Assembly: GCF_000708205.1 (NCBI RefSeq)
Contig: NW_014575558.1
Location: 847,146-911,145 of the forward strand
From: Mixia osmundae IAM 14324
Taxonomy: Eukaryota; Basidiomycota; Mixiomycetes; Mixiales; Mixiaceae
DNA: 64,000 nt
Reading direction: 5' to 3'
The notes below the pieces were generated by a model that did not search any database, was not told the DNA's origin, and saw only the letters and a program-made list of their open reading frames with translations. The position numbers were made by a program, and so were the translations under genes. Shown here piece after piece: positions 1-64,000 of the stretch (positions within the stretch are counted from its first letter, which is position 1; every line of letters begins with the position of its first letter).

Positions 1-2
1 CG

Positions 3-1151
3 CCGACCGGTCTAGATCGCGCTGCCGGAACTGCAGCGAGATTACAGCCAAATCGCCCAGCAGAGTCGCGCCAGCAGGAGACGCGTCAGCCTGCGCGACA
101 GCAAAGGCAACCTGTCTACAGTCCTACAGAGTCGGCATACGGTTCTGAGCCGTACAGCGCCATTTCTCGCGACGGTAGGATGAGACGCTCGCCGGCTACC
201 TCAAAAGGTCTCGATGACCTTCTCGAGCAATTCAATGCCAACTCGCCTGACGAAGAGGAGTTCGATGTTTTCACTGGCTCGCGTGCCACTGAGAACAGAC
301 AGCGCGAACGCATGGAGGCCGTGCCGACCAGAGAGATGTCGATCAAGTCTTCTTCACGCTCGAGATCGCCTATGCCGACCATGGCTCGGTCCGTCTCGCC
401 CTTGCCGCCGCTGAGCATTCCACGAAGCAATACCTCACTTGCTCCTTCACCAGTCGAATTCACGAGGTTATCGCCCGTCAAGTCATCACTCCCTCTTTTC
501 TGCGCAGCTTGCGACTGCGATCTCGTCGAGCCGTCGCGAGCGAATCCCTCGGGCCGCAATGTCGCGATACACAGATCTGGCGCGTCATTCTGCAGCGACT
601 GCTATGCGGACCGGTACTTGCCTCGTTGCCGACACTGTGATCTGCCGATCAACGGGCAAGCGGTCGGCAGTGTCGATGGAAAGATCAAGGGCAAATATCA
701 CAAGCATTGCTTCGGCTGCTCGGTCTGCAATGAGCCATTCCCAGACCGCGACTTTTGTGCGTCTTGCGTGGATCTACGCTAACATGTGCTAATGAGCTGT
801 GTAGATGTGTACGATGAGAAGCCAGTCTGCAAGCTTCACTATCACAGTCTTTCAGATTCGCTTTGCGTGACATGCGGCGAAGGAATCGAGGGTGCATGCG
901 TCAGTCTCGGTGAAGGCGAAAACAGCAGAGGCGGACGATATCATCCGGATCACTTTTGCTGCAGTCAGCCGAGTTGCCGCGTCCAGCTCACAGAATGGCA
1001 CTATACGCTGGACGGTCTGCCGTTCTGTGAAAAGCATGCGCTCGCTCGTGAGGCGGCAAAGCAAGCCAAGTACGCCCAGCAATCGGGCTACTCACGACAA
1101 GCACCGACAAGTCGAGCGCAGAAGAGACGAACGGTCATTAGAAGGATGTAA
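3..1151 (+). CDS. LIM-domain protein (paxillin-like), 5' partial
   Basis: The frame is open from the window edge, so the N-terminus lies upstream. Two exons, <3-756 and 805-1151, flank a 48-nt intron (donor GTGCGT) that restores the zinc-ligand region across the splice. The first part is Ser/Pro/Arg-rich and disordered. From about position 505 three consecutive LIM-type zinc modules follow, seen as paired CxxC, HxxC and C-x2-C/H spacing (FCAAC, CSDCY, CRHCD, HCFGC, CKLHYH, CVTC, CEKHA). The tail is basic and ends in RRM. Fungal proteins with this layout (Pxl1/paxillin type) act in the actin ring and at growth sites. That role is inferred from family resemblance; a Rga-type RhoGAP is possible only if a GAP domain lay in the missing part, which is unlikely because the LIM repeats are C-terminal here. 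Confidence 0.85.
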
Positions 1152-1245
1152 GGCGTTGTAACGATTAATTCTGCACGAGGCTGTACGGAGATTTCCCCCG
1201 AAAAAGTGTGTCTATGTATTTCTGTCACATTGAGTGATGATATGA

Positions 1246-2947
1246 TCAAGCTGCGGCACGGTAGCCATTGGGGTTCTTTGAGCTCCAATTCCAGAGGTTT
1301 CTGCAGCATTCGTCAAGTGGGATGTTGGCCTTGAAGCCAAGTTCCTTTTCAGCCAGGGTAGGGTCAGCTGTGAGATCAGGTACATCTCCGAGACTGGCTC
1401 TCGATGTCAGTCTAGTCTGGGTCAAGCATGTGACAGAACGCACCGGCGACCCTCAACAGTCGTCTTGAAATCGAAGCCCGAAGCCTTTCGCATCGCTTCG
1501 ACGATCTCAAGAACGCTATGTCAATCGTACATCACTTCAGCTCGATGTGGAGCATCGGAAACTTTGAGCGCACCTTGAGCCTTTGCCGCCGCCGAGGTTG
1601 TAGGCTTTGTACTTTCCTCCTGAGCCGCCAAAGCCGGATGCGCCTGCTTTCTTCGCAAACGTTTCCTCCTTGTCCAATGCTGCCAATGCAAGCACGTGTC
1701 CATCGCCTAGCGTGGTCACAGATAGATAATCACGGACGCAAGTACCATCGGCTACGCGCAACGAGAGTTCAGCTCCCTGGCTGACGGCCGGCAAGACAGA
1801 GGTGAACACGTACGCGTTGGGTAATCCTGACCGAATACCTTGAGGTCGTTGGGGAATCGACCGACTGCAATGGCCGCAAGAAGAGGCAAGAGATTGCCTG
1901 GCTTGCCGACCGGATCTTCTCCAATCAGACCGGAAGGGTGACAGCCAGCCGGGTTGAAGTAGCGCAAACCGATCGCACGCCATTTGTCGGGCTGCGAGTC
2001 GCAAAGATCCTTGATAATGAGCTCTGACATCATCTTTGTGCGACCGTAGCAAGACTCTGGGGCCAAAGGCGTCGATTCGGGGATGGGAATCGTCGTTGGT
2101 GCACCATAGACTGTTGCTGACGACGAGTAGACGAGATGATAGGCCTCGTAACGCGACATGACCTGCCGGCCTCGCACAGCTGAGCTCTGAGCAGTGAAGC
2201 TTAAGCCAGCTCGCCCACATCAAGCAAATTGATCGTCGCGGTGATATTGTTTTCGTAGTATTGAATGGGCTTCTCGCCCGACTCTCCCACTGCCTTGTGA
2301 GCGGCGACGTGGATGACGCCCCAAATCGGATCTTGGGCGTCCTTGTATTCTTTGAAGATCTTCTCGATATCTGACTTGTTGGTAATATCGCCCTTGAAGA
2401 CCTTGATCTCGCACTCTGACTTGTCTTGTGCGCTGGCGCCCGAGGGTAAGGCGTCCTGGGCGATCTGTGTGACTCGCTTCATCGCTTCCGGGTAGGAGTT
2501 GTGGAAGTTGTCGATCGTGCAGACGCGATACTTGCCCGTTAGCAGGCATGACAGGACGATGTGTGATCCTGAGCATCTTTGAGCATGAGCTTGGGTACCA
2601 ATGCGCCAGACTCACCTATATAGCCTGCGTGAGTGCAATGAGCTCTCGGTCAGCTATGCAGTAGTCAGTGTTTGTCCTTGCGCACCAGCACCACCGGTCT
2701 GTGAAGCAAAAGCGCGTCAGCTCTGTTAGGGCGCCAGCGCCACTGTGCAGGCGGCATGAGAGCTTGCAATACTCACCACTGTAGCATGCGGACGGTGACA
2801 GACAAGAGGTGTAGTTCAGCCAAAGAGGCGCGTAGCGTTGTCAAGGCGCAGAGTCGAAGGAGGCGAGCATACTCTCGTCAGCGCGGCCTTTAGCCTGTAT
2901 GGGGAAGCCAGCGCACCCAGGACCATCTGCTTGCTGCTCTTTGCCAT
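1246..2947 (-). CDS. GALE: UDP-glucose 4-epimerase (GalE/GAL10 epimerase type)
   Basis: Nine exons on the minus strand: 2917-2947, 2777-2778, 2686-2698, 2616-2624, 2219-2568, 1814-2162, 1574-1751, 1444-1515, 1246-1393. They total 1152 nt, 383 residues, which is normal for a single-domain epimerase. The product interconverts UDP-glucose and UDP-galactose in the cytosol with bound NAD. Visible motifs are the Rossmann loop TGGAGYIGSH, the catalytic S-S-A-T-V-Y-G with YGRTK (Tyr and Lys of the SDR site), NPAGCHPSG, and DGTCVRDY. The NAD loop is assembled from exons of 31, 2, 13 and 9 nt before the first long exon. Without the 2-nt exon the frame does not close and the Val of M-V-L-V-TGGAG is lost. 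There is no mutarotase domain, unlike yeast Gal10. The start at 2947 gives [11 protein letters not shown]. Confidence 0.92.
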
Positions 2948-3463
2948 CTTGCTGTTGCTGAGGATCTATGCAGCTACGAGCCGTACGAATTGACGTCGAT
3001 ATTTGGTTGGAGCGAGCTCGGTGAGGTCCTGTCCCGCCGTATGAGCGTCGAGCGAGCGTGTCTGATTAGACGCATTCGCACCGTTTATCTAATCTGCGGG
3101 CTTGCTTGCAAAGACTAGCCTGGCTGAAAGCGGTAGTCGCGCTCGTCGATACGATCGGTTCGCGACGACGAGGCGCCTCGGGCCCGGGGACGATGCAACG
3201 TGTACCTAAGCGCTGATATGCATCAACATCTTCAGAGGGTCGAACAGACGCAATGCATCTTTGGCCACCGCTCGCTATGGTCTCCGGACTCGTGCACGGA
3301 CCTCACGCCACGCTAATGCACAGATCCTCACCTCTTGACTCATTTCATCCGTCTGTACAGGTCCGACGGCAAGACGCGGACGAAGCGTCCTCGGCCAGTG
3401 TCTCAGTCCAATCATCTTGCAAAAGTGCGCAGTCCCTGCTCGTGGAAGCAGCGGAGGAGCAAC
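2948..3463. promoter_or_regulatory. Divergent intergenic region, epimerase / chitin synthase
   Basis: About 516 bases between the divergent start codons of the epimerase and the chitin synthase. I found no convincing coding frame. It must hold both promoters and 5' UTRs. No TATA box or operator can be assigned with confidence. Confidence 0.5.
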
Positions 3464-6400
3464 ATGGCGGATTCGCTCAGGCTCAAAGACGCGTGCGAGC
3501 TACTGCTACCTGCATCGACTTCCTCGTCCACGTTGTCGAGCAACAAGGAAGAGGGCATCACAGTCGACAAGGTTGTGGCCAGTCTCAAAGAGCGCTTCCT
3601 GAACGATCAGACCTATCTCGCTGTCCATGATCGCGTCTTGCTCTCGCTCAATCCCTTCAAGATTTCATCAAACTCGGATGAATTGCATGATTATGTGCAA
3701 GACTACTTTGCTCTTGCACGAGATGATCCCATGCAGGCCTCGCCGACATCGCCCGTCATGTCTCGCTCGCTCAGCCTGTCGCCACATGCTTGGCAAATTG
3801 CTTCAAAGGCATACTATCACATGCGCCGCACTCAAATGGATCAGTCCATCGTCATCAGGTGAGTCGATCCCAAGCTTGCCAATACTGACCAGTATCTGAA
3901 GAGCATGTCGCAGTGGCATCGTCGGCTCGGGCAAGACCGAGAATCGTCGTTTGGTCCTGCGCATGCTCCTTGAAATGTCTTCAGCTCTGCCGGGGAAGAA
4001 AGGCTCGCGCCTATCCTCGCAGATCCCGGCAGCAGAATTCATCATGGAGTCGCTGGGACACGCTGCCATGCTCAACTCACCCAATGCATCGCGTTTCGGT
4101 CGCTATGTCGAATGCCAATTCAATCAAAAAGGACGCTTAGTCGGCTTCAAGGGTCTGGAGTACTATCTCGAGAAAGCGCGTGTCAGCTCGCCGACTCAAG
4201 GCGAACGCAATTTCCACATTTTTCATTATCTCTTGGCCGGTGCATCGCCTGCTGAACGTGTTTCGCTGCAGCTGGACCTCGCTGCGAATGGCGGCAAGTC
4301 GAGCTTCAGATACCTTGGATCAGCCATCACGATATCGTCCAACATTAGCCTGGCGCAACAAGAGCAGATGGACAGTCATCGCTTTGCTCAGCTCAAAGAG
4401 GCCTTCAAGATAGTTGGGCTATCCAATAAGGTGCTCCTGACCACTCTGGCCGTCCTTTCGGGCATTCTCCACCTTGGCAATCTCGAATTCGGCACAGACA
4501 AGGCACGTCAGGCGGATTCGGCTGTCATCACGAATATGGCTTGTCTCGAAGCGGCCGCACAACTGCTGGGTGTCAAGGCAGACTCACTTGAAGCCGCTCT
4601 GACGGCCAAGACGGTGATGATCGGAAAGGAAAGATGTACGTTTTTTCTCGATCCCGAAGCCGCTCGTCATCATACCGATCAGCTTGCTTCGAGTCTACAT
4701 GGCTTGCTCTTCAGCCAGATCAACGAGCTCATCAACCAGAAGCTCGCAACCGAAGAATTCGACACTTTCCTGGCCGTTCTCGACTTTCCTGGTCCGCAGA
4801 ACGCTGTCCATCATCGCGAAGGCAACGGACTGGACACGCTGGCTTTCAACCTCGCCAACGAGCGCATCCACCAGTTCTCGCAGGCTAATATTTTCGACAA
4901 ACAGAAAGACATGTTCTCCACCGAAGGCATCGATGGCCTTCCAAGCCTGCATACACCTGTCGCTCAGCCAAATGACGAGTCTATCAGAGTTCTCACGTAT
5001 CATCCCGGCGGTCTGGTACACATCATTGATGATCAGACGCAGCGTCGTCACAAAGCCAAGACGGACAAGACCCTCCTCGAAGCACTCGGTAAGCGTTGGG
5101 GTCAGCACGCCAATTTTGGCTACAACACGACTCAGTCGGGAGGAAGCTTCATGTGCACACATTGGCACGGCCAAGTGAGTCCATCCATCGCCCTTCAGTG
5201 AGCTTGCTGATGAAACGGATAGGTAACGTACAACATCGAAGGCTTTCTAGATGCTAATTCTGCCGAGTTGCCCATCGACTTTGTACTGCTGTTCGCTGGC
5301 ACATCGCAAGATAGTAAATCGGGAGGCTCGACGAATTCGCTCATTCGACATCTGTTCGCGACCGCTGTTGCAGCAACTGAATCGAAAACGATCGATGCTA
5401 TCGTCCCACAGCAGCCAGTCAAGCCGCTGCGCAAACCTTCTGTTCGACGCTCGCTGCCACAACTCGCGGGGACGACCACTAGTGATCGACCTGGTCAGCG
5501 CGAAAGTCTCGCTGAAAAGGACGTCTTCAAGCCATCTGCTGACCTGGCGGGACGCTGCATGCTCGGCGAATTCAATGCCTCTCTGAATCTCCTCCTCGAA
5601 ACACTCCAAGACACGCAAGTATGGTTCATACAATGCTTGAGGCCCAATGAGAGTCAGCAGAGCGACTCGGCCGACGCCAAGCTCATTCGTAGTCAAATTA
5701 GAAATATGGGAGTTGTCGAGATCATCAAACGACTCGAATATGACTGGTCGGTCAGCATCGAACTCAGAGAATGCTGGGAAAGATACGCTGCGACAGATCT
5801 GATTGTACCGCTCGCTGACGAAACGGCGAATCTCGTCTGGGCGGACAAGCTCAGAGCTGTGGCTACTCGCCACGACTGGAATGATCAGCAGATGAAAGTC
5901 GGTCGCACAAAGGTTTTCCTGGACTTCGATACATTTCGCCAATTTGAAGACATGCTTCGCAGTCAGGACGAAGAAGAACACAGATTTTACAAGGACAAGT
6001 ATGCAGCATGGAACGCACTTGGCTCATCTGATGCCATGCCGATTCTGTCGAATGATCCTTATGGTCCAAGTGCAAGCATGGCGAGTCTCAGTCTGTCAAC
6101 ATCGAAGCTCGAGCAGTACGATCTGAGCTCGTCCATGGCGCTCCCTTTGTTGCCTCGTCGCATTACACATGAAAAAGGTGGCAAGAACGCATCAAGTTAC
6201 GATGGGCTCGACGATGGCTACAAATTTGCATTCGGCGTGCGAGACGAAGAGGCCGGTCTCGGATCAGCACCAGGGAGTACATATAGCCTGTCTCAGCTTG
6301 CCAATGGACCAGATAAGTCTGACGAAAAGGCGCTGCTCGATTCGGCAGAGGCCGATTTGGCTGCCGAAGAGCTTCGCGACACGTCTTCCCGTAGAAGATG

Positions 6401-9400
6401 GATGATGATCGTCTGGACGCTTACATGGTGGTTGCCGAGTCCTCTTATCAAGCTCTTCTCCAAGCGTCTTCGCCGTCGCGATGTCCGCACAGCCTTTCGA
6501 GAGAAGATTGCCATCAACATGCTCATCTGGCTTCTCATGGGCATTGTCGTCTTTGTCGTCGCAATCATGGGCAATATCATTTGCCCCACTGAACATGTCT
6601 ACTCTGGATCCGAGCTCAATTCTCACTCGTTCATTTCCGCGGTCAACAACATGCTGGTAGCGATAAGAGGCGAAGTCTTCGATCTGAGCAGCTTTGCGCC
6701 TCGTCACTACCCGAGCATCGTACCTCTCTTGTCCGTGCAAAAGTACGGAGGCCTGGACGCATCGAACATTTTCCCAGTTCAGGTCAACGCGCTCTGTACA
6801 GGCTACAACGGGCCCATCAGTCCATTCGTCACACTCGACACGACCAACGTATCTGACGTCAATTCACATTACCATGACTTCAGAGCAGGCACAGATCTTT
6901 ATCAACCTGACTGGTACTATGAGCAGATGATCTACCTGCGCAGTAATTACAGACGGGGCTTCATGGGCTTCACGCCGGGATCGGTCGCAAAAATGGCTTC
7001 TACCGCTTCAACGGCAAACGTCGCGATCTATCGTGACTACGTCTATGACTTCACGAACTATGTGCTCAATGGCGGCGGAGGTCTCAAGACCCCAAATGGT
7101 ACTGTGGCTCCGTCTGACACTGATCGCCTCTTCATGCTGCCCGACATCGTGAGCCTGTTCCAGACCAACTCAGGACAGGATATCACAAACGCGCTGGATG
7201 CCATCAATGTCGATAGTGACGTAATGGACGCGCAAAAGGTCTGCATGCGCAATCTCTTCTTTATTGGCAAAGTCGACCATCGCAGCTCGCCGCAGTGCCA
7301 ATTCTCGCGCTATATCCTTCTTGTCTTCTCGGTCATCATGGTGGCAATCATTGGTTTCAAGTTTTTGGCTGCTCTCCAATTCGGTCGCTCTCGCGCTCCA
7401 GAAGATCACGACAAGTTCGTTATCATGCAAGTACCTTGCTACACAGAAGGCGAGGACTCTTTGCGAGCTTGCTTCGAATCGCTCGCTGCCACACGATATG
7501 ATGACAAGCGGAAGCTCATATTCGTCATCTGTGATGGCATGATTGTCGGCAGTGGTAACGATCGACCTACTCCGCGCATCGTGCTCGATATCCTTGGGAA
7601 CTCGTGTAAGGTCGACACTGAAGCGCTCAGCTTCCAGTCGCTCGGCGAAGGCAACAAGCAGCATAACATGGGAAAGGTCTACTCGGGTCTGTACGAGCAT
7701 GCTGGCCACGTCGTGCCATATATTGTTCTCGTCAAGGTCGGCAAACCCAATGAACGATCCCGTCCCGGAAACCGTGGCAAGCGTGATTCTCAGATGATAC
7801 TTATGCGCTTTCTAAACCGCGTCCACTTCGAAGCGCCTATGTCGCCTTGCGAGCTAGAGATCTTCCATCAGATCAAGAATGTGATCGGAGTCAACCCTGG
7901 CTTCTACGAGTTCTTGCTGGCTATCGACGCTGACACGACTGTCGATAAGCTCTGCGTCAATCGCTTTGTCTCGGCGATGTTGCACGACAAGAAGGTTATC
8001 GCCATGTGCGGCGAGACATCGTTGGCGAATGCGAAAAAGTCGTTCGTCACGACCATGCAAGTCTACGAATACTTCATCTCGCATCACATGGCAAAGGCAT
8101 TCGAGAGTCTCTTTGGTTCGGTCACATGTCTTCCCGGCTGCTTCTCGATGTATCGCCTGCGAACATTTGAGCACAAGCCCTTGTTCGTCAGCAACGAGCT
8201 CGTGAGCGCGTTTGGTGTCAATCGCGTTGATACTCTGCACACCAAGAACCTTCTTCACCTTGGCGAAGATCGCTACTTGACTACGATCATACTTACGAGC
8301 TTTCCCAGCATGAAGGTTTGTTGCGCCTGAACGGGCAGTCGTCCAGCTGACATGGTTGCAGACAACGTTCTGCAAGGACGCTTTTGCAAAGACACTCGCG
8401 CCTGAAGATTGGCCTGTCTTTCTCTCGCAGCGCCGTCGCTGGATCAATTCGACTATTCACAATCTTGCCGAACTGACGGCCGTCCAAGGCGGCCTTTGCG
8501 GCTTTTGTTGCTTCTCGATGCGATTCGTTGTCTTCATCGATCTCATCTCGACGCTGATTCAGCCGGTCTCCGTCGCTTACATCGTCTACGTCAGTCGCTC
8601 TTTGGTCTGAAAGATGCTTGAGCTGACATGCGTGCACAGCTGATCTATCTCGTCGCGTCCAAAGGCAACACAGTGCCTACAACGGCTCTTATCATGCTTG
8701 CTGCCATCTACGGTCTTCAAGCCGTTCTTCTTATCTCAAAGCGCGCCTTCGAGATGGTCGGCATGATGATCGTTTACATCATCGCTATTCCCGTCTTCTC
8801 GTTCATCCTGCCCATCATGTCGTTCTGGTCGATGGACGATTTTTCGTGGGGCAACACCCGTATCGTCATGGGCGAAAAGGGCAAACGGCTGGTCGTGCAC
8901 GACGAAGGTGTCTTCGACGCTGCCTCTATTCCTCTCAAACGGTGGGAGGAGTACGAGCACGAGCTTTGGGACAGAGTGAGTCTATCCCGCTCTGATTGGG
9001 AAGGCTCGCTGACGGATCATGCAGGGCTCGGCAGAGTCTCGTGACATGTACAAAGGCGATGGCTACACTTCACGCGAAGCATCGCTCTATGGCGGCGCGA
9101 GTCAGTACGGTATCCCGCGCTCGACGAGCAATCTCACTGGCTTCGATCACCAATCGTTCTATGGCGCACCTTCACTGCACAACGAACACATCCGCCAAAT
9201 TTCGTTTGATCAAGTCAGTCTCAATAGCCAAGTCCGACGTCCTGGCGTGATGTCAGGCTCGGTTGCGAGCGCTCTAGGCGCCATGTCCTTCTCCGGCGGC
9301 GTTCCAAGCCAGTACCAAATGGCAGACGACATTCGTGAATGCGAGTCTCTCCTTTCTACTCAGCCTTTTCTCAGTCTGACTTCTGCTGCAGTGCTCGCTA

Positions 9401-9525
9401 CTGCTGATCTCCAGACCATTACCAAACGCGGTATAAGGAAGGAGCTGGAAGCCAGATACGAAGCTGATCTGGAAGAACACAAGGCCTTTATCAATCTCGA
9501 AATTGAACGCGCACTCGGCTACTAG
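3464..9525 (+). CDS. Class V chitin synthase with N-terminal myosin-like motor
   Basis: Six exons: 3464-3858, 3914-5174, 5223-8315, 8362-8589, 8640-8975, 9025-9525; 1937 residues. It polymerises UDP-GlcNAc into chitin at the plasma membrane. Order: myosin-like head (about residues 1-750), cytochrome-b5-like region, transmembrane segments near 943-1010 and 1248, the GT2 catalytic domain (DADT near 1453, EDRYLT near 1566, QRRRW near 1606), a C-terminal membrane cluster, and a DEK-type C-terminal helix bundle from about 1872. The head looks enzymatically weakened. Its P-loop is GIVGSGKTE, switch I reads SPNASRFG, and switch II reads DFPGPQ where myosins have D-x-x-G-x-E. The start is the first in-frame ATG, after a long ATG-less stretch. 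A likely partner for membrane activation, the SKT5-type gene, lies 26 kb away. Confidence 0.95.
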
Positions 9526-9751
9526 ACTACACAGAGATGTTGCATACAGCAGAGGGCACATTGCATGGCAGTCGTCTGATCTGATCGTACAATGAACACG
9601 CGGATGTACATGGACACAGGGAGCATCTAGATCTATCTCTGCCTCTGGAAATGGCTTCGACAGCGTGTAGCTGGGCGGGTCTTTGCGGGATTAATGGGGT
9701 TGCGTCTGACCTTGCGGCGACATGGGTATGGTGTGAGATTGTCCGACGACA

Positions 9752-10114
9752 TCAAGAGACCATCTTGACTTCTGGCGTCGATTGCTGGATGAGCTGGGCC
9801 GTATTGCGGTCTTTGAGTCCGGACCGCAGCGTGGCCAAGTTTGGACATTGGCTGACGAGAGTGGGTGAGCTCTGTATAGTCAAGGCAAGCCAGGTGATGG
9901 CTTACTGATCCTCCGGCAACCGGTGGCGAGCACAAAACGCTTTCTTGCAGCCGCCACAATCCCCGACGCCTGTCAAGACAACAGCGATGAGCATGCTAGA
10001 CGCTCATGAAGGCAAGCGCAACTGACCTGCTACCATGATACGATCGGAGCAACGATCCGTTGTGGGTGCACCGGTGGCATTGGTCAACATGTGAGGGCAA
10101 CGCTTGACTCCCAT
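9752..10114 (-). CDS. Small AN1-type zinc finger protein
   Basis: Three short exons (10027-10114, 9906-9969, 9851-9752) encode 83 residues. The splice-assembled core reads CGGCKKAFCARHRLPEDHQC, the AN1 ligand pattern (C-x2-C ... F-C-x2-H-R-x-P-E-x-H-x-C). An upstream Cys/His cluster (RCPH, RCSD) supplies the remaining ligands. The tail RNTAQL...V resembles the short fungal AN1 family related to Cuz1/ZFAND proteins, which link ubiquitin-proteasome stress responses to Cdc48. No exon exceeds 100 nt, so single-ORF gene finding would miss it. Introns are 57 nt and 54 nt with GTCAGT and GTAAGC donors. The start is the only ATG upstream of the first zinc ligand. The family call is strong; the cellular role is inferred. 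Confidence 0.82.
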
Positions 10115-10631
10115 CTTGTCCTCAGTCGCTGGGTTGATCGAACTGAGTAGCTAGGATGATGGCACGAGCCGACTAGCGAGTGTAGGCTTATCGATGTGGT
10201 GTGTTTTGGGAGTTCGCCGTCGTGTGACCCTGATAAGCAACGCTTTGGGCTCGAGCGGGATTCCACGAGCGTCCTGTGCGGAGATGCTTGGCCTGATGCA
10301 GTGCTAGTCTGCGCGCTGACTCCGAGCCTGCTTGTGCCCTCGCTGGTCTTAGATGCGACTAATTCGGTCTGGCTGATTGGGCGGCGAATGGCAAGTCAAC
10401 GAGATGACGCGTAATTGCTGACGTGGCACAGAGACTGCACGAAGCTTCGCTCAGTCTGAATTTGCAATTGTGAGCCGCCAGACGAGACGCGTCACGGCGT
10501 TTCATGCCAAAGCCTTTACTGCCTCCTCTCCCCCAATTCTCATGTCACGTATCAGGCCTCTTGCGTTCCTGCGAATTTCTTGCTTTGGACTATTACCAAA
10601 CCGCTCGCCGACGATTGAAGCCCAACCAACA
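10115..10631. promoter_or_regulatory. Divergent intergenic region, AN1 gene / secreted protein A
   Basis: About 517 bases without a credible coding frame between divergent starts. It presumably holds the promoters of the AN1 gene (minus) and the first small secreted protein gene (plus). No specific site recognised. Confidence 0.45.
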
Positions 10632-11265
10632 ATGTTCAAGAGCCTTGTAATCACTATCGCTGCCCTCGCCGCTCTTGCTAGCGCACATGGTCCTGCTCGC
10701 ATGAGCAATGCTCACGATCACAAGAAGCGTGTCGCTGCCGGTAATCACATCTTCTCGATGACTGTGCCCACTGCAACGGGCTCGCATCCTTTCACTTTTG
10801 CCACGACGATCGAGCATAATGTCAGTCGGCGCGTCACTCTCTCTTCGGCCGCGCTGAAGATAGATCAGGCCGTGACGAGCATCTTGCATGTGACCAACCT
10901 TGGCCATTGCGGTGCCAACCTCCTCGATGGAGCTCAAGTGGTCGATCACACCTATTCGAGCGTTCACAGTTCGTCTCATCTCTTCTTTGCATCATGGCGT
11001 GACTCAGAGTCTCGCAGTCGATACTGCTGCTCAGCCTGGCACGACGTATCCCGTAATTGATTTGACGGTCTCCATCTACATGAACGATACGGCTGCTCTG
11101 TTCAACATTGCTTCGTATTCGCTCGATGGCAAGCCTATGCCGACGGTGAGCCATTCGGCTGTATTCTTGTATACCTAGCTCACACACTAGCAGACCCCAC
11201 CCCAAGGCTACACAATGCAGCTCGACGGCTTCCCCGTGCAGTGGACTGCCCCTATCTCCCCTTGA
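10632..11265 (+). CDS. Small secreted protein A (tandem family)
   Basis: Four exons, 10632-10820, 10869-10968, 11018-11145 and 11194-11265, give 162 residues. The N-terminus (MFKSLVITIAALAALASA) is a clear signal peptide. A KKR dibasic site near residue 34 is a possible Kex2 cleavage point. Conserved blocks shared with the next gene include FSMT(V/I)P.ATG, GHC, YSSVH, TAAQPGTTYPVIDLT, NIASY, LDGKPM and DGFP..W. I recognise no known domain. The intron phases and the lengths of exons 3 and 4 are identical to gene B, which proves recent duplication. As a secreted, short, lineage-type protein it could be a cell-surface or effector-like factor; that is inference only. Confidence 0.85.
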
Positions 11266-11430
11266 GCTGAAGCATGCGCCATCTTACTGTAATGCATCTT
11301 CACCGCCCATGTCTCGTTGCACCGTTTCGCGCACTTGCGTCGCCGGGCAGCCATCCCTTCCTCCTTCATCCGTAACAGTCCCTCTCATCGTTCTACACGC
11401 TACCAACAAAAAGGGCAGAGCAGGGTCAAG

Positions 11431-12082
11431 ATGTTCAAGTCACTCGCCTTTGCCGTTGCTGCTCTCGCCGTCGTCTCAAGCGCATCTGCCGATGGACCTG
11501 CCCGTTTGGACGACGCCCACACGCTATCCAAACGAATGCTCGATGGTCAGCACGCTTTCTCGATGACCATTCCGCTTGCCACGGGCGTCTACAGCCTCTC
11601 CTTTGCTGCGACAGTGGCAAAGGATGTATGTTGAGGTACCTATTGACATCGTTGGCGCTCATGGCACAACAGGCCGTCACCAAAGTCATCCACGTAGGCA
11701 ATCTCGGTCACTGCAATGCGGAAGCTCTTGGGGGTAATGTCGTGGGCGGTGGCAAGGACGAATACTCGAGCGTCCACAGTACGTATCCTCGTATGAGCAA
11801 GCTTTGGCTCTGGTCTGATGCGCTCACCTTAGTCCATACCGCCGCTCAACCTGGTACAACGTATCCCGTCATCGATCTGACCATCTCAATCTACATCGGT
11901 ACTGCTGGCATCCGTTACAACATTGCTTCGTACACACTTGACGGCAAGCCAATGACGACGGTAAGCTTTTGAATGATATGGAGTCTGCTCAGTAGCTGAC
12001 AAGCGCGCAGACCGAACACATTGGCTACAGCATGGCCGTGGATGGATTCCCGATGACTTGGACTGACCCAGTCGCTCCTTAG
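11431..12082 (+). CDS. Small secreted protein B (tandem family)
   Basis: Four exons, 11431-11625, 11673-11778, 11833-11960 and 12011-12082, give 166 residues. A signal peptide (MFKSLAFAVAALAVVSSASA) is followed by a dibasic SKR near residue 36. It is the closest relative of secreted protein A 165 bp upstream, with the same four-exon structure, the same phases, and third and fourth exons of equal length (128 and 72 nt). The mature part keeps GHC, EYSSVH, AAQPGTTYPVIDLT, YNIASYTLDGKPM and GFPMTW. There are no known domains and only one conserved Cys, so it is not a disulfide-rich effector. Function unknown. Confidence 0.85.
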
Positions 12083-12185
12083 ATGGCTCCCGTGCTGTCG
12101 CGAGATAATAATGCATTGCCACATCGCGCCTTATTTGGTCTTGCGTAACTCTCGGTCATCTCCTTCACAGACCAGCACAAACAAG

Positions 12186-12843
12186 ATGAAGCCCACGCTT
12201 CCGGCGCTGTCGTTGGTAGCATGGATTGCAAGCGTGAACGCACTCGCTGACGGATCGCATCTCTTCAATGTAACTTTCCCAATCGGTTTGGCACCGCCAG
12301 CAGCAATGTATCCTTTCCGCTTCACTGCCGTCACTGCAGGAGATGTTCGTAAGCAAACTGCGCGTCATCGTAACTGAGGCGGGCAGCAGGCTGTCACGCA
12401 AATCGTTCACGTTGATCATGCCGGACATGTTTTGGCGTCGGCGTGAGGTCTCGTTCCTCCTAAGCGTTAACTCTTCCTCACAGCCCTTGACAGTAGCACC
12501 GCCGCTGGTATTGGCGCCCAAACGTTCTCTTCCATCTCGAGTGAGTAGTGATCGTCGGGGACAGAGGCAAAAGCTAACGCGTACGCCAGTCTCGACCAAT
12601 CCGGCCATCTCGAGCGTCATTCGAGGCATACGTTATGCCCACTTTGTCATGACGATCGACTTCTTTATCGATGCCGACAAGGTCGCCTACAACGTTCCTA
12701 CGTTCACCGTGGACGGCGATGCGATCGTTGCTTCCTTTGTCAATGTGTACGTTGACTTTTTGAGCGCTGACGGGTCTTCGACTGACAATGCGAACAGGCT
12801 CCTGTACGTTGACGAGGAGAAAGCAGTCTGGCATGCTGCCTGA
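12186..12843 (+). CDS. Small secreted protein C, diverged third copy
   Basis: The third family member is much more diverged. Exons 12186-12344, 12390-12442, 12494-12540 and 12590-12843 total 513 nt, 170 residues. It keeps the signal peptide, the AVT-I-HV block, the TFSSIS block (equivalent to TYSSVH) and a TVDGD block (equivalent to SLDGK), but lacks the dibasic site. It has an extra intron between exons 2 and 3 that A and B lack. The 3' end is uncertain. A plausible intron at 12751-12803 would truncate the protein, whereas reading through gives YVDEEKAVW, which aligns to the end of A and B (LDGFPVQW). Either the copy retains that stretch or it is decaying. Confidence 0.65.
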
Positions 12844-13100
12844 CCAAGACATTGGCGGGAAAGCAGCGTGCACAAGAGTGACAAGCCGGCAGAGGCTGAC
12901 ATAGCTCCAGGCTGAGATCGCGAATTGTATGCTTATGGACATTTTACATACGGCGCATAGCATGCCTCGGCTGTCCAGACATAGAGTCTGTAGGAGCTCG
13001 TCAAGGTGCGAACGAGTAAGGCGCCAACCCAAGGCGGAGGCTGCGTCCAAGCCATATCTAGTCTTGTGTCAGCGATTGATCGTACCAATTTATCTGAACA
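12844..13100. other. Convergent 3' spacer
   Basis: Short tail-to-tail spacer between secreted protein C and the YML020w-like gene. Nothing coding seen; it must contain both polyadenylation regions. Confidence 0.4.
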
Positions 13101-16100
13101 CTAGAGTTTGGCAGTCTTGCTGATAGTCTGCGATGGGCGCTGACCGTCCTTAGGGGCCACATTGGCATTGCCGCCGATCTTGGGCATGAGCCGCAAGGGC
13201 TCCAGTTGTTGCCTGACTGCTCTCAATGGTTTCGAGACCGGTCGCCAGTCCTCATAGCCTTGCCGAAGACTGTGTAGTTCTGCGCCAAAGAGTGTTTGTA
13301 CTCGTTCGTCGTCGAGGATGCCGCGCAGTGCGAACGGAAGAAAGTAAGGGTTCCGGAGTGATGCAGAGTTGCGTGGGTGGAATGGCTCGATGATAGGTTG
13401 ATCCGGCACATGGCCGCCCGCTCGACCTTGCACGAGTACTGGTGTTGTTTCAAAATGATAACGTGTGGCCAAACTGCTCCCTCGCTATCAGCTACTATAG
13501 AGGCAGAGCAGACAGCGATTACCTGTAGACATCGCGCTCTTCATAGATGGAGCTGTGACCGACACCCGTCAAGCTGCCAGCTAAGGCTTCGCTGAGATGC
13601 TGCGAGAGACCGTGGTCGGGTAAACCGGCGTTGCGCAATCGCAGCAGAAAGACGGTCAGATTCGTCATGAAATCGCTTGACTGAAAAGCCTGGCCATCAA
13701 TGTACATGGCTCGCAATATCGCTGGATGGACGAGCGATGCGAACGTGCCAGAGTAGAGCGGAACGACCTGATCGTTTAAACTTGCAATAAAAACGACCTT
13801 GACCCCCATCTCGAGGATGATTGTGATCGCGGCGTGATACCGCCTTGAGGGTGGACTTTCAGGATCTTGATAGTCGAAGAGCTCCGTCGCTGCAGCTGAT
13901 TCGAAATATTGAAGATACGGCGCTATGTAGCTCGTGTTGAGCGATACGACTGTCCGGAAGCTCAGTAGCGTGCCAGAGCTGACTGATCATGAGCTCGACG
14001 TACATGGACCTAGTGCAATTGAGCACATGCAGAGCAGAGTAACTCGATCCGCTTTAATACGTTTCTGCTCTATCAATCTTGCGAGCAGCTGCGTTGCTAC
14101 AATGGTGCCCTGTGAGTGAGAAGCGATAAAGATAGCGTCGGCATTGTGGAGCTGGTCGACGTAGCGCTGATTGCTGAGCAAGTCTTCATAGTGCCGATCG
14201 ACACGATCCGAGACTTTGCCTTCTTTCGATAGCGCAATGACATTGATCTCTGGCACGGTCGGCTCGTGCTCCTCAAAGTAAGCTTCGATGCTTTGTTTCA
14301 TCATCGTCGCAAACTTTTCGCTCGTGCCCGTCGGTTTGCCGATGACTGAGTTGAGCCACGGGCTCGGGAACCAGCCATGTATACCAATGACGACGACCTT
14401 CTTGACATGCTTCGCACCATGACGAGCTTGCGCGCCCGTGACTTCGTATAGCTTCGGATACTTTTCTGAGGTATGGATGAGGTCGCGGTGTTTGACCTTG
14501 AGCTTCTGCCGGGCTGCGTGACTCGCAGCATCTGCTGCCAGGGCAGGCGAAGCAGGCGACGAAAAGAAATAGGAATTGACCAGCCCGAGTGCTTTGTCTA
14601 GCTTCGATTGTTTGATCGGGAATGAGCGAGGCGCTCGGCCGAATGTATCGCTGAACGAAGGCAGGACCAAGTTAGGCGGGGGAGGCGAAGTGAGCTTGGG
14701 CGAGTCTGGCTTGATCTCTGCCTTCTTCTGCACCCGAATCGACGATGTCAGCGGCGCATCCGGATGTTTCTTCGGTGGTTCGGCATCAGGTGCAGGTTTC
14801 GAGCTCTTCAGATCTTGCGCCGGCTTTGAGCTCTTCACGTCTTGCAAAGGTCGTATCGGTTGGCCTCGATCGTCTAGGTCGGGCACTTCCATGACTTCCA
14901 TCTCGTCCGTCGTGATTCTACGTTGCTCCTCTACCGCCTTTGCAGCAAAGAAGAGCGACCATGCCGAACGACTCGCTGGCAGAGTTGCCAGCCGATCTGT
15001 CGCTGTTGCTTGGCGTGAATGCGCCGCTGAGGAGGTCACAGGTGGAGCATCACTGCTCGTTGAGATACCCAGACCTTGGGTTTGTTGAGCCGGTTCGGGA
15101 ACGACATGGGCTGCTACCTGCGTCGGCTTCATTGGTGGCATGGCATCCGCTGGCGCAGGTGGAGAAGCTTCTGTGCCGTACCAGCTTGCGAGCCAGCCCG
15201 GTGCAGGCTTCGGCGTCTTCACTTGTAAAGGCAAGTCGGTGGGATCTGCTACTACTGCCGCCTCTTCTAAGATCTCTGACTGAGGTGGAAGTGGAAGTGC
15301 TGATTGCGCAGGCGGCAGAGCAGGCGAAGACCAGGAGAACCACGAGGTAGAACGAGGCATACTCGTGCTCTCCAACACGAGCTGTGCCTCTTTTGTCGGG
15401 TGCGTCACGGCCTGTATCGGCGCGGTAGCTGTATTGCCCTTGTCAGTGCCGCTACAGCTCGACTGTATACAGACTTACGAGGGTCAGAAAGAACTTCTAC
15501 TGAACGCAGAGAAGCCGACGAAGGGCCGACGAGAGCAGCTGGCGGCACCGGATCGCCCACGATGACAGAGGAAGAAAGAGCAGGCATCGACCTTGTCGAG
15601 CCAGAAGGCGAGGTCTGCCGAAGTACTTCAAGCCTTTTACCGCCCGATGACGAACTTCCGAGAGTCTCTCGCTCCCTGGAACGGCCTCGCAGTGAGTTGC
15701 TGGCCTTATTGGGCGAGCCAGTGATGGGCATAACGACACGAGACGCTTTGCGTTTGACGACAGGCACCTGCTCTTTGACTTCTTCTGACGGAGGTTGCTC
15801 GGGCAATGGCGAATAGCCCAGGTATGCTAGCCAGCCAGTTGATGCAGGTGGTCTCGTCGAAAGAGGAGCAGGCTGTTCTTTCTGCTTGCCTTTGCCCTTT
15901 GTGTCTACTTCCGGTGGCACAGGTGCAGGTTCGGACACGGACGAGGACAGCGGCTCCGCGGGAGGCTCAAAGACGGCCGCGAGACTAGGCGGTATGTCCC
16001 GAGATGATGTAGATGCAGTAGGTTGTGTTGCGATGGTCTGAGGTGCCTGGCTGCCGTACCAGCCCGAGAGCCAGCCAGCCGTCTGGCTCGGACTCGCGAT

Positions 16101-16580
16101 TGGCTGCTCATCTAGAGCGGGTATATCCAAAGTCTTATGTCGCTTTGCGGGCGAACTTGCAATAGCGTCGTCTGATGGTCGAGTGGGAGCCATGTTGAGA
16201 GGTTCACTGGGCTCGGGGGCAGAGATGTCTTGCACGATGGACTCGCCCAGCCTATCAATATCGCCACTTCTCTTCGAGGCGCTTGACTCTCGTCTGCTCC
16301 GTTCAGCAGACGGAGGCAGGAGGACAGGTCCTATATGTCGTTCCAGTGTGGATTGCAAGGGCCGCAAAGAGAGTGTAGATGCAGGTGCGGCTTCGGCAGG
16401 CACGAGGACGTCTTGTGAGCTTGGCAAGGTGGGCAATGAGGGTCTGGGCGCCCAACCACGCGCTAGTGTACCGTCCCTACGACGTGAGCGAGATGTCGCG
16501 GAGAGAAAGGTCGTGGCTGTCGAAGCTGAAGAGAGCGCTCGACCACGAGTGGGTTGGTCGGGCGCGGTCGGTGCTGCCAT
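13101..16580 (-). CDS. YML020w-like fungal alpha/beta-hydrolase-fold protein
   Basis: Four exons (15479-16580, 14004-15428, 13523-13949, 13101-13473) encode 1108 residues. The N-terminal half is disordered, Pro/Ser/Ala-rich and basic. It carries three copies of a GWL-x2-W/L-x-G motif: GWLSGWYGSQ, GWLAYLGYSP and GWLASWYGTE. The C-terminal half matches the conserved fungal family of yeast YML020w. It shows VVVIGIHGWFPSPW (oxyanion-type strand-loop), a nucleophile elbow ASHSQGT, then VVFIASLNDQVVPLYSG and GHSSIY, typical of an alpha/beta hydrolase with Ser, Asp and His. Biochemical function in the family is uncertain. Part of the GWL region exists as a decayed second copy at 21528-21802. The start at 16580 is the first ATG; upstream splicing cannot be excluded. 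Confidence 0.85.
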
Positions 16581-16813
16581 GAACGGCCAGCCAGGCGCCG
16601 TGTGGTGACCTTTCACTGCCTCGATGATCGCTCCCGGTGCACTGTCACGCCGAGGGGAGGCGTGTGTGTGTGTGAGCTGCCCAAACTCGCTGACAAAGGC
16701 TGTCCGAGTGCAGGCCGTCGCCTGATTCAGTCAGATGAACGCGCGCTGCTCCTGTCAGGCCTGGCCTCTCAGCTCTCCACGTTGCGTCTCTGCCGCCTGT
16801 GACACATGCAGAG

Positions 16814-18381
16814 ATGCCGTCGAACATGCCACCGCTGGCGAGGCCTACACGGAGCCAGATCAAGCTGAGTCTCACGAACAGACACGCCTCTGCACGACAC
16901 GCCGGCGACTTCATCTCTTTTCGACTGAACAAGCGCAAACAGCTCTTCATCACCCTCGCCATCTGTTCGACCGTCTTCATCGGGCTCATCCTTGCACTCG
17001 CCCGAGGAACTTCCATCTTGAGGGGTAGGTCCGGCAAGAGGGATCCTTTGAATATCGCCAGTCAGTCTTATGGCTCGAAACCTGTGATTGGCAAGAAGCC
17101 CAATGAACCCCAATGGCGCACACGACCCCTCAAAGGGAAAGCGAGATCGACTTTTGACGCTCTGCTGGACAAGTCCAAGCTGCCGAGCGCTGTCGAGTCC
17201 AGAGACACGTCTGCCGGCGCGCTCTTCGATATCCTCCATGGCCTGTCCACCAATAAGAGCGAGCTAGCTATCTGCACGCTGACACCACTTCACGTCCAAC
17301 GCTACCTCAAAGTAGCAGGATCACGAGAGTCCATCCTCATTGCGTTCAATGCGCGCAATGTGGAAGCTGTTCTGCCCTCGATCGTACAAGAACTGCTCGT
17401 CATCTTGGACCATCTCGGTTCAAAGAGGATCCACATCTCCATCTACGAAAACGGATCCCATGATGCCACAGTCGCCCAGCTCTACGTCTTGTCAAAGCTG
17501 TTCGACAAGATCGACGTGAGCTATACCATTCGTTGCGATGGCAAATTCGTACCCGCAATGGATCTGCCCAATCGTCGCATCGATTCGTTGGCAAAGATCC
17601 GCAATGCGGCCCTGCTCCCTCTGACGGACATCTTCGTAGCCGGACAGAATGGCGGCTTCGATCAGGTCGTCTTCCTCAACGACGTCTTCTTCTGCGCTGC
17701 CGATGTGATCGAACTCCTTCACTCGAGGATGTTCCTCGATGCCTCCATGACCTGCGCCATGGACTATCAGCGTCTGGAAGTTCCAGAGTTCAGGTCGCAG
17801 GGCTATCCTATGCTCTTCTACGACGTCTGGGTCGCAAGAGACATACTAGGACTGTCAGCTTGTCTCGTTCCTCCTCTCGCTAGGCACAGCGCTGATGGCA
17901 GAGCAGACCCTTCTATGCGATTGAGAAGGACGGGACGTGGGTACTGCCATCGCCACCACTGAAGCAGAACAGACACGATCACGCAAGATACGATTCCAAT
18001 CTGCCCTTCCAGGTCTTCTCCTGTTGGAACGGCATCACCGTCATCCAAGCAAAAGCCTTCTATCCACCCCACTCGCTCCGATTCAGAGCCATAAACCACA
18101 CCGATGCTTCATCAGAATGTTACCTCTTCAATGTCGATCTGTGGAAAACAGGACTGGGGAGAATAGCTATCATACCCAAGGCCAGAGTCGCCTACACACT
18201 CCGAGAATACGACGAAGTCAGGCAAGATCTCAACACAACAGCTTGGCAGCTCTCTGGACGACATATCGTCTCTGCACGCGAGGACTTTGATTGGAAGAAC
18301 TTTCCGCCAAAGAGGGTGGCTCATTACGACTTCGGACATTGGTCCGAAGTTGCATGGCGACCACCTTTCGATCTCGATTAG
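16814..18381 (+). CDS. CMT1/CAP59-type alpha-1,3-mannosyltransferase (GT69)
   Basis: Two exons, 16814-17853 and 17907-18381, give 504 residues. This is a type II membrane protein: a short basic N-terminus, one transmembrane anchor near residues 45-65 (LFITLAICSTVFIGLILALA), then a lumenal catalytic domain. Conserved GT69 signatures are ISIYENGSHD, RNAALLPL, VVFLNDVFF, CAMDYQ, FYDVWVARD, FSCWNGI and the AHYDFGH end. In Cryptococcus, CMT1 and CAP59 act in mannan and capsule synthesis in the Golgi; which acceptor is used here cannot be read from sequence. It sits head-to-head (233 bp) with the YML020w-like gene and may share its promoter. Confidence 0.88.
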
Positions 18382-18588
18382 CAAGCGCAAGGGGTGGGAG
18401 TGGACAAGCATGCATTGTGCCGTACGTGTATCGAGTGTTGTTGATGTATATGAAGTACAATTCCGGTAGACAGCAAAAAAAAGAGAGCGGAAATAAATTA
18501 ACCGACTGCTGTCGTCTTGTCCAAGGATTTTGCGAAGATGCGAACGGCAACAGTAGACAGTGAGTCGGTGGTATCGAGCGAGTCAGCA

Positions 18589-19673
18589 TTAGAGCGCATT
18601 CTGGTTGTGCAATGGCGCAGCGAGGGAGCCATTGCCGTGATGATGGTGCGCTCCGGTCGAGAGACGGTCGTCACCTCCGTATTGGCTGCCCGACGTTCCC
18701 ACAACAGAGCGATCGCCTCCGTATTCGGATGTAGCAGGCTGGCTCTCGTACGCTCCGACGTGATTGCCGGTGTCCTCGTATTGATCGTCATGCATATGGC
18801 TCGATGGCTCGTAGTTGGCAGCGTAGTCCTTCTCGTCGTAGGCATACTTGCGAGAGCTGCGTCCTCTGAAGCATCCGAGGCAAACGAAGAAGATGGCCAG
18901 GAAGAGTGCGCCTGTGGCTGCGACAGTGAGCCAGATGGCATTGCCGAGCGAGGCTGTGCCCGGTGCGGAACGGTTGATGAGGTTGCGCGTCTTGATGAAG
19001 ACGAGGAGATCGATGACGAGGGCTGCTGCTGCCACTAGGAAGGCAAAGATGGTCAACAAGACTGGTTTTTGTCGTGTCAGCGCTGTGTATCACGTCAGAG
19101 TAAAGATGCGACGGACTAGCCATGAGTTCTGCGCATGTTCCTGCGGGAATGGAGAACAATAACGCAATGAGCGCTATCAAGCCCGCAATGGCTGTGAAAC
19201 AACGTCAGCTCTTGTGTGCACGAGTGATCGAGAGCATGCGCACGATTGAGCAGGAAGCCATAGGTCAGTCCGTGGCTGTAGATGTTTCGTAGCGAGCCAT
19301 TGACGCCGAATTGGGTTAGGTAAGAGTTGATGTTGTAGCCGAACGACTTTGACGAGCATTGTCTCGCTCCTCCAGTGATGTCTACACAAGCGCCCCTACA
19401 CAAACAGTCCGATGAGCATCTTGATCAGGAGGACGGGAGAGAGAGAGAGTGACCATAGTCCGAGGTAGAATTGAGATGGAGTACCGTTGGCGTTGACGGC
19501 AGCACTGAGGAAGCGCACTTTGTACCATATCGGCACTGAGACGCTGATAAAGACAAAGAGTACCATTGCCGCCTGGACCGATGTAGATCCTCCATCAGCC
19601 TTTCTCCTGACGAGACGGAGAGAAAGCGTACGAAGAGCAAGAAGGGCCCGATGAAAAAGAATCCTCCGGCCAT
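18589..19673 (-). CDS. SUR7/PalI (Rim9-like) membrane protein
   Basis: Five exons (19632-19673, 19454-19572, 19244-19395, 19117-19191, 18589-19061), 286 residues. Splicing assembles four membrane spans: FFFIGPFLLFAAMVLFVF, then after an extracellular loop with two Cys (ACVD, QCSSKS) PIAGLIALIALLFSI, then LLTIFAFLVAAAALVIDLL, then LGNAIWLTVAATGALFLAIFF. The loop segment KSFGYNINSYL and the phrase GNAIWLT are hallmarks of the fungal SUR7/PalI family, which works in eisosomes or in alkaline pH sensing through Rim/Pal signalling. The cytosolic tail is rich in Tyr, Gly and His with a HHHH run. Sur7 versus Rim9/PalI cannot be separated here; the long hydrophilic tail slightly favours PalI. Confidence 0.86.
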
Positions 19674-20079
19674 GATTGGCAAGCTCTTCCTTTAGTCTGT
19701 TTTGATCTTGTACTGTCAGTAGCGAGTAGCGGATGCAGAGGTCAGGCAAAGGTACCTATAGAGCTGTGCAAGGTCGAAAGAGCGTTATTGAGCGTCTCTC
19801 CTTCTCGTCCCTCGTCGGCGTAGCAGGAAGAGTCGGCAAGTGAGTGAGTAGACTGTGCTTTGTGGGTGTGACGAATGTGAGCAGCCAATCACTTTGCGGC
19901 TGCAGTCCAATCTTGGCTCGACCTTGGCCCAGAACGGTCGCGATGACGTAGCGCCAGCCATTTTTTTCGATCGACGTCAAACCATGCACGCGCGAGACGC
20001 GAAGTCAAAAACAAAATCTTCCTCTTGCATTGGTATGCTCTAGATCAGTCTTACAGTCGTCATGCTCCATCGTTGGCTT
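19674..20079. promoter_or_regulatory. Upstream region of SUR7/PalI gene
   Basis: About 400 bases between the SUR7-type start and the carbonic anhydrase stop. No coding frame supported. It contains the SUR7/PalI promoter and the carbonic anhydrase 3' UTR. Confidence 0.4.
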
Positions 20080-21328
20080 CTAATGCTCCGGTTCGGTCTT
20101 TGTAGCGACGTGATAGACTGCAAACGGCATCAGTATAGCTCAAAGGTAGGTTTCAGCCAATCTTACCCTTGTCGATGGCCTTGGGCGAGTCGACCTTGAC
20201 GCCGAGATCTCTAATGCGACCATCTGAGAGCCTGTAGCACCAACCGTGGATTTCGAGCGGCTGCGATCTCGCCCACGCTCCCTGAACGATGGTCGTCTTG
20301 CACAGGTTCATCACACTTTGCACCACATCTGTGCGGCCTCGATCAGGCTGTGCACGCATGAAACCGTGGCTGCCACTGACTTAGCTCGACCAGCAAATCG
20401 CCTCTGTCTTTCTCGTTCGCCAGTGCCTGCGCATCATGTCAGCGCCGGCCCAGCCAGACTCGGCACGGCGTACTTCAATCCGGTCAGCGTTCTCCTCGTA
20501 GACATCCTTGATATTGCGCAGCCAGCCGTCGACGACGCCGTTGAAGATGGCATTGCCCATTGCTGCTGCTACTCCTCCGCAGCCGTAGTGACCTGTGACG
20601 ATGACATGCTCTACCTTGAGCACGTCAACGGCATATTGCAACACCTGTTCTCCCATCTGTGAGATTGATCTGCCTGGTGAGTGGAGCCCCGACGGACAGA
20701 TAGACAGTTTGGATCCGTGTGGCAGACGACGTTGGCGATGTTGCGGTGAACAAAGACCTCGCCGGGATCAAGAGCTACGATTTGGTTGGCGGGCACTCTG
20801 CGCTCCTCGCTCAGCTCGGTATGCCGCGTATCTGAGCCTTTCACCGGACCTCGAGTCTGAGCATCCGATCCAGAGCAGCTTTGGCTTCTGCTGACGGGAG
20901 AGTTCGGCGAAGAAGTCGGGGTTCTCCTTCGTCTTTGCCTCTGCCCAGGCCTTGTTGTTCTTAAGGAGCTTATCGAGACTGCTAAAGGACGACGTCGCCG
21001 GTGCCTCTACAGCAGGCTCAGAGTTGTCGATAGGGTCTGGCGTGCCCGCAAAGTGCCCAGAGACAATATCAGAGAGATGCTTCTGGGTCGTGCGGCCTCT
21101 GGCTCCGTTATCTTGCTCTGTTGGGGTACCGTCGCCAAGAGACAGATTGCTAGCCTTGTCCAGCAGGCTCGAGCCCCCGGACGGCTTCTTGAATTGCATC
21201 TCAGCGAGTTGATCGTCCTTGTGCGTGGGTCTGGCCGAGGCAGCTCTGTGTATTGCCAGACTGATAGTGCGATATCGATAAACTCTCAAAGTGGACGCGA
21301 TGATAGCAGAACGGCCAAATCGCCACAT
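20080..21328 (-). CDS. Beta-class carbonic anhydrase, possible dual start
   Basis: Six exons (20850-21328, 20698-20797, 20474-20644, 20381-20426, 20167-20328, 20080-20117), 331 residues from the first ATG. It hydrates CO2 to bicarbonate, supplying carboxylases in high-CO2 or low-CO2 growth. Zinc ligands and site residues are visible: C-S-D-S-R-V, HRNIAN and TGHYGCGG. The segment between 21328 and the second ATG at 21199 is Arg/Ser/Ala-rich with no acidic residues in its first 30, a typical mitochondrial presequence; the ATG at 21199 would give a cytosolic form. The acceptor used for exon 3 is the second of two candidate CAGs, because it gives the family sequence NCLSVLQYA without an insertion. 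Confidence 0.93.
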
Positions 21329-21527
21329 CCCACGCAGCGCCCCAGTCTCCACAGTGCCACGCAGTGTAGCGTCAGCGCACTGATAAGCTATGAGCCACCT
21401 CGAAGCCGTCTCAGGGCAGTCCAACGTCTTCGAAAGCTTCTGGTCGTTCAGATTTGTTCAAACCTCCTGAGCCGTCGTCGTGACGTCTCGTCATGGCATC
21501 TCGATGTCTCGCTCATCAAGTGCGCGT

Positions 21528-21802
21528 GGCTCAAGAGATGGCAGCAGTGCTCGCAGACTCATCCTCTTGCGGACCCTTCCGCACCTTTCATTATCACGCG
21601 CAGCCTCGCCAAAGCCTACACCGGGCAGGCTCGCGAGCTGGTGCGCCACAGAGGCTTGTCCACCTACGCCGGCCATGCCATCAACAGCCCCGAAGCAGGC
21701 AGCAGACCATGCAGATCCCGAAGCGGGCTCAACAGACACAAGATCACGGTATCTTGGACGAGCAGTAATGCTCCATCTGTGACCTCCTCAGCGGCGCACT
21801 GA
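21528..21802 (+). pseudogene. Decayed duplicate of part of the YML020w-like gene
   Basis: Positions 21612-21802 (plus) align with the reverse complement of about 15018-15210, inside exon 2 of the YML020w-like gene. By eye about four of five bases match, including long near-exact runs around CTCCTCAGCGGCGCA. Weaker similarity reaches back to about 21528. The translated remnant LASWCATEACPP corresponds to LASWYGTEASPP of the intact gene. The copy stops soon after the GWL-motif region, in inverted orientation about 6 kb from its source, and its flanks do not continue the gene. It lies just upstream of the carbonic anhydrase start, so it may now be promoter DNA. No sign of expression can be read. 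Confidence 0.75.
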
Positions 21803-22134
21803 TACCAACCAACGCCGGACGCTATCTTACCACTTCGTTGCATGTCGCCTCGTGGAGAACAGCTGTGGCCTTCGGCTCGTGAGACATGACTGCAAGACTG
21901 CAACCGTTGATACCAAAGTGGGCCTCTGCCTGGGCCTCCAATGTCGACGATTGCCGGCGAGCTAGCCTTAGGCTAGCTTGCGCAGATGAGCGGCAAACGA
22001 TCTGGGTAGACCCAGATGTCTTGTGTTCAACGCAATGATTGCATCACTTGCACCCATGCATATGCATACCGTACAACCCTCGTAGAAAGCAATGTCCATG
22101 CAAGAACTGATCCTTCAACCTGTACGAATGCTGA

Positions 22135-23777
22135 TCAAAAGACTTTTTGAGGGCAGGCGACAGCTTTGAGCGTCTTCGGCGGAGTTTGACCCGTTAGGCG
22201 ATGCCAGTGCTGAGAAAGAGCTAATACGTTGCCTTCTAGAGCGGCAGTATTGCCATTGGGGTAATAGATGCTGTAGCCGTCAGAATGGCTTACGAATTGA
22301 CAGCAGTTGTCGTCATGTCCAAAGACAGACCAAGCCATGGAGCCGACATAAGAAGTCGCTTCGACGCCTGAAATATAGCTTGAGAGCGTAGCTCCGCCGT
22401 TTTGACCGGTCCAATCGAATTCTCCGATGAGCAGATTCTTGTTATTGCTCTTTACGAGCGTGAGATCTTGGTTGAAGAGACCGGTGTTGAGCGGATACAA
22501 GTGATCAGAGGCAATGTCGATGTATGACGATTTCAGACCTGGCGCGGAGACCTTGGTCGTGTCTGATCGCAACGCATTAGCTCAGTACGAACGACAGAGG
22601 ATAGACTGACAGTTCCAGATGCCATCTGTGCCATCGATGACGAGCTGCTTTGGCGCGAGGCTTTTGATATAGCTCGCAATGTTGTTTGTCCATGCGAGCG
22701 GCGGATAACCTTCTCTTCCGATGTACGCGCCCCACTCGTTGCCGGTCTCCCAGGCGATGATGGTAGGATCTTGAGCGTACGTCAATCCGTTGTATTGGTT
22801 CTTGTGGGTGATGAAGGCTTTGATATAAGCTCGATAAGCAGTGATAGCCGCTGAGCTGGTAAAGAAGGCATTGCCGTAGTTTCCCGTCGACAAACCGAGC
22901 CAGCGCAAGAATGTGTACTTTCCTCCCGTGTAATAGTCATAGTCGTCATTGAGTGTCAAGATAACACGGAGGCCATACTGTCCAGCAGCATAGATGGCGT
23001 AATCGATGGCTTTGAATGCATTGGCATTGATAGTGCCATAGGTAGGCTCGACGGATAGCGAGTTGCCGAAAGAGATACCGAGAGACAGTGCTCGGATTGT
23101 GTTTGCTCCCATAGCGACTGCGATTGCCATTGCTTCGCGGACTCGAGCAGTCGATGGGTATGACGGATTGGGTTGCACGTTCTCGTCCAGCCCTAGCCAG
23201 TAGATATTGGGTCCCGCCATGCGGTAGGTCTTGCCGGACAGTTGCAGTGTCTGGCCTGAACGGGTCACGAAAGCAGTCGGCTTAGGCAACGTGCCAGTGC
23301 CTGTGATCGTTATCGAATTGCCGGTATACTTCGGCGCACATGCGGCGACGGTCACAGCCGCCGCGCTGGCTTTCGTAGGTTCAGCACTCGTCGGCTGCGC
23401 AGTCACAGATGATCCAGGCGCAAGCGTGCTCGTTATTGTGGTGAGGGTCGATGTAGTCAACGAAGCGACGGAAGCGGCGCTACTTGCTGCGCTAGAGAAG
23501 GATGCAGATGAAGCAGAAGCAGCAGCACTGGTCGTCGTTGTCGCAGAAGCAGTGAGGTCAGATCCAGTCGGTGCAGCCGCAATCGTGACAGTGCCTGCAT
23601 GCGCACGGATCCCGTTAGTGCCTTTTGACGGCGGGCACGGTGAGACTTGCCTACGCCAGGCGCATACGCTGTCGTGAGCGATGTCGTCGTGGCGGCCTGC
23701 CGCTTTGCGATGCCTTGTGGTGCTGCATGAGCAATTGAGGAAGCGACGATCAGTGCCGCAGCGATGGCCGTCCTCAT
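22135..23777 (-). CDS. Secreted GH5 endo-beta-1,4-mannanase-like enzyme
   Basis: Three exons (23639-23777, 22611-23594, 22135-22562), 516 residues. A signal peptide (MRTAIAAALIVASSIAHA) and a KR site are followed by a Ser/Thr/Ala-rich linker of about 70 residues, then a GH5 catalytic domain. Key features: IYWLGLDENV at the barrel start, WETGNEWGAY with the acid/base Glu, and LLIGEFDWTGQNGG with the nucleophile Glu. The fold is closest to fungal GH5_7 mannanases, which cut beta-mannan in plant walls or the fungus's own galactomannan. The first intron uses the donor GTGCCC, chosen because it alone keeps the phase. No carbohydrate-binding module is present. Confidence 0.9.
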
Positions 23778-24265
23778 CTTGCGCTCAAGTTGGAGGAAGA
23801 AGACGACTAGCGAGGGGGCCTTCTTATTTTTGTATCATGCGCAGGCGCTCGCTTGTCTCGGGCTTCCGGGGAGTGGATCGTCGAGAAAGCATGAGATCTC
23901 GACCTATCTGCCAAGCGAACACATGGGCGAGAAGAAGATCAACGCCGACTCGATGTGAAAAAGGCGTTCGTTTTACGAGAGACAAAAGAGAAGGAAGACT
24001 CTCCCGAGAGGCGATCGAGAAAAGGAAATGAATAGGTCTATTCAACAAAAGGTGGCTGAGAGCTACAATGGCTATTCTTGCTCCGTGATCAGCAGCATGG
24101 CAAAATAGATCGCCCAGGCACGATCCCAGCGACGAGCTGCGGAGATCCTTTCGGAGCCTAGGCCGGAGTAGTGTTGTTGTTGTTACTGCTGTTGCCATTG
24201 TTGCCTGTGTGCGGACAAGATGCGGAACATGTGAGAATGGACAGTGGAGTCAAGTGAGAAGGTCG
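23778..24265. promoter_or_regulatory. GH5 upstream region and syntaxin 3' region
   Basis: About 490 bases without a supported gene. Position 24172-24190 holds a short TTG/TTA triplet run, which is the reverse complement of a possible Asn-rich syntaxin tail exon. Confidence 0.4.
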
Positions 24266-25869
24266 CTAACGGGTGAAATGTACCGCCAGAACAATAGCCA
24301 CGATGATCCTGTCGGTTCGTTGCGAATGTCAGTTCGTGTGAGCTAAGACCAAGCAAGACTGACAAGATGATGAGGAGGATGATGAAGCAGATCCATCGCT
24401 TCTTCCGCGCCGCTATGGCAGATAGCTTGCCTTTGTGGATTTGCTGACCTCTGTTGGCGATGTCTCTGATCAGCTTTGCGCAACGCAGCTCGAAGGTCAA
24501 GGACGAACGCATTTTGCATGTCCGTCTCGACGCCTGCAGCCTGAACTTCGACAGCCTTGACTTGCTCGTCCTGTTGCTCAATCATCATCGCCATCTGCGG
24601 GTGTCAAATCACAGTCAGATCCGAATGTCACCGCAAGCTAGGCTGGCGCACCTCGTTGAAGAGCTGAGCGAGTTCGCCGATTGTCCGCTCAATCTGCTTG
24701 ATATCTTCATTGCGCGTTTGCGTCTCTTTGTAGGCTGCTCGGGCGTCACCATATCGATTCGAATTGACCAACTACGCATTAGCAAGTTTTGAGCCTGACA
24801 GAGGATTCTAGGGCCGGAAGACGCACGGCTTGCGAGAAGATTTGCGATTGGGCGGAAGGGTCCGAGAGAGCAGCATTGACTTCCTCCTGGGTCGCATCTG
24901 GCTTTACTGCAATTCACGCGGCAGGCGCATTAGCCTCGAGACTGATGCGCTCAGAGCGACTTGCCGATTCTGAATTGGCGTTCTGCTTTTTGCCTGTTCT
25001 TATCCCTCGCAGTCTTTTCGACCTGCTGATATCGCACGATCGCGTCCGTGAACCTAGACTCGCATCAGCGTCATGAAATGCAGAGTTGTCGAGAGATTGC
25101 ACTTTTTCTTGAGAGCACCGATCTGGGTACGACGAGTATTCTGATCCCCGCCTGGCGGCATCCTATTTGTCTCGTCATTCAGGCGCTGAATGCGAACTTT
25201 GATGTTATTAGTGAGGGAAGTGGTCTGACGAGAGACGTCTTGCAGCTGAGCGTGAGCTTGTGCCGAAGCATTATCATCTGTCGCGTTGAGTATACGTGAG
25301 TGCAGCGTATCGATCTCGCTGATATTGGCTGATAGTTGCTTCTCTAGCGCTTCTCTCAGTGTGAAAACCTCATCAAAGAATCCCTCTGTGACAGCAGCGC
25401 TTCAGCATTGCACAGGAAAGGCTGAAAAAGAATGACGTACGCATGGTTGGTTGAGAGCCATTGACGTGACCCATCTCGTAGGCTTCGTGCGAGGCACCGT
25501 TCTGTCGCCCTGTTGGTTGTACAGGCGGCGGCTGATCGTACTGATCCTGTTGACGTCGGTCATAGCCTCCAGCTGCACCTCCATAGGCTTGTCTGTTCGT
25601 TCACGCAACGGCCTCAGCCAATTTCAAATGGATGAGGTGCAAAGGACTGACTGAGGCTGTTGTGGCTGTTGTTGCTGCTGCTGATAGTATGGTTGCTGAG
25701 AGGGGTATGACTGCTGCGGGGCGTTGTAGGTCGCCTGAGAAGGAGGAGCAGCAGGCTGGCCATATCCTCCGCCTTGACCTTGCTGTATCATCCGGATCAT
25801 CCTCATACTCGCTGCAAACATGAAGCGGTCGGAACGTACGCGCATAGCCTGTAATCTGTCTCGTGCCAT
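24266..25869 (-). CDS. Plasma-membrane syntaxin (Sso1/2-type t-SNARE)
   Basis: Ten exons: 25840-25869, 25652-25782, 25441-25592, 25103-25385, 24965-25053, 24827-24906, 24652-24771, 24509-24594, 24364-24450, 24266-24308; 366 residues. It is the Qa-SNARE that docks secretory vesicles. Order: Gln/Pro/Tyr-rich N-terminus, Habc helices (FFDEVFTLREALEKQL; KKKFTDAIVRYQQVEK), the SNARE motif with its central Gln (MMIEQQDEQVKAVEVQ), a basic juxtamembrane stretch (ARKKRW) and a C-terminal membrane anchor. The intron after exon 5 begins with GC (GCAAGT). The C-terminus is uncertain: the unspliced end gives VLAVHFTR, while a further downstream exon in another phase would encode an Asn-rich tail ending NNNNTTPA. 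Confidence 0.88.
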
Positions 25870-26390
25870 CCTGTCGAATGTCACTCAGGAGGGTCGCCCT
25901 GAGGTGTCCAGCCGAGACACAAGCAGCTGATGTTCTCTGAGATCTAATGCCCGTGCGCTGTCCTCGCTTCTACGCAATAGCAAAGTCGACACGCCGGACT
26001 CAGCAAGAGGGGTAGCAGGTGTTGTCGGACGGTGAGCCGATGAAGGAGTGTGCTGCTTTGGCGACGGGCGTCCAAGTCCTCGGCAAAGGCTTGTTGACTG
26101 GCCAACGTTGGGCGACTGCAGCTCGCCTTTGTGCTGACCTGTCGACGCGCCCAACAAGTGCAGCTGGACCAATGCGATCCTCTGTACGGTCTGACGAGTG
26201 TCACGTCGTCACTCGAAACCGGATTGGCTGCTGTGTCACTCCGCTGACAAGAGACTCTCGGCCGTCGACGCCTCGCCTCGTTGGAACTACTTTTGACGGT
26301 CTCCCTTACTCCGCACCTCATTAGCTTGCCGCAATCTCCGTCATCAGCGCTCACATACATCTCAAGGTAGCGTCAGCTGCTGCGCTGGCA
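25870..26390. promoter_or_regulatory. Shared divergent region, syntaxin / malic enzyme
   Basis: About 520 bases between divergent start codons. An open minus-strand stretch at 25885-26172 has no family resemblance and I treat it as chance. No regulatory site assigned. Confidence 0.4.
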
Positions 26391-28595
26391 ATGCGATCTT
26401 GCCGTCCGCGGGCTGTGGCAGGGTATCGTAGCGCGCGAGTACCGGCCATGTCGAGATCTTTCTCTATCAGCTCTCGCGCAAGCCGCGACAACGTGCGAGT
26501 TCGTCATCCGCTATGTCCCTTTGACAACAGGCGCTGATGCTTGGCTTGCGTAGCACATCGAGCACGTGAAGAATGAGGAACCGCTCAAAACGCATCTACG
26601 CGGTCTGGCCGTGCTCAATTCATCTATCTTGTCCGTCTTTGAGTATTGCGCGATAGTCGCTCCCTGATGGCCGTCGAGCAGGAACAAGGGAGCTGCCTTC
26701 CCAAGAGAAGAACGTAAAGCGCTCCAGCTTGAGGGTTTACTGCCGTACGAGGTGCACACGCTAGATCAGCAATGTGCTCGCGTACAAGCTCAGCTCGAAG
26801 GCAACAAGAACCCAGTGGACCAGTATGCTTTCCTGGCCTCGCTCAAAGACCAAAATCAGACGCTCTTCTACAACTTTGTACTACGTCACCTGAAGAAACT
26901 CATGCCCATCATCTATACTCCCACCGCAGGCGAAGCCATTCAGCGGTACTCGCATCTCTTTAGACGGCCTGTTGGCTGCTTCCTCGCTTATCCTGATATG
27001 GACGACATGGAAGGCATTCTCGCACAGTTTGGCGATGCAGACGATATCGATATCGTCGTTGTCACCGATGGTGAGGCTATCTTGGGCATCGGAGATCAAG
27101 GCGCAGGCGGTATTGCCATCTCGATTGCCAAAGCCCAGTTGTACTCACTAGCAGGAGGTCTTAACCCTGCTCGGATTCTACCTGTCATGCTCGATGTCGG
27201 GACGAATCGACAAGATCTTTTAGACGATCCACTCTACCTCGGCTGGAAGAATAAGCGACTGACTGGAGAAGAGTACGATCGCTTTGTGGACAAGTTCTGC
27301 GGCTCGATAGCCAAGATGTACCCCAACGCTCTCCTCCATTTCGAAGATTTCGGCGTTTCCAACGCGCTCAGGTTACTCGAGAAGTATCAACCCAAACAAT
27401 CTGTTTTGTGAGTGCTGACATATCTGCCATGGCGATCGAGCTGACATGGCTTGATAGTAATGATGACTTTCAAGGGACATCGTGCATTGCTTCTGCAGCT
27501 TTGACGGCTGCTATCTTTGTCACAAAGACAAAGCTATCCGATCAGCGCTTCGTCATCTATGGCTCGGGCAGTGCGTCTCGTGCTCTCTACACAAGCCATA
27601 GGCTGACAGGCAAGCAGGCGCGGGCATCGGTATCGCCGAAGGGATCCTGTCGTCGCTCGTGGAGAAAGAAGGACTGACAGAGGAAGAGGCGACCTCGAAG
27701 TTCTGGTGTCTAGATCGCCAAGGCCTCCTCCTCGAGAACTTTGACTCCCTTCGATCTGGTCAAAAGCGCTACGCACGCAAAGTAGCCGATGTCGCTGCTT
27801 GGCCTTCGCGATCCGGTGCAAAGGGCGATGAGCAATCTGGTCCCGGACTGCTCGAAGTAGTCCAGCAAGTCAAACCGACCGTTCTGATCGGATGCTCGAC
27901 CCACAAAGGAGCCTTTACAGAAGAAGTCATCAGGGAAATGCACAAGCATGTCGAACGACCCATCATCTTCCCTCTGTCCAATCCCACCACACTCGTCGAA
28001 GCCACACCTCAAGATATCACAGATTGGACAGACGGTCTATCGCTCATCGCTACCGGATCGCCCTTCGAGCCTGCCAAGATGCCAAACGGTCGACTGTACG
28101 AAGTATCGCAATGCAACAATGCCGAAATCTTCCCCGGTCTCGGTCTGGGCGTCGTGATCAGCAAGGCGACAAAGGTCACCCCTGGCATGCTCGTTGCTGC
28201 CATTGATGCCATCGCGAAGCTCTCGCCTGCTCTGCACGATCCCGACGCGGCTCTGCTGCCAGATATAGGATTCGTCAGACATATCAGGCGAGTTTTACCT
28301 TCTACGATGTTCTTTTGCATAGCTGACGCGAGTGGGTGTAGTGTGAAAGTCGCACAGGCTGTCGCTGCTCAAGCGAGGAAGGAAGGCGTCGTACAGGACT
28401 CGGTCAAAGACGATGATCGTGATTGGACAGAGGAAGAAGTCAGTGACTGGTCCGGTGAAGCTCTGCGATCTTGCTGACAAAGTCGATGCACAGGTGAGAA
28501 AGTGGCAGTGGGATCCGCTGTACCGGCCCATCCAGACACTCGACGACTCGCATGTGAAGAAGACGGCAAAGCTCGAGATTGGCGCAGCTCACTAG
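26391..28595 (+). CDS. Mitochondrial NAD(P)-dependent malic enzyme
   Basis: Six exons: 26391-26492, 26554-26630, 26682-27407, 27458-27570, 27618-28438, 28494-28595; 646 residues. It oxidatively decarboxylates malate to pyruvate. The first exon is an Arg/Ser-rich presequence (MRSCRPRAVAGYRSARVPAM...), which predicts mitochondrial import. Signatures include LRGLAVLN, LNKGAAF, IYTPTAGEA, VVTDGEAILGIGDQG, FEDF (metal Glu/Asp), YGSGSAGIGIAEG (NAD loop), FPLSNPT and ATGSPFEP. The last intron removes an apparent early stop and yields the C-terminal block WQWDPLYRP. Start: the only ATG giving a presequence in the right phase. Confidence 0.93.
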
Positions 28596-28673
28596 ACAGA
28601 CCGCCCGAGAGGTGATCCTTTGTACACTACATCGCACGAATACATCACGTTACAACATCCAGGTCTCTCTCTG

Positions 28674-29103
28674 TCACCTTGTCGTCGTCGATTGAGCTTG
28701 TACTTGGGCTTCCTTCGAAGCCGAATGAATCAGTTTGGTCTGACGCGAAGCCGAAGGCGCGGAAGGCTCGAGCAACGTCGTCTTTGGCCCTGCTGCAGGC
28801 GCCGAGTCGGATAATATGTCTTGCAAGATGAACCTCTTTCGTGCAGATAGCTTCCTGCTCGAGTGCAGGATGTTCACCCGATCGCCTACTTTTGCTATCT
28901 CCCTTTCATCGTGCACAAGATAGTTCTTCGTCCTGTTGAGAGGCTATTGCAGTCTCCGAGAGTCAGCTTTGTTCGTGCTAGCTCTCCTAGGAAGCGACCT
29001 TTCTGACGAGCGTATGTCTGCCGAGTGTAGTGACGGTGACGGTGCAGGTCTGCCGCATGAGCTTGGCTTTTGTGACCAGCCCGGTGAGCGTCAGAGCTGG
29101 CAT
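28674..29103 (-). CDS. MRPS17: Mitochondrial small ribosomal subunit protein uS17m
   Basis: Two exons (28999-29103, 28674-28943), 124 residues. It is the bacterial-type S17 OB-fold protein. The N-terminal strand segment (GLVTKAKLMRQTCTVTVTT), YLVHDE and VGDRVNILHSSRKLSARKRF correspond to the S17 signature (V-x-S-x-K-M-x-K-T-V-V-V ... VGD-V-x-I-x-x-x-R-P-L-S-K-x-K-x-W). A Ser/Ala/Thr-rich extension follows, as in fungal mitochondrial forms. It should bind the 5' domain of the mitochondrial small rRNA. It is head-to-head with valyl-tRNA synthetase, with only 109 bp between the start codons. Confidence 0.9.
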
Positions 29104-29212
29104 TCTTGGTGACCCGCTAGGCTTTGAGATCGTCTCGTCGCGAGAGAAAAAGTTGAACAGCTCGGTCGAGTCAAAGGTGTGCTTGTCGACGACTCTCAGC
29201 GGACGACAGTGC
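29104..29212. promoter_or_regulatory. Compact bidirectional promoter, uS17m / valyl-tRNA synthetase
   Basis: Only 109 bp separate the uS17m ATG (29103, minus) from the upstream in-frame ATG of valyl-tRNA synthetase (29213, plus). Both genes serve mitochondrial translation. Transcripts starting downstream of 29213 would make only the cytosolic synthetase. Confidence 0.6.
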
Positions 29213-32200
29213 ATGCTCAGAGCTGGCACACGACGGATCAGCTGCTCTCTCTCTTCATCTTTGCCTCATACACTCTTTCGAGCGGATCTTCATCGAGCGA
29301 CCATGGCTAATGCCAGTCAGACTGCCGGATTGGCACTCAATGGCAACCATGCTGCTCCTTCAAGCCCCGCAGAGCCTGCTATGCTCGGACCAGACGGTCA
29401 ACCCTTGAGCAAGCAGCAGATCAAGAAGGAACAGAAACGAATGGCAGGCCAGGCTGCAAAGGAAGCGAAAGCGAAAGCGAAAGCAGCTGCACCTACTTCT
29501 TCTGCTAGCAAACCCAAGAAAGAGAAAGCGGCAGCGGTAGAAGAGCAAAAGTTTGTGAACAAGACCAAGAAGGGGGAGAAGAAGGATTTGAGTGGGGAGA
29601 TGGCGAGCGGATACAATCCACCGGCCGTTGAAGCTGCCTGGAACGATTGGTGGCAGGCTTCGGGATTCTTCAAACCCGCCCTCACTGCCCAAGGGGAGAT
29701 CAAGCCGGAAGGTGTCTTCATCATTCCTGCTCCACCGCCCAACGTGACCGGCAGTCTCCATATCGGCCACGCACTCACTATCGCCATCCAAGACGCGCTC
29801 ATAAGATGGTCAGTCTGCTTACCCCAGCTGTTTTCAGCGACTGATCGCCCCCATCGTGCAGGAACAGAATGCTGGGTAAGACAGTTCTGTTCAATCCGGG
29901 CTTCGATCATGCAGGCATCTCTACCCAATCTGTCGTCGAATCTCGACTGAGACGACTCGATCCGCCCCAATCTCGTCATGATCTCGGTCGAGATGCCTTC
30001 ATCGAGAAAGTCTGGGCATGGAAAGAAGACTACCAAGCCAGGATCACATCGCAGTTGGACAGACTTGGCGCTTCGTACGACTGGGATCGCACTGCTTTCA
30101 CCATGGATCCCCAGCGATCGAAAGCAGTAGCAGAAGCCTGGGTGCAGCTTTACGATCAAGGCATCATCTACCGCGCGAACAGACTTGTCAACTGGTGCAC
30201 CTACCTCAATACTACGCTTTCCAATGAAGAAGTAGACAAGAAAGAGATCAAAGGTCGTACATTGCTCAACATCGTCGGCTATCCCAAAGAAGAGCGTATC
30301 GAGTTCGGCGTCCTCACCGAATTTGCCTACCCACTCGTGGGAGATTCCACTCAACGCATCATCGTCGCTACAACTCGTCCGGAAACATTGTTTGGAGATA
30401 CTGCGGTAGCCATCCATCCAGACGACAAACGCTATACTCATCTCCATGGCAAATTTCTACAACATCCTTTCCTCGATCGCCAACTACCCATCGTATGCGA
30501 TGCCGAATCTGCGGACATGTCATTTGGCACGGGAGCGGTCAAGATCACTCCGGCGCACGACGAGAACGATTTCAGAACGGCTGAACGGAACAAGCTAGAG
30601 ATGATCAATATCTTCACGGAGGATGGCAAGCTCAACGCTTCTTGCGGACCTGACTGGGCCGGCATACCCCGCTTCACAGCACGACGTAAAGTCATCGATG
30701 CGTTGAAAGAGAAGGGACTCTACGTTGGCATGAAAGATAACCCTATGGTCGTACCCATCTGTAGCAAATCGGGCGATATCATCGAACCCCTCCTCAAGCC
30801 ACAGTGGTGGGTGTCCTGCAAAGCTATGGCTCAAGAAGCCATCAAGGTCGGGTTTGCAACGTCTGAAATTGGCCTAGGCTGATTTCAGTGTTCACTCGAG
30901 TAGAGAACGCGTGCAGGCGAATTGAAGATTACGCCCAAGACGTCCGAAGGCGAATGGTACACTTGGCTTGAAAAGCTGGACGATTGGTGCATTTCCAGAC
31001 AGCTTTGGTGGGGCCACCGCGCTCCTGCCTACTTTGTCGATATTGAAGGCAAGGATCAAGATTCGGCAGATGGGTCGCATTGGGTTGCGGGCAGGAATTT
31101 AGAAGAGGCACAAGAGCGAGCAGCTGAGAAGTTCAACGGTCAGAGGTACACGCTCAGACAAGACGAAGACGTACTCGATACTTGGTTCTCGTCTGGTCTT
31201 TGGCCATTTGCCATCATGGGATGGCCGGACAAGGCAAGTTGGCGCTTGTCCGTTTCTCTGTCTGTGGTTTGACTGGAGGTGACAGACTGCTGATATGGAA
31301 CGCTTCTATCCTTCGACGGTACTCGAGACTGGATGGGACATCCTCTTCTTCTGGGTAGCAAGGATGGTCTTGCTCGGTCTCAAGCTGACAGGCCAGATGC
31401 CTTTCCGCGAAGTGTTCTGTCATGCCATGATCAGAGATGCTCATGGCCGCAAGATGTCGAAATCCAAAGGCAACGTCATCGATCCGGTGGACGTCATCGA
31501 GTCCATTACGCTGGAAGGACTTCATCAGCGGTTACTCGAGGGCAATATTGCGGATCCGAAAGAGCTCGCCATGGCAAAGGATGGACAGAAGAAGGACTTC
31601 CCCAAAGGTATTCCCCAGTGCGGCACGGACGCTCTGCGATTCGCTTTGTGCAACTACACCGGCTCTGGACGAGATATCAATTTGGAGATAAGCAAAGTAG
31701 AAGGATTCAGATTCTTTGCCAACAAGCTATGGAACGCCACTCGATTTGCTATGCTCAAGCTCGATGGTGACTTCGCGCCTGCTGCTACGCCCAATCCGAC
31801 TGGCAAAGAGAGTCTAGCAGAACGTTACATCCTTGACAGACTGCTACATGCTGCGACCGAAGTCAATCGCGAGCTGACAGATCGCGACTTCATGTCTGCC
31901 ACGCGTGCGATCTATCACTTCTGGTGGGACGAGCTCTGCGCAGTCTACATTGTCAGCGCATTGGTGCCATACGCCGGGGAAGTAGCTGACGCGAGCATGA
32001 GGACAGGAGGCGATGAAGCCAATGATGGACGACAGCGCAACCGCTGAACAGCGGCTATCAGCTCAGAATACGCTTTACACTTGCCTCGATCTTGGCTTCA
32101 GATTGCTACATCCTTTCATGCCATACGTCACCGAAGAGCTCTGGCAGCGACTTCCACGACGTCCTAATGATGCTACACCTTCGATCTGCATCGCCGCTTT

Positions 32201-32892
32201 CCCAACTGCTGTGCGTATCTTGGTCATAATCTGCTTGATATTGACTGAGATGTGCGAGATGCTATAGGACACGATCGCGACCATGTCTGCACCCAGTGCG
32301 GTGGCAGACTTTGAGACGGTCAAGTCGTGCATCGACAACGTACGCTCCTTGGCGGGCAGTGCAGGTATCGCCACTAATATCAATGGTGCGTCGTTGCGTC
32401 TCATCAATCGATCCCGACTGACTGTTTGCCTGCGATGCACAGCTTTCGTTGTGATACCCGCTGGTCGGCTACACGACGAGATCAGCGGCCAGGCGAACAT
32501 CATGACCTCGCTCATCAAGGGCTGTACTTCGCTCAAAGTTCTCGCATCGGCTGCTGAGCTGCCCGAGGGATGCAATTCGGGCGCTGTCACGGACACTGTT
32601 TCCGCTCATGTCCTCGTCAAGGCAAGTCTGATGCCACTGAATGTCGTATAAGCTGCTCTTACATCCGTTGCAGGGTTTCGTTGATGTTGACGCGGAGATT
32701 GTGAAACTGACGAAGAAGATCGATTTGCTCAAGATCAGCTCGGGTACACTCGACAAGGTCATGCAAGCGCCAGGCTATGATACGAAGACGCCAGAACAAG
32801 TGAGGGAGCGCAATGCTGCGAAGAAGCAAGACATGCAGTCCGAGATGAACTTGCTTCGGAAGGCAATAGACGAGATGGCTCAATTCAAGTGA
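29213..32892 (+). CDS. VAS1: Valyl-tRNA synthetase, mitochondrial and cytosolic starts
   Basis: Eight exons: 29213-29808, 29862-30846, 30904-31233, 31286-31951, 32007-32210, 32268-32385, 32443-32621, 32674-32892. It has 1098 residues from the first ATG, or 1068 from the second at 29303. It charges tRNA-Val. The class I signature is [15 protein letters not shown], followed by the editing domain ([14 protein letters not shown]), the [10 protein letters not shown] block, KMSKSKGN and a C-terminal coiled coil. The 30 residues between the two ATGs are Arg/Ser/Leu-rich with a single acidic residue, a mitochondrial presequence. Yeast VAS1 uses the same two-start arrangement. Two of its seven introns begin GCAAGT rather than GT. 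An Ala/Lys-rich basic extension precedes the core, as in other eukaryotes. Confidence 0.95.
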
Positions 32893-32970
32893 GGTTCGCC
32901 AGGTAGACTTTGTATGTAATTGCAGCAAGCAGACGCAAGACAGATGGCCATGAAGTGATGGGGTACAAGA

Positions 32971-34588
32971 CTAGAGCTGACCGCGGACCGCTTTGTCTAG
33001 TGACTCGGCGAAATACTCGATGTTGCTCGGGTTCAGTCCCGCAAGACTGCCAGCCCTACATGAGCGTCAAAGGGGCGAGATGGAGAGCAGCTTACCTGAT
33101 CCTGCCATTGCCTGTCAGGTAGATGTGTCCGTTTTCCACGAGCGCTTTGCATTGCTCCGCTGCAAGGCTCCAGTTTTGTCAGCATCGGGCAAGCGGATCC
33201 AGGTGGATCTTACGTTTGAGGCCAGTAAAAGAAAACATGCCGATCTGAGTAGTGACATGCTTCCAAGATCCCGGCGTCTTGTACTTGTTCTCCAGTAGAT
33301 CGACGAGCTTGCTCCTTGTTTCGATGATCCGGCTCGCCATCGTACTGATATCCTGCTTCCATTCCTCGAACAGCTTGGCATCGTTCAGAATGAGCGAGAC
33401 TACGCGAGCGCCGAAGGTCGGCGGGTTGGAGATCTCTGACCGCTGCAGGACGCTGAGTTGACTCGAAATGCGCTTAGTTTCGTCTTCTGTCTCGCCAACG
33501 AAGCACAGACACCCAATTCGTTCGCCGTACAGTCTAGAACCAGCATTGAGTCAGAGGTAGCAAGCCGCTATCGGACTGTACGCACCCTGCATTCTTGGCA
33601 TAAGATTGGCAGACGAGCAGCGGGACCTTTTGCTCGACAAAATGCCGAACTGCCCAGGCATCGTTGTCGAGATCGCCCGATGCGAATCCCTGGTAAGCGC
33701 AGTCGAAGAAAGCATAGTGTTTCTTCTGTTTGAAGGTCTCTGCTATCTGTCTCCACTGATCTCTGGTTGGATCGACACCTGTTGGGTTATGGGCGCATGC
33801 ATGAAGAAGGAAGACAGAAGCCTCGGGCGCGCTTGTGAGATCTGCGAGGAAGCCGGAAAAGTCGAGGCCGATTGTCTTGGGATCATAGTACTTGTAGTCG
33901 ACGGGCTTCAGGCCGACGTTGGTCATGATCGCTTTGTGGTTGGCTGTGGGCAACGAGCCACATCAGCCAACGAAGCCAAGCTGAACGGCTATGCCCCACC
34001 CCAGGTCGGATTTGAGATATAGATGACCTTTTCGGATTTACCCTTCCATGGACCGAAGAAATTGGCGAGAAAGAGCGCGGCGAGATGGTTCGCGCCTGTG
34101 CCGGATATCGTCTGCACAGCTGCCACCCTGTAGCATTACCGCCAGCTCAGACTCACGTGACGCGTTTGCGATGGAGGCAGCACACCTGTTCTGCGCGAGT
34201 GCAGGGCTGTCTTTGCCAAAGATGAGCTTAGCCGAAGCGGATGTGAATGCGGGCAAGCCGGTGATGGGCAGATACTCGTGATCGAGCGATTCGTCGGACG
34301 CAATGACTCGCTTTGCCTGACATGGCGCACTCGTCAGCAGACTTGAGGATCAAGCTGACCAGTGAGCTACATACCTTCAAGACGACGGGAAGGACCCATG
34401 GCTTGCCGTTCTCGTCGCGGTAAGCTCCCACGCCCAAGTTGATCTTCTTGTCGTGCTTGTCGGCCTTGTACGCTGCCGTCAGCTGGAAGATGCTGTCAAG
34501 CTGAGCATGAGCAGACGATCGATAGCAACTCATGAGCGAGGACAAACCTGTCTGGCGGAGCTTGTGAGACCTCCTTGAAGACGTCCAT
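32971..34588 (-). CDS. Aspartate aminotransferase (cytosolic type)
   Basis: Eight exons (34548-34588, 34375-34492, 34186-34316, 34000-34127, 33586-33943, 33214-33533, 33096-33159, 32971-33046), 411 residues. This PLP enzyme swaps amino groups between aspartate and 2-oxoglutarate. Motifs: [61 protein letters not shown] (Schiff-base Lys in SYAKN) and NGRISLAGLN with the C-terminal Arg. The protein starts directly with MDVFKEV and has no presequence, so I place it in the cytosol. It is tail-to-tail with valyl-tRNA synthetase, 78 bp apart. Confidence 0.95.
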
Positions 34589-34844
34589 ATCTGTGAAGCA
34601 TCGATAGCCGAGTCAGATCGAGCTCATGCTGCCATCGACGTGATCAGTCTGGCGCACCATGATGGGCCATGCTGGTCGTGTCCGGCTCAACCTTGAGATG
34701 CTTGGTGATACTCGACAGGCGCTTATGGCTCGTGCTCATCTCCTATCCGGGGATTGCTCGCTCGTGTGCCAGTCGCGTCCCAAGCTCGAGCCAGATAGCG
34801 GATAGGCCCCTGCACGCTTCAAGCTCAAGACTTGTACAGGATGA

Positions 34845-34878
34845 GCAGGCAGGCAGGCAGGCAGGCAGACAGACAGAC
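34845..34878. repeat. (GGCA)n / (GACA)n microsatellite
   Basis: A run of about eight 4-bp units, GGCA changing to GACA, in the spacer between aspartate aminotransferase and the SKT5-type gene. The remaining 34589-34924 spacer shows no gene. Confidence 0.9.
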
Positions 34879-34924
34879 TCGATGAGGTCCAATATGCGTA
34901 CAGGTTATGCTAGGTCAGGGTATG

Positions 34925-37796
34925 CTAAGAGATGATACAGTTCTCGTCAGGTCCGTTCTTGCCTCGTCTTTGAGCGAGCTCGCGTTCTACCGTCTTCTCT
35001 CTCCTGCTGGGTCCATCGCTCGGCGCACCTCGCTTGGCGTAACTCGTCCCATTCCCGCCGATAGGTCGGGGAGGACCGTTTGATGCGCTCCCCTGACGCA
35101 TATCTGAAATCGTCGAGGGTGCTTCGTTGAGCGTTCCGCGTGAGTAGTGATTGTCGACCGCGATCGCTTGACCTCGTCGTGCTGCGGCAGAAGGCGGTCC
35201 GGGTCCGAGAGCTGCTGCAGTTGCCAGACCTGTGCGTTCTGAGCCAAGCGAGCGAAGTCGAGTGGTCGCTCGTCGATCGCCCGCATCTGCTGCCCGCCGA
35301 TACCAGGCTACTGCTTCTCTCAGCGAGTGAGGTGTACCGATTCCAACCTGTTCCGATCATCAACGCCGATCGATCTTGTAGCACAATGAAATGCTGACCT
35401 CCCAGAAGTAGCCAAGAGCGTACATGGCCTTTGAAAGGCCTTGATCGGCAGCACGCTTTGCCCACAGGAACGCTTCTGTATCCGACTGAGGTAAGACTCC
35501 TGGCGATCCGACGAGATACCACGCCGTCAGAGCGAAGCAAGCCTCTCGATGACCCTTTTGAGCAGCAATGTCTGTTCGGCCGTCGTCAGACTGCAACAAT
35601 AGAAAGAGCTAGAGGCTTACTGTAGTAGTGTATAGATAGCGCTGGGTCTTTGGGGCATGACATCCGTCCATATTCGTAGCATTCGCCGAGCTTGTAAGCA
35701 GAAGGCTGCCAGCCCAACTCTGAAGCCTTTGCTAACAGCTCGGCGGCGTATTCGTGATCGATAAAGACGACGTTTTCGATTCCTCTTTCGTGCAAGAGCG
35801 CAAGATCGTGCATGGCCTGAATGGTAGGCAGATCGGGTTCGGCTTCTGCGAGTTCGACACATCGCTTGAGCCATTTGACGCCTTCTTTCGCCCTCCTGTT
35901 GAGACCGAGCTCGCCATTGAGCTCTGCCAGTGCAAGACGATACATCGCTGCAGGATGGGAAAGTGCCGCTGCTTTCCTACGCGAACGTGCACTCCATCTC
36001 AGCAAATGACTGTTAAAAAAAGACCGCACGTCGCACCTATACCACGATACAGCTTTGCTCTGCTCCTTGCGGCATCCCCATCCGTTTTCGCACAGCTGAG
36101 CCGTACGAAAGCACGCCTCGGCATTACCGTGTTTGCCTGCCAGTATAAACAGTGGGAAAGCCTTGTCGTAATCTTGTTTTCCCTTTGTGCCAATTCCCTG
36201 GGTGTAGCAATCGGCCAAGAAAGCCTGAGCGGGCACATGACCTCGATCTGCGACTTTCTTCAGGAGCGTCAGTGCTTCTGTGAGTAGTGCTTCTCTCTTT
36301 GCTTTCTCTTCTGTAAGCTTCTTCGAAGGTGGACCGGCTGGAGAGGTAGGATCTGTCCCGTTGGCTTCTCTCGCTACGTCCAGCATGAAGACAGCAAGCT
36401 CGAATGTGAGTTCTGGATCGTTTGTCTTTTGTGCATTGGCGCGGTAGAGTTCCAGCGTTTTCGTATGAGTGAGCAAGGAGACTTTTGCTCCCGGTCTGAG
36501 ATGTGAGTGATCGAGCAAAGGCCCGGTGGAGTGAGGTTGACTGTCGTAGATCGAAGGAGCTCTGCTGCCTGTCGACATTGGTTTGCGATGGGGTTGCATA
36601 GACTGACGAGTTGAATTGGCAGAAGAGGAAGAGACGGGCGAATCTCCCCTCCTCGATGCCTCCTTCTGGCTTCCAACAGTAGACGAACTGTTGCGATCCG
36701 CAACGTTCTGCATGCCCGGCGTCTTCTTGAGTTGATTGGGCTGTGCAGCTTTGCCATTCGTCACGATGGGCTCAACCTCTGGAGCTTTGCCTTTCTTTGC
36801 GACATTCTGTCTTGCTGATTTCGGCAGCGCTGGTGGAGCTTGTTGGATTGGCTGTGCAGGAGGAAGGCCATAGAAATCATCCTCGTCGTCCAAATCTTGA
36901 ATCGGGTAGCCACCTCTTGACGCGCCTAGGCTATTTCGCGAAGGATCGACTTCTGGCGGATTGAGATCGCCATAAGTGCCGTAAGAAGACAGTCTGGTAT
37001 GGGACTGTCTCATTGCGGCAGCATTGGCAGCAGACATGCTCTCCTGAACGGGCGCGCTGTCCGTCGATCGAGGTAAGCTGGTCGTCGAAGCGGATGATGA
37101 ATCTCCTCCCGCTAGCGACGCAGGAGGTGGAGTACCGCCGAGGGTGGGCCCGGATGCCAGAACAGGTGAATTGAACAAGCTCGAGGAAAGCTCGCCATTG
37201 CCTTGGAATCCGCCCAGTATGGGACCTGAGTGACCGGCAAACCAGTCTCTTGCAGCTGTAGGAGCTCGCGTCCCATCAGGCCTGAGCGTGTTGGGATCCG
37301 TGTCGACCCTGAGCGAGGAAGTAGACGCAGAAGAGGCAGACGAGGAAGGCGGTAGGTCAGGTACGCCGAGCGCGAGATGATCGAACCGCCTGTCTAAGCC
37401 CGTCGAGCCGAATCGGGCAGCTTCAGGCGGTGGCAGGACAGGCTGACCGAGACTGGAGGAAGAGCTGGAGTTCGTCCTGTCTGCCCCATAAAAGTCATCT
37501 TCCTCGTCGTCCACTCTTGCGGGACCGTGATGGGATGCGCCTGCAGGCAGACCGGTTTCATGGTCATCGTACAGGTACGTCCCTTCGAAATCGTTGGCCA
37601 AGGCGGAAGAAGCGCTCGGGTTCCACCGTGCAGATTCTGTGAGAGCATACTGCGTCGAAGCCTGACCGAGCTTGCCCTTGGGCGTGGCCTGATTCGACCC
37701 ATTAGGGACTGAAGGCGGTTGAGCGTACGAGATCGAAGCCGGAAGCGATTCTTGTTGCGAGCTCGTCGGCCTGTGGAAAGCGCGCGAGGCCGCCAT
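34925..37796 (-). CDS. SKT5: SKT5/Chs4-type chitin synthase activator, Sel1 repeats, CaaX
   Basis: Four exons (36037-37796, 35621-35976, 35399-35571, 34925-35347), 903 residues. The N-terminal 480 residues are disordered with several D-D-x-x-Y/F-G acidic motifs (DEEDDFYG, DDEDDFYG). Then come at least six Sel1 repeats of the A-x-x-x-L-G/A-x-x-Y/C-x-x-G type: AFLADCYTQGIG, RTAQLCENGWG, MYRLALAELNG, AYKLGECYEYG, ALTAWYLVGSPG, MYALGYFWEVGIG. The last codons read ENCIIS, a CaaX box for farnesylation. This is the layout of yeast Skt5, which brings chitin synthase to the bud neck. The correct last frame is the one without an M-initiated ORF. An upstream ATG at 37922 is a possible alternative start. 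Confidence 0.9.
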
Positions 37797-37985
37797 CTCT
37801 GAAGAGGGGTTGCTATACAGCTGTCGCGCCCATCGGCCTGCGACGAGCCCGTCCAACGATTTGCCGCCGGCTTTGGTTTTGCAGTGTTGGCAAAGGCGCG
37901 CGTCCCTGTTTCTCACGCTCATCGCAAGCCACGTCCTCACTCGCCGCCTGCAGGCACTTGTCAAATCGTGCAGGGCGGCCTCAGA

Positions 37986-39837
37986 ATGGGCTCCTCTGCG
38001 CTCCGGCCCGCACGGCTGATGGGCGACATCCTATCTGGCTTCGATATGGCCAGTCCGGCTGCAGGAAGATCGACCACAAGCCAAGTAGCGACGCTCAAGT
38101 CGATCCTGCACGGCAACACTGAGCTCACTCCCGGCGAAAGAGCATCGCTACGGAAGCAGATCACATCTGCGGAGGAGCTTCTCAGAAACACGTATGGCTT
38201 GCAGGAAGGATGGTCTGTCAACGAGCGCGACGAGGTAAGCGGAGCTCTTTTGCCGCTCTTGCCGTGCTGTGCGATTGACACTTTCGCTGGCTCCCCTCCA
38301 GCTTCTCAACGAGGAGGGATTACCAGTCTTTGACATTCACGAGAAGCTACACGACGAGGTGGATGCACAGCCAGTTCAGAGTGGGAGCAAAGCGGAGAAC
38401 GGCGTCACACGACAGAGATTGCCGCTTTGTCACCTCGTCGAGTCTGCTTGGCCGACACCCGAGATCTGTGCTCTGTATGGGCAGGTGAGGCGCCATCAGT
38501 CGGAACATACATTCGGCAAGCGGATGTCCGCCAGATCGCACGTGACACCGACCCGATCATCACATCCCGGCAAAGGCAAACAAAAGGCTGTCATGCCTTG
38601 CTCGGTCCTCAAGAAGACATCCTCCTTCTCACGGGATGGCTGCTCCTCATCAGACGAAGCAAGGGGTAAATCCGGTCGATCGGCTTCCCTCTCCTCCTCG
38701 GGGTCGGGCAGCACGCGTCGCAAATGCGTTTCCTTTGATCTGCCGCCCTTGCCTGCAACGCCCCCACAGCCACAGCATGGCAGTCTACCCGCGAATGGCC
38801 CAAAAGGAGGGTACAGATTGGGAGAAGTAGTCGAACGGCCGATGAAGATGCAGCTCGTTGAGCAGTACGATGAGCCAGAAAAGCTACGAAGTTCGATTGC
38901 GCTCGCGGCCGAAAGGAGAGCGAGAGCGGAATATGCCGCTCAGGCAGCAAAGCGACGTGCTGTCGCTACGCCTAAGCCCGTCGGAAATATGACGACTCAC
39001 AAGTTCAAGACAGCCGAAGAAAGGATACGTGAAGAATATGCGATACAGAAAGAAAAGCGACGCAGACTGGCAAATGCTGATCGACCTCATCGTGTTTCGC
39101 CAATCCAAGAAGAACGAGCACTACCGGCGCAGCCTCTTGAGCCTCGATCGTCACCGGACGACCCGAGGCTCGCTCTGGAGCCTGCACGCACTCATCACTC
39201 ACCGCTGCCGCTCTCACACATTGCTCCTTCCCACGATGACACGTCACAGGAAGACACCTCGACGGATGAAGAGGACAATCTGTTCGATTCGGACGAAGAA
39301 GAAGACGAGGACGAGGCTGATTTCGCCGAGTTTGATTCCGAATTGGGAGCACAGGTTGCTGCAAGGGAGCAAGCCTTCCGGTACCACTACCTGCGTACCA
39401 AGCAGGATTCTATCCTACCTGTTTCCTCATTCGATGAGGAAGAGTCCGACGATCAACCCCGACGATCACGGTTCAGGCAGAACAGACACAACCTAGTCAG
39501 GATGATCATTCCCTCGCTCGCACCGGGTGGAAAAGGCACTTTGCCGACCAACGAGAGAGATGCAGATGCGGTAGATGATGATGGATACACTTCACAAGAG
39601 AGAGAAGAGATTCGGCAGAGACTGGAAGCCATCTGTCGCAATCAGGAGTTCGATCTTCCTTCACCAGCGTCGCCCGTGCAGCCACTGGCTCAAATCATAC
39701 CCGCTCAGCCCGCGCCCCTGGCAACAAAAGATGTCGTCCTCGAAGCAACAACCCATGATATACGCCCAACAGAAGTGACGAATAGCAAACCCGCTCGAGT
39801 ATCTCGCTTCAGGCAGCGTCGGTTGGACGAAAGCTGA
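37986..39837 (+). CDS. Bud27/URI1-like protein (candidate, DUF3835-type tail)
   Basis: Two exons, 37986-38234 and 38302-39837, encode 594 residues. A short helical N-terminal segment leads into LLNEEGLPVFDIHEKL, which resembles the linker of Bud27/URI1. A long charged region follows with VLKKTSSF, KCVSFDLPP, coiled-coil repeats of the type RIREEYAIQKEKRR, and a Glu/Asp-rich block (DSDEEEDEDEADFAEFD). It ends PARVSRFRQRRLDES, like the DUF3835 terminus (VSRFKxxR). URI1/Bud27 scaffolds RNA polymerase assembly and TOR-linked translation. A full prefoldin domain is not visible, so the identification is tentative; the N-terminus may be incomplete. Confidence 0.5.
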
Positions 39838-39976
39838 GCCTGTGTGGAAACGTGTTGTGCTGTACTTGCACGTGTTGTCGCCTTTGCCCATCTGACTCGC
39901 GCTTGGTCGCGTCATCTCATCGCAATCGTCAGCGAAGTCTCTGCATCCTCTCGCCCGCATCTTCGCCTGTCTCGTC

Positions 39977-40678
39977 ATGCCTGCCAATGCTACCCGTCCT
40001 CGAAAGAACACGCAGCATCTGCCCAACACGAGCAATCTCATTGACTCTGTAGACCCGTTCGTCTTCGCACCTTCTCAGGTCGACTCATTAACTTTTCCTC
40101 ATGCCCGCCTGTAGCTCGTCGTCAGATATGATCAAGATGCTCACTGCGCTCGAATCGGCCAAGTACAAGAAGGAAAGCCAGCCCCGACGTTCGCACATTA
40201 TTACGATGACACGCTCGGACAGGCTCAGAAACGTCTTGATCAAATCGGAGCAGACGCAACTGCGCTTGTTAGACAGAGTCAAAGCCGCCTCGCAGAGCTT
40301 CAAGCTGCCCACGGTGACGTGGTGTACGCAGCCAATCGGTGCCTGAGCTGCACACTCACATACTAAGACAGTGCAAAGGTCAAGGCAGACTATCAGCGTG
40401 AAGACAGAAGACTTGCCCTGCAGCTCCATCGAATCGAGCGTGAGCTCGTAGACGCCGGTGCCCTAGTTGTGGGTATCTCACACATGCTCCGAGTCCGCTG
40501 ACGAGCCATCGAACATCAGCCAATGCTCGAAGACGCGGCCAAAGTCATCGCCGCTAGTGCGGCTTCACTCAGCACAGACACCCCCTCGCAGCTATGCCAC
40601 GAGCTCAAAGGCCATCTGCACCGTATTGCTCAGAAGTTTCATGTTCATCAAGCAGCAGAACCCGCTGATCAACAGTAG
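39977..40678 (+). CDS. Coiled-coil protein of unknown function, ultra-short introns
   Basis: Four exons, 39977-40078, 40115-40338, 40372-40468 and 40520-40678, give 193 residues. I do not recognise the family. The middle (AQKRLDQIGADATALVRQ, then RLAELQAAHGD...YQREDRRLALQLHRIEREL) is a long amphipathic helix that continues across the 33-nt intron, which supports the model. Intron 1 is 36 nt with CATTAAC, intron 2 is 33 nt with TACTAAG. Exon 2 also has a second open frame (from 40101), but only the chosen frame connects to the downstream helices. It could be a small kinetochore, SNARE-associated or BLOC-type helical subunit; that is speculation. Confidence 0.6.
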
Positions 40679-40884
40679 AACACTGCGACGTGACTGCATT
40701 AACGGTTGTACAAGTCACTCAAATGATGCTGCAACAGATTGATGAATGGTGTTTGCGACTGCGGTTGTCTGGGGCCCTCAAAGCCCATTGAAGGTTTTCA
40801 AGTACCGAGTACTGAACTGAAGCACTGGGTGCGGTACTGATCTGCAAAAAGGGTATCAATTTGCTGTTTCGGGGGGAAGAGGCC

Positions 40885-43082
40885 CTAATCAGAGGCAGGG
40901 CGCGATGGCGGAGGAGTCTGTGCAGAAAGCCTGATGATCTCGAGATCAATCTGCCTGTGCTCGAGTCGCATCTGCGTTATTGCCTCCTCGTGCCTCTGTC
41001 GACCTTGCTCGATTTCCCATTCAAGCTGACGGAATCGCCAGGCGTGCTCGTTCCCCTGAACTTGCATCTCCAATCGCCTCTGTTCGATGAGAGCGAGCGC
41101 ATCTTGTCGGATCTGCTCCCGTCTGAGCGCGAAATCGGTCATGGCTCTCTGCCGCGCTGCTTCGTTCTCCGTGACAATTGCCATGGCAGGTGATATGACG
41201 GACGGTCCGAAGATGCTCGATAGCTCGTCGTCGGGCGATGTTCTAGCTACCATCGGAGTACTGGCTGGTAGCATCGGCGGTGCCCCAAAGTCCAGGGGTC
41301 GTGTTGTGACCCGTGTGGCATAAGGGGCAGAAAGGCCTTCGCTTGTACCAGGTCGACTTGAATCATACGTGTACGGTTGACCGTACAGAGCCCGACCAGC
41401 TGTGTTCGACGGACCTTGATCGTATAGTAGCGAAGCTGCGCCACCTTGCCCAGTCGCCATGGGCGGCAGACGAAATCCGGCCGTCGGCGTCTTGAGCCTG
41501 CTGGGAGGTGAGCGCGCCGACAGAGATGCAGGAACCTGCTCGGACCGGCCGGTCGGTGGCATCATCGAGGGCGAAGGCGCCAGTATGCTTGAGGTAGGTA
41601 TGTTCTTGTAAAGTTGCGGCACATAAGTGGATGAAGGCGATGCTATGCTTGAGCCCCTGCTGACAGGGCGATCTTGTTCTGCTGGATAGCTTCCTCGACC
41701 GACGGCCTTTTTCGTATGCGTACCCGATGCAGATAAACGTTCTGACTCGACCGGCAAATCTTCAGCTGCGCGCCGCTTGCCTTTGCGACTGACAGCCGCG
41801 GGATGCGGCAGCGCAGGAGCGCTCAGCAGCAATGCAGCTTCGCTACGCACGACGCTGCTGCTCCGAGATATACGCTCTATTGAGGGTGAGGCCGGATCAC
41901 GAGCTTTTGTCGATGCGGAGACGCTCGCATCGAGACGAGACGTACTTCGCTGATCGTGGCCTGGTCGGTGAACCGGCAGGCCATGCGCCTGACTTTCCAT
42001 GTGTCTGCGGACGTCCGAGCTTTGCACGAAGCGGTGCGGGAATGCAAATTTGCATCCTTGCACAGGGCAAGATCGCAATGCGCTCGGTACATGATACTGC
42101 AGGCTCACTTTAGCAAGGCGCAAATCAGCGTCGAGACGAGGCGTACCTTCAAGTTGTCGAAAGGACAGTCAAGAGAAACGCCGCGATAATCGTATGCTGC
42201 CGTCGGCGCACTCGTCTCGATAGTGCTCGTTGAAGAGGACTGACTCATCGCCTCAGAAACTGGCAGAGGCGGCGAAGTAGGCAGAGCTGGGCTCGTCAGA
42301 CCAGTCACAAGGCCCGACGGCTCCGCGGATTGTCGACCAGATTCCTCCGTGCCCGACGTATCAGTCGCAAGATGTCCTGCAGCATTGACTAATAGCCGCA
42401 CTACCACACCCAACAGCGGGTCCTCGCTCGATTCTAGTTTGTCGTCCTTCAACGCTGCCGATCCATGGCTGTCGACAAGCTCTCTGGCAGCAGGCACAGA
42501 TCTTCACGCCAAATGTGAGCACGAGTACAGGAAGCGCATATCGACTCACATGTAGAGGCGTGCTCGCAGGTCTTTTGCGAAGTCGCTCAGTGAGACTTGC
42601 TGGGGTCCCTCGCCGAGGAGTCTTACGCCGTCATAGGTGACGCAGCTGATGCCCTCATCTCTCAGCAGCGCTGCAAAGGTGAGGCAAGCTTCAAGCTGAT
42701 CTTGAACCCCTGGGCTTGTGCCGAGTAGACGAGCAGCGAGCTCGCGTTGACTCGCCAGCATTGTCCACATTGCCTCAACCAGTGCATGCGAACGTTGCCA
42801 ATCGACTATGGCAGAGCCTGCGCTGATTGCAGCGGCTAACGAAGTAGCCGTACTAGAGGCCGAGATAGCAGAGTCTGGTCGAGTGCTGCCGCCGGTATTC
42901 GGCCGACTGACTTGCGATGTGCTCGAGCTGGAAGCTGGTCGCGCCATCTCTTGACTCGCCAGAGCATCCACAGCCGCTTCTGTTTGATTGGATTGCGGTA
43001 TGAGTGCAGGCCGTCGTCTCTCCAGTCGCTGACTGCCTTGGGGCAGACGATCTCCCCCGCTAGGAGCTGCCCCCGTGCTCAT
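40885..43082 (-). CDS. C2H2-like zinc finger protein of unknown function
   Basis: Three exons (42550-43082, 42147-42483, 40885-42096), 693 residues. The N-terminus is Ser/Ala-rich and contains a helical domain (ALVEAMWTMLASQRELAARL...DFAKDLRARLYI). The middle holds a Cys/His pair region created by splicing: CPFDNLKYHV, then CPVQGCKFAF...SSDVRRHMESQAH, which resembles a degenerate C2H2 finger. A long disordered Pro/Ser region follows, then a C-terminal coiled coil (ALRREQIRQDALALIEQRR...RQRHEEAITQMRLEHRQIDLEI). A transcriptional or chromatin role is possible; nothing more specific is supported. Confidence 0.72.
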
Positions 43083-43360
43083 GTCAGTGACGGAATGTCA
43101 TGTGCGCCTGGGCTCTTCTATGGCGTGCCAAGCTATGTTTGCACGGATCGTCCCACCGTAAAGACGGCAGAATTGTGTGCGAGGACGGCATGGAATCGAA
43201 TTTGGGGTCGGCGTATGAGATCATCGACAATTGAGAGACGAGAAAAATGCCAGTCGCGGCAGTGACCTTCCCGTCGGGGGTCGAAATTGAAGAAAAGCGC
43301 GCTAGTGGTCATATTGCCAGGGGCGCAGCCAAAGCCAGTTATGCGGCCGCCGCTTCCCGA
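43083..43360. promoter_or_regulatory. Upstream region of the C2H2-like gene
   Basis: Spacer of 278 bases between the C2H2-like start and the karyopherin stop. No gene seen. Confidence 0.4.
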
Positions 43361-46300
43361 TCATGTCGAAGACACCCCGTAGACACTGCCTGTCAATCCG
43401 CGGGCGCTGAGAGCAAATTCGGTGATGATTTTTCGAGTTTGCTTCAAAGACCTGCTTGCATTGATTTGTTTGATGAAGCGCATCCGATAAGCTTCATCAA
43501 TGCGGACAGGATCGACAGAAGACAAGCCTGTGTGCAGCCAAGCAGGGAACTCTGCAGAATAAGCTTTTGAGAGCGCTTGGAACAGCTCGCCGAAGGGGTC
43601 CAACACACTCCTCGGTGCTTCGCCACTGATGCCCTTGAGAGCAACTATGACGATCTCTTGACCATGTCTTTCGACTGTGGGCTTCAGCAAAGCAGCGTGA
43701 GAGTATTGATGCCAGGTCTCGTGCACGAGCATGCTCTTATTTTACACGCGTTAGCTTTGTTCCGTGAGCGCAGATGCACGTACGACAAAGCGTAGAACGG
43801 CCGTCAGAGCCACTCGCTCGGAGAGTTGCATAGCGAGGATGCAGTGCTGGCATGCTTGGTCGAGAGCGGGCGAGCCTGCGATAGCCTGGGGAAAATGCCG
43901 GAGCACCTGACTTGCCCGATCAGTGCGAAGCGATGACGACACAAGACACCCGCGTACCCCAGCAGCAAAGTCGTAAAGAGCGTGTACGACATCGGGATGG
44001 CTCTCAAGTAGAGATCGAGAGGCGAGATGGGAGCCTGCAGTTCGAAAGACCGCGGTAAAAGCAGTCGTGCTGCTCGACAGCGCTTTATCCCCTGGCGAGT
44101 CCCGAGCAGCAGCCGCAATGACTGCGGTGAGCGTACCGAGGAGAGAGGGGTCAAGACTGGTGGCGACAGCGCTCGATAGAGGCGACAGCAGGTCGGCAGG
44201 ATCGAGGGAGAGCGGAGTGACGACGGGAGTCGTCGTGCTCTGTCTGACGAGCTCACCGACGGCGATGGCCAGCTCGACATCGTTTTGGGCTGCTGGTAGG
44301 ATGGTGCAGATGCATGCTAGCATCTGTCCACGTAATTCGATCAGGCGAGCGTCGGTCTGGAAGTACTGAGCTCGCATGGCTTCGTTTGAGCCTTCGGCAT
44401 CTCCGTCGAGCAGAAGCAGGTCCGCCTCTGGCTCTGCTAGCCCTCGAATGCATGCTGACAGCACAGCGAGCGATTGCAGAACAGTATCTCGAGCAGCAGT
44501 AGAGTCTGATGGCGATGACAAGCTCGCGTGGGCTTGTGCAACCCGATGGAGCGTTCCTTGAACCAGCAAGCATATATGCGGTACTGCATCTTGCATCGGC
44601 ATTGCCTGGACGACAGCAGCGACGGACTCGACGACCTTTGCAAAGTCACTGCTGGGCAACCTGCCTTCTAGATTGGCGACGAGTGCAACGAACGATCCGA
44701 CATGGCCGATCAGATGCACACGACAAGTAGAGCATAGCCGTCTGATCGCCATCGCTGCGCTTCGCCAGACGCTCTCGCGAGAAAGAGCTGCAGCGACAAA
44801 GGTGAGAGCCTGGAGGATGTAGGCAGGATGCTCGTTCAGCCATGCAGTATAGTTACCTATCAGGAGTAATGTGGTTTCGGTCAATCTCGTTGGCGCATCG
44901 ACAGGCAGGGCTGTCAGTACCCGAGCAAACACGTCTGGAAGGTGAGCGTCTGTCTCTTCCGGTATTGCTTCTTGTATGGCTTGCAAAGCGTAAAGGCACG
45001 CTTCTAATGGCTGCAAACAATCTTTGCATATGAGCGCGTGTTGATGAGCTCGCTGGATGTTCGCCTTGCCTCCCATGGACCACCTGATCTACTTGCTTGG
45101 GCTGATCGTTCGATTGCCGTGCTGACAAGGAACTCGAGCAACCGGACTCGTATCACATAATACCTGCATCTGTCGTTGAGAAAAATCGCCAATGGTCGTG
45201 ATTTCGACCTACGCATGTATGAGCGTGTCGCCAACGTCGCTTCTATAGTTGCTATATCTACTGAATGTGTCTGCGAGTGCCGTCTCAGATGATAGCGACG
45301 GGAAGTAGAACGCGCTGACCTTTAGTCCAGCCTTGTGTCTCGCTTTCCGGAGGCCATTGCAGTTTGACGAGCAATCTTGTCGAAAGCTCAGCAAAGATCT
45401 CTTGACCCAGTTTCCAGCGCTGCACCGTTTCGCTTCCTTGGTCATCGCCCGTTGATGTACCGTGCAGACCCTCATCGGCCATCTCCTCTTGAAGGTAAAC
45501 CCAAGTGGGCAGGCCGATGATGCTGACCTCTTCATCCACTGCAAAAGTACCGGGGAAGGTACTGAGAAGCAGGAGATGGCGCAAGAGTGTGACGGAACGC
45601 TGCGAAGCCATGCTTCGTACGATGGTCGTTGCAGAGTGCTCGAACGTGGCCACCAGTAGCTTGAGCGTGGGCAGAATGTCTGTATCGCTCTCGTCTGGCC
45701 AGGCTTCAGATGTCAGCACAGACTGCGCCTGCAGCCGGAGAGACTAGCTTTCTATAGCCTCCGCAATAGCTTGAGAGGTGTATTGGCTTGAGAGGTAGTC
45801 TAACAATGGCTCAGCGCGCGTCGGCGTGAGAAAGTCGAGGTCGGCCAAGAAATCTTCTATGCAATCTGACGCTTGCTCCGCTGTGGGAGGGTGTAGTAAG
45901 AGCGGCAGCGTCAGTGGGTATATTCGGTCTAGGTCTCTGCAGTGCGGGTCAGCCGCGCTGCAAGATCGAATTCGGTCGAGCGTACTCGTAGCGTATGTTC
46001 TTACTGGTGAGCCAGCTTTGCAGACATCGTAAGGCAGCGATGAGATCTGCGTCATTGTGCGACGAGGGAAAAGTCGTGAGGGTATCGATGATGGTGCGCG
46101 CGACGAGAGATCCAGCTTCTGTCAGAGTATGTTCAAACTGTACCCTGTTGACATTGCTGGTCAGACGTGAGTCGGTAGGATGACGAGGATGCGGACCTTC
46201 GTTTGCCGATGAGATCTGCGCGCTCGCTCTCCTCGGTGATGACAGCCAAGACCTCAAAGACGGCTTGACGAGAGCAAGGTGCGCTCGACAAGAGCGTCAT

Positions 46301-46848
46301 GAGCGAGAGAAGCCATTCTGACCAATCCCTGGGCGCTATCTTGATGGCCAGCGCTGTCGCCGCGACTGCCAGCTTACGCAGCACGATCCTCTCTGAGCTT
46401 GCGGCGTTCAGACTGTTCGCGGTCGCGTCGTGATTTGCTGGGTAAGCGAGTGGGGCAGAGTGGTACAATATCTCCATGAGAGATTGTTTGAGCTGTTCCT
46501 GGTGTCCTTCGGGCAGGGAGATGCTGCTGGCGACCTTAGCGAGCGAACGGAGAGTAAAAGGGGATTAGCGAACAAGTCACGAGAAATCTTGATTGACAGC
46601 GTGAGGGCGCCAAAAAAGCGTGACTGGGCGTCATGGGGAGAGGTGAGAAGCCAGGAGGACCACTGCCATGCTCCTGTTGATCGCTGTGCTTCGAAGAGGA
46701 CATGCTGAACCTGGCGCTGTTCCTCTGCTGACGAGGTTGGCGCATAGAGTCGTCGGATGAGCTAGGTCGCCTGAATCTGAGCATGCGCCAATGGATGATA
46801 GGGCAGACGTACTTCTAGTAGCTCTTCTGGCGTCACTTCAGTGCCCAT
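43361..46848 (-). CDS. Importin-13/transportin-3-like beta-karyopherin
   Basis: Ten exons: 46813-46848, 46574-46761, 46197-46523, 45986-46144, 45745-45936, 45320-45687, 45213-45270, 45070-45169, 43784-45010, 43361-43735; 1009 residues, normal for the family. It carries cargo through nuclear pores with Ran. The N-terminus (LIRRLYAPTSSAEEQRQVQ, RFFGALTLSIK) is the HEAT-1/2 region of the IPO13/Kap111/Kap122 group. YRSDVGDTLIHACRYYVIR and PWEPLEACLYALQAI are central helices, and ...RSLKQTRKIITEFALSARGL is the conserved end. Three joins are unusual: an intron starting GCAAGG after exon 8, an AAG acceptor before exon 10, and an acceptor ending GAG before exon 6. The alternative at exon 5/6 is one in-frame TAG. 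Confidence 0.85.
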
Positions 46849-46957
46849 CCGCACCTGATGACTTGCGTCAAATTAGCGCCAGGGCCGTCATCTGTGGCAC
46901 TTTGATGTCAATCAGATCATTCCATCATTTTCAATTGATTCGCCCGCCTGGCACGCC

Positions 46958-47882
46958 ATGTCGAACACCACCGCCAGGAATGCAGTCTCTATCCACGGCA
47001 CCAACCCACAGGTACATCATCAGTCTCAGCCTGATGCGAGTGCTGACATGGTCGACGCAGTTCTTGATCGAGACGACGATCCGATACAGGATATGGGACA
47101 GCAACTTTTGGAAGGAGCACTGCTTTGCACTCACTGCAGAGTCGATCATCGACCGAGCAGTCGCACTGAACTACATCGGCGGCACATATGGCGCTTCCAA
47201 ACCGACCGATTTCTTGAGCCTCACCCTCAAAATGCTTCAGATTCAGCCGTCCAAGGAGATTGTGCTCGAGTACTTACGGGCAGAAGAATTCAAGTGAGTC
47301 GTCGTCGGCGACAATCTATGCAGCGCAAGCATGTGCAGCACTCATCAGTTCGACCACAGATACCTACGGGCGCTGGCTATTTTCTACATTCGGCTCACTT
47401 TCGACGCCATGGAGGTCTACGAGATCCTGGAGCCATTGCTCGAAGACTACAGAAAGCTACGCTATCGCCAACTAGGTCCGTTGCTTCCCCTCTCCTGTGC
47501 CTATAAGTTCTTGCTGACCGCAAGAGCACGCGCAGACGGGAGCTATTCCATCATGACCATCGATGCGTTTGTCGACTCGTTGCTCACAGAAGAGCGAGTG
47601 TGCGAGATCCAGCTACCCCGATTGACTCTACGGCGAGTATTGGAAGAGACAGAATCCTTGCCGTCGCGCAAGTCCCAACTCGGCAAGGCTATGGCTCTCG
47701 ATGATCTATCGGATGACGAGGCGCCGCGGAGGAGCCAGTCTGACGAGAGCGATAGATACATATCTCGCAGTCCCACGCCGGAGGAGGACGAAGTCAGGCC
47801 GCGCTACGTCTCGCGGACGCCCACCCCAGACGATGACGACGAAGATCGCTACATCTCCCGCAGTCCCACACCCGATACCTAA
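46958..47882 (+). CDS. PRP38: Pre-mRNA splicing factor PRP38
   Basis: Four exons, 46958-47011, 47061-47293, 47360-47475 and 47536-47882, give 249 residues. The all-helical PRP38 domain is complete: RIWDSNFWKEHCFALTAES, YIGGTYGA, PTDFLSLTLKMLQIQPSKEI, YLRALAIFYIRL and VDSLLTEERVCEIQLPRL. It joins the tri-snRNP for B-complex activation. The acidic tail carries three RY-(I/V)-SR-(S/T)-PTP repeats, likely proline-directed phosphosites. It starts 109 bp from the karyopherin start, on the opposite strand. Confidence 0.95.
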
Positions 47883-47930
47883 CATTACTGGACATTCGGT
47901 CTGTCATTGTGAAGTATGTTGTTGTGATTC

Positions 47931-48262
47931 ATGCATGCTGTCGTGGGAACGCACACGAGCCGAGCACAGAACGTTTACCGCCAGACCGAGGCCAATAGGG
48001 TGGCAGCCGAGTGGCGTCGAAAGAAACGCGACAAGGTCAGCGCGTCGCGTGAGGCGCCGCTGTCGAGCCACACCTTGTGAAGCGTACTGTAGACTGCAAG
48101 TCTGACTGCTGGCAGCTAGACCGTCATCCTCGTAAGTCCACTACCTTCCGTCTGTCCGAGCCTATCGTGCGGCCACCGGCGACAGCTGCGATAGACCAGC
48201 GCGTACCTCGATCAGGCCCCTCGACCGGACGCCCACTCCTTCTCACCAGACCACGAGCCTGA
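47931..48262 (+). CDS. Small basic protein of unknown function (candidate gene)
   Basis: Exons 47931-48035, 48116-48131 (16 nt) and 48186-48262 join in frame to a 65-residue basic protein with a helical segment NVYRQTEANRVAAEWRRKKR. Splice signals are good: GTCAGC donor, CTGGCAG acceptor, GTAAGT donor, GCGACAG acceptor. No family recognised. Alternatively this is spliced 5' leader of the GMD gene that begins at 48366. Confidence is low because a protein this short cannot be judged by composition alone. Confidence 0.35.
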
Positions 48263-48365
48263 CGGGCAAGGACCTGTGCTGACTTGGTGTCTGACATGGC
48301 ACAGCTCTTCAAAACGACAAACAAGCCTTCCGAGCCGCTCTTTTGACCGTCAAGCCGATCTCGTC

Positions 48366-50018
<1,653 letters not shown>

Positions 50019-50098
50019 ATCAGACGTTTGTCCTCCTTCGTATTTCACCAGTCTGTTCGACAGATCTGTCCAATGCATTCAAGCCCTAGTCTCGCATC

Positions 50099-52479
50099 TC
50101 ATTGCTCTGCTTCCATGTCTTGCGCGCGCCTCTTCATCGCCGCCGAAAACTGCAGCACCGTCAGCTGGCTCCCCGCGACAAGCAAAAAGTAGCTCACTTT
50201 GGTCTGAGCGGCTTCGTGACGAGCGAGCTCGGGCGGAACTTTACTGATGGGTGATTTCGAGATCTCCTGCTTGAGATCGTACATCACTTCGTCATCGTCA
50301 TTTGTCAAGAAGGTAACAGCGACGCCAGTCCGTCCAGCACGACCGGTTCTTCCGATTCTGTGAACGTAGGATTCGATATTGTTGGCCATTTGGAAATTGA
50401 TGACGAGTGAGACATCGGGTACATCGATACCTCTTCCTGCCAGATCAGTTGCCACGAGCACAGACATCTCGCCAGAACGTAGAGAAGCGAGCGCTTCTTC
50501 TCGCTGGATCTGATTCTTGCCGGAATGTAACGTAGTCGCTCGCCATCCACCCCGGTTGATATCCTTTGCGAGACCGTCGGCCGATTTCTTCTGGTTGACA
50601 AAGACGATGACGGGCGGTTGGAACTCGCCACTGTTGAGCAACTCGAGCAACCGATGTCTGTACAGCTCGTGAGCGCATGAGATGACTGAAAGGCAAAGAC
50701 GCACTTCTTCTTCTCTTCGCCGTGAATGAATTCGACGCGTTGCTCGACGGTATCGACAGCTTGACCGGCTACACCGATGGTGACAATGGCAGGACGACGC
50801 AGATAGGCTCTCGCTAGACGTTCGCACGCCGGAGGCATCGTCGCAGAGAACATGACCTGTTCGGAACACGTCAGCAGAGCAGCCGTCACATCGAACAGGG
50901 AACGTACTGTCTGACGATAGAGTTGTTGGGGCATGCCCGAGCCAGTATCGTTGAGCCTTTTGAGCATAGCATCTGCTTCCTCTGCTTCCTCTGTATCGGG
51001 TTTGATGTTCGAAACGGGCAGCGAGTCGAGTATAAAGTTGAGGACGTCTTCGAAGCCGAGCGAGATCATCCTATCCGCTTCGTCCATGACGACGTAGGTG
51101 CACTGGGACAGGACGAGTATGTGCCTCTCGATACAGTCTTTCAATCTGCCAGGCGTGGCGATGACGATCTCGCAGCCGTCCTTCATATTGAACGCTTGCT
51201 CTTCTACCGCTCGACCTCCGACAATGCTGACGACTTTGTAGCCCAATTTTGAGGTGAACCGTCGTGCTTCCGATTCGATCTGCTGCGCCAGCTCGCGAGT
51301 GGGAGCAAGGATGAGTGCATAGGGACCGAGGTGGGCAGTCTGTTCGGTTATGGGAGGTAAGCGACCGATGTAGGCCAAGGCGGGAATGACGAATGCAGCC
51401 GTCTTGCCGGAGCCTGTCTCTGCTATCCCAATGAGATCTCTGTTTTGCAATCCGATCGGTATGGCTTGACGTTGGATAGCAGAAGGATCTTTGTAGCCCA
51501 TATCGTCAACGATGGCGAGTATGTCCTCCGGTATGGCAGACTCTCGCCAAGAACGTATAGGGAGAGGGATATGGCCACCCCTGGAAGCAATGGAGAAGTC
51601 TTCCCTGAAGATTCTCCAGTCTCGCTCCCTCATCTCCTTCAAGGATTTCTGTGACCAGTGTCGTTCGTCCATGATGCCCTTGCCCTCTGTGATCTTCTTG
51701 ATGCTTGGCCCAGCAAGAGGTTGATCGTCCTGATCGATGGCTCTTGTTCCATGTCTGGTGACGGTAGCAGCAGCCGCAGCGGCGGCTATGGCACCCTCTA
51801 TACGTTGCTTGTACAGGGGATCGTACTCGTTCGCGCCCGTATCATCATCGCCATTCCAGTCGAACAAGAATTTCTTGTCCTGTCCGCCTTTGAGCCTCTT
51901 GCGTTGTTGCGCGCCTGAGCCGTTCGAGCCCGAGCGTGCAGAGGCGACGTTGGCACCCAGATAGCGTGTCGCTAGGAGCGACTTGTCGACTACAGGCAGG
52001 CTGTCATCGCCCTTTGTGGTAGAACCGTCTGTAGCCGGAGGACCATCATAGGGCAGATTGGGCGTTTCACGAGATGATTGAGCAGCAAAGGCTCCCCGAC
52101 CTCTCCCCCTGTACCCGGCCTTTCCCCGTCTGCTGTCCTGCTGCCTCTCTTGAGCAGCTTGTCGTGAGGTCTCTTGACTGGCAGCCAGAGCGGCGGCCAA
52201 GCGTTGCTCATGCTTGACTTGGGCTTCACGCTCCTTCTGGCTTGCAAGAGCAGCAGCAGCTGCTGCCTCTCGTGCCGCTAGCTCTTCTCGCTGTCTCTTG
52301 GACATGAACTTGGGTTGCTCCTCTGCTGCTCTGGCCGCTGCTTGTCGTTGAAGCAGGCTCTGTACATCAACGGGCTGTTTGCCGTTGGAATTGCCATTGC
52401 TGGGTCTGCTCGGGAGAGCGAGTGATGGGCCGTTGGCTCTGGCAGCTGCTTGGGCTGCTGGTGAAGGTATCAGTCCCAT
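50099..52479 (-). CDS. PRP28: DEAD-box splicing helicase PRP28
   Basis: Four exons (50908-52479, 50705-50856, 50198-50657, 50099-50149), 744 residues. The N-terminal 250 residues are Ala/Gln/Arg-rich with an RG-rich patch. [20 protein letters not shown] is the PRP28/DDX23 hallmark just before the helicase core. The core shows the Q motif ([10 protein letters not shown]), motif I AETGSGKT, Ia PTRELAQQ, Ib [31 protein letters not shown] and [12 protein letters not shown]. It displaces U1 from the 5' splice site so U6 can bind, which is notable given the donor sites seen in this genome. Confidence 0.95.
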
Positions 52480-52606
52480 CGAGGCGAGTCTGAAGCCGGC
52501 TCAATGATGATGATGATGAGGGTGATGAGTCGACTCGACAATTTGCCACGCTGCCTTGCGCCAACTTGTCGGACGCTTGGCGGTCAGTGGGTGGATCAGA
52601 GGGGGC

Positions 52607-53722
52607 ATGCCAGGCACTGCACAAGAGCTAGACATCTTACCCAAAGCACCGCTCACATCGAGCCACCCACCCGAACCCAAGCTATCGGGAGCAGGAGCGA
52701 CGACAGCCCAAGCCGTTCGCCGACTGAGTGTCTCGACCGCCAACGCTTCCTCGCCTGCCAGCATGGCCCCGCCTTCTTCTGAACCCAGCAGTCCTTCTAA
52801 ATCCAGCAAGGCACACAATCTCAAGGCCTTCGTCGACGATGATCGTCATTTCTCACTCGTCAGGCAAGTCACGCCTCCCTCCCCTCTCGAAACGACAAGG
52901 CAAGGCTGATCAGGCCACGTCGAGCGTAGGAACTTCCGACTGGCAGATTGTGTGACGCTCATGAATGGCGTCTGTGGATCGCTCAGCTTGTTCGAGTCTG
53001 CCAATTGGCTCCTCACGGGCGACTACAACCATCTCTGGTTCGTTCTGCCTCCTCATTCACGCGCGTCTTGTACCTGACCCGGAGGGGTTGGTCAGGGCTG
53101 CCTTGACTCTACCTGCCGCCGGAATGGTGTTCGATCTGTTCGATGGCAAAGTAGCAAGATGGCGTAACGAAGCCTCCATGCTCGGTCAGGAACTGGACAG
53201 TCTGGCAGACTCCATCTCGTTTGGCGTCGCTCCCGCTTTCTGCGCATTCTCAATCGGTCTACGAACGCCCGGTGATATCTTCATCCTCTGCGGTTTCATC
53301 TGTTCGGGCATCGCAAGACTGGCGAGGTTCAATGCCACCGTTGCGCTCATACCCAAAGACAAGAAAGGCAAATCTCGCTACTTTGAAGGTGAGCATGACC
53401 CAACTTTTCACGTCAAAAGGCCAGGTGTGAACTGAACGGTCTGCTAGGTCTGCCGATACCGAGTACGCTGATGCTCGTCGCGGGAATGGGATATCTCGTC
53501 AAGCACAACAAGATCGAAGGACCTCTCAAGCTCGGCTCAGGTCTACCGGGCGGTCTGATCAGACCGTTACAAGAAGCCGGTCTGGAAGTTCACTGGGCGT
53601 CTCTCATCTTCATTCTCTGGGGGACACTCATGGTCTCCAAATCGCTTCATGTCCCGTGAGTGATTCTGTCGTTCTGCTTGGCTTGACCGTTGCTCAAAGT
53701 CTGGAATGACAGGAAACCATGA
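52607..53722 (+). CDS. CHO1: CDP-diacylglycerol-serine O-phosphatidyltransferase
   Basis: Five exons, 52607-52863, 52930-53037, 53096-53388, 53448-53655 and 53713-53722, give 291 residues. It makes phosphatidylserine from CDP-diacylglycerol and serine in the ER. The CDP-alcohol phosphotransferase motif D-G-x2-A-R-x8-G-x3-D-x3-D is intact (FDGKVARW...LGQELDSLAD). HFSLVRNFRLADCVTLMNG and LHVPKP are family blocks created by splicing. The first intron begins GCAAGT. The last coding exon is only 10 nt. The membrane-embedded body has about six hydrophobic segments. It shares a 127-bp divergent region with PRP28. Confidence 0.94.
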
Positions 53723-53769
53723 TGAACTCTGGGGTTGTACTGTTGCAATGTCTTCTACAGCTACCGTGA

Positions 53770-54794
53770 TCACTCTTGCTGCTGCTTGCGAAGAGATGCG
53801 ACGTCCATAGCTGTTGAGCCCTCGGGTGTACCGAGGATATCGAGCGAAGAGATCAACGTCGTATCCTCATTGCCCTGATTGCTGGACACGAAGATCTGAC
53901 GCTGACTAAGCGTACTGTCCCTATCAGAGCAAAGGGAACACACCGAGAGATGGGTGACATTGGCGAATCTGACAAAGCGGAGTTCGATCTCTTCCTTGCC
54001 CGAGGCTTGCGCTTCTGTCAACTCGATCGATTGTGCTCCCTCTTCGTTCTGACACAGATTCGACCCATCAGCATATCTCACAGCTGATGAGGTAGCATTG
54101 CCGTACTTCGGCATCATCGAAACCGAGCTCGGGTCGATTGACAAAGAGTTTGATCTCCTTTGGCGCTTTGCTCGCATGCTCACTTGCAGTCGTCAGCTTG
54201 ATCGCTCTGATCTTTGTCGTACGTGTCATCTGCTCGCCCTGATCAGATACGACGATTCCTACAGGGGTTGAGCGAGAAAAGACTGACTGGAAGGTGGAGG
54301 AGAAGCTGTTCGTCTGCATCCGATTCGATGTATCTATCCTTTTCTCTCGCAACGAACGATCGTAGCGAGCACTTTGTGTCGATATTGAGACAGCTCGCTT
54401 GACCCGCATCGATGTTACTCATCAGAGAATCCGCACTGCCCGATCCGGAAGCAGAAGGTCCAGCAGCAGCAGTAGCGAGAGCAGCCTTGATAGCGCTCTC
54501 CAGACCGGCCCTGTCTGCTCCTCTGACCGTCGACAGCGTCGCGCCATGACGCGTGATCACAAAGGTCGGCATTGCGCTCACTCTGAAGGCTTGTGCAAGC
54601 GTCCGGTTGGCATCGACGTCGCATTTTGTGAAGATGGCCAGAGGGTACTGATGGGCGAGTTGCTGGTAGGCGGGTGCGATCATCTTGCACGGTCCACACC
54701 ATGTAGCATGGAAATCGATGATGATGACCGAATCGCTCTTGCTCCGCACGAGATTGTCGTAGGCTTCCTTTGTGGGGAGTAGCGTGATGGACAT
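53770..54794 (-). CDS. Thioredoxin-PITH domain protein (TXNL1 type)
   Basis: Four exons (54288-54794, 54107-54229, 53944-54048, 53770-53895), 286 residues, matching the usual 289 of TXNL1. The N-terminal thioredoxin fold has the redox site WCGPCK and the cis-Pro loop (SAMPTF). A Gly/Ser/Ala linker leads to the C-terminal PITH domain: SDADEQLLL, KEIKLFVNRPELGF, ELRFVRFANVTHLSIFVSSNQGNED and ILGTP. The family binds the 26S proteasome lid. The intron in the PITH domain is placed so that IRAIKLTTA aligns with the family strand; a shorter intron would break the frame. Confidence 0.92.
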
Positions 54795-54965
54795 GTTCGA
54801 CCGCTGCCAATCGACCTACCTTGGGCCGGCCACTCCACCCAGCCTCGTCAACTCGCCGCTTCCACTTTGACTTGTCGCGTCAGACGGCCAAAACCAGAGC
54901 GGATCCCCCGTCGGTCGTCAGCCTCGGCCTAGGGCTCTACCTGACGAGCTCGAGCGAGGCGACGG

Positions 54966-57033
54966 ATGCGACATGTCGATATCGCATCGCCCCTCGTCCA
55001 TCGAGCTCAAGCGGCCCTCGCTCGCCGTACCACTGACAGGACGAGTACGTCACATTGACTAGATTGGCATCCCGTCAGTGAGCTCAATCGTCTCGCAGGG
55101 GTCGACGAGTCCCAGTCGCAGCTCGCGCAGCTCACCCAGTAGCTCGCACCGTACGCTCTCGTTCGATGTGTCAGCACTGGACGGACGACCTTACTCGCCT
55201 TCGCCCTACCGCAAGAGATTCTCTTCTGTCCTCTTTCATCTGCCAGGCCGGCGCTTCACCACCAAGCGAGGCGCAATCACACTCGGCATCATACTGGCGT
55301 TCATCTGGATCGAATATGTCTTCTTCGGACCACCTCGCGTGCTCTCGGATGCGGACACGAGCGGTGACAGTCCGTGGGCCTGGCCACAAGCATTCAGAGA
55401 TCTGAGCAATATGCCGCCCCGGTTGCAACAGTGGCTCCCGACCAGTCAAGGCGCGAGCAGTCCAACGTATCCTGGAGACCTGCGTGAGAGAGGAGTAGTA
55501 CTCCAGCCACTGATCTCCAATGCCAAGAGCGTACTCGAACCGACAGATCAGTCTACACCTGTACCCATACGGATACACCGACTACAGATCGTGCCCCAGC
55601 CCATGCGAGAGTCTCTACCGCCCGATCTCCATCTCAACAGGATAGCCACCGGACCGGCAGCTGTTTCCCTGAGCGAACACATCGCTTCTGGGCCTTATGA
55701 GAAAACGACAGAAGTCTACGATCTGAGAATGCGACCCAAGAGGGTAGCTCTGCCGCACGATGCGCCAAGCAACGAAGACATGGTCCTCGGTATCACGACC
55801 AACATCGCTCGAGCACTGACATTTGTACCACTCTGGTCTTACTGGCTCTCGTCCAACACGCCCTACAACACAGGCGAACGGCCACCGCTCTGTATGATCA
55901 CTCTACAGGACACGCCCGACGAACGCAAACGAGAGCCAGAACTTGCAGAAGCGCTCCAGACAGCAGCGATAGAGTGTCAGATCAATTGGATGAGCGGCCG
56001 TGCAGGTACGCGCAAACGATTCGCCTTTCTCACGCTTCATGCTGCGAGAGCCTATCGAGATACGTATCCCGATCGAGGAACGCCGAAATACGTCGTGATC
56101 GGTGACGAGTGAGCCTCTTTGCGTACCGGTGGGAGAGCAATTTGAGCTGATAGGATGATGGGTAGTGATACAATGTGGGTCGATTGGCGCGCGCTCAGAC
56201 GGATGCTCGCTTCACACGATCCCGACCACCCTGCCCTTCTCGCCTCGATCACGGAAGCACAATGGCGTTCGGAAGCCTGGGGTGCCTTTGCATACGGGTG
56301 CGTCGTTATCTACATCGCAAGAGCGCTCTGCTGACGGGCTCCGTGCAGGGGCGGCGGCATCGTCTCCACGCGAGCGTTGGTCGACCTGCTGGAACCAATG
56401 TGGGACGCCTGTTACGCTTCGATAGAAGGCATCGAGCCTGCAGGTGGCGATTCTCAGCTCACCATCTGTGCAGCTCGTGCAATGGGTCTAGAAGCCAAAG
56501 CGGGCATCCACGGCATCCCAAGAGAAGCAATCACGTTTGAAGACGGACTACGTCAGGCCGATCTCACTGTCAATTGTGCTGGCTTCTACCAAGCCGGTCT
56601 ACAATTTCTCACTCTTCATCACTTTGCCAGCGCTCCTTACTGTCGACCTTTCCTAGACGATTGGGACCCCATGCAGTCCATGCGAGTCACCTTGGAAGCT
56701 GCAAGATTAGTGGGAGGAGATATGCTTTTCTACCGCGAGCTGTTCGATGCAGGACGACAGCTACTCGTACTCGGTCATTCGCTCACGATTTACGATACCC
56801 CACTGACGGTAGAGGATATGGCTTATATGGAACGCACTTACAACGAACCTTCTCGCTTCGACGAACGAGATCCCATACCTGAAAAGTCAGACACGACGAA
56901 GCAGGGCAAGAAGACGTATTACCTTGCTGCTGTCGAATCCGATCCAGATACCGGTAGAGCCATCTTTGACTATGTCGATTCACGCGGAATGGTCGTCTCG
57001 ATCACTCTCAGACCGCCCAAGATAGCTCACTAG
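54966..57033 (+). CDS. GT31 (Fringe-like) type II glycosyltransferase
   Basis: Exons 54966-55044, 55079-56108, 56166-56297 and 56349-57033; 641 residues from the upstream ATG. A Ser-rich cytosolic tail, one transmembrane anchor (GAITLGIILAFIWIEYVFF) and a lumenal domain follow. Splicing builds VIGDDDTMWVDW, the DDD metal site, and AYGGGGIVSTR, both typical of fungal Fringe-related GT31 enzymes (beta-1,3-galactosyl or GlcNAc transfer). A natural start MSSIVSQG would need an ATG split by the first intron (A at 55044, TG at 55079-55080). The ATG at 54966 is in frame with it and adds 26 residues. That intron is only 34 nt. Confidence 0.85.
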
Positions 57034-57214
57034 CTCTGCCTGCTCTGTGCTTTGTTGTTGTATCTTTATTGTATTGCATCATCGCTACATCACACCATGG
57101 GATCGTGAGAGGCCAGCCAGCTCTCGCGACTGCAAAGCCGAGCGGCGGGGCACTGTCGTTGCGTATTTTTGCGCGTCATACGAACCTTCGACGAAGTATA
57201 GAAACACCATTGAG

Positions 57215-59481
57215 ATGGGCCAGAACGGCTCAGCAGTGAGCCAAGCTGATGGCTTGGTCACTGAAACGACATCGCAACTGATCGAAGAGCCTGCTCATGC
57301 TCTTTCAGCGACGCAAAAGGGAGTTGTCGAAGACGACGAAAGCATGCCAACGAATGATGCAATTGATGATCCTGCAGCAAGCCCAGAGCCTGCTGCGTCT
57401 CTAAATGCACCAGCAGACCAGCCGGTAGCATCTACAAGTCATTCATCAGCAGCTCCGGTCTCGGTTGCCATCTCGACTGACTCGGCAAAACCCAAAGAGG
57501 ATGATCTGCCAGCTGATCTTGCCCACATCATCTCTGAGCGTTTCGACGAGCCCGACAAGTATGGCGATTTGCCCTTGGGTTCAGGAACGACCGAACGATT
57601 GCCTAGTGTACAAGAGACCCTCCAAGTGATTCGGTCGACATACAAGATCAATGCAGAGCCAGACACAGATGAGGTACCAGCTGAGGAACCTGGCGCAGAG
57701 CCAAGCACGGCTGCTACTGCTCGTCTCGAGACCGAACTTGCGCATCTGGAGCATCTACTCAGAGGGACCGAGGCCGAGCTTGGTGCACGTATCGAATCAG
57801 TCACGCTACCTACAGTTGTGGCGCGCAAAGGGAAATCCAGCAGAAGCCGGAATTCCTCCGCGTCAGCCTTTCTGTTTCATGATTCAATGGTGACTGCTGA
57901 CACGCGGATAGCAGATCATCGTCAGGTCGTTCTTGGAGCAGGTCATCTTCATCCGAAGCGTCCTCTTCTTCTTCGTCCGCCTCTTCGTCGGACGACGAAT
58001 TTGCGCCAAGGCAGGCAAAACGCGCCAGGACCTCTGCATCCGCTTTGGTTGACGACGATGACGAGGAAGAGATGTCAGGCGGAGTGCTGAAGACGCAGAA
58101 CGAAGATATTGCGCCGCTCGTCCAGATGCCCTCGATCGAATACCTACCGAGTCATGTGCATACCCAACCACTGGGGATCGTCGAGAGCGTCATCGGTAGC
58201 GTTGTCGTCGTGCGAGGCGCTGCTCAACAGAAGCCAGTGACCGGAGTTGCGAGCCTACGGGACAGTGTACCTCAGGTACCTGATTCCGGCACCCTTGTAC
58301 TCGTCGCGCCCAAAGATCAACAGACCGAACCTGGCTATCGCGTCGCTGGCAGTATCTTTGAGACTTTTGGATCGGTCGTGTCGCCTTATTACGCCATACG
58401 ATTGCCGAGCGCATCTCATCCCAATATCGCTTTGCTCGCCGTTGGAACGAACGTCAGCTACTCGCCCGAACGAGATTATGCCAGCATGGTCTTTACGCGC
58501 GATCTACAGTCATTGCCGAAAGGGTCAGATGCGAGCAATATCTGGGATGAAGAAGCTGGCGATGGTGAAGTCGAGTTCAGTGATGACGAGGCCGAGGCTC
58601 AGTATAAAGCGGCAATCAAGAGGAGGAAACAGGGCCCAAACGGTCGACAGAACTCAAGAGCGGCTTCACAGTCCTCTGCGACGTCGTACGGATCCCGGAG
58701 AAGCGTCTTGCCAGATCCGGGCGAGCGCTCAGCAGAGTTTGACGAAGGCTACACCATGCTGTCCCGGCCTTTACAAGCGAATCCATCTTCGCATCATTCT
58801 GATCCGATGCGCGAAAGTCCCACGTCACGTCAATATCAGCGCAATGGCGCCGTGCAACCTATTGTGCCTGCGCCATCTGCTGCCGGTCTACCGATGCGCC
58901 CGCCCGTTTCTATACCCGCTGCTCTGTCTGATGCTGAGCTCAGTGCGCCCATGTCTGCCGATCGCGTCCAGCTAGGCCAGGCGACCTCGAGCCTGGTAAG
59001 AGGTCGAGGAAATACTCGCGGCCGTGAAAGAGGTGCAAGGCAGTCTAGAGGCGGTCGTCCACCCTCATACGAACGCCCTCCAGCGCAGTCAACGCCTACT
59101 TGGCCCTCTCCCGTGATGCAGACGGAAATGCATAGTATGAGCAGTGGACCTGTTCGTCCCATGTTCACACAACCGATGGCTCAGACAAGCTACGCGCCAG
59201 TCAGTCCGTCTCCAGCTGCAATGGTATCGCCCGTTGCACCTTACTCACCTTATGTCCCGCCACCGTACGCTGTTCCTTACGGCAGTTTGCCCTACTCCGG
59301 TCTGGCTCAATCGATCTCGTCTACAAGTCCGTACTACGATCCTTCACAATATGCCAATTCGGCACCGATCAACGGGCGAGCGAGGAGTATGTCTTATACG
59401 CCTCTTCAGCCTCCGCAGGCGTCCGGCTCTTACAACATGAAATGGACCAACAAGGCCGCGAAGAAGGATGCGAAGGAGTAG
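57215..59481 (+). CDS. NAF1: H/ACA snoRNP assembly factor NAF1
   Basis: Two exons, 57215-57861 and 57912-59481, encode 738 residues. NAF1 binds Cbf5/dyskerin during H/ACA particle assembly and is later replaced by Gar1. The Gar1/Naf1 beta-barrel core is clear: QPLGIVESVIGSVVVVRG, DSGTLVLVAPKD, GSIFETFGSVVSPYYAIRL and VGTNVSYSPERDYASMVFT, then SDASNIWDEEAGDGEVEFSDDE. It is flanked by an acidic/Ser region before the core and a Pro/Gly/Ser/Tyr-rich tail with RGR motifs. The intron (donor GTCAGC at 57862) fixes the frame between the two halves. Confidence 0.92.
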
Positions 59482-59762
59482 TATAGCTCGGAGTTTTGCT
59501 TACGACTGCTGTTGAAGCAAGGTTGCAGTGTCTCGCTATAGATTGCTGATGCGGACGATGAGGCTCGCAAAAGTGATGACAAGCGTTGGCGCGAAGGCAA
59601 GAAGGGCTCGTGTAAGCGCAAGCACAAGTCCAATGGTCAAGCAGAGGCAGAAGAGGCAGGACAGACTGATCAGGAATGAGCAGTCAGCCGGATGTACCGT
59701 AATGAATGTCTGCATTGCGAGCTACAGAGCGAAAAGTCCATAAAAGTGTGCGTGAAGCGTTA

Positions 59763-61267
59763 TTAGCACAAGAGTGCCATGATGCCGATCAGGCCTGTCG
59801 CTACAGTGGCAGTGATCAGGAGAGGCGAGACGCCGGCTTTAGCGGCCGCGCCAGTGGTCGATGTCGATCCGGTACCGCTGCTGCCGGTGTTTGAGCTCGA
59901 TGAGCTCGACGTGCCCATCGTTGCCGTGGCGGTGGCCTGAGCAGAGCTAGCAGAGGATCGCGTGGCCGCGACGGATGAGGCGCTAGCGGCGCTTGCAGCG
60001 CTGGCGGACGAGGCAGACGCAGCACTGGCGCTGCTGGAGGATGCTGCGGCCGACGCGGCAGCCGTGAAGATGAGTGAGCTCGTGAGCGTCTGACAATTCG
60101 ACGACGACGGCAGGACGGGCGTGAACGGGATCGTGCTGATAGCTCCGAGCGATTCGGCTGGCTGAGTGTAAGTCATCGTTTGTCCGTCAGATACGTAGAC
60201 GCCCGGTGGAAGTTGGTTGTCGGACTCGCAGGCTGCGCGTCCGCGTCAGCTAATGTCGCCAATGGAGAGAAGGATAGAGAGAACATAGGAACTCATTCTG
60301 AGGATACTGTGCGATGCAGTTATACGCTGCGCCGATGCGGTCGTAGATGTGATTGCAGAGCGAGGCGTCGTTGCTTGAGGCCGGGTTGCATGCTGTCGAG
60401 TTTTTCAAGTTAGCCCGGATACCCAACAGATTCGATTTGACACGCCTTTGAAACAGAAGCTGCCCAAACGAACGCGCGTTAGCGCAATACAGATGCAAGG
60501 GAGTGAACGAGCCTATTTGACCCCACGAAATTGTGGTACTCGATGACCTGTATGAAGGCATTGTTGTTGCTGGTGTTGCTAAAAGCTTGTGAAAAGACGA
60601 GGCCACCAAGGGGATTGCCACGTTGGTCGGCCCCATGTGGGTCGAGCTCGCCACCGGTGTCGTTCGCTGCCATATCGATGAGTGTCTGATCGAACGTGCC
60701 AGTGATCTGAATGTAGTCTGGTGCCGTGAGGAACTGGATGCCTTTGATGGCACCATCTGGAATGATGCGCGTGCCGCGGCCAGGTTTGGTGCACCATGCG
60801 ACCATCTCGCCCTCGTCGTCTGCGACCAGCGAATTAGGCGTTGGCGGTCCCCACTGCCACACACGTATCAGCACGGGATCTGGTAAAGGCGACAGGACTG
60901 ACCAGACAGAAATCATCGACGGAAGTCATGAAAGCAGTTTGGCACATCGAGCTGGGGCCTTCTGTCGTCGAATTGCAGAGATTGTAGCCGGTTTGGATGC
61001 CTCTGGGACCGTCGGAGACGTCGACCATGTAGGGCACACCTCCGGGATAGGTGAAACGCTCTGCGACAAGTCTCAATGATATAATATAGACACGCCCGAA
61101 GGAGACGTACTATCGGTGAGGATGGTACCAGAGGCAGCTTCTGCGGAAGCGGATGAAGAGAGTTGAGCTGAATTGAGTGAGCTAGATTGAGCGTGAGCGT
61201 GATGCGATGTGGCGAGTACGAGCAAGGCTGTGGTGGCGCTGGCCATGATGGAACGTTGACCGGTCAT
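59763..61267 (-). CDS. Macrophage-activating-glycoprotein-like GPI-anchored protein
   Basis: Six exons (61111-61267, 60903-61060, 60522-60853, 60446-60459, 60285-60392, 59763-60232), 412 residues. It has a signal peptide, then a Cys-rich domain shared by basidiomycete MAG-like proteins: RFTYPGGVPY, SVDDFCLWGPP, VAWCTKPGRGTR, ELDPHGAD, GNPLGGLVFS, FCFKACNP, HIYDRIGAAYNC and ESDNQLPPGVY. A Ser/Ala-rich stalk of about 90 residues ends in a hydrophobic C-terminus (LLITATVATGLIGIMALLC) that fits GPI attachment. Exon 4 is only 14 nt, and the intron after it appears to start with GC (GCGTGT). Function in the family is not established. Confidence 0.85.
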
Positions 61268-61311
61268 AGTGATTGTGGGTGCTCTATAGGAGATGCGTGG
61301 CCCTGATCAGA

Positions 61312-61727
61312 CTAGGATGAGCTCCTTTGTCGACCGGCGAGCAGTGTTGACTGACAATGAAATCTGCCCAACGCCAAGATCGACTAAGCCTGGCAGTCTC
61401 TGCAAAATGCCGAGAGAACTCACACGAAGTAGGATGACAGTCAGATGTGACTGCAGGTCGACCAGTCGCAGATCAGACGGGTTGAAAAGCCAGTTGAGCG
61501 AGCGATCCACTTGCCTGTCGAGGCACGTCAATCGAATCAGCTTGGCAGCACGAGGCTAGCGTCGCGCTTGGATCGATGTACCTTGTGGTGTAGCTGATGC
61601 TGTCTACACTCTCCTGCACACTAACTCCAGTCTGTTGATGGTCGGACGATGCGCAGTCGACAAGATTCTGCTGGGCGGTACTCCTCGCGATTTGCACGCG
61701 CGCGACTTTTCGACTATTTTTGGGCAT
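61312..61727 (-). CDS. Small hypothetical protein (candidate gene)
   Basis: Exons 61582-61727, 61424-61514 and 61312-61383 join in frame to a 102-residue basic protein (MPKNSRKVARVQIARSTAQQ..., then VDRSLNWLFNPSDLRLVDLQ). Intron 1 has a GTACAT donor and a CGACAG acceptor with a TTGAC branch; intron 2 is 40 nt with GTGAGT. The helical middle looks protein-like, but no family is recognised and the last exon is doubtful. Confidence 0.35.
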
Positions 61728-62413
61728 TCCGGAGACGGGGCGGAGATCGTGCATACACTGCCTCTTCCTCGAACGACAAGCTAGCCCGGTCTGTTCTACT
61801 GCTTTGATACCGTCGCGTCAGCCGCATCGTCTCCATCGGCATATGTGTCAGAAGTATATGTCAGGCGTTGCGCTTGCTTGGTCCCTTCCGACATAGTAGC
61901 TGGCAGGAGCGCTGCTCGTAAAGTTCTACATCAGATGTGGGCTCTCCGGCGGGCGGCTCCTGCGTCGTTGACGACACTCGCTGTGGCTCGGCACCGCCAG
62001 CAAGTCGCGTCCTGAGTTGTGCAACAGGGATCAAAACATGTACAATGCAAATGACTCAAGCCGTACCGGAACTACAAATTCGCGGTTCAGTGTCAGCAGA
62101 TTGGTCCTGCCAATCGTTCTACATCGGGCCTTTGTCCATTCTGGCTTAGCCTCATCCTAAAGAGGGCACAACCTTCAGCAAGTATTCTCACATGCACTAT
62201 GCACAATGTCTTTTGTGTCAGTCGTTATCAACATATACTGCCGCCTGACGCTCGCGTCTTCTACATTCTGCAAGCGAACAGATCGTGCGACACATTCACT
62301 CGATGTGGCTAAACGCCCATTTGACGGTTCTCCACACCACAGAGCAGCGCGACAGCAGAATGCTGACTTTAGAGACACCGTATCACGACAATGACGCGGT
62401 ACATAGGTACAGG
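61728..62413. other. Spacer without supported gene
   Basis: About 690 bases. ORFs on either strand are short, lack splice-linked continuations and match nothing I know. Probably the promoter of the candidate gene at 61727 and the 3' region of the Cys-rich gene. Confidence 0.35.
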
Positions 62414-62806
62414 CTAATCATACCGGCATTTCTCATTCTCCCGTCTGCTAGCGTTTGAAACGTTGCAGCTTGCCATGCGACCCTGCAAAGGCAGTACCTC
62501 ACACGTTCCCGTGTATTGCGGCTCGTCGAAAAAGTCTTTGCAAGTCTTGCCGTCAAAGCGAGGCACGATTTTGTCCGGTTCAGAGCCACAAGCGACGCCG
62601 ACCGCCAGACTTTCGCGCTCGAATTTGCCTATTCGTGCATCGTCAGGATTGCATCGCTTTCACAGGCTTTGCGAACCTGAAAGTGGCAGTACGATTCCTG
62701 TGAATGCAAGTTGTGCCGTGCAACAAGCGCTCACAATGGGTGCGGCTATGCAAGAAGAGATCAGCTCCGTCGAATCTGTCTCTCGTGGATATACCGTAGC
62801 CGCTCA
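62414..62806 (-). CDS. Cys-rich small protein, copy 1 (5' end unresolved)
   Basis: Last exon 62414-62628 (215 nt) and preceding exon ending at 62677, intron 48 nt. The frame is open back to about 62806, but no convincing start or signal peptide was found. Visible protein: ACCTAQLAFTG, then GVACGSEPD, FDGKTCKDFFDEPQY, GTCE, ASCNVSNASRRENEKCRYD and stop. It carries seven Cys shared with copy 2. Synonymous third-base differences between the copies confirm the frame (for example CTT GCA TTC versus CTT GCC TTC). Likely a secreted disulfide-bonded protein; function unknown. The first exon may lie in 62807-63600. Confidence 0.6.
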
Positions 62807-63675
62807 TGATGGTCGGGTGCTCTTCATAACTTCCGCCAGTCAGCTTTCGGACGCCAGTGATACCTATCTCAAGTTTGGTCGGATCGAGCGAAAGCAGATG
62901 GAACGTGCAACCGATCGGTTCAGAATCCCTCGTTCCAGGCTGTTGTACACACGAGATGAGCTAAATCACACCAAGCTTGGCGAAAACATTTACTGTACAC
63001 TCTGCGCCCAGTAGATCCCTTCCGACGACTACTTTGACCAGAGTGCGTTTGTGCAGCAATTGGAGGTCGTAGCTCAGCACGCCCACTCTGCCAGAGCATC
63101 GGAGCCAGCAATCTGACATCTTGATGCACGTGTACCGAAAGCCATCGGGCAATGCAGCCACAGATGACAAGACGCTCGTGATCAGTACGAAGGGCCAGCG
63201 CATGCCTTGATCGTCCACGTTCCAAGGCTACCATAACAGTCCAACCTAGGGACAGAACAGTCCAACCTAGGGACAGAATGCAACTCGTCGCTCTGTGATG
63301 CTTCATGAGACATGTTGGTCTCGCGCATCTGTCGTCTTGGCGGCGCTCACTTTTCTACCCGCAACAATCTGCTGTCAAAGCTTTTCTTCAAGCTCCAGGC
63401 TCCTGACATGCTGGTCGAGTTGCGCCAAGCTGCTTGGTCTCGCACAAGCGCCAGACCTGCGGCTCGCTTTTGATCGGTTTCTTGCGCTAGGCTGTGTCTC
63501 TATTTGTCGTGTCCGGCGTCGAATGGAAACCGGGGCCCATCCGCACTGGCCTAGTGGTCCCTCGATTGCAGAGCATAATCGAATGGGAGGTCACGATCGC
63601 CAAAAGAGTCCATCCAGAGTTTGATGCGCCGGAAGATGGAATTACGATCAAAACAGCGCGGTACATAGGCACAGA
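62807..63675. other. Region upstream of Cys-rich copy 1
   Basis: About 870 bases. It should hold the first exon and promoter of copy 1 and the 3' region of copy 2. Similarity between the copies extends into the 3' flank (GCGGTACATAGG at 62396 and 63657). No other gene recognised. Confidence 0.35.
63236..63277. repeat. 21-bp perfect tandem repeat, two copies
   Basis: The unit ACAGTCCAACCTAGGGACAGA occurs twice back to back, upstream of Cys-rich copy 1. Confidence 0.9.
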
Positions 63676-64000
63676 CTAATCGTATCGACATCTTTCGTTC
63701 TCCCGTTTGCTCGCGTTCAACACGTTGCAGCTGCCCATTCGACCCGGCACGAGCTGTATTTCGCAAGTACCTACGTACTGCGGCTCGTCGAAAAAGTCCT
63801 TGCAAGTCTTTCCATCGAAATACGGCACGACTTCGTCTGCTTTGGAGCCACAAGCGACACCGACTGCTGTCGCTTCACGCTGGAAGATGCCTTATCTATG
63901 CGTCAGCCTATCTTCGCCCGCTCTGATCACACGGACCCGAAAGTGGCAATACGACTCCTGTGAAGGCAAGCTGTGCCTTGCAGCAAGTGCTGACGATAGG
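63676..64000 (-). CDS. Cys-rich small protein, copy 2 (runs off window)
   Basis: Last exon 63676-63890, intron 63891-63936 (donor GTCCGT), previous exon 63937 to beyond 64000. The last exon is 215 nt, exactly as in copy 1, and the splice phase is the same. Sequence: TCCKAQLAFTG, GVACGSKAD, FDGKTCKDFFDEPQY, GTCE, GSCNVLNASKRENERCRYD and stop. The N-terminus lies outside. The acceptor is AAG here and TAG in copy 1. Tandem duplication with a 1262-bp period; function unknown. Confidence 0.65.

Follow-up and report, generated by a model that had tools for sequence, protein, structure and literature searches.

A predicted 2-nt exon in a run of microexons encoding the NAD loop of UDP-glucose 4-epimerase in Mixia osmundae

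Our analysis indicates that the UDP-glucose 4-epimerase (GalE) gene of Mixia osmundae is intron-dense at its 5′ end, where internal microexons of 2, 13 and 9 nt very probably encode the end of the first β-strand and the NAD loop (V-TGGAGYIG). M. osmundae is a Pucciniomycotina fungus that parasitizes ferns. The splice sites, the reading frame, the conservation of the protein and the improbability of the arrangement by chance were computed, and from these we infer how the transcript is actually spliced, in which order, and that this happens constitutively. The gene occupies positions 2947-1246 on the minus strand of the window, i.e. the whole 64,000-nt stretch of DNA that was analysed. Its product is predicted to act as a UDP-glucose 4-epimerase. 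The whole spliced protein scored 336.4 bits against TIGR01179 (the NCBIfam equivalog for GalE), exceeding the cut-off of 262.3, and solved GalE structures were its top PDB matches. The two motifs expected of GalE, the GxxGxxG NAD motif and YxxxK, are present as G13-G14-A-G16-Y-I-G19 and Y174-G-R-T-K178, and columns G13, G16, G19, Y174 and K178 were invariant or nearly so in our alignment of homologs (A1). The short N-terminus is also typical of the family in this alignment. The predicted gene is laid out as follows, with slashes marking exon borders here and below.

2947-2917, minus strand: exon 1, coding part, 31 nt; 10 codons and the first base of the Val11 codon
2916-2779, minus strand: intron 1, 138 nt, phase 1; GTGCGC...CTACAG, donor score 4.3, acceptor score 3.7
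2778-2777, minus strand: exon 2, 2 nt (TG); completes the Val11 codon G/TG
2776-2699, minus strand: intron 2, 78 nt, phase 0; GTGAGT...TTCACAG, donor score 5.8, acceptor score 3.7
2698-2686, minus strand: exon 3, 13 nt; T12, G13, G14, A15 and the first base of G16
2685-2625, minus strand: intron 3, 61 nt, phase 1; GTGCGC...ACGCAG
2624-2616, minus strand: exon 4, 9 nt; remainder of G16, Y17, I18 and the first base of G19
2615-2569, minus strand: intron 4, 47 nt, phase 1; GTGAGT...GCTCAG
2568-2219, minus strand: exon 5, 350 nt
2218-2163, minus strand: intron 5, 56 nt, phase 0; GTGGGC...GGCAG, weak donor (1.7)
2162-1246, minus strand: exons 6-9, 349, 178, 72 and 148 nt; stop at 1246
1813-1752, 1573-1516 and 1443-1394, minus strand: introns 6-8

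The nine exons (31, 2, 13, 9, 350, 349, 178, 72 and 148 nt) sum to 1152 nt in frame, as an earlier note on this DNA had proposed for the whole coding sequence, and give 383 aa with zero internal stops. GT-AG borders are found at 8/8 introns. Their lengths range from 47 to 138 nt; the first four measure 138, 78, 61 and 47 nt, intron 1 being the longest in the gene. Donors and acceptors lie exactly where that note had put them at the four intron borders of the microexon region, and its coordinates were exact on the minus strand. Its count of four tiny exons needs amending, however. The 31 nt cover no more than the coding portion of the first exon, whose upstream end must lie in a 5′ UTR (untranslated leader), so the internal microexons number three (2, 13 and 9 nt). 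Together these hold 24 nt, which specify T12-I18 in full, V11 in part and G19 by its first base. As an internal microexon (≤15 nt), exon 2 is flanked by a canonical acceptor and donor, CTACAG/TG/GTGAGT, and the predicted joint of exon 1, TG and exon 3 reads ...GTCCTGG·TG·ACCGGTGG... Intron 2 has the branch point GCTGAC 19 nt upstream of its acceptor, and intron 1 a modest branch-like GCTGAA 38 nt upstream of its AG. This long intron 1, with its weak and distant branch point, is the weak point of the microexon model. Further along the gene, intron 5 (2218-2163) lacks a good branch point besides having the weak donor GTGGGC, and intron 8 (1443-1394) has a weak acceptor, AGCCAG, right behind another AG.

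All GT-AG chains leading from the ATG at 2947 to His21 were enumerated, with a minimum intron length of 38 nt, a maximum of five introns per chain and GC donors left out. TGGAGYIGSH was encoded by 14 of the 846 chains with an open frame and VLVTGGAGYIGSH by one, and the earlier claim that only this chain yields that sequence holds within the enumeration. The microexon chain also ranked first among the 846 by a 14-residue family profile (31.4; runner-up, 21.8). It was first again by summed donor and acceptor score (11.4), the next score being 7.5, at which the deposited chain discussed below tied with a chain skipping exon 4; this score charges an arbitrary 6 nats per intron and excludes branch point and length. 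When branch point, length and codons were added, the microexon chain stood 7.8 nats above the deposited one before the cost of the extra intron. The preferred model flips with the cost assumed for one extra intron, near 8 nats. Splice signals thus leave the two models close, and it is the protein that decides.

The influence of the intron cost was also seen with a gene finder that uses no protein information and can insert a 2-nt exon to complete a codon. With the cost set to 6, it returned the full nine-exon microexon model (8/8 introns identical), and at a cost of 8 the deposited chain with exons of 75, 13 and 9 nt. Zero exons were predicted in 2947-2569 at costs of 10 and 12, and two false introns were added further on at a cost of 4. 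The PWMs were trained on 27 introns chosen from 33 predicted in 15 genes in 14 selected regions of the window; these are predicted, not verified, introns, picked for a recognisable branch point and a length of ≤80 nt. Strands were assigned to the training regions from Pfam hits, from long ORFs or from the prediction. An initial self-trained gene finder, run with a lenient penalty on introns, was abandoned after producing two giant false genes; its iterated successor (52 introns) may have drifted to wrong strands, and the PWMs were rebuilt. The order of the donors was the same under both PWMs: intron 2, then intron 1, then the deposited donor, then GTGGTG. Seven of the 27 predicted training introns carry C at +3 (GTCAGT, GTCAGC), a base unusual at this donor position in fungi; GCTGAC is among their branch points.

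With respect to the protein, a profile of 111 homologs gave 685.1 bits to the microexon model, 679.5 to the version without the valine and 674.2 to the deposited model; eight abnormal annotations had been removed before the profile was built, which slightly favours the microexon model. The profile comprised P0002-P0120 (119 sequences) minus P0010, P0014, P0020, P0024, P0035, P0036, P0107 and P0112, and P0001 was not part of it. Scores against TIGR01179 were 331.9 bits for the version without the valine and 329.3 for the deposited model, compared with the 336.4 of the microexon model. At residue 11, where the microexon chain restores a V, 116 homologs are ungapped and 114 of them have V, I or L. 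The strand-plus-loop motif was present in 108/119 aligned homologs. A GalE-like paralog in the same Mixia genome (L009, G000:C4:829500-833500) carries LILVTGGAGYLGSH uninterrupted within one open frame, so the valine is normal in the Mixia genome too. Outside this stretch, stops interrupt every frame of the paralog, which probably has introns there.

Chance was assessed with dinucleotide shuffles of a 168-nt core running from the donor of intron 1 to the 3′ end of intron 2. A protein as good as the observed one appeared in 158/3000 shuffles, and jointly with equally good splice sites in 0/3000. The arrangement AG/TN/GT was present in 3217 of 60,000 shuffles, none of which reached the observed sum of acceptor and donor scores. 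The window itself holds 89 instances of AG/TN/GT on both strands, and the only one with that score is CTACAG/TG/GTGAGT, which is not expected by chance. The string YAGTGGTGAGT as such is not enriched, just rare, occurring seven times in the 13.5 Mb genome (19 contigs, both strands), against 12 for a control pattern read backwards.

The main competitor, absent from the earlier note, is the deposited gene model. The best match of the spliced protein was P0001 (L969DRAFT_18118 of Mixia osmundae IAM 14324; 96% identity), which differs at the N-terminus only. There, exon 1 runs to 2873 and is followed by one 174-nt intron to 2698, with no 2-nt exon; a longer exon 1 replaces the 31+2 nt by way of this prolongation:

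2917-2873, minus strand: 45-nt prolongation of exon 1 (15 codons; 44 of the 45 nt from intron 1); donor AGA/GTATGC at 2872, score 3.9

P0001 keeps the 13- and 9-nt exons, so the depositors already accept two microexons. That the annotators differ from the microexon model speaks for their chain, as do its tied second place of 846 by splice score (7.5 versus 11.4), the better branch point of its first intron (6.5 versus 3.7), its selection by the gene finder when an intron costs 8 and the use of GTATGC as donor by a second predicted intron in the window. Only 201/3000 shuffles produced an in-frame donor matching the deposited one in quality, so this model is not trivially chance either. Nevertheless, it places LTR where nearly all homologs have a hydrophobic stretch, here VLV, before TGG at the end of β-strand 1, and loses 10.9 profile bits (674.2 versus 685.1). 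It also leaves CTACAG/TG/GTGAGT, unique in the window at its score, as a coincidence, and with introns charged at 6 the gene finder favours the microexon model over it. We consider the deposited chain unlikely, be it as the main mRNA or as a minor isoform, the latter being a form in which it could exist.

The earlier note had raised a stwintron as its own alternative. In such a [D1,2] stwintron, the internal intron 2916-2779 would split the donor G/TGGTG of an external intron whose last base is 2699. This would preserve the frame, and the complex begins with GG (CTG/GGTGCGC), as [D1,2] stwintrons must (PMC5639578). The note was correct that a valine codon would be lost; this residue is conserved, and dropping it costs 5.6 profile bits. 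After removal of intron 1 the RNA reads CTGGTGGTGAGT, with the donors GTGGTG (−2.5) and GTGAGT (5.8) 3 nt apart. The external donor CTG/GTGGTG falls below the training minimum of 3.1, so that removal of the internal intron creates no consensus external donor, while a full-strength GTGAGT sits 3 nt downstream in the same intermediate. The microexon and stwintron readings would thus differ solely in the donor used, the stronger of which is predicted to yield the valine, and we regard the stwintron as very improbable. A zero-nucleotide recursive splice site was rejected, as AG does not stand directly before GT (the sequence is AG-TG-GT). An assembly error would make 2916-2699 one 218-nt intron, 2 nt having been lost from a true GTG that closed exon 1 or opened exon 3. 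A single intron is simpler, and the joint of exons 1 and 3 is short by exactly 2 nt. However, such an error needs a 2-nt loss at the exact spot together with a perfect TG exon by chance (0/60,000 shuffles), and several rust annotations break at the same codons; it seems to us scarcely credible.

With the microexon model in mind, we predict that each intron flanking the microexons would most likely be recognised by intron definition and that the two introns around exon 2 would be removed one after the other. U1 contacts the exonic donor bases −3 to −1. Its footprint on GTGAGT (where −3 to −1 is G/TG) would overlap the preceding acceptor AG, which makes simultaneous binding unlikely. Once intron 1 is gone, the last G of exon 1 would replace the acceptor G, so the context GTG/GTGAGT is the same and either order would work. 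Based on the better donor and branch point of intron 2, this intron may be removed before intron 1. The remark in the earlier note that 2 nt lie below the range of exon definition was a fair one, but the size is less surprising than it implied, plants having proven 1-nt exons. Skipping exon 2 alone or exon 3 alone shifts the frame, and skipping exon 4, exons 2+3 or exons 2+3+4 keeps it with loss of NAD-loop residues, so productive GalE would need all three microexons.

With regard to relatives, eight named clusters from genera that we take to be rusts were available as protein annotations only (P0003, P0006, P0010, P0014, P0020, P0021, P0024 and P0036). Five of these GalE annotations (P0010, P0014, P0020, P0024 and P0036) are abnormal in the codons that lie in microexons in Mixia; the other three, two from Melampsora americana and one from Cronartium, are normal. 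P0010 (Melampsora larici-populina) has G in place of V before TGGAG. Unrelated sequence is joined directly to TGGAG in P0020 and to VTGGAG in P0014, and P0036 is scrambled further than the other abnormal annotations. P0024 (P. striiformis) reads TIL/GYIGSH, with five residues missing; this junction equals that of Mixia with exons 2+3 skipped (MVL/GYIGSH), so the architecture may be old. If GT-AG introns are assumed, P0010, P0020 and P0024 would fit an exon 1 that ends after the first base of the Val codon and a next exon that starts at the Thr codon; P0014 would neither support nor exclude Mixia-like exon borders. The motif was normal in 18/18 named clusters from Rhodotorula, Sporobolomyces, Rhodosporidiobolus, Leucosporidium, Microbotryum and Meredithblackwellia. 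If the 2-nt exon is confirmed, it would suggest that this locus is misannotated in Mixia and probably in several rusts as well.

Tentatively, and with somewhat less than even confidence, we propose that the 2-nt exon may be ancient, common to Mixia and the rusts, older than the split of the classes and hidden by annotation, and that the cluster could be a switch operated by skipping exons 2+3. Neither the 2-nt nor the 13-nt exon is in frame by itself, but the pair (15 nt) is, so the cluster could act in this way. If so, skipping both would give an in-frame GalE without the NAD loop, as in P0024. An annotation from Somion occarium (P0107) reads VTLVCSH and has lost TGGAGYIG, so mis-annotation of a small exon at this motif may extend beyond Pucciniomycotina. 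Viral contigs were searched for related DNA, and none was found.

Ultra-short exons have precedents. In plants, 1-nt exons with mis-annotated N-termini have been proven (PMC4674806, PMC8831610), and for that of APC11 sequential removal of the introns by intron definition was proposed (PMC4674806), an order of events that would also fit Mixia exon 2. The exons of plant APC11 and VPS55 resemble that of Mixia in being ultra-short, missed by annotation and replaced by a false N-terminus, and VPS55 shares with Mixia exon 2 a strong GTRAGT donor (PMC4674806, PMC8831610). In contrast, they are plant exons of 1 nt proven by cDNA (for APC11 also by mutated constructs), whereas the Mixia exon is fungal, 2 nt long and deduced from DNA. 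With 1-nt exons established in plants, the Mixia exon is not a new principle; we infer that it is an extreme fungal case of a known phenomenon. Among fungi, Dactylellina lipS has two 3-nt exons (PMC5639578), and Phanerochaete P450 genes contain exons as short as 6 bp (PMC1184071). Like Mixia GalE, these are fungal multi-intron genes with microexons; unlike theirs, the Mixia exon is 2 nt, shorter than a codon and part of a run of three. The ascomycete [D1,2] stwintrons (PMC12403724, PMC5639578) share with Mixia nearly back-to-back introns, a GG start and sequential removal, but in Mixia the donor is uninterrupted, GTGAGT lying 2 nt past the first acceptor, and those 2 nt would be coding. Zero-nucleotide recursive splice sites (PMC13149111) likewise present an acceptor and then a donor at once; Mixia differs from them in that 2 nt between AG and GT would be retained for the mRNA and in that its introns are short. 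A 2024 paper states that functional microexons had not previously been described in filamentous fungi (PMC11121469). No 2-nt exon in fungi, and no paper treating microexons together with UDP-glucose 4-epimerase, was found in the literature searched, a scope outside which most subscription papers lay.

If confirmed, the Mixia exon would be smaller than the smallest fungal exon found in that literature (3 nt), shorter than a codon and located in the most conserved motif of a housekeeping enzyme. It would also offer a clean test of an intron-defining spliceosome facing an acceptor and a donor two bases apart. The window holds another NAD loop, TGITGQDG, in a gene for GDP-mannose 4,6-dehydratase (48631-50008, plus strand), and no intron is predicted in it; this enzyme shares its fold with GalE. 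Elsewhere in the window, positions 3464-9525 (plus strand) encode a chitin synthase with myosin motor, cytochrome b5-like and DEK C-terminal domains.
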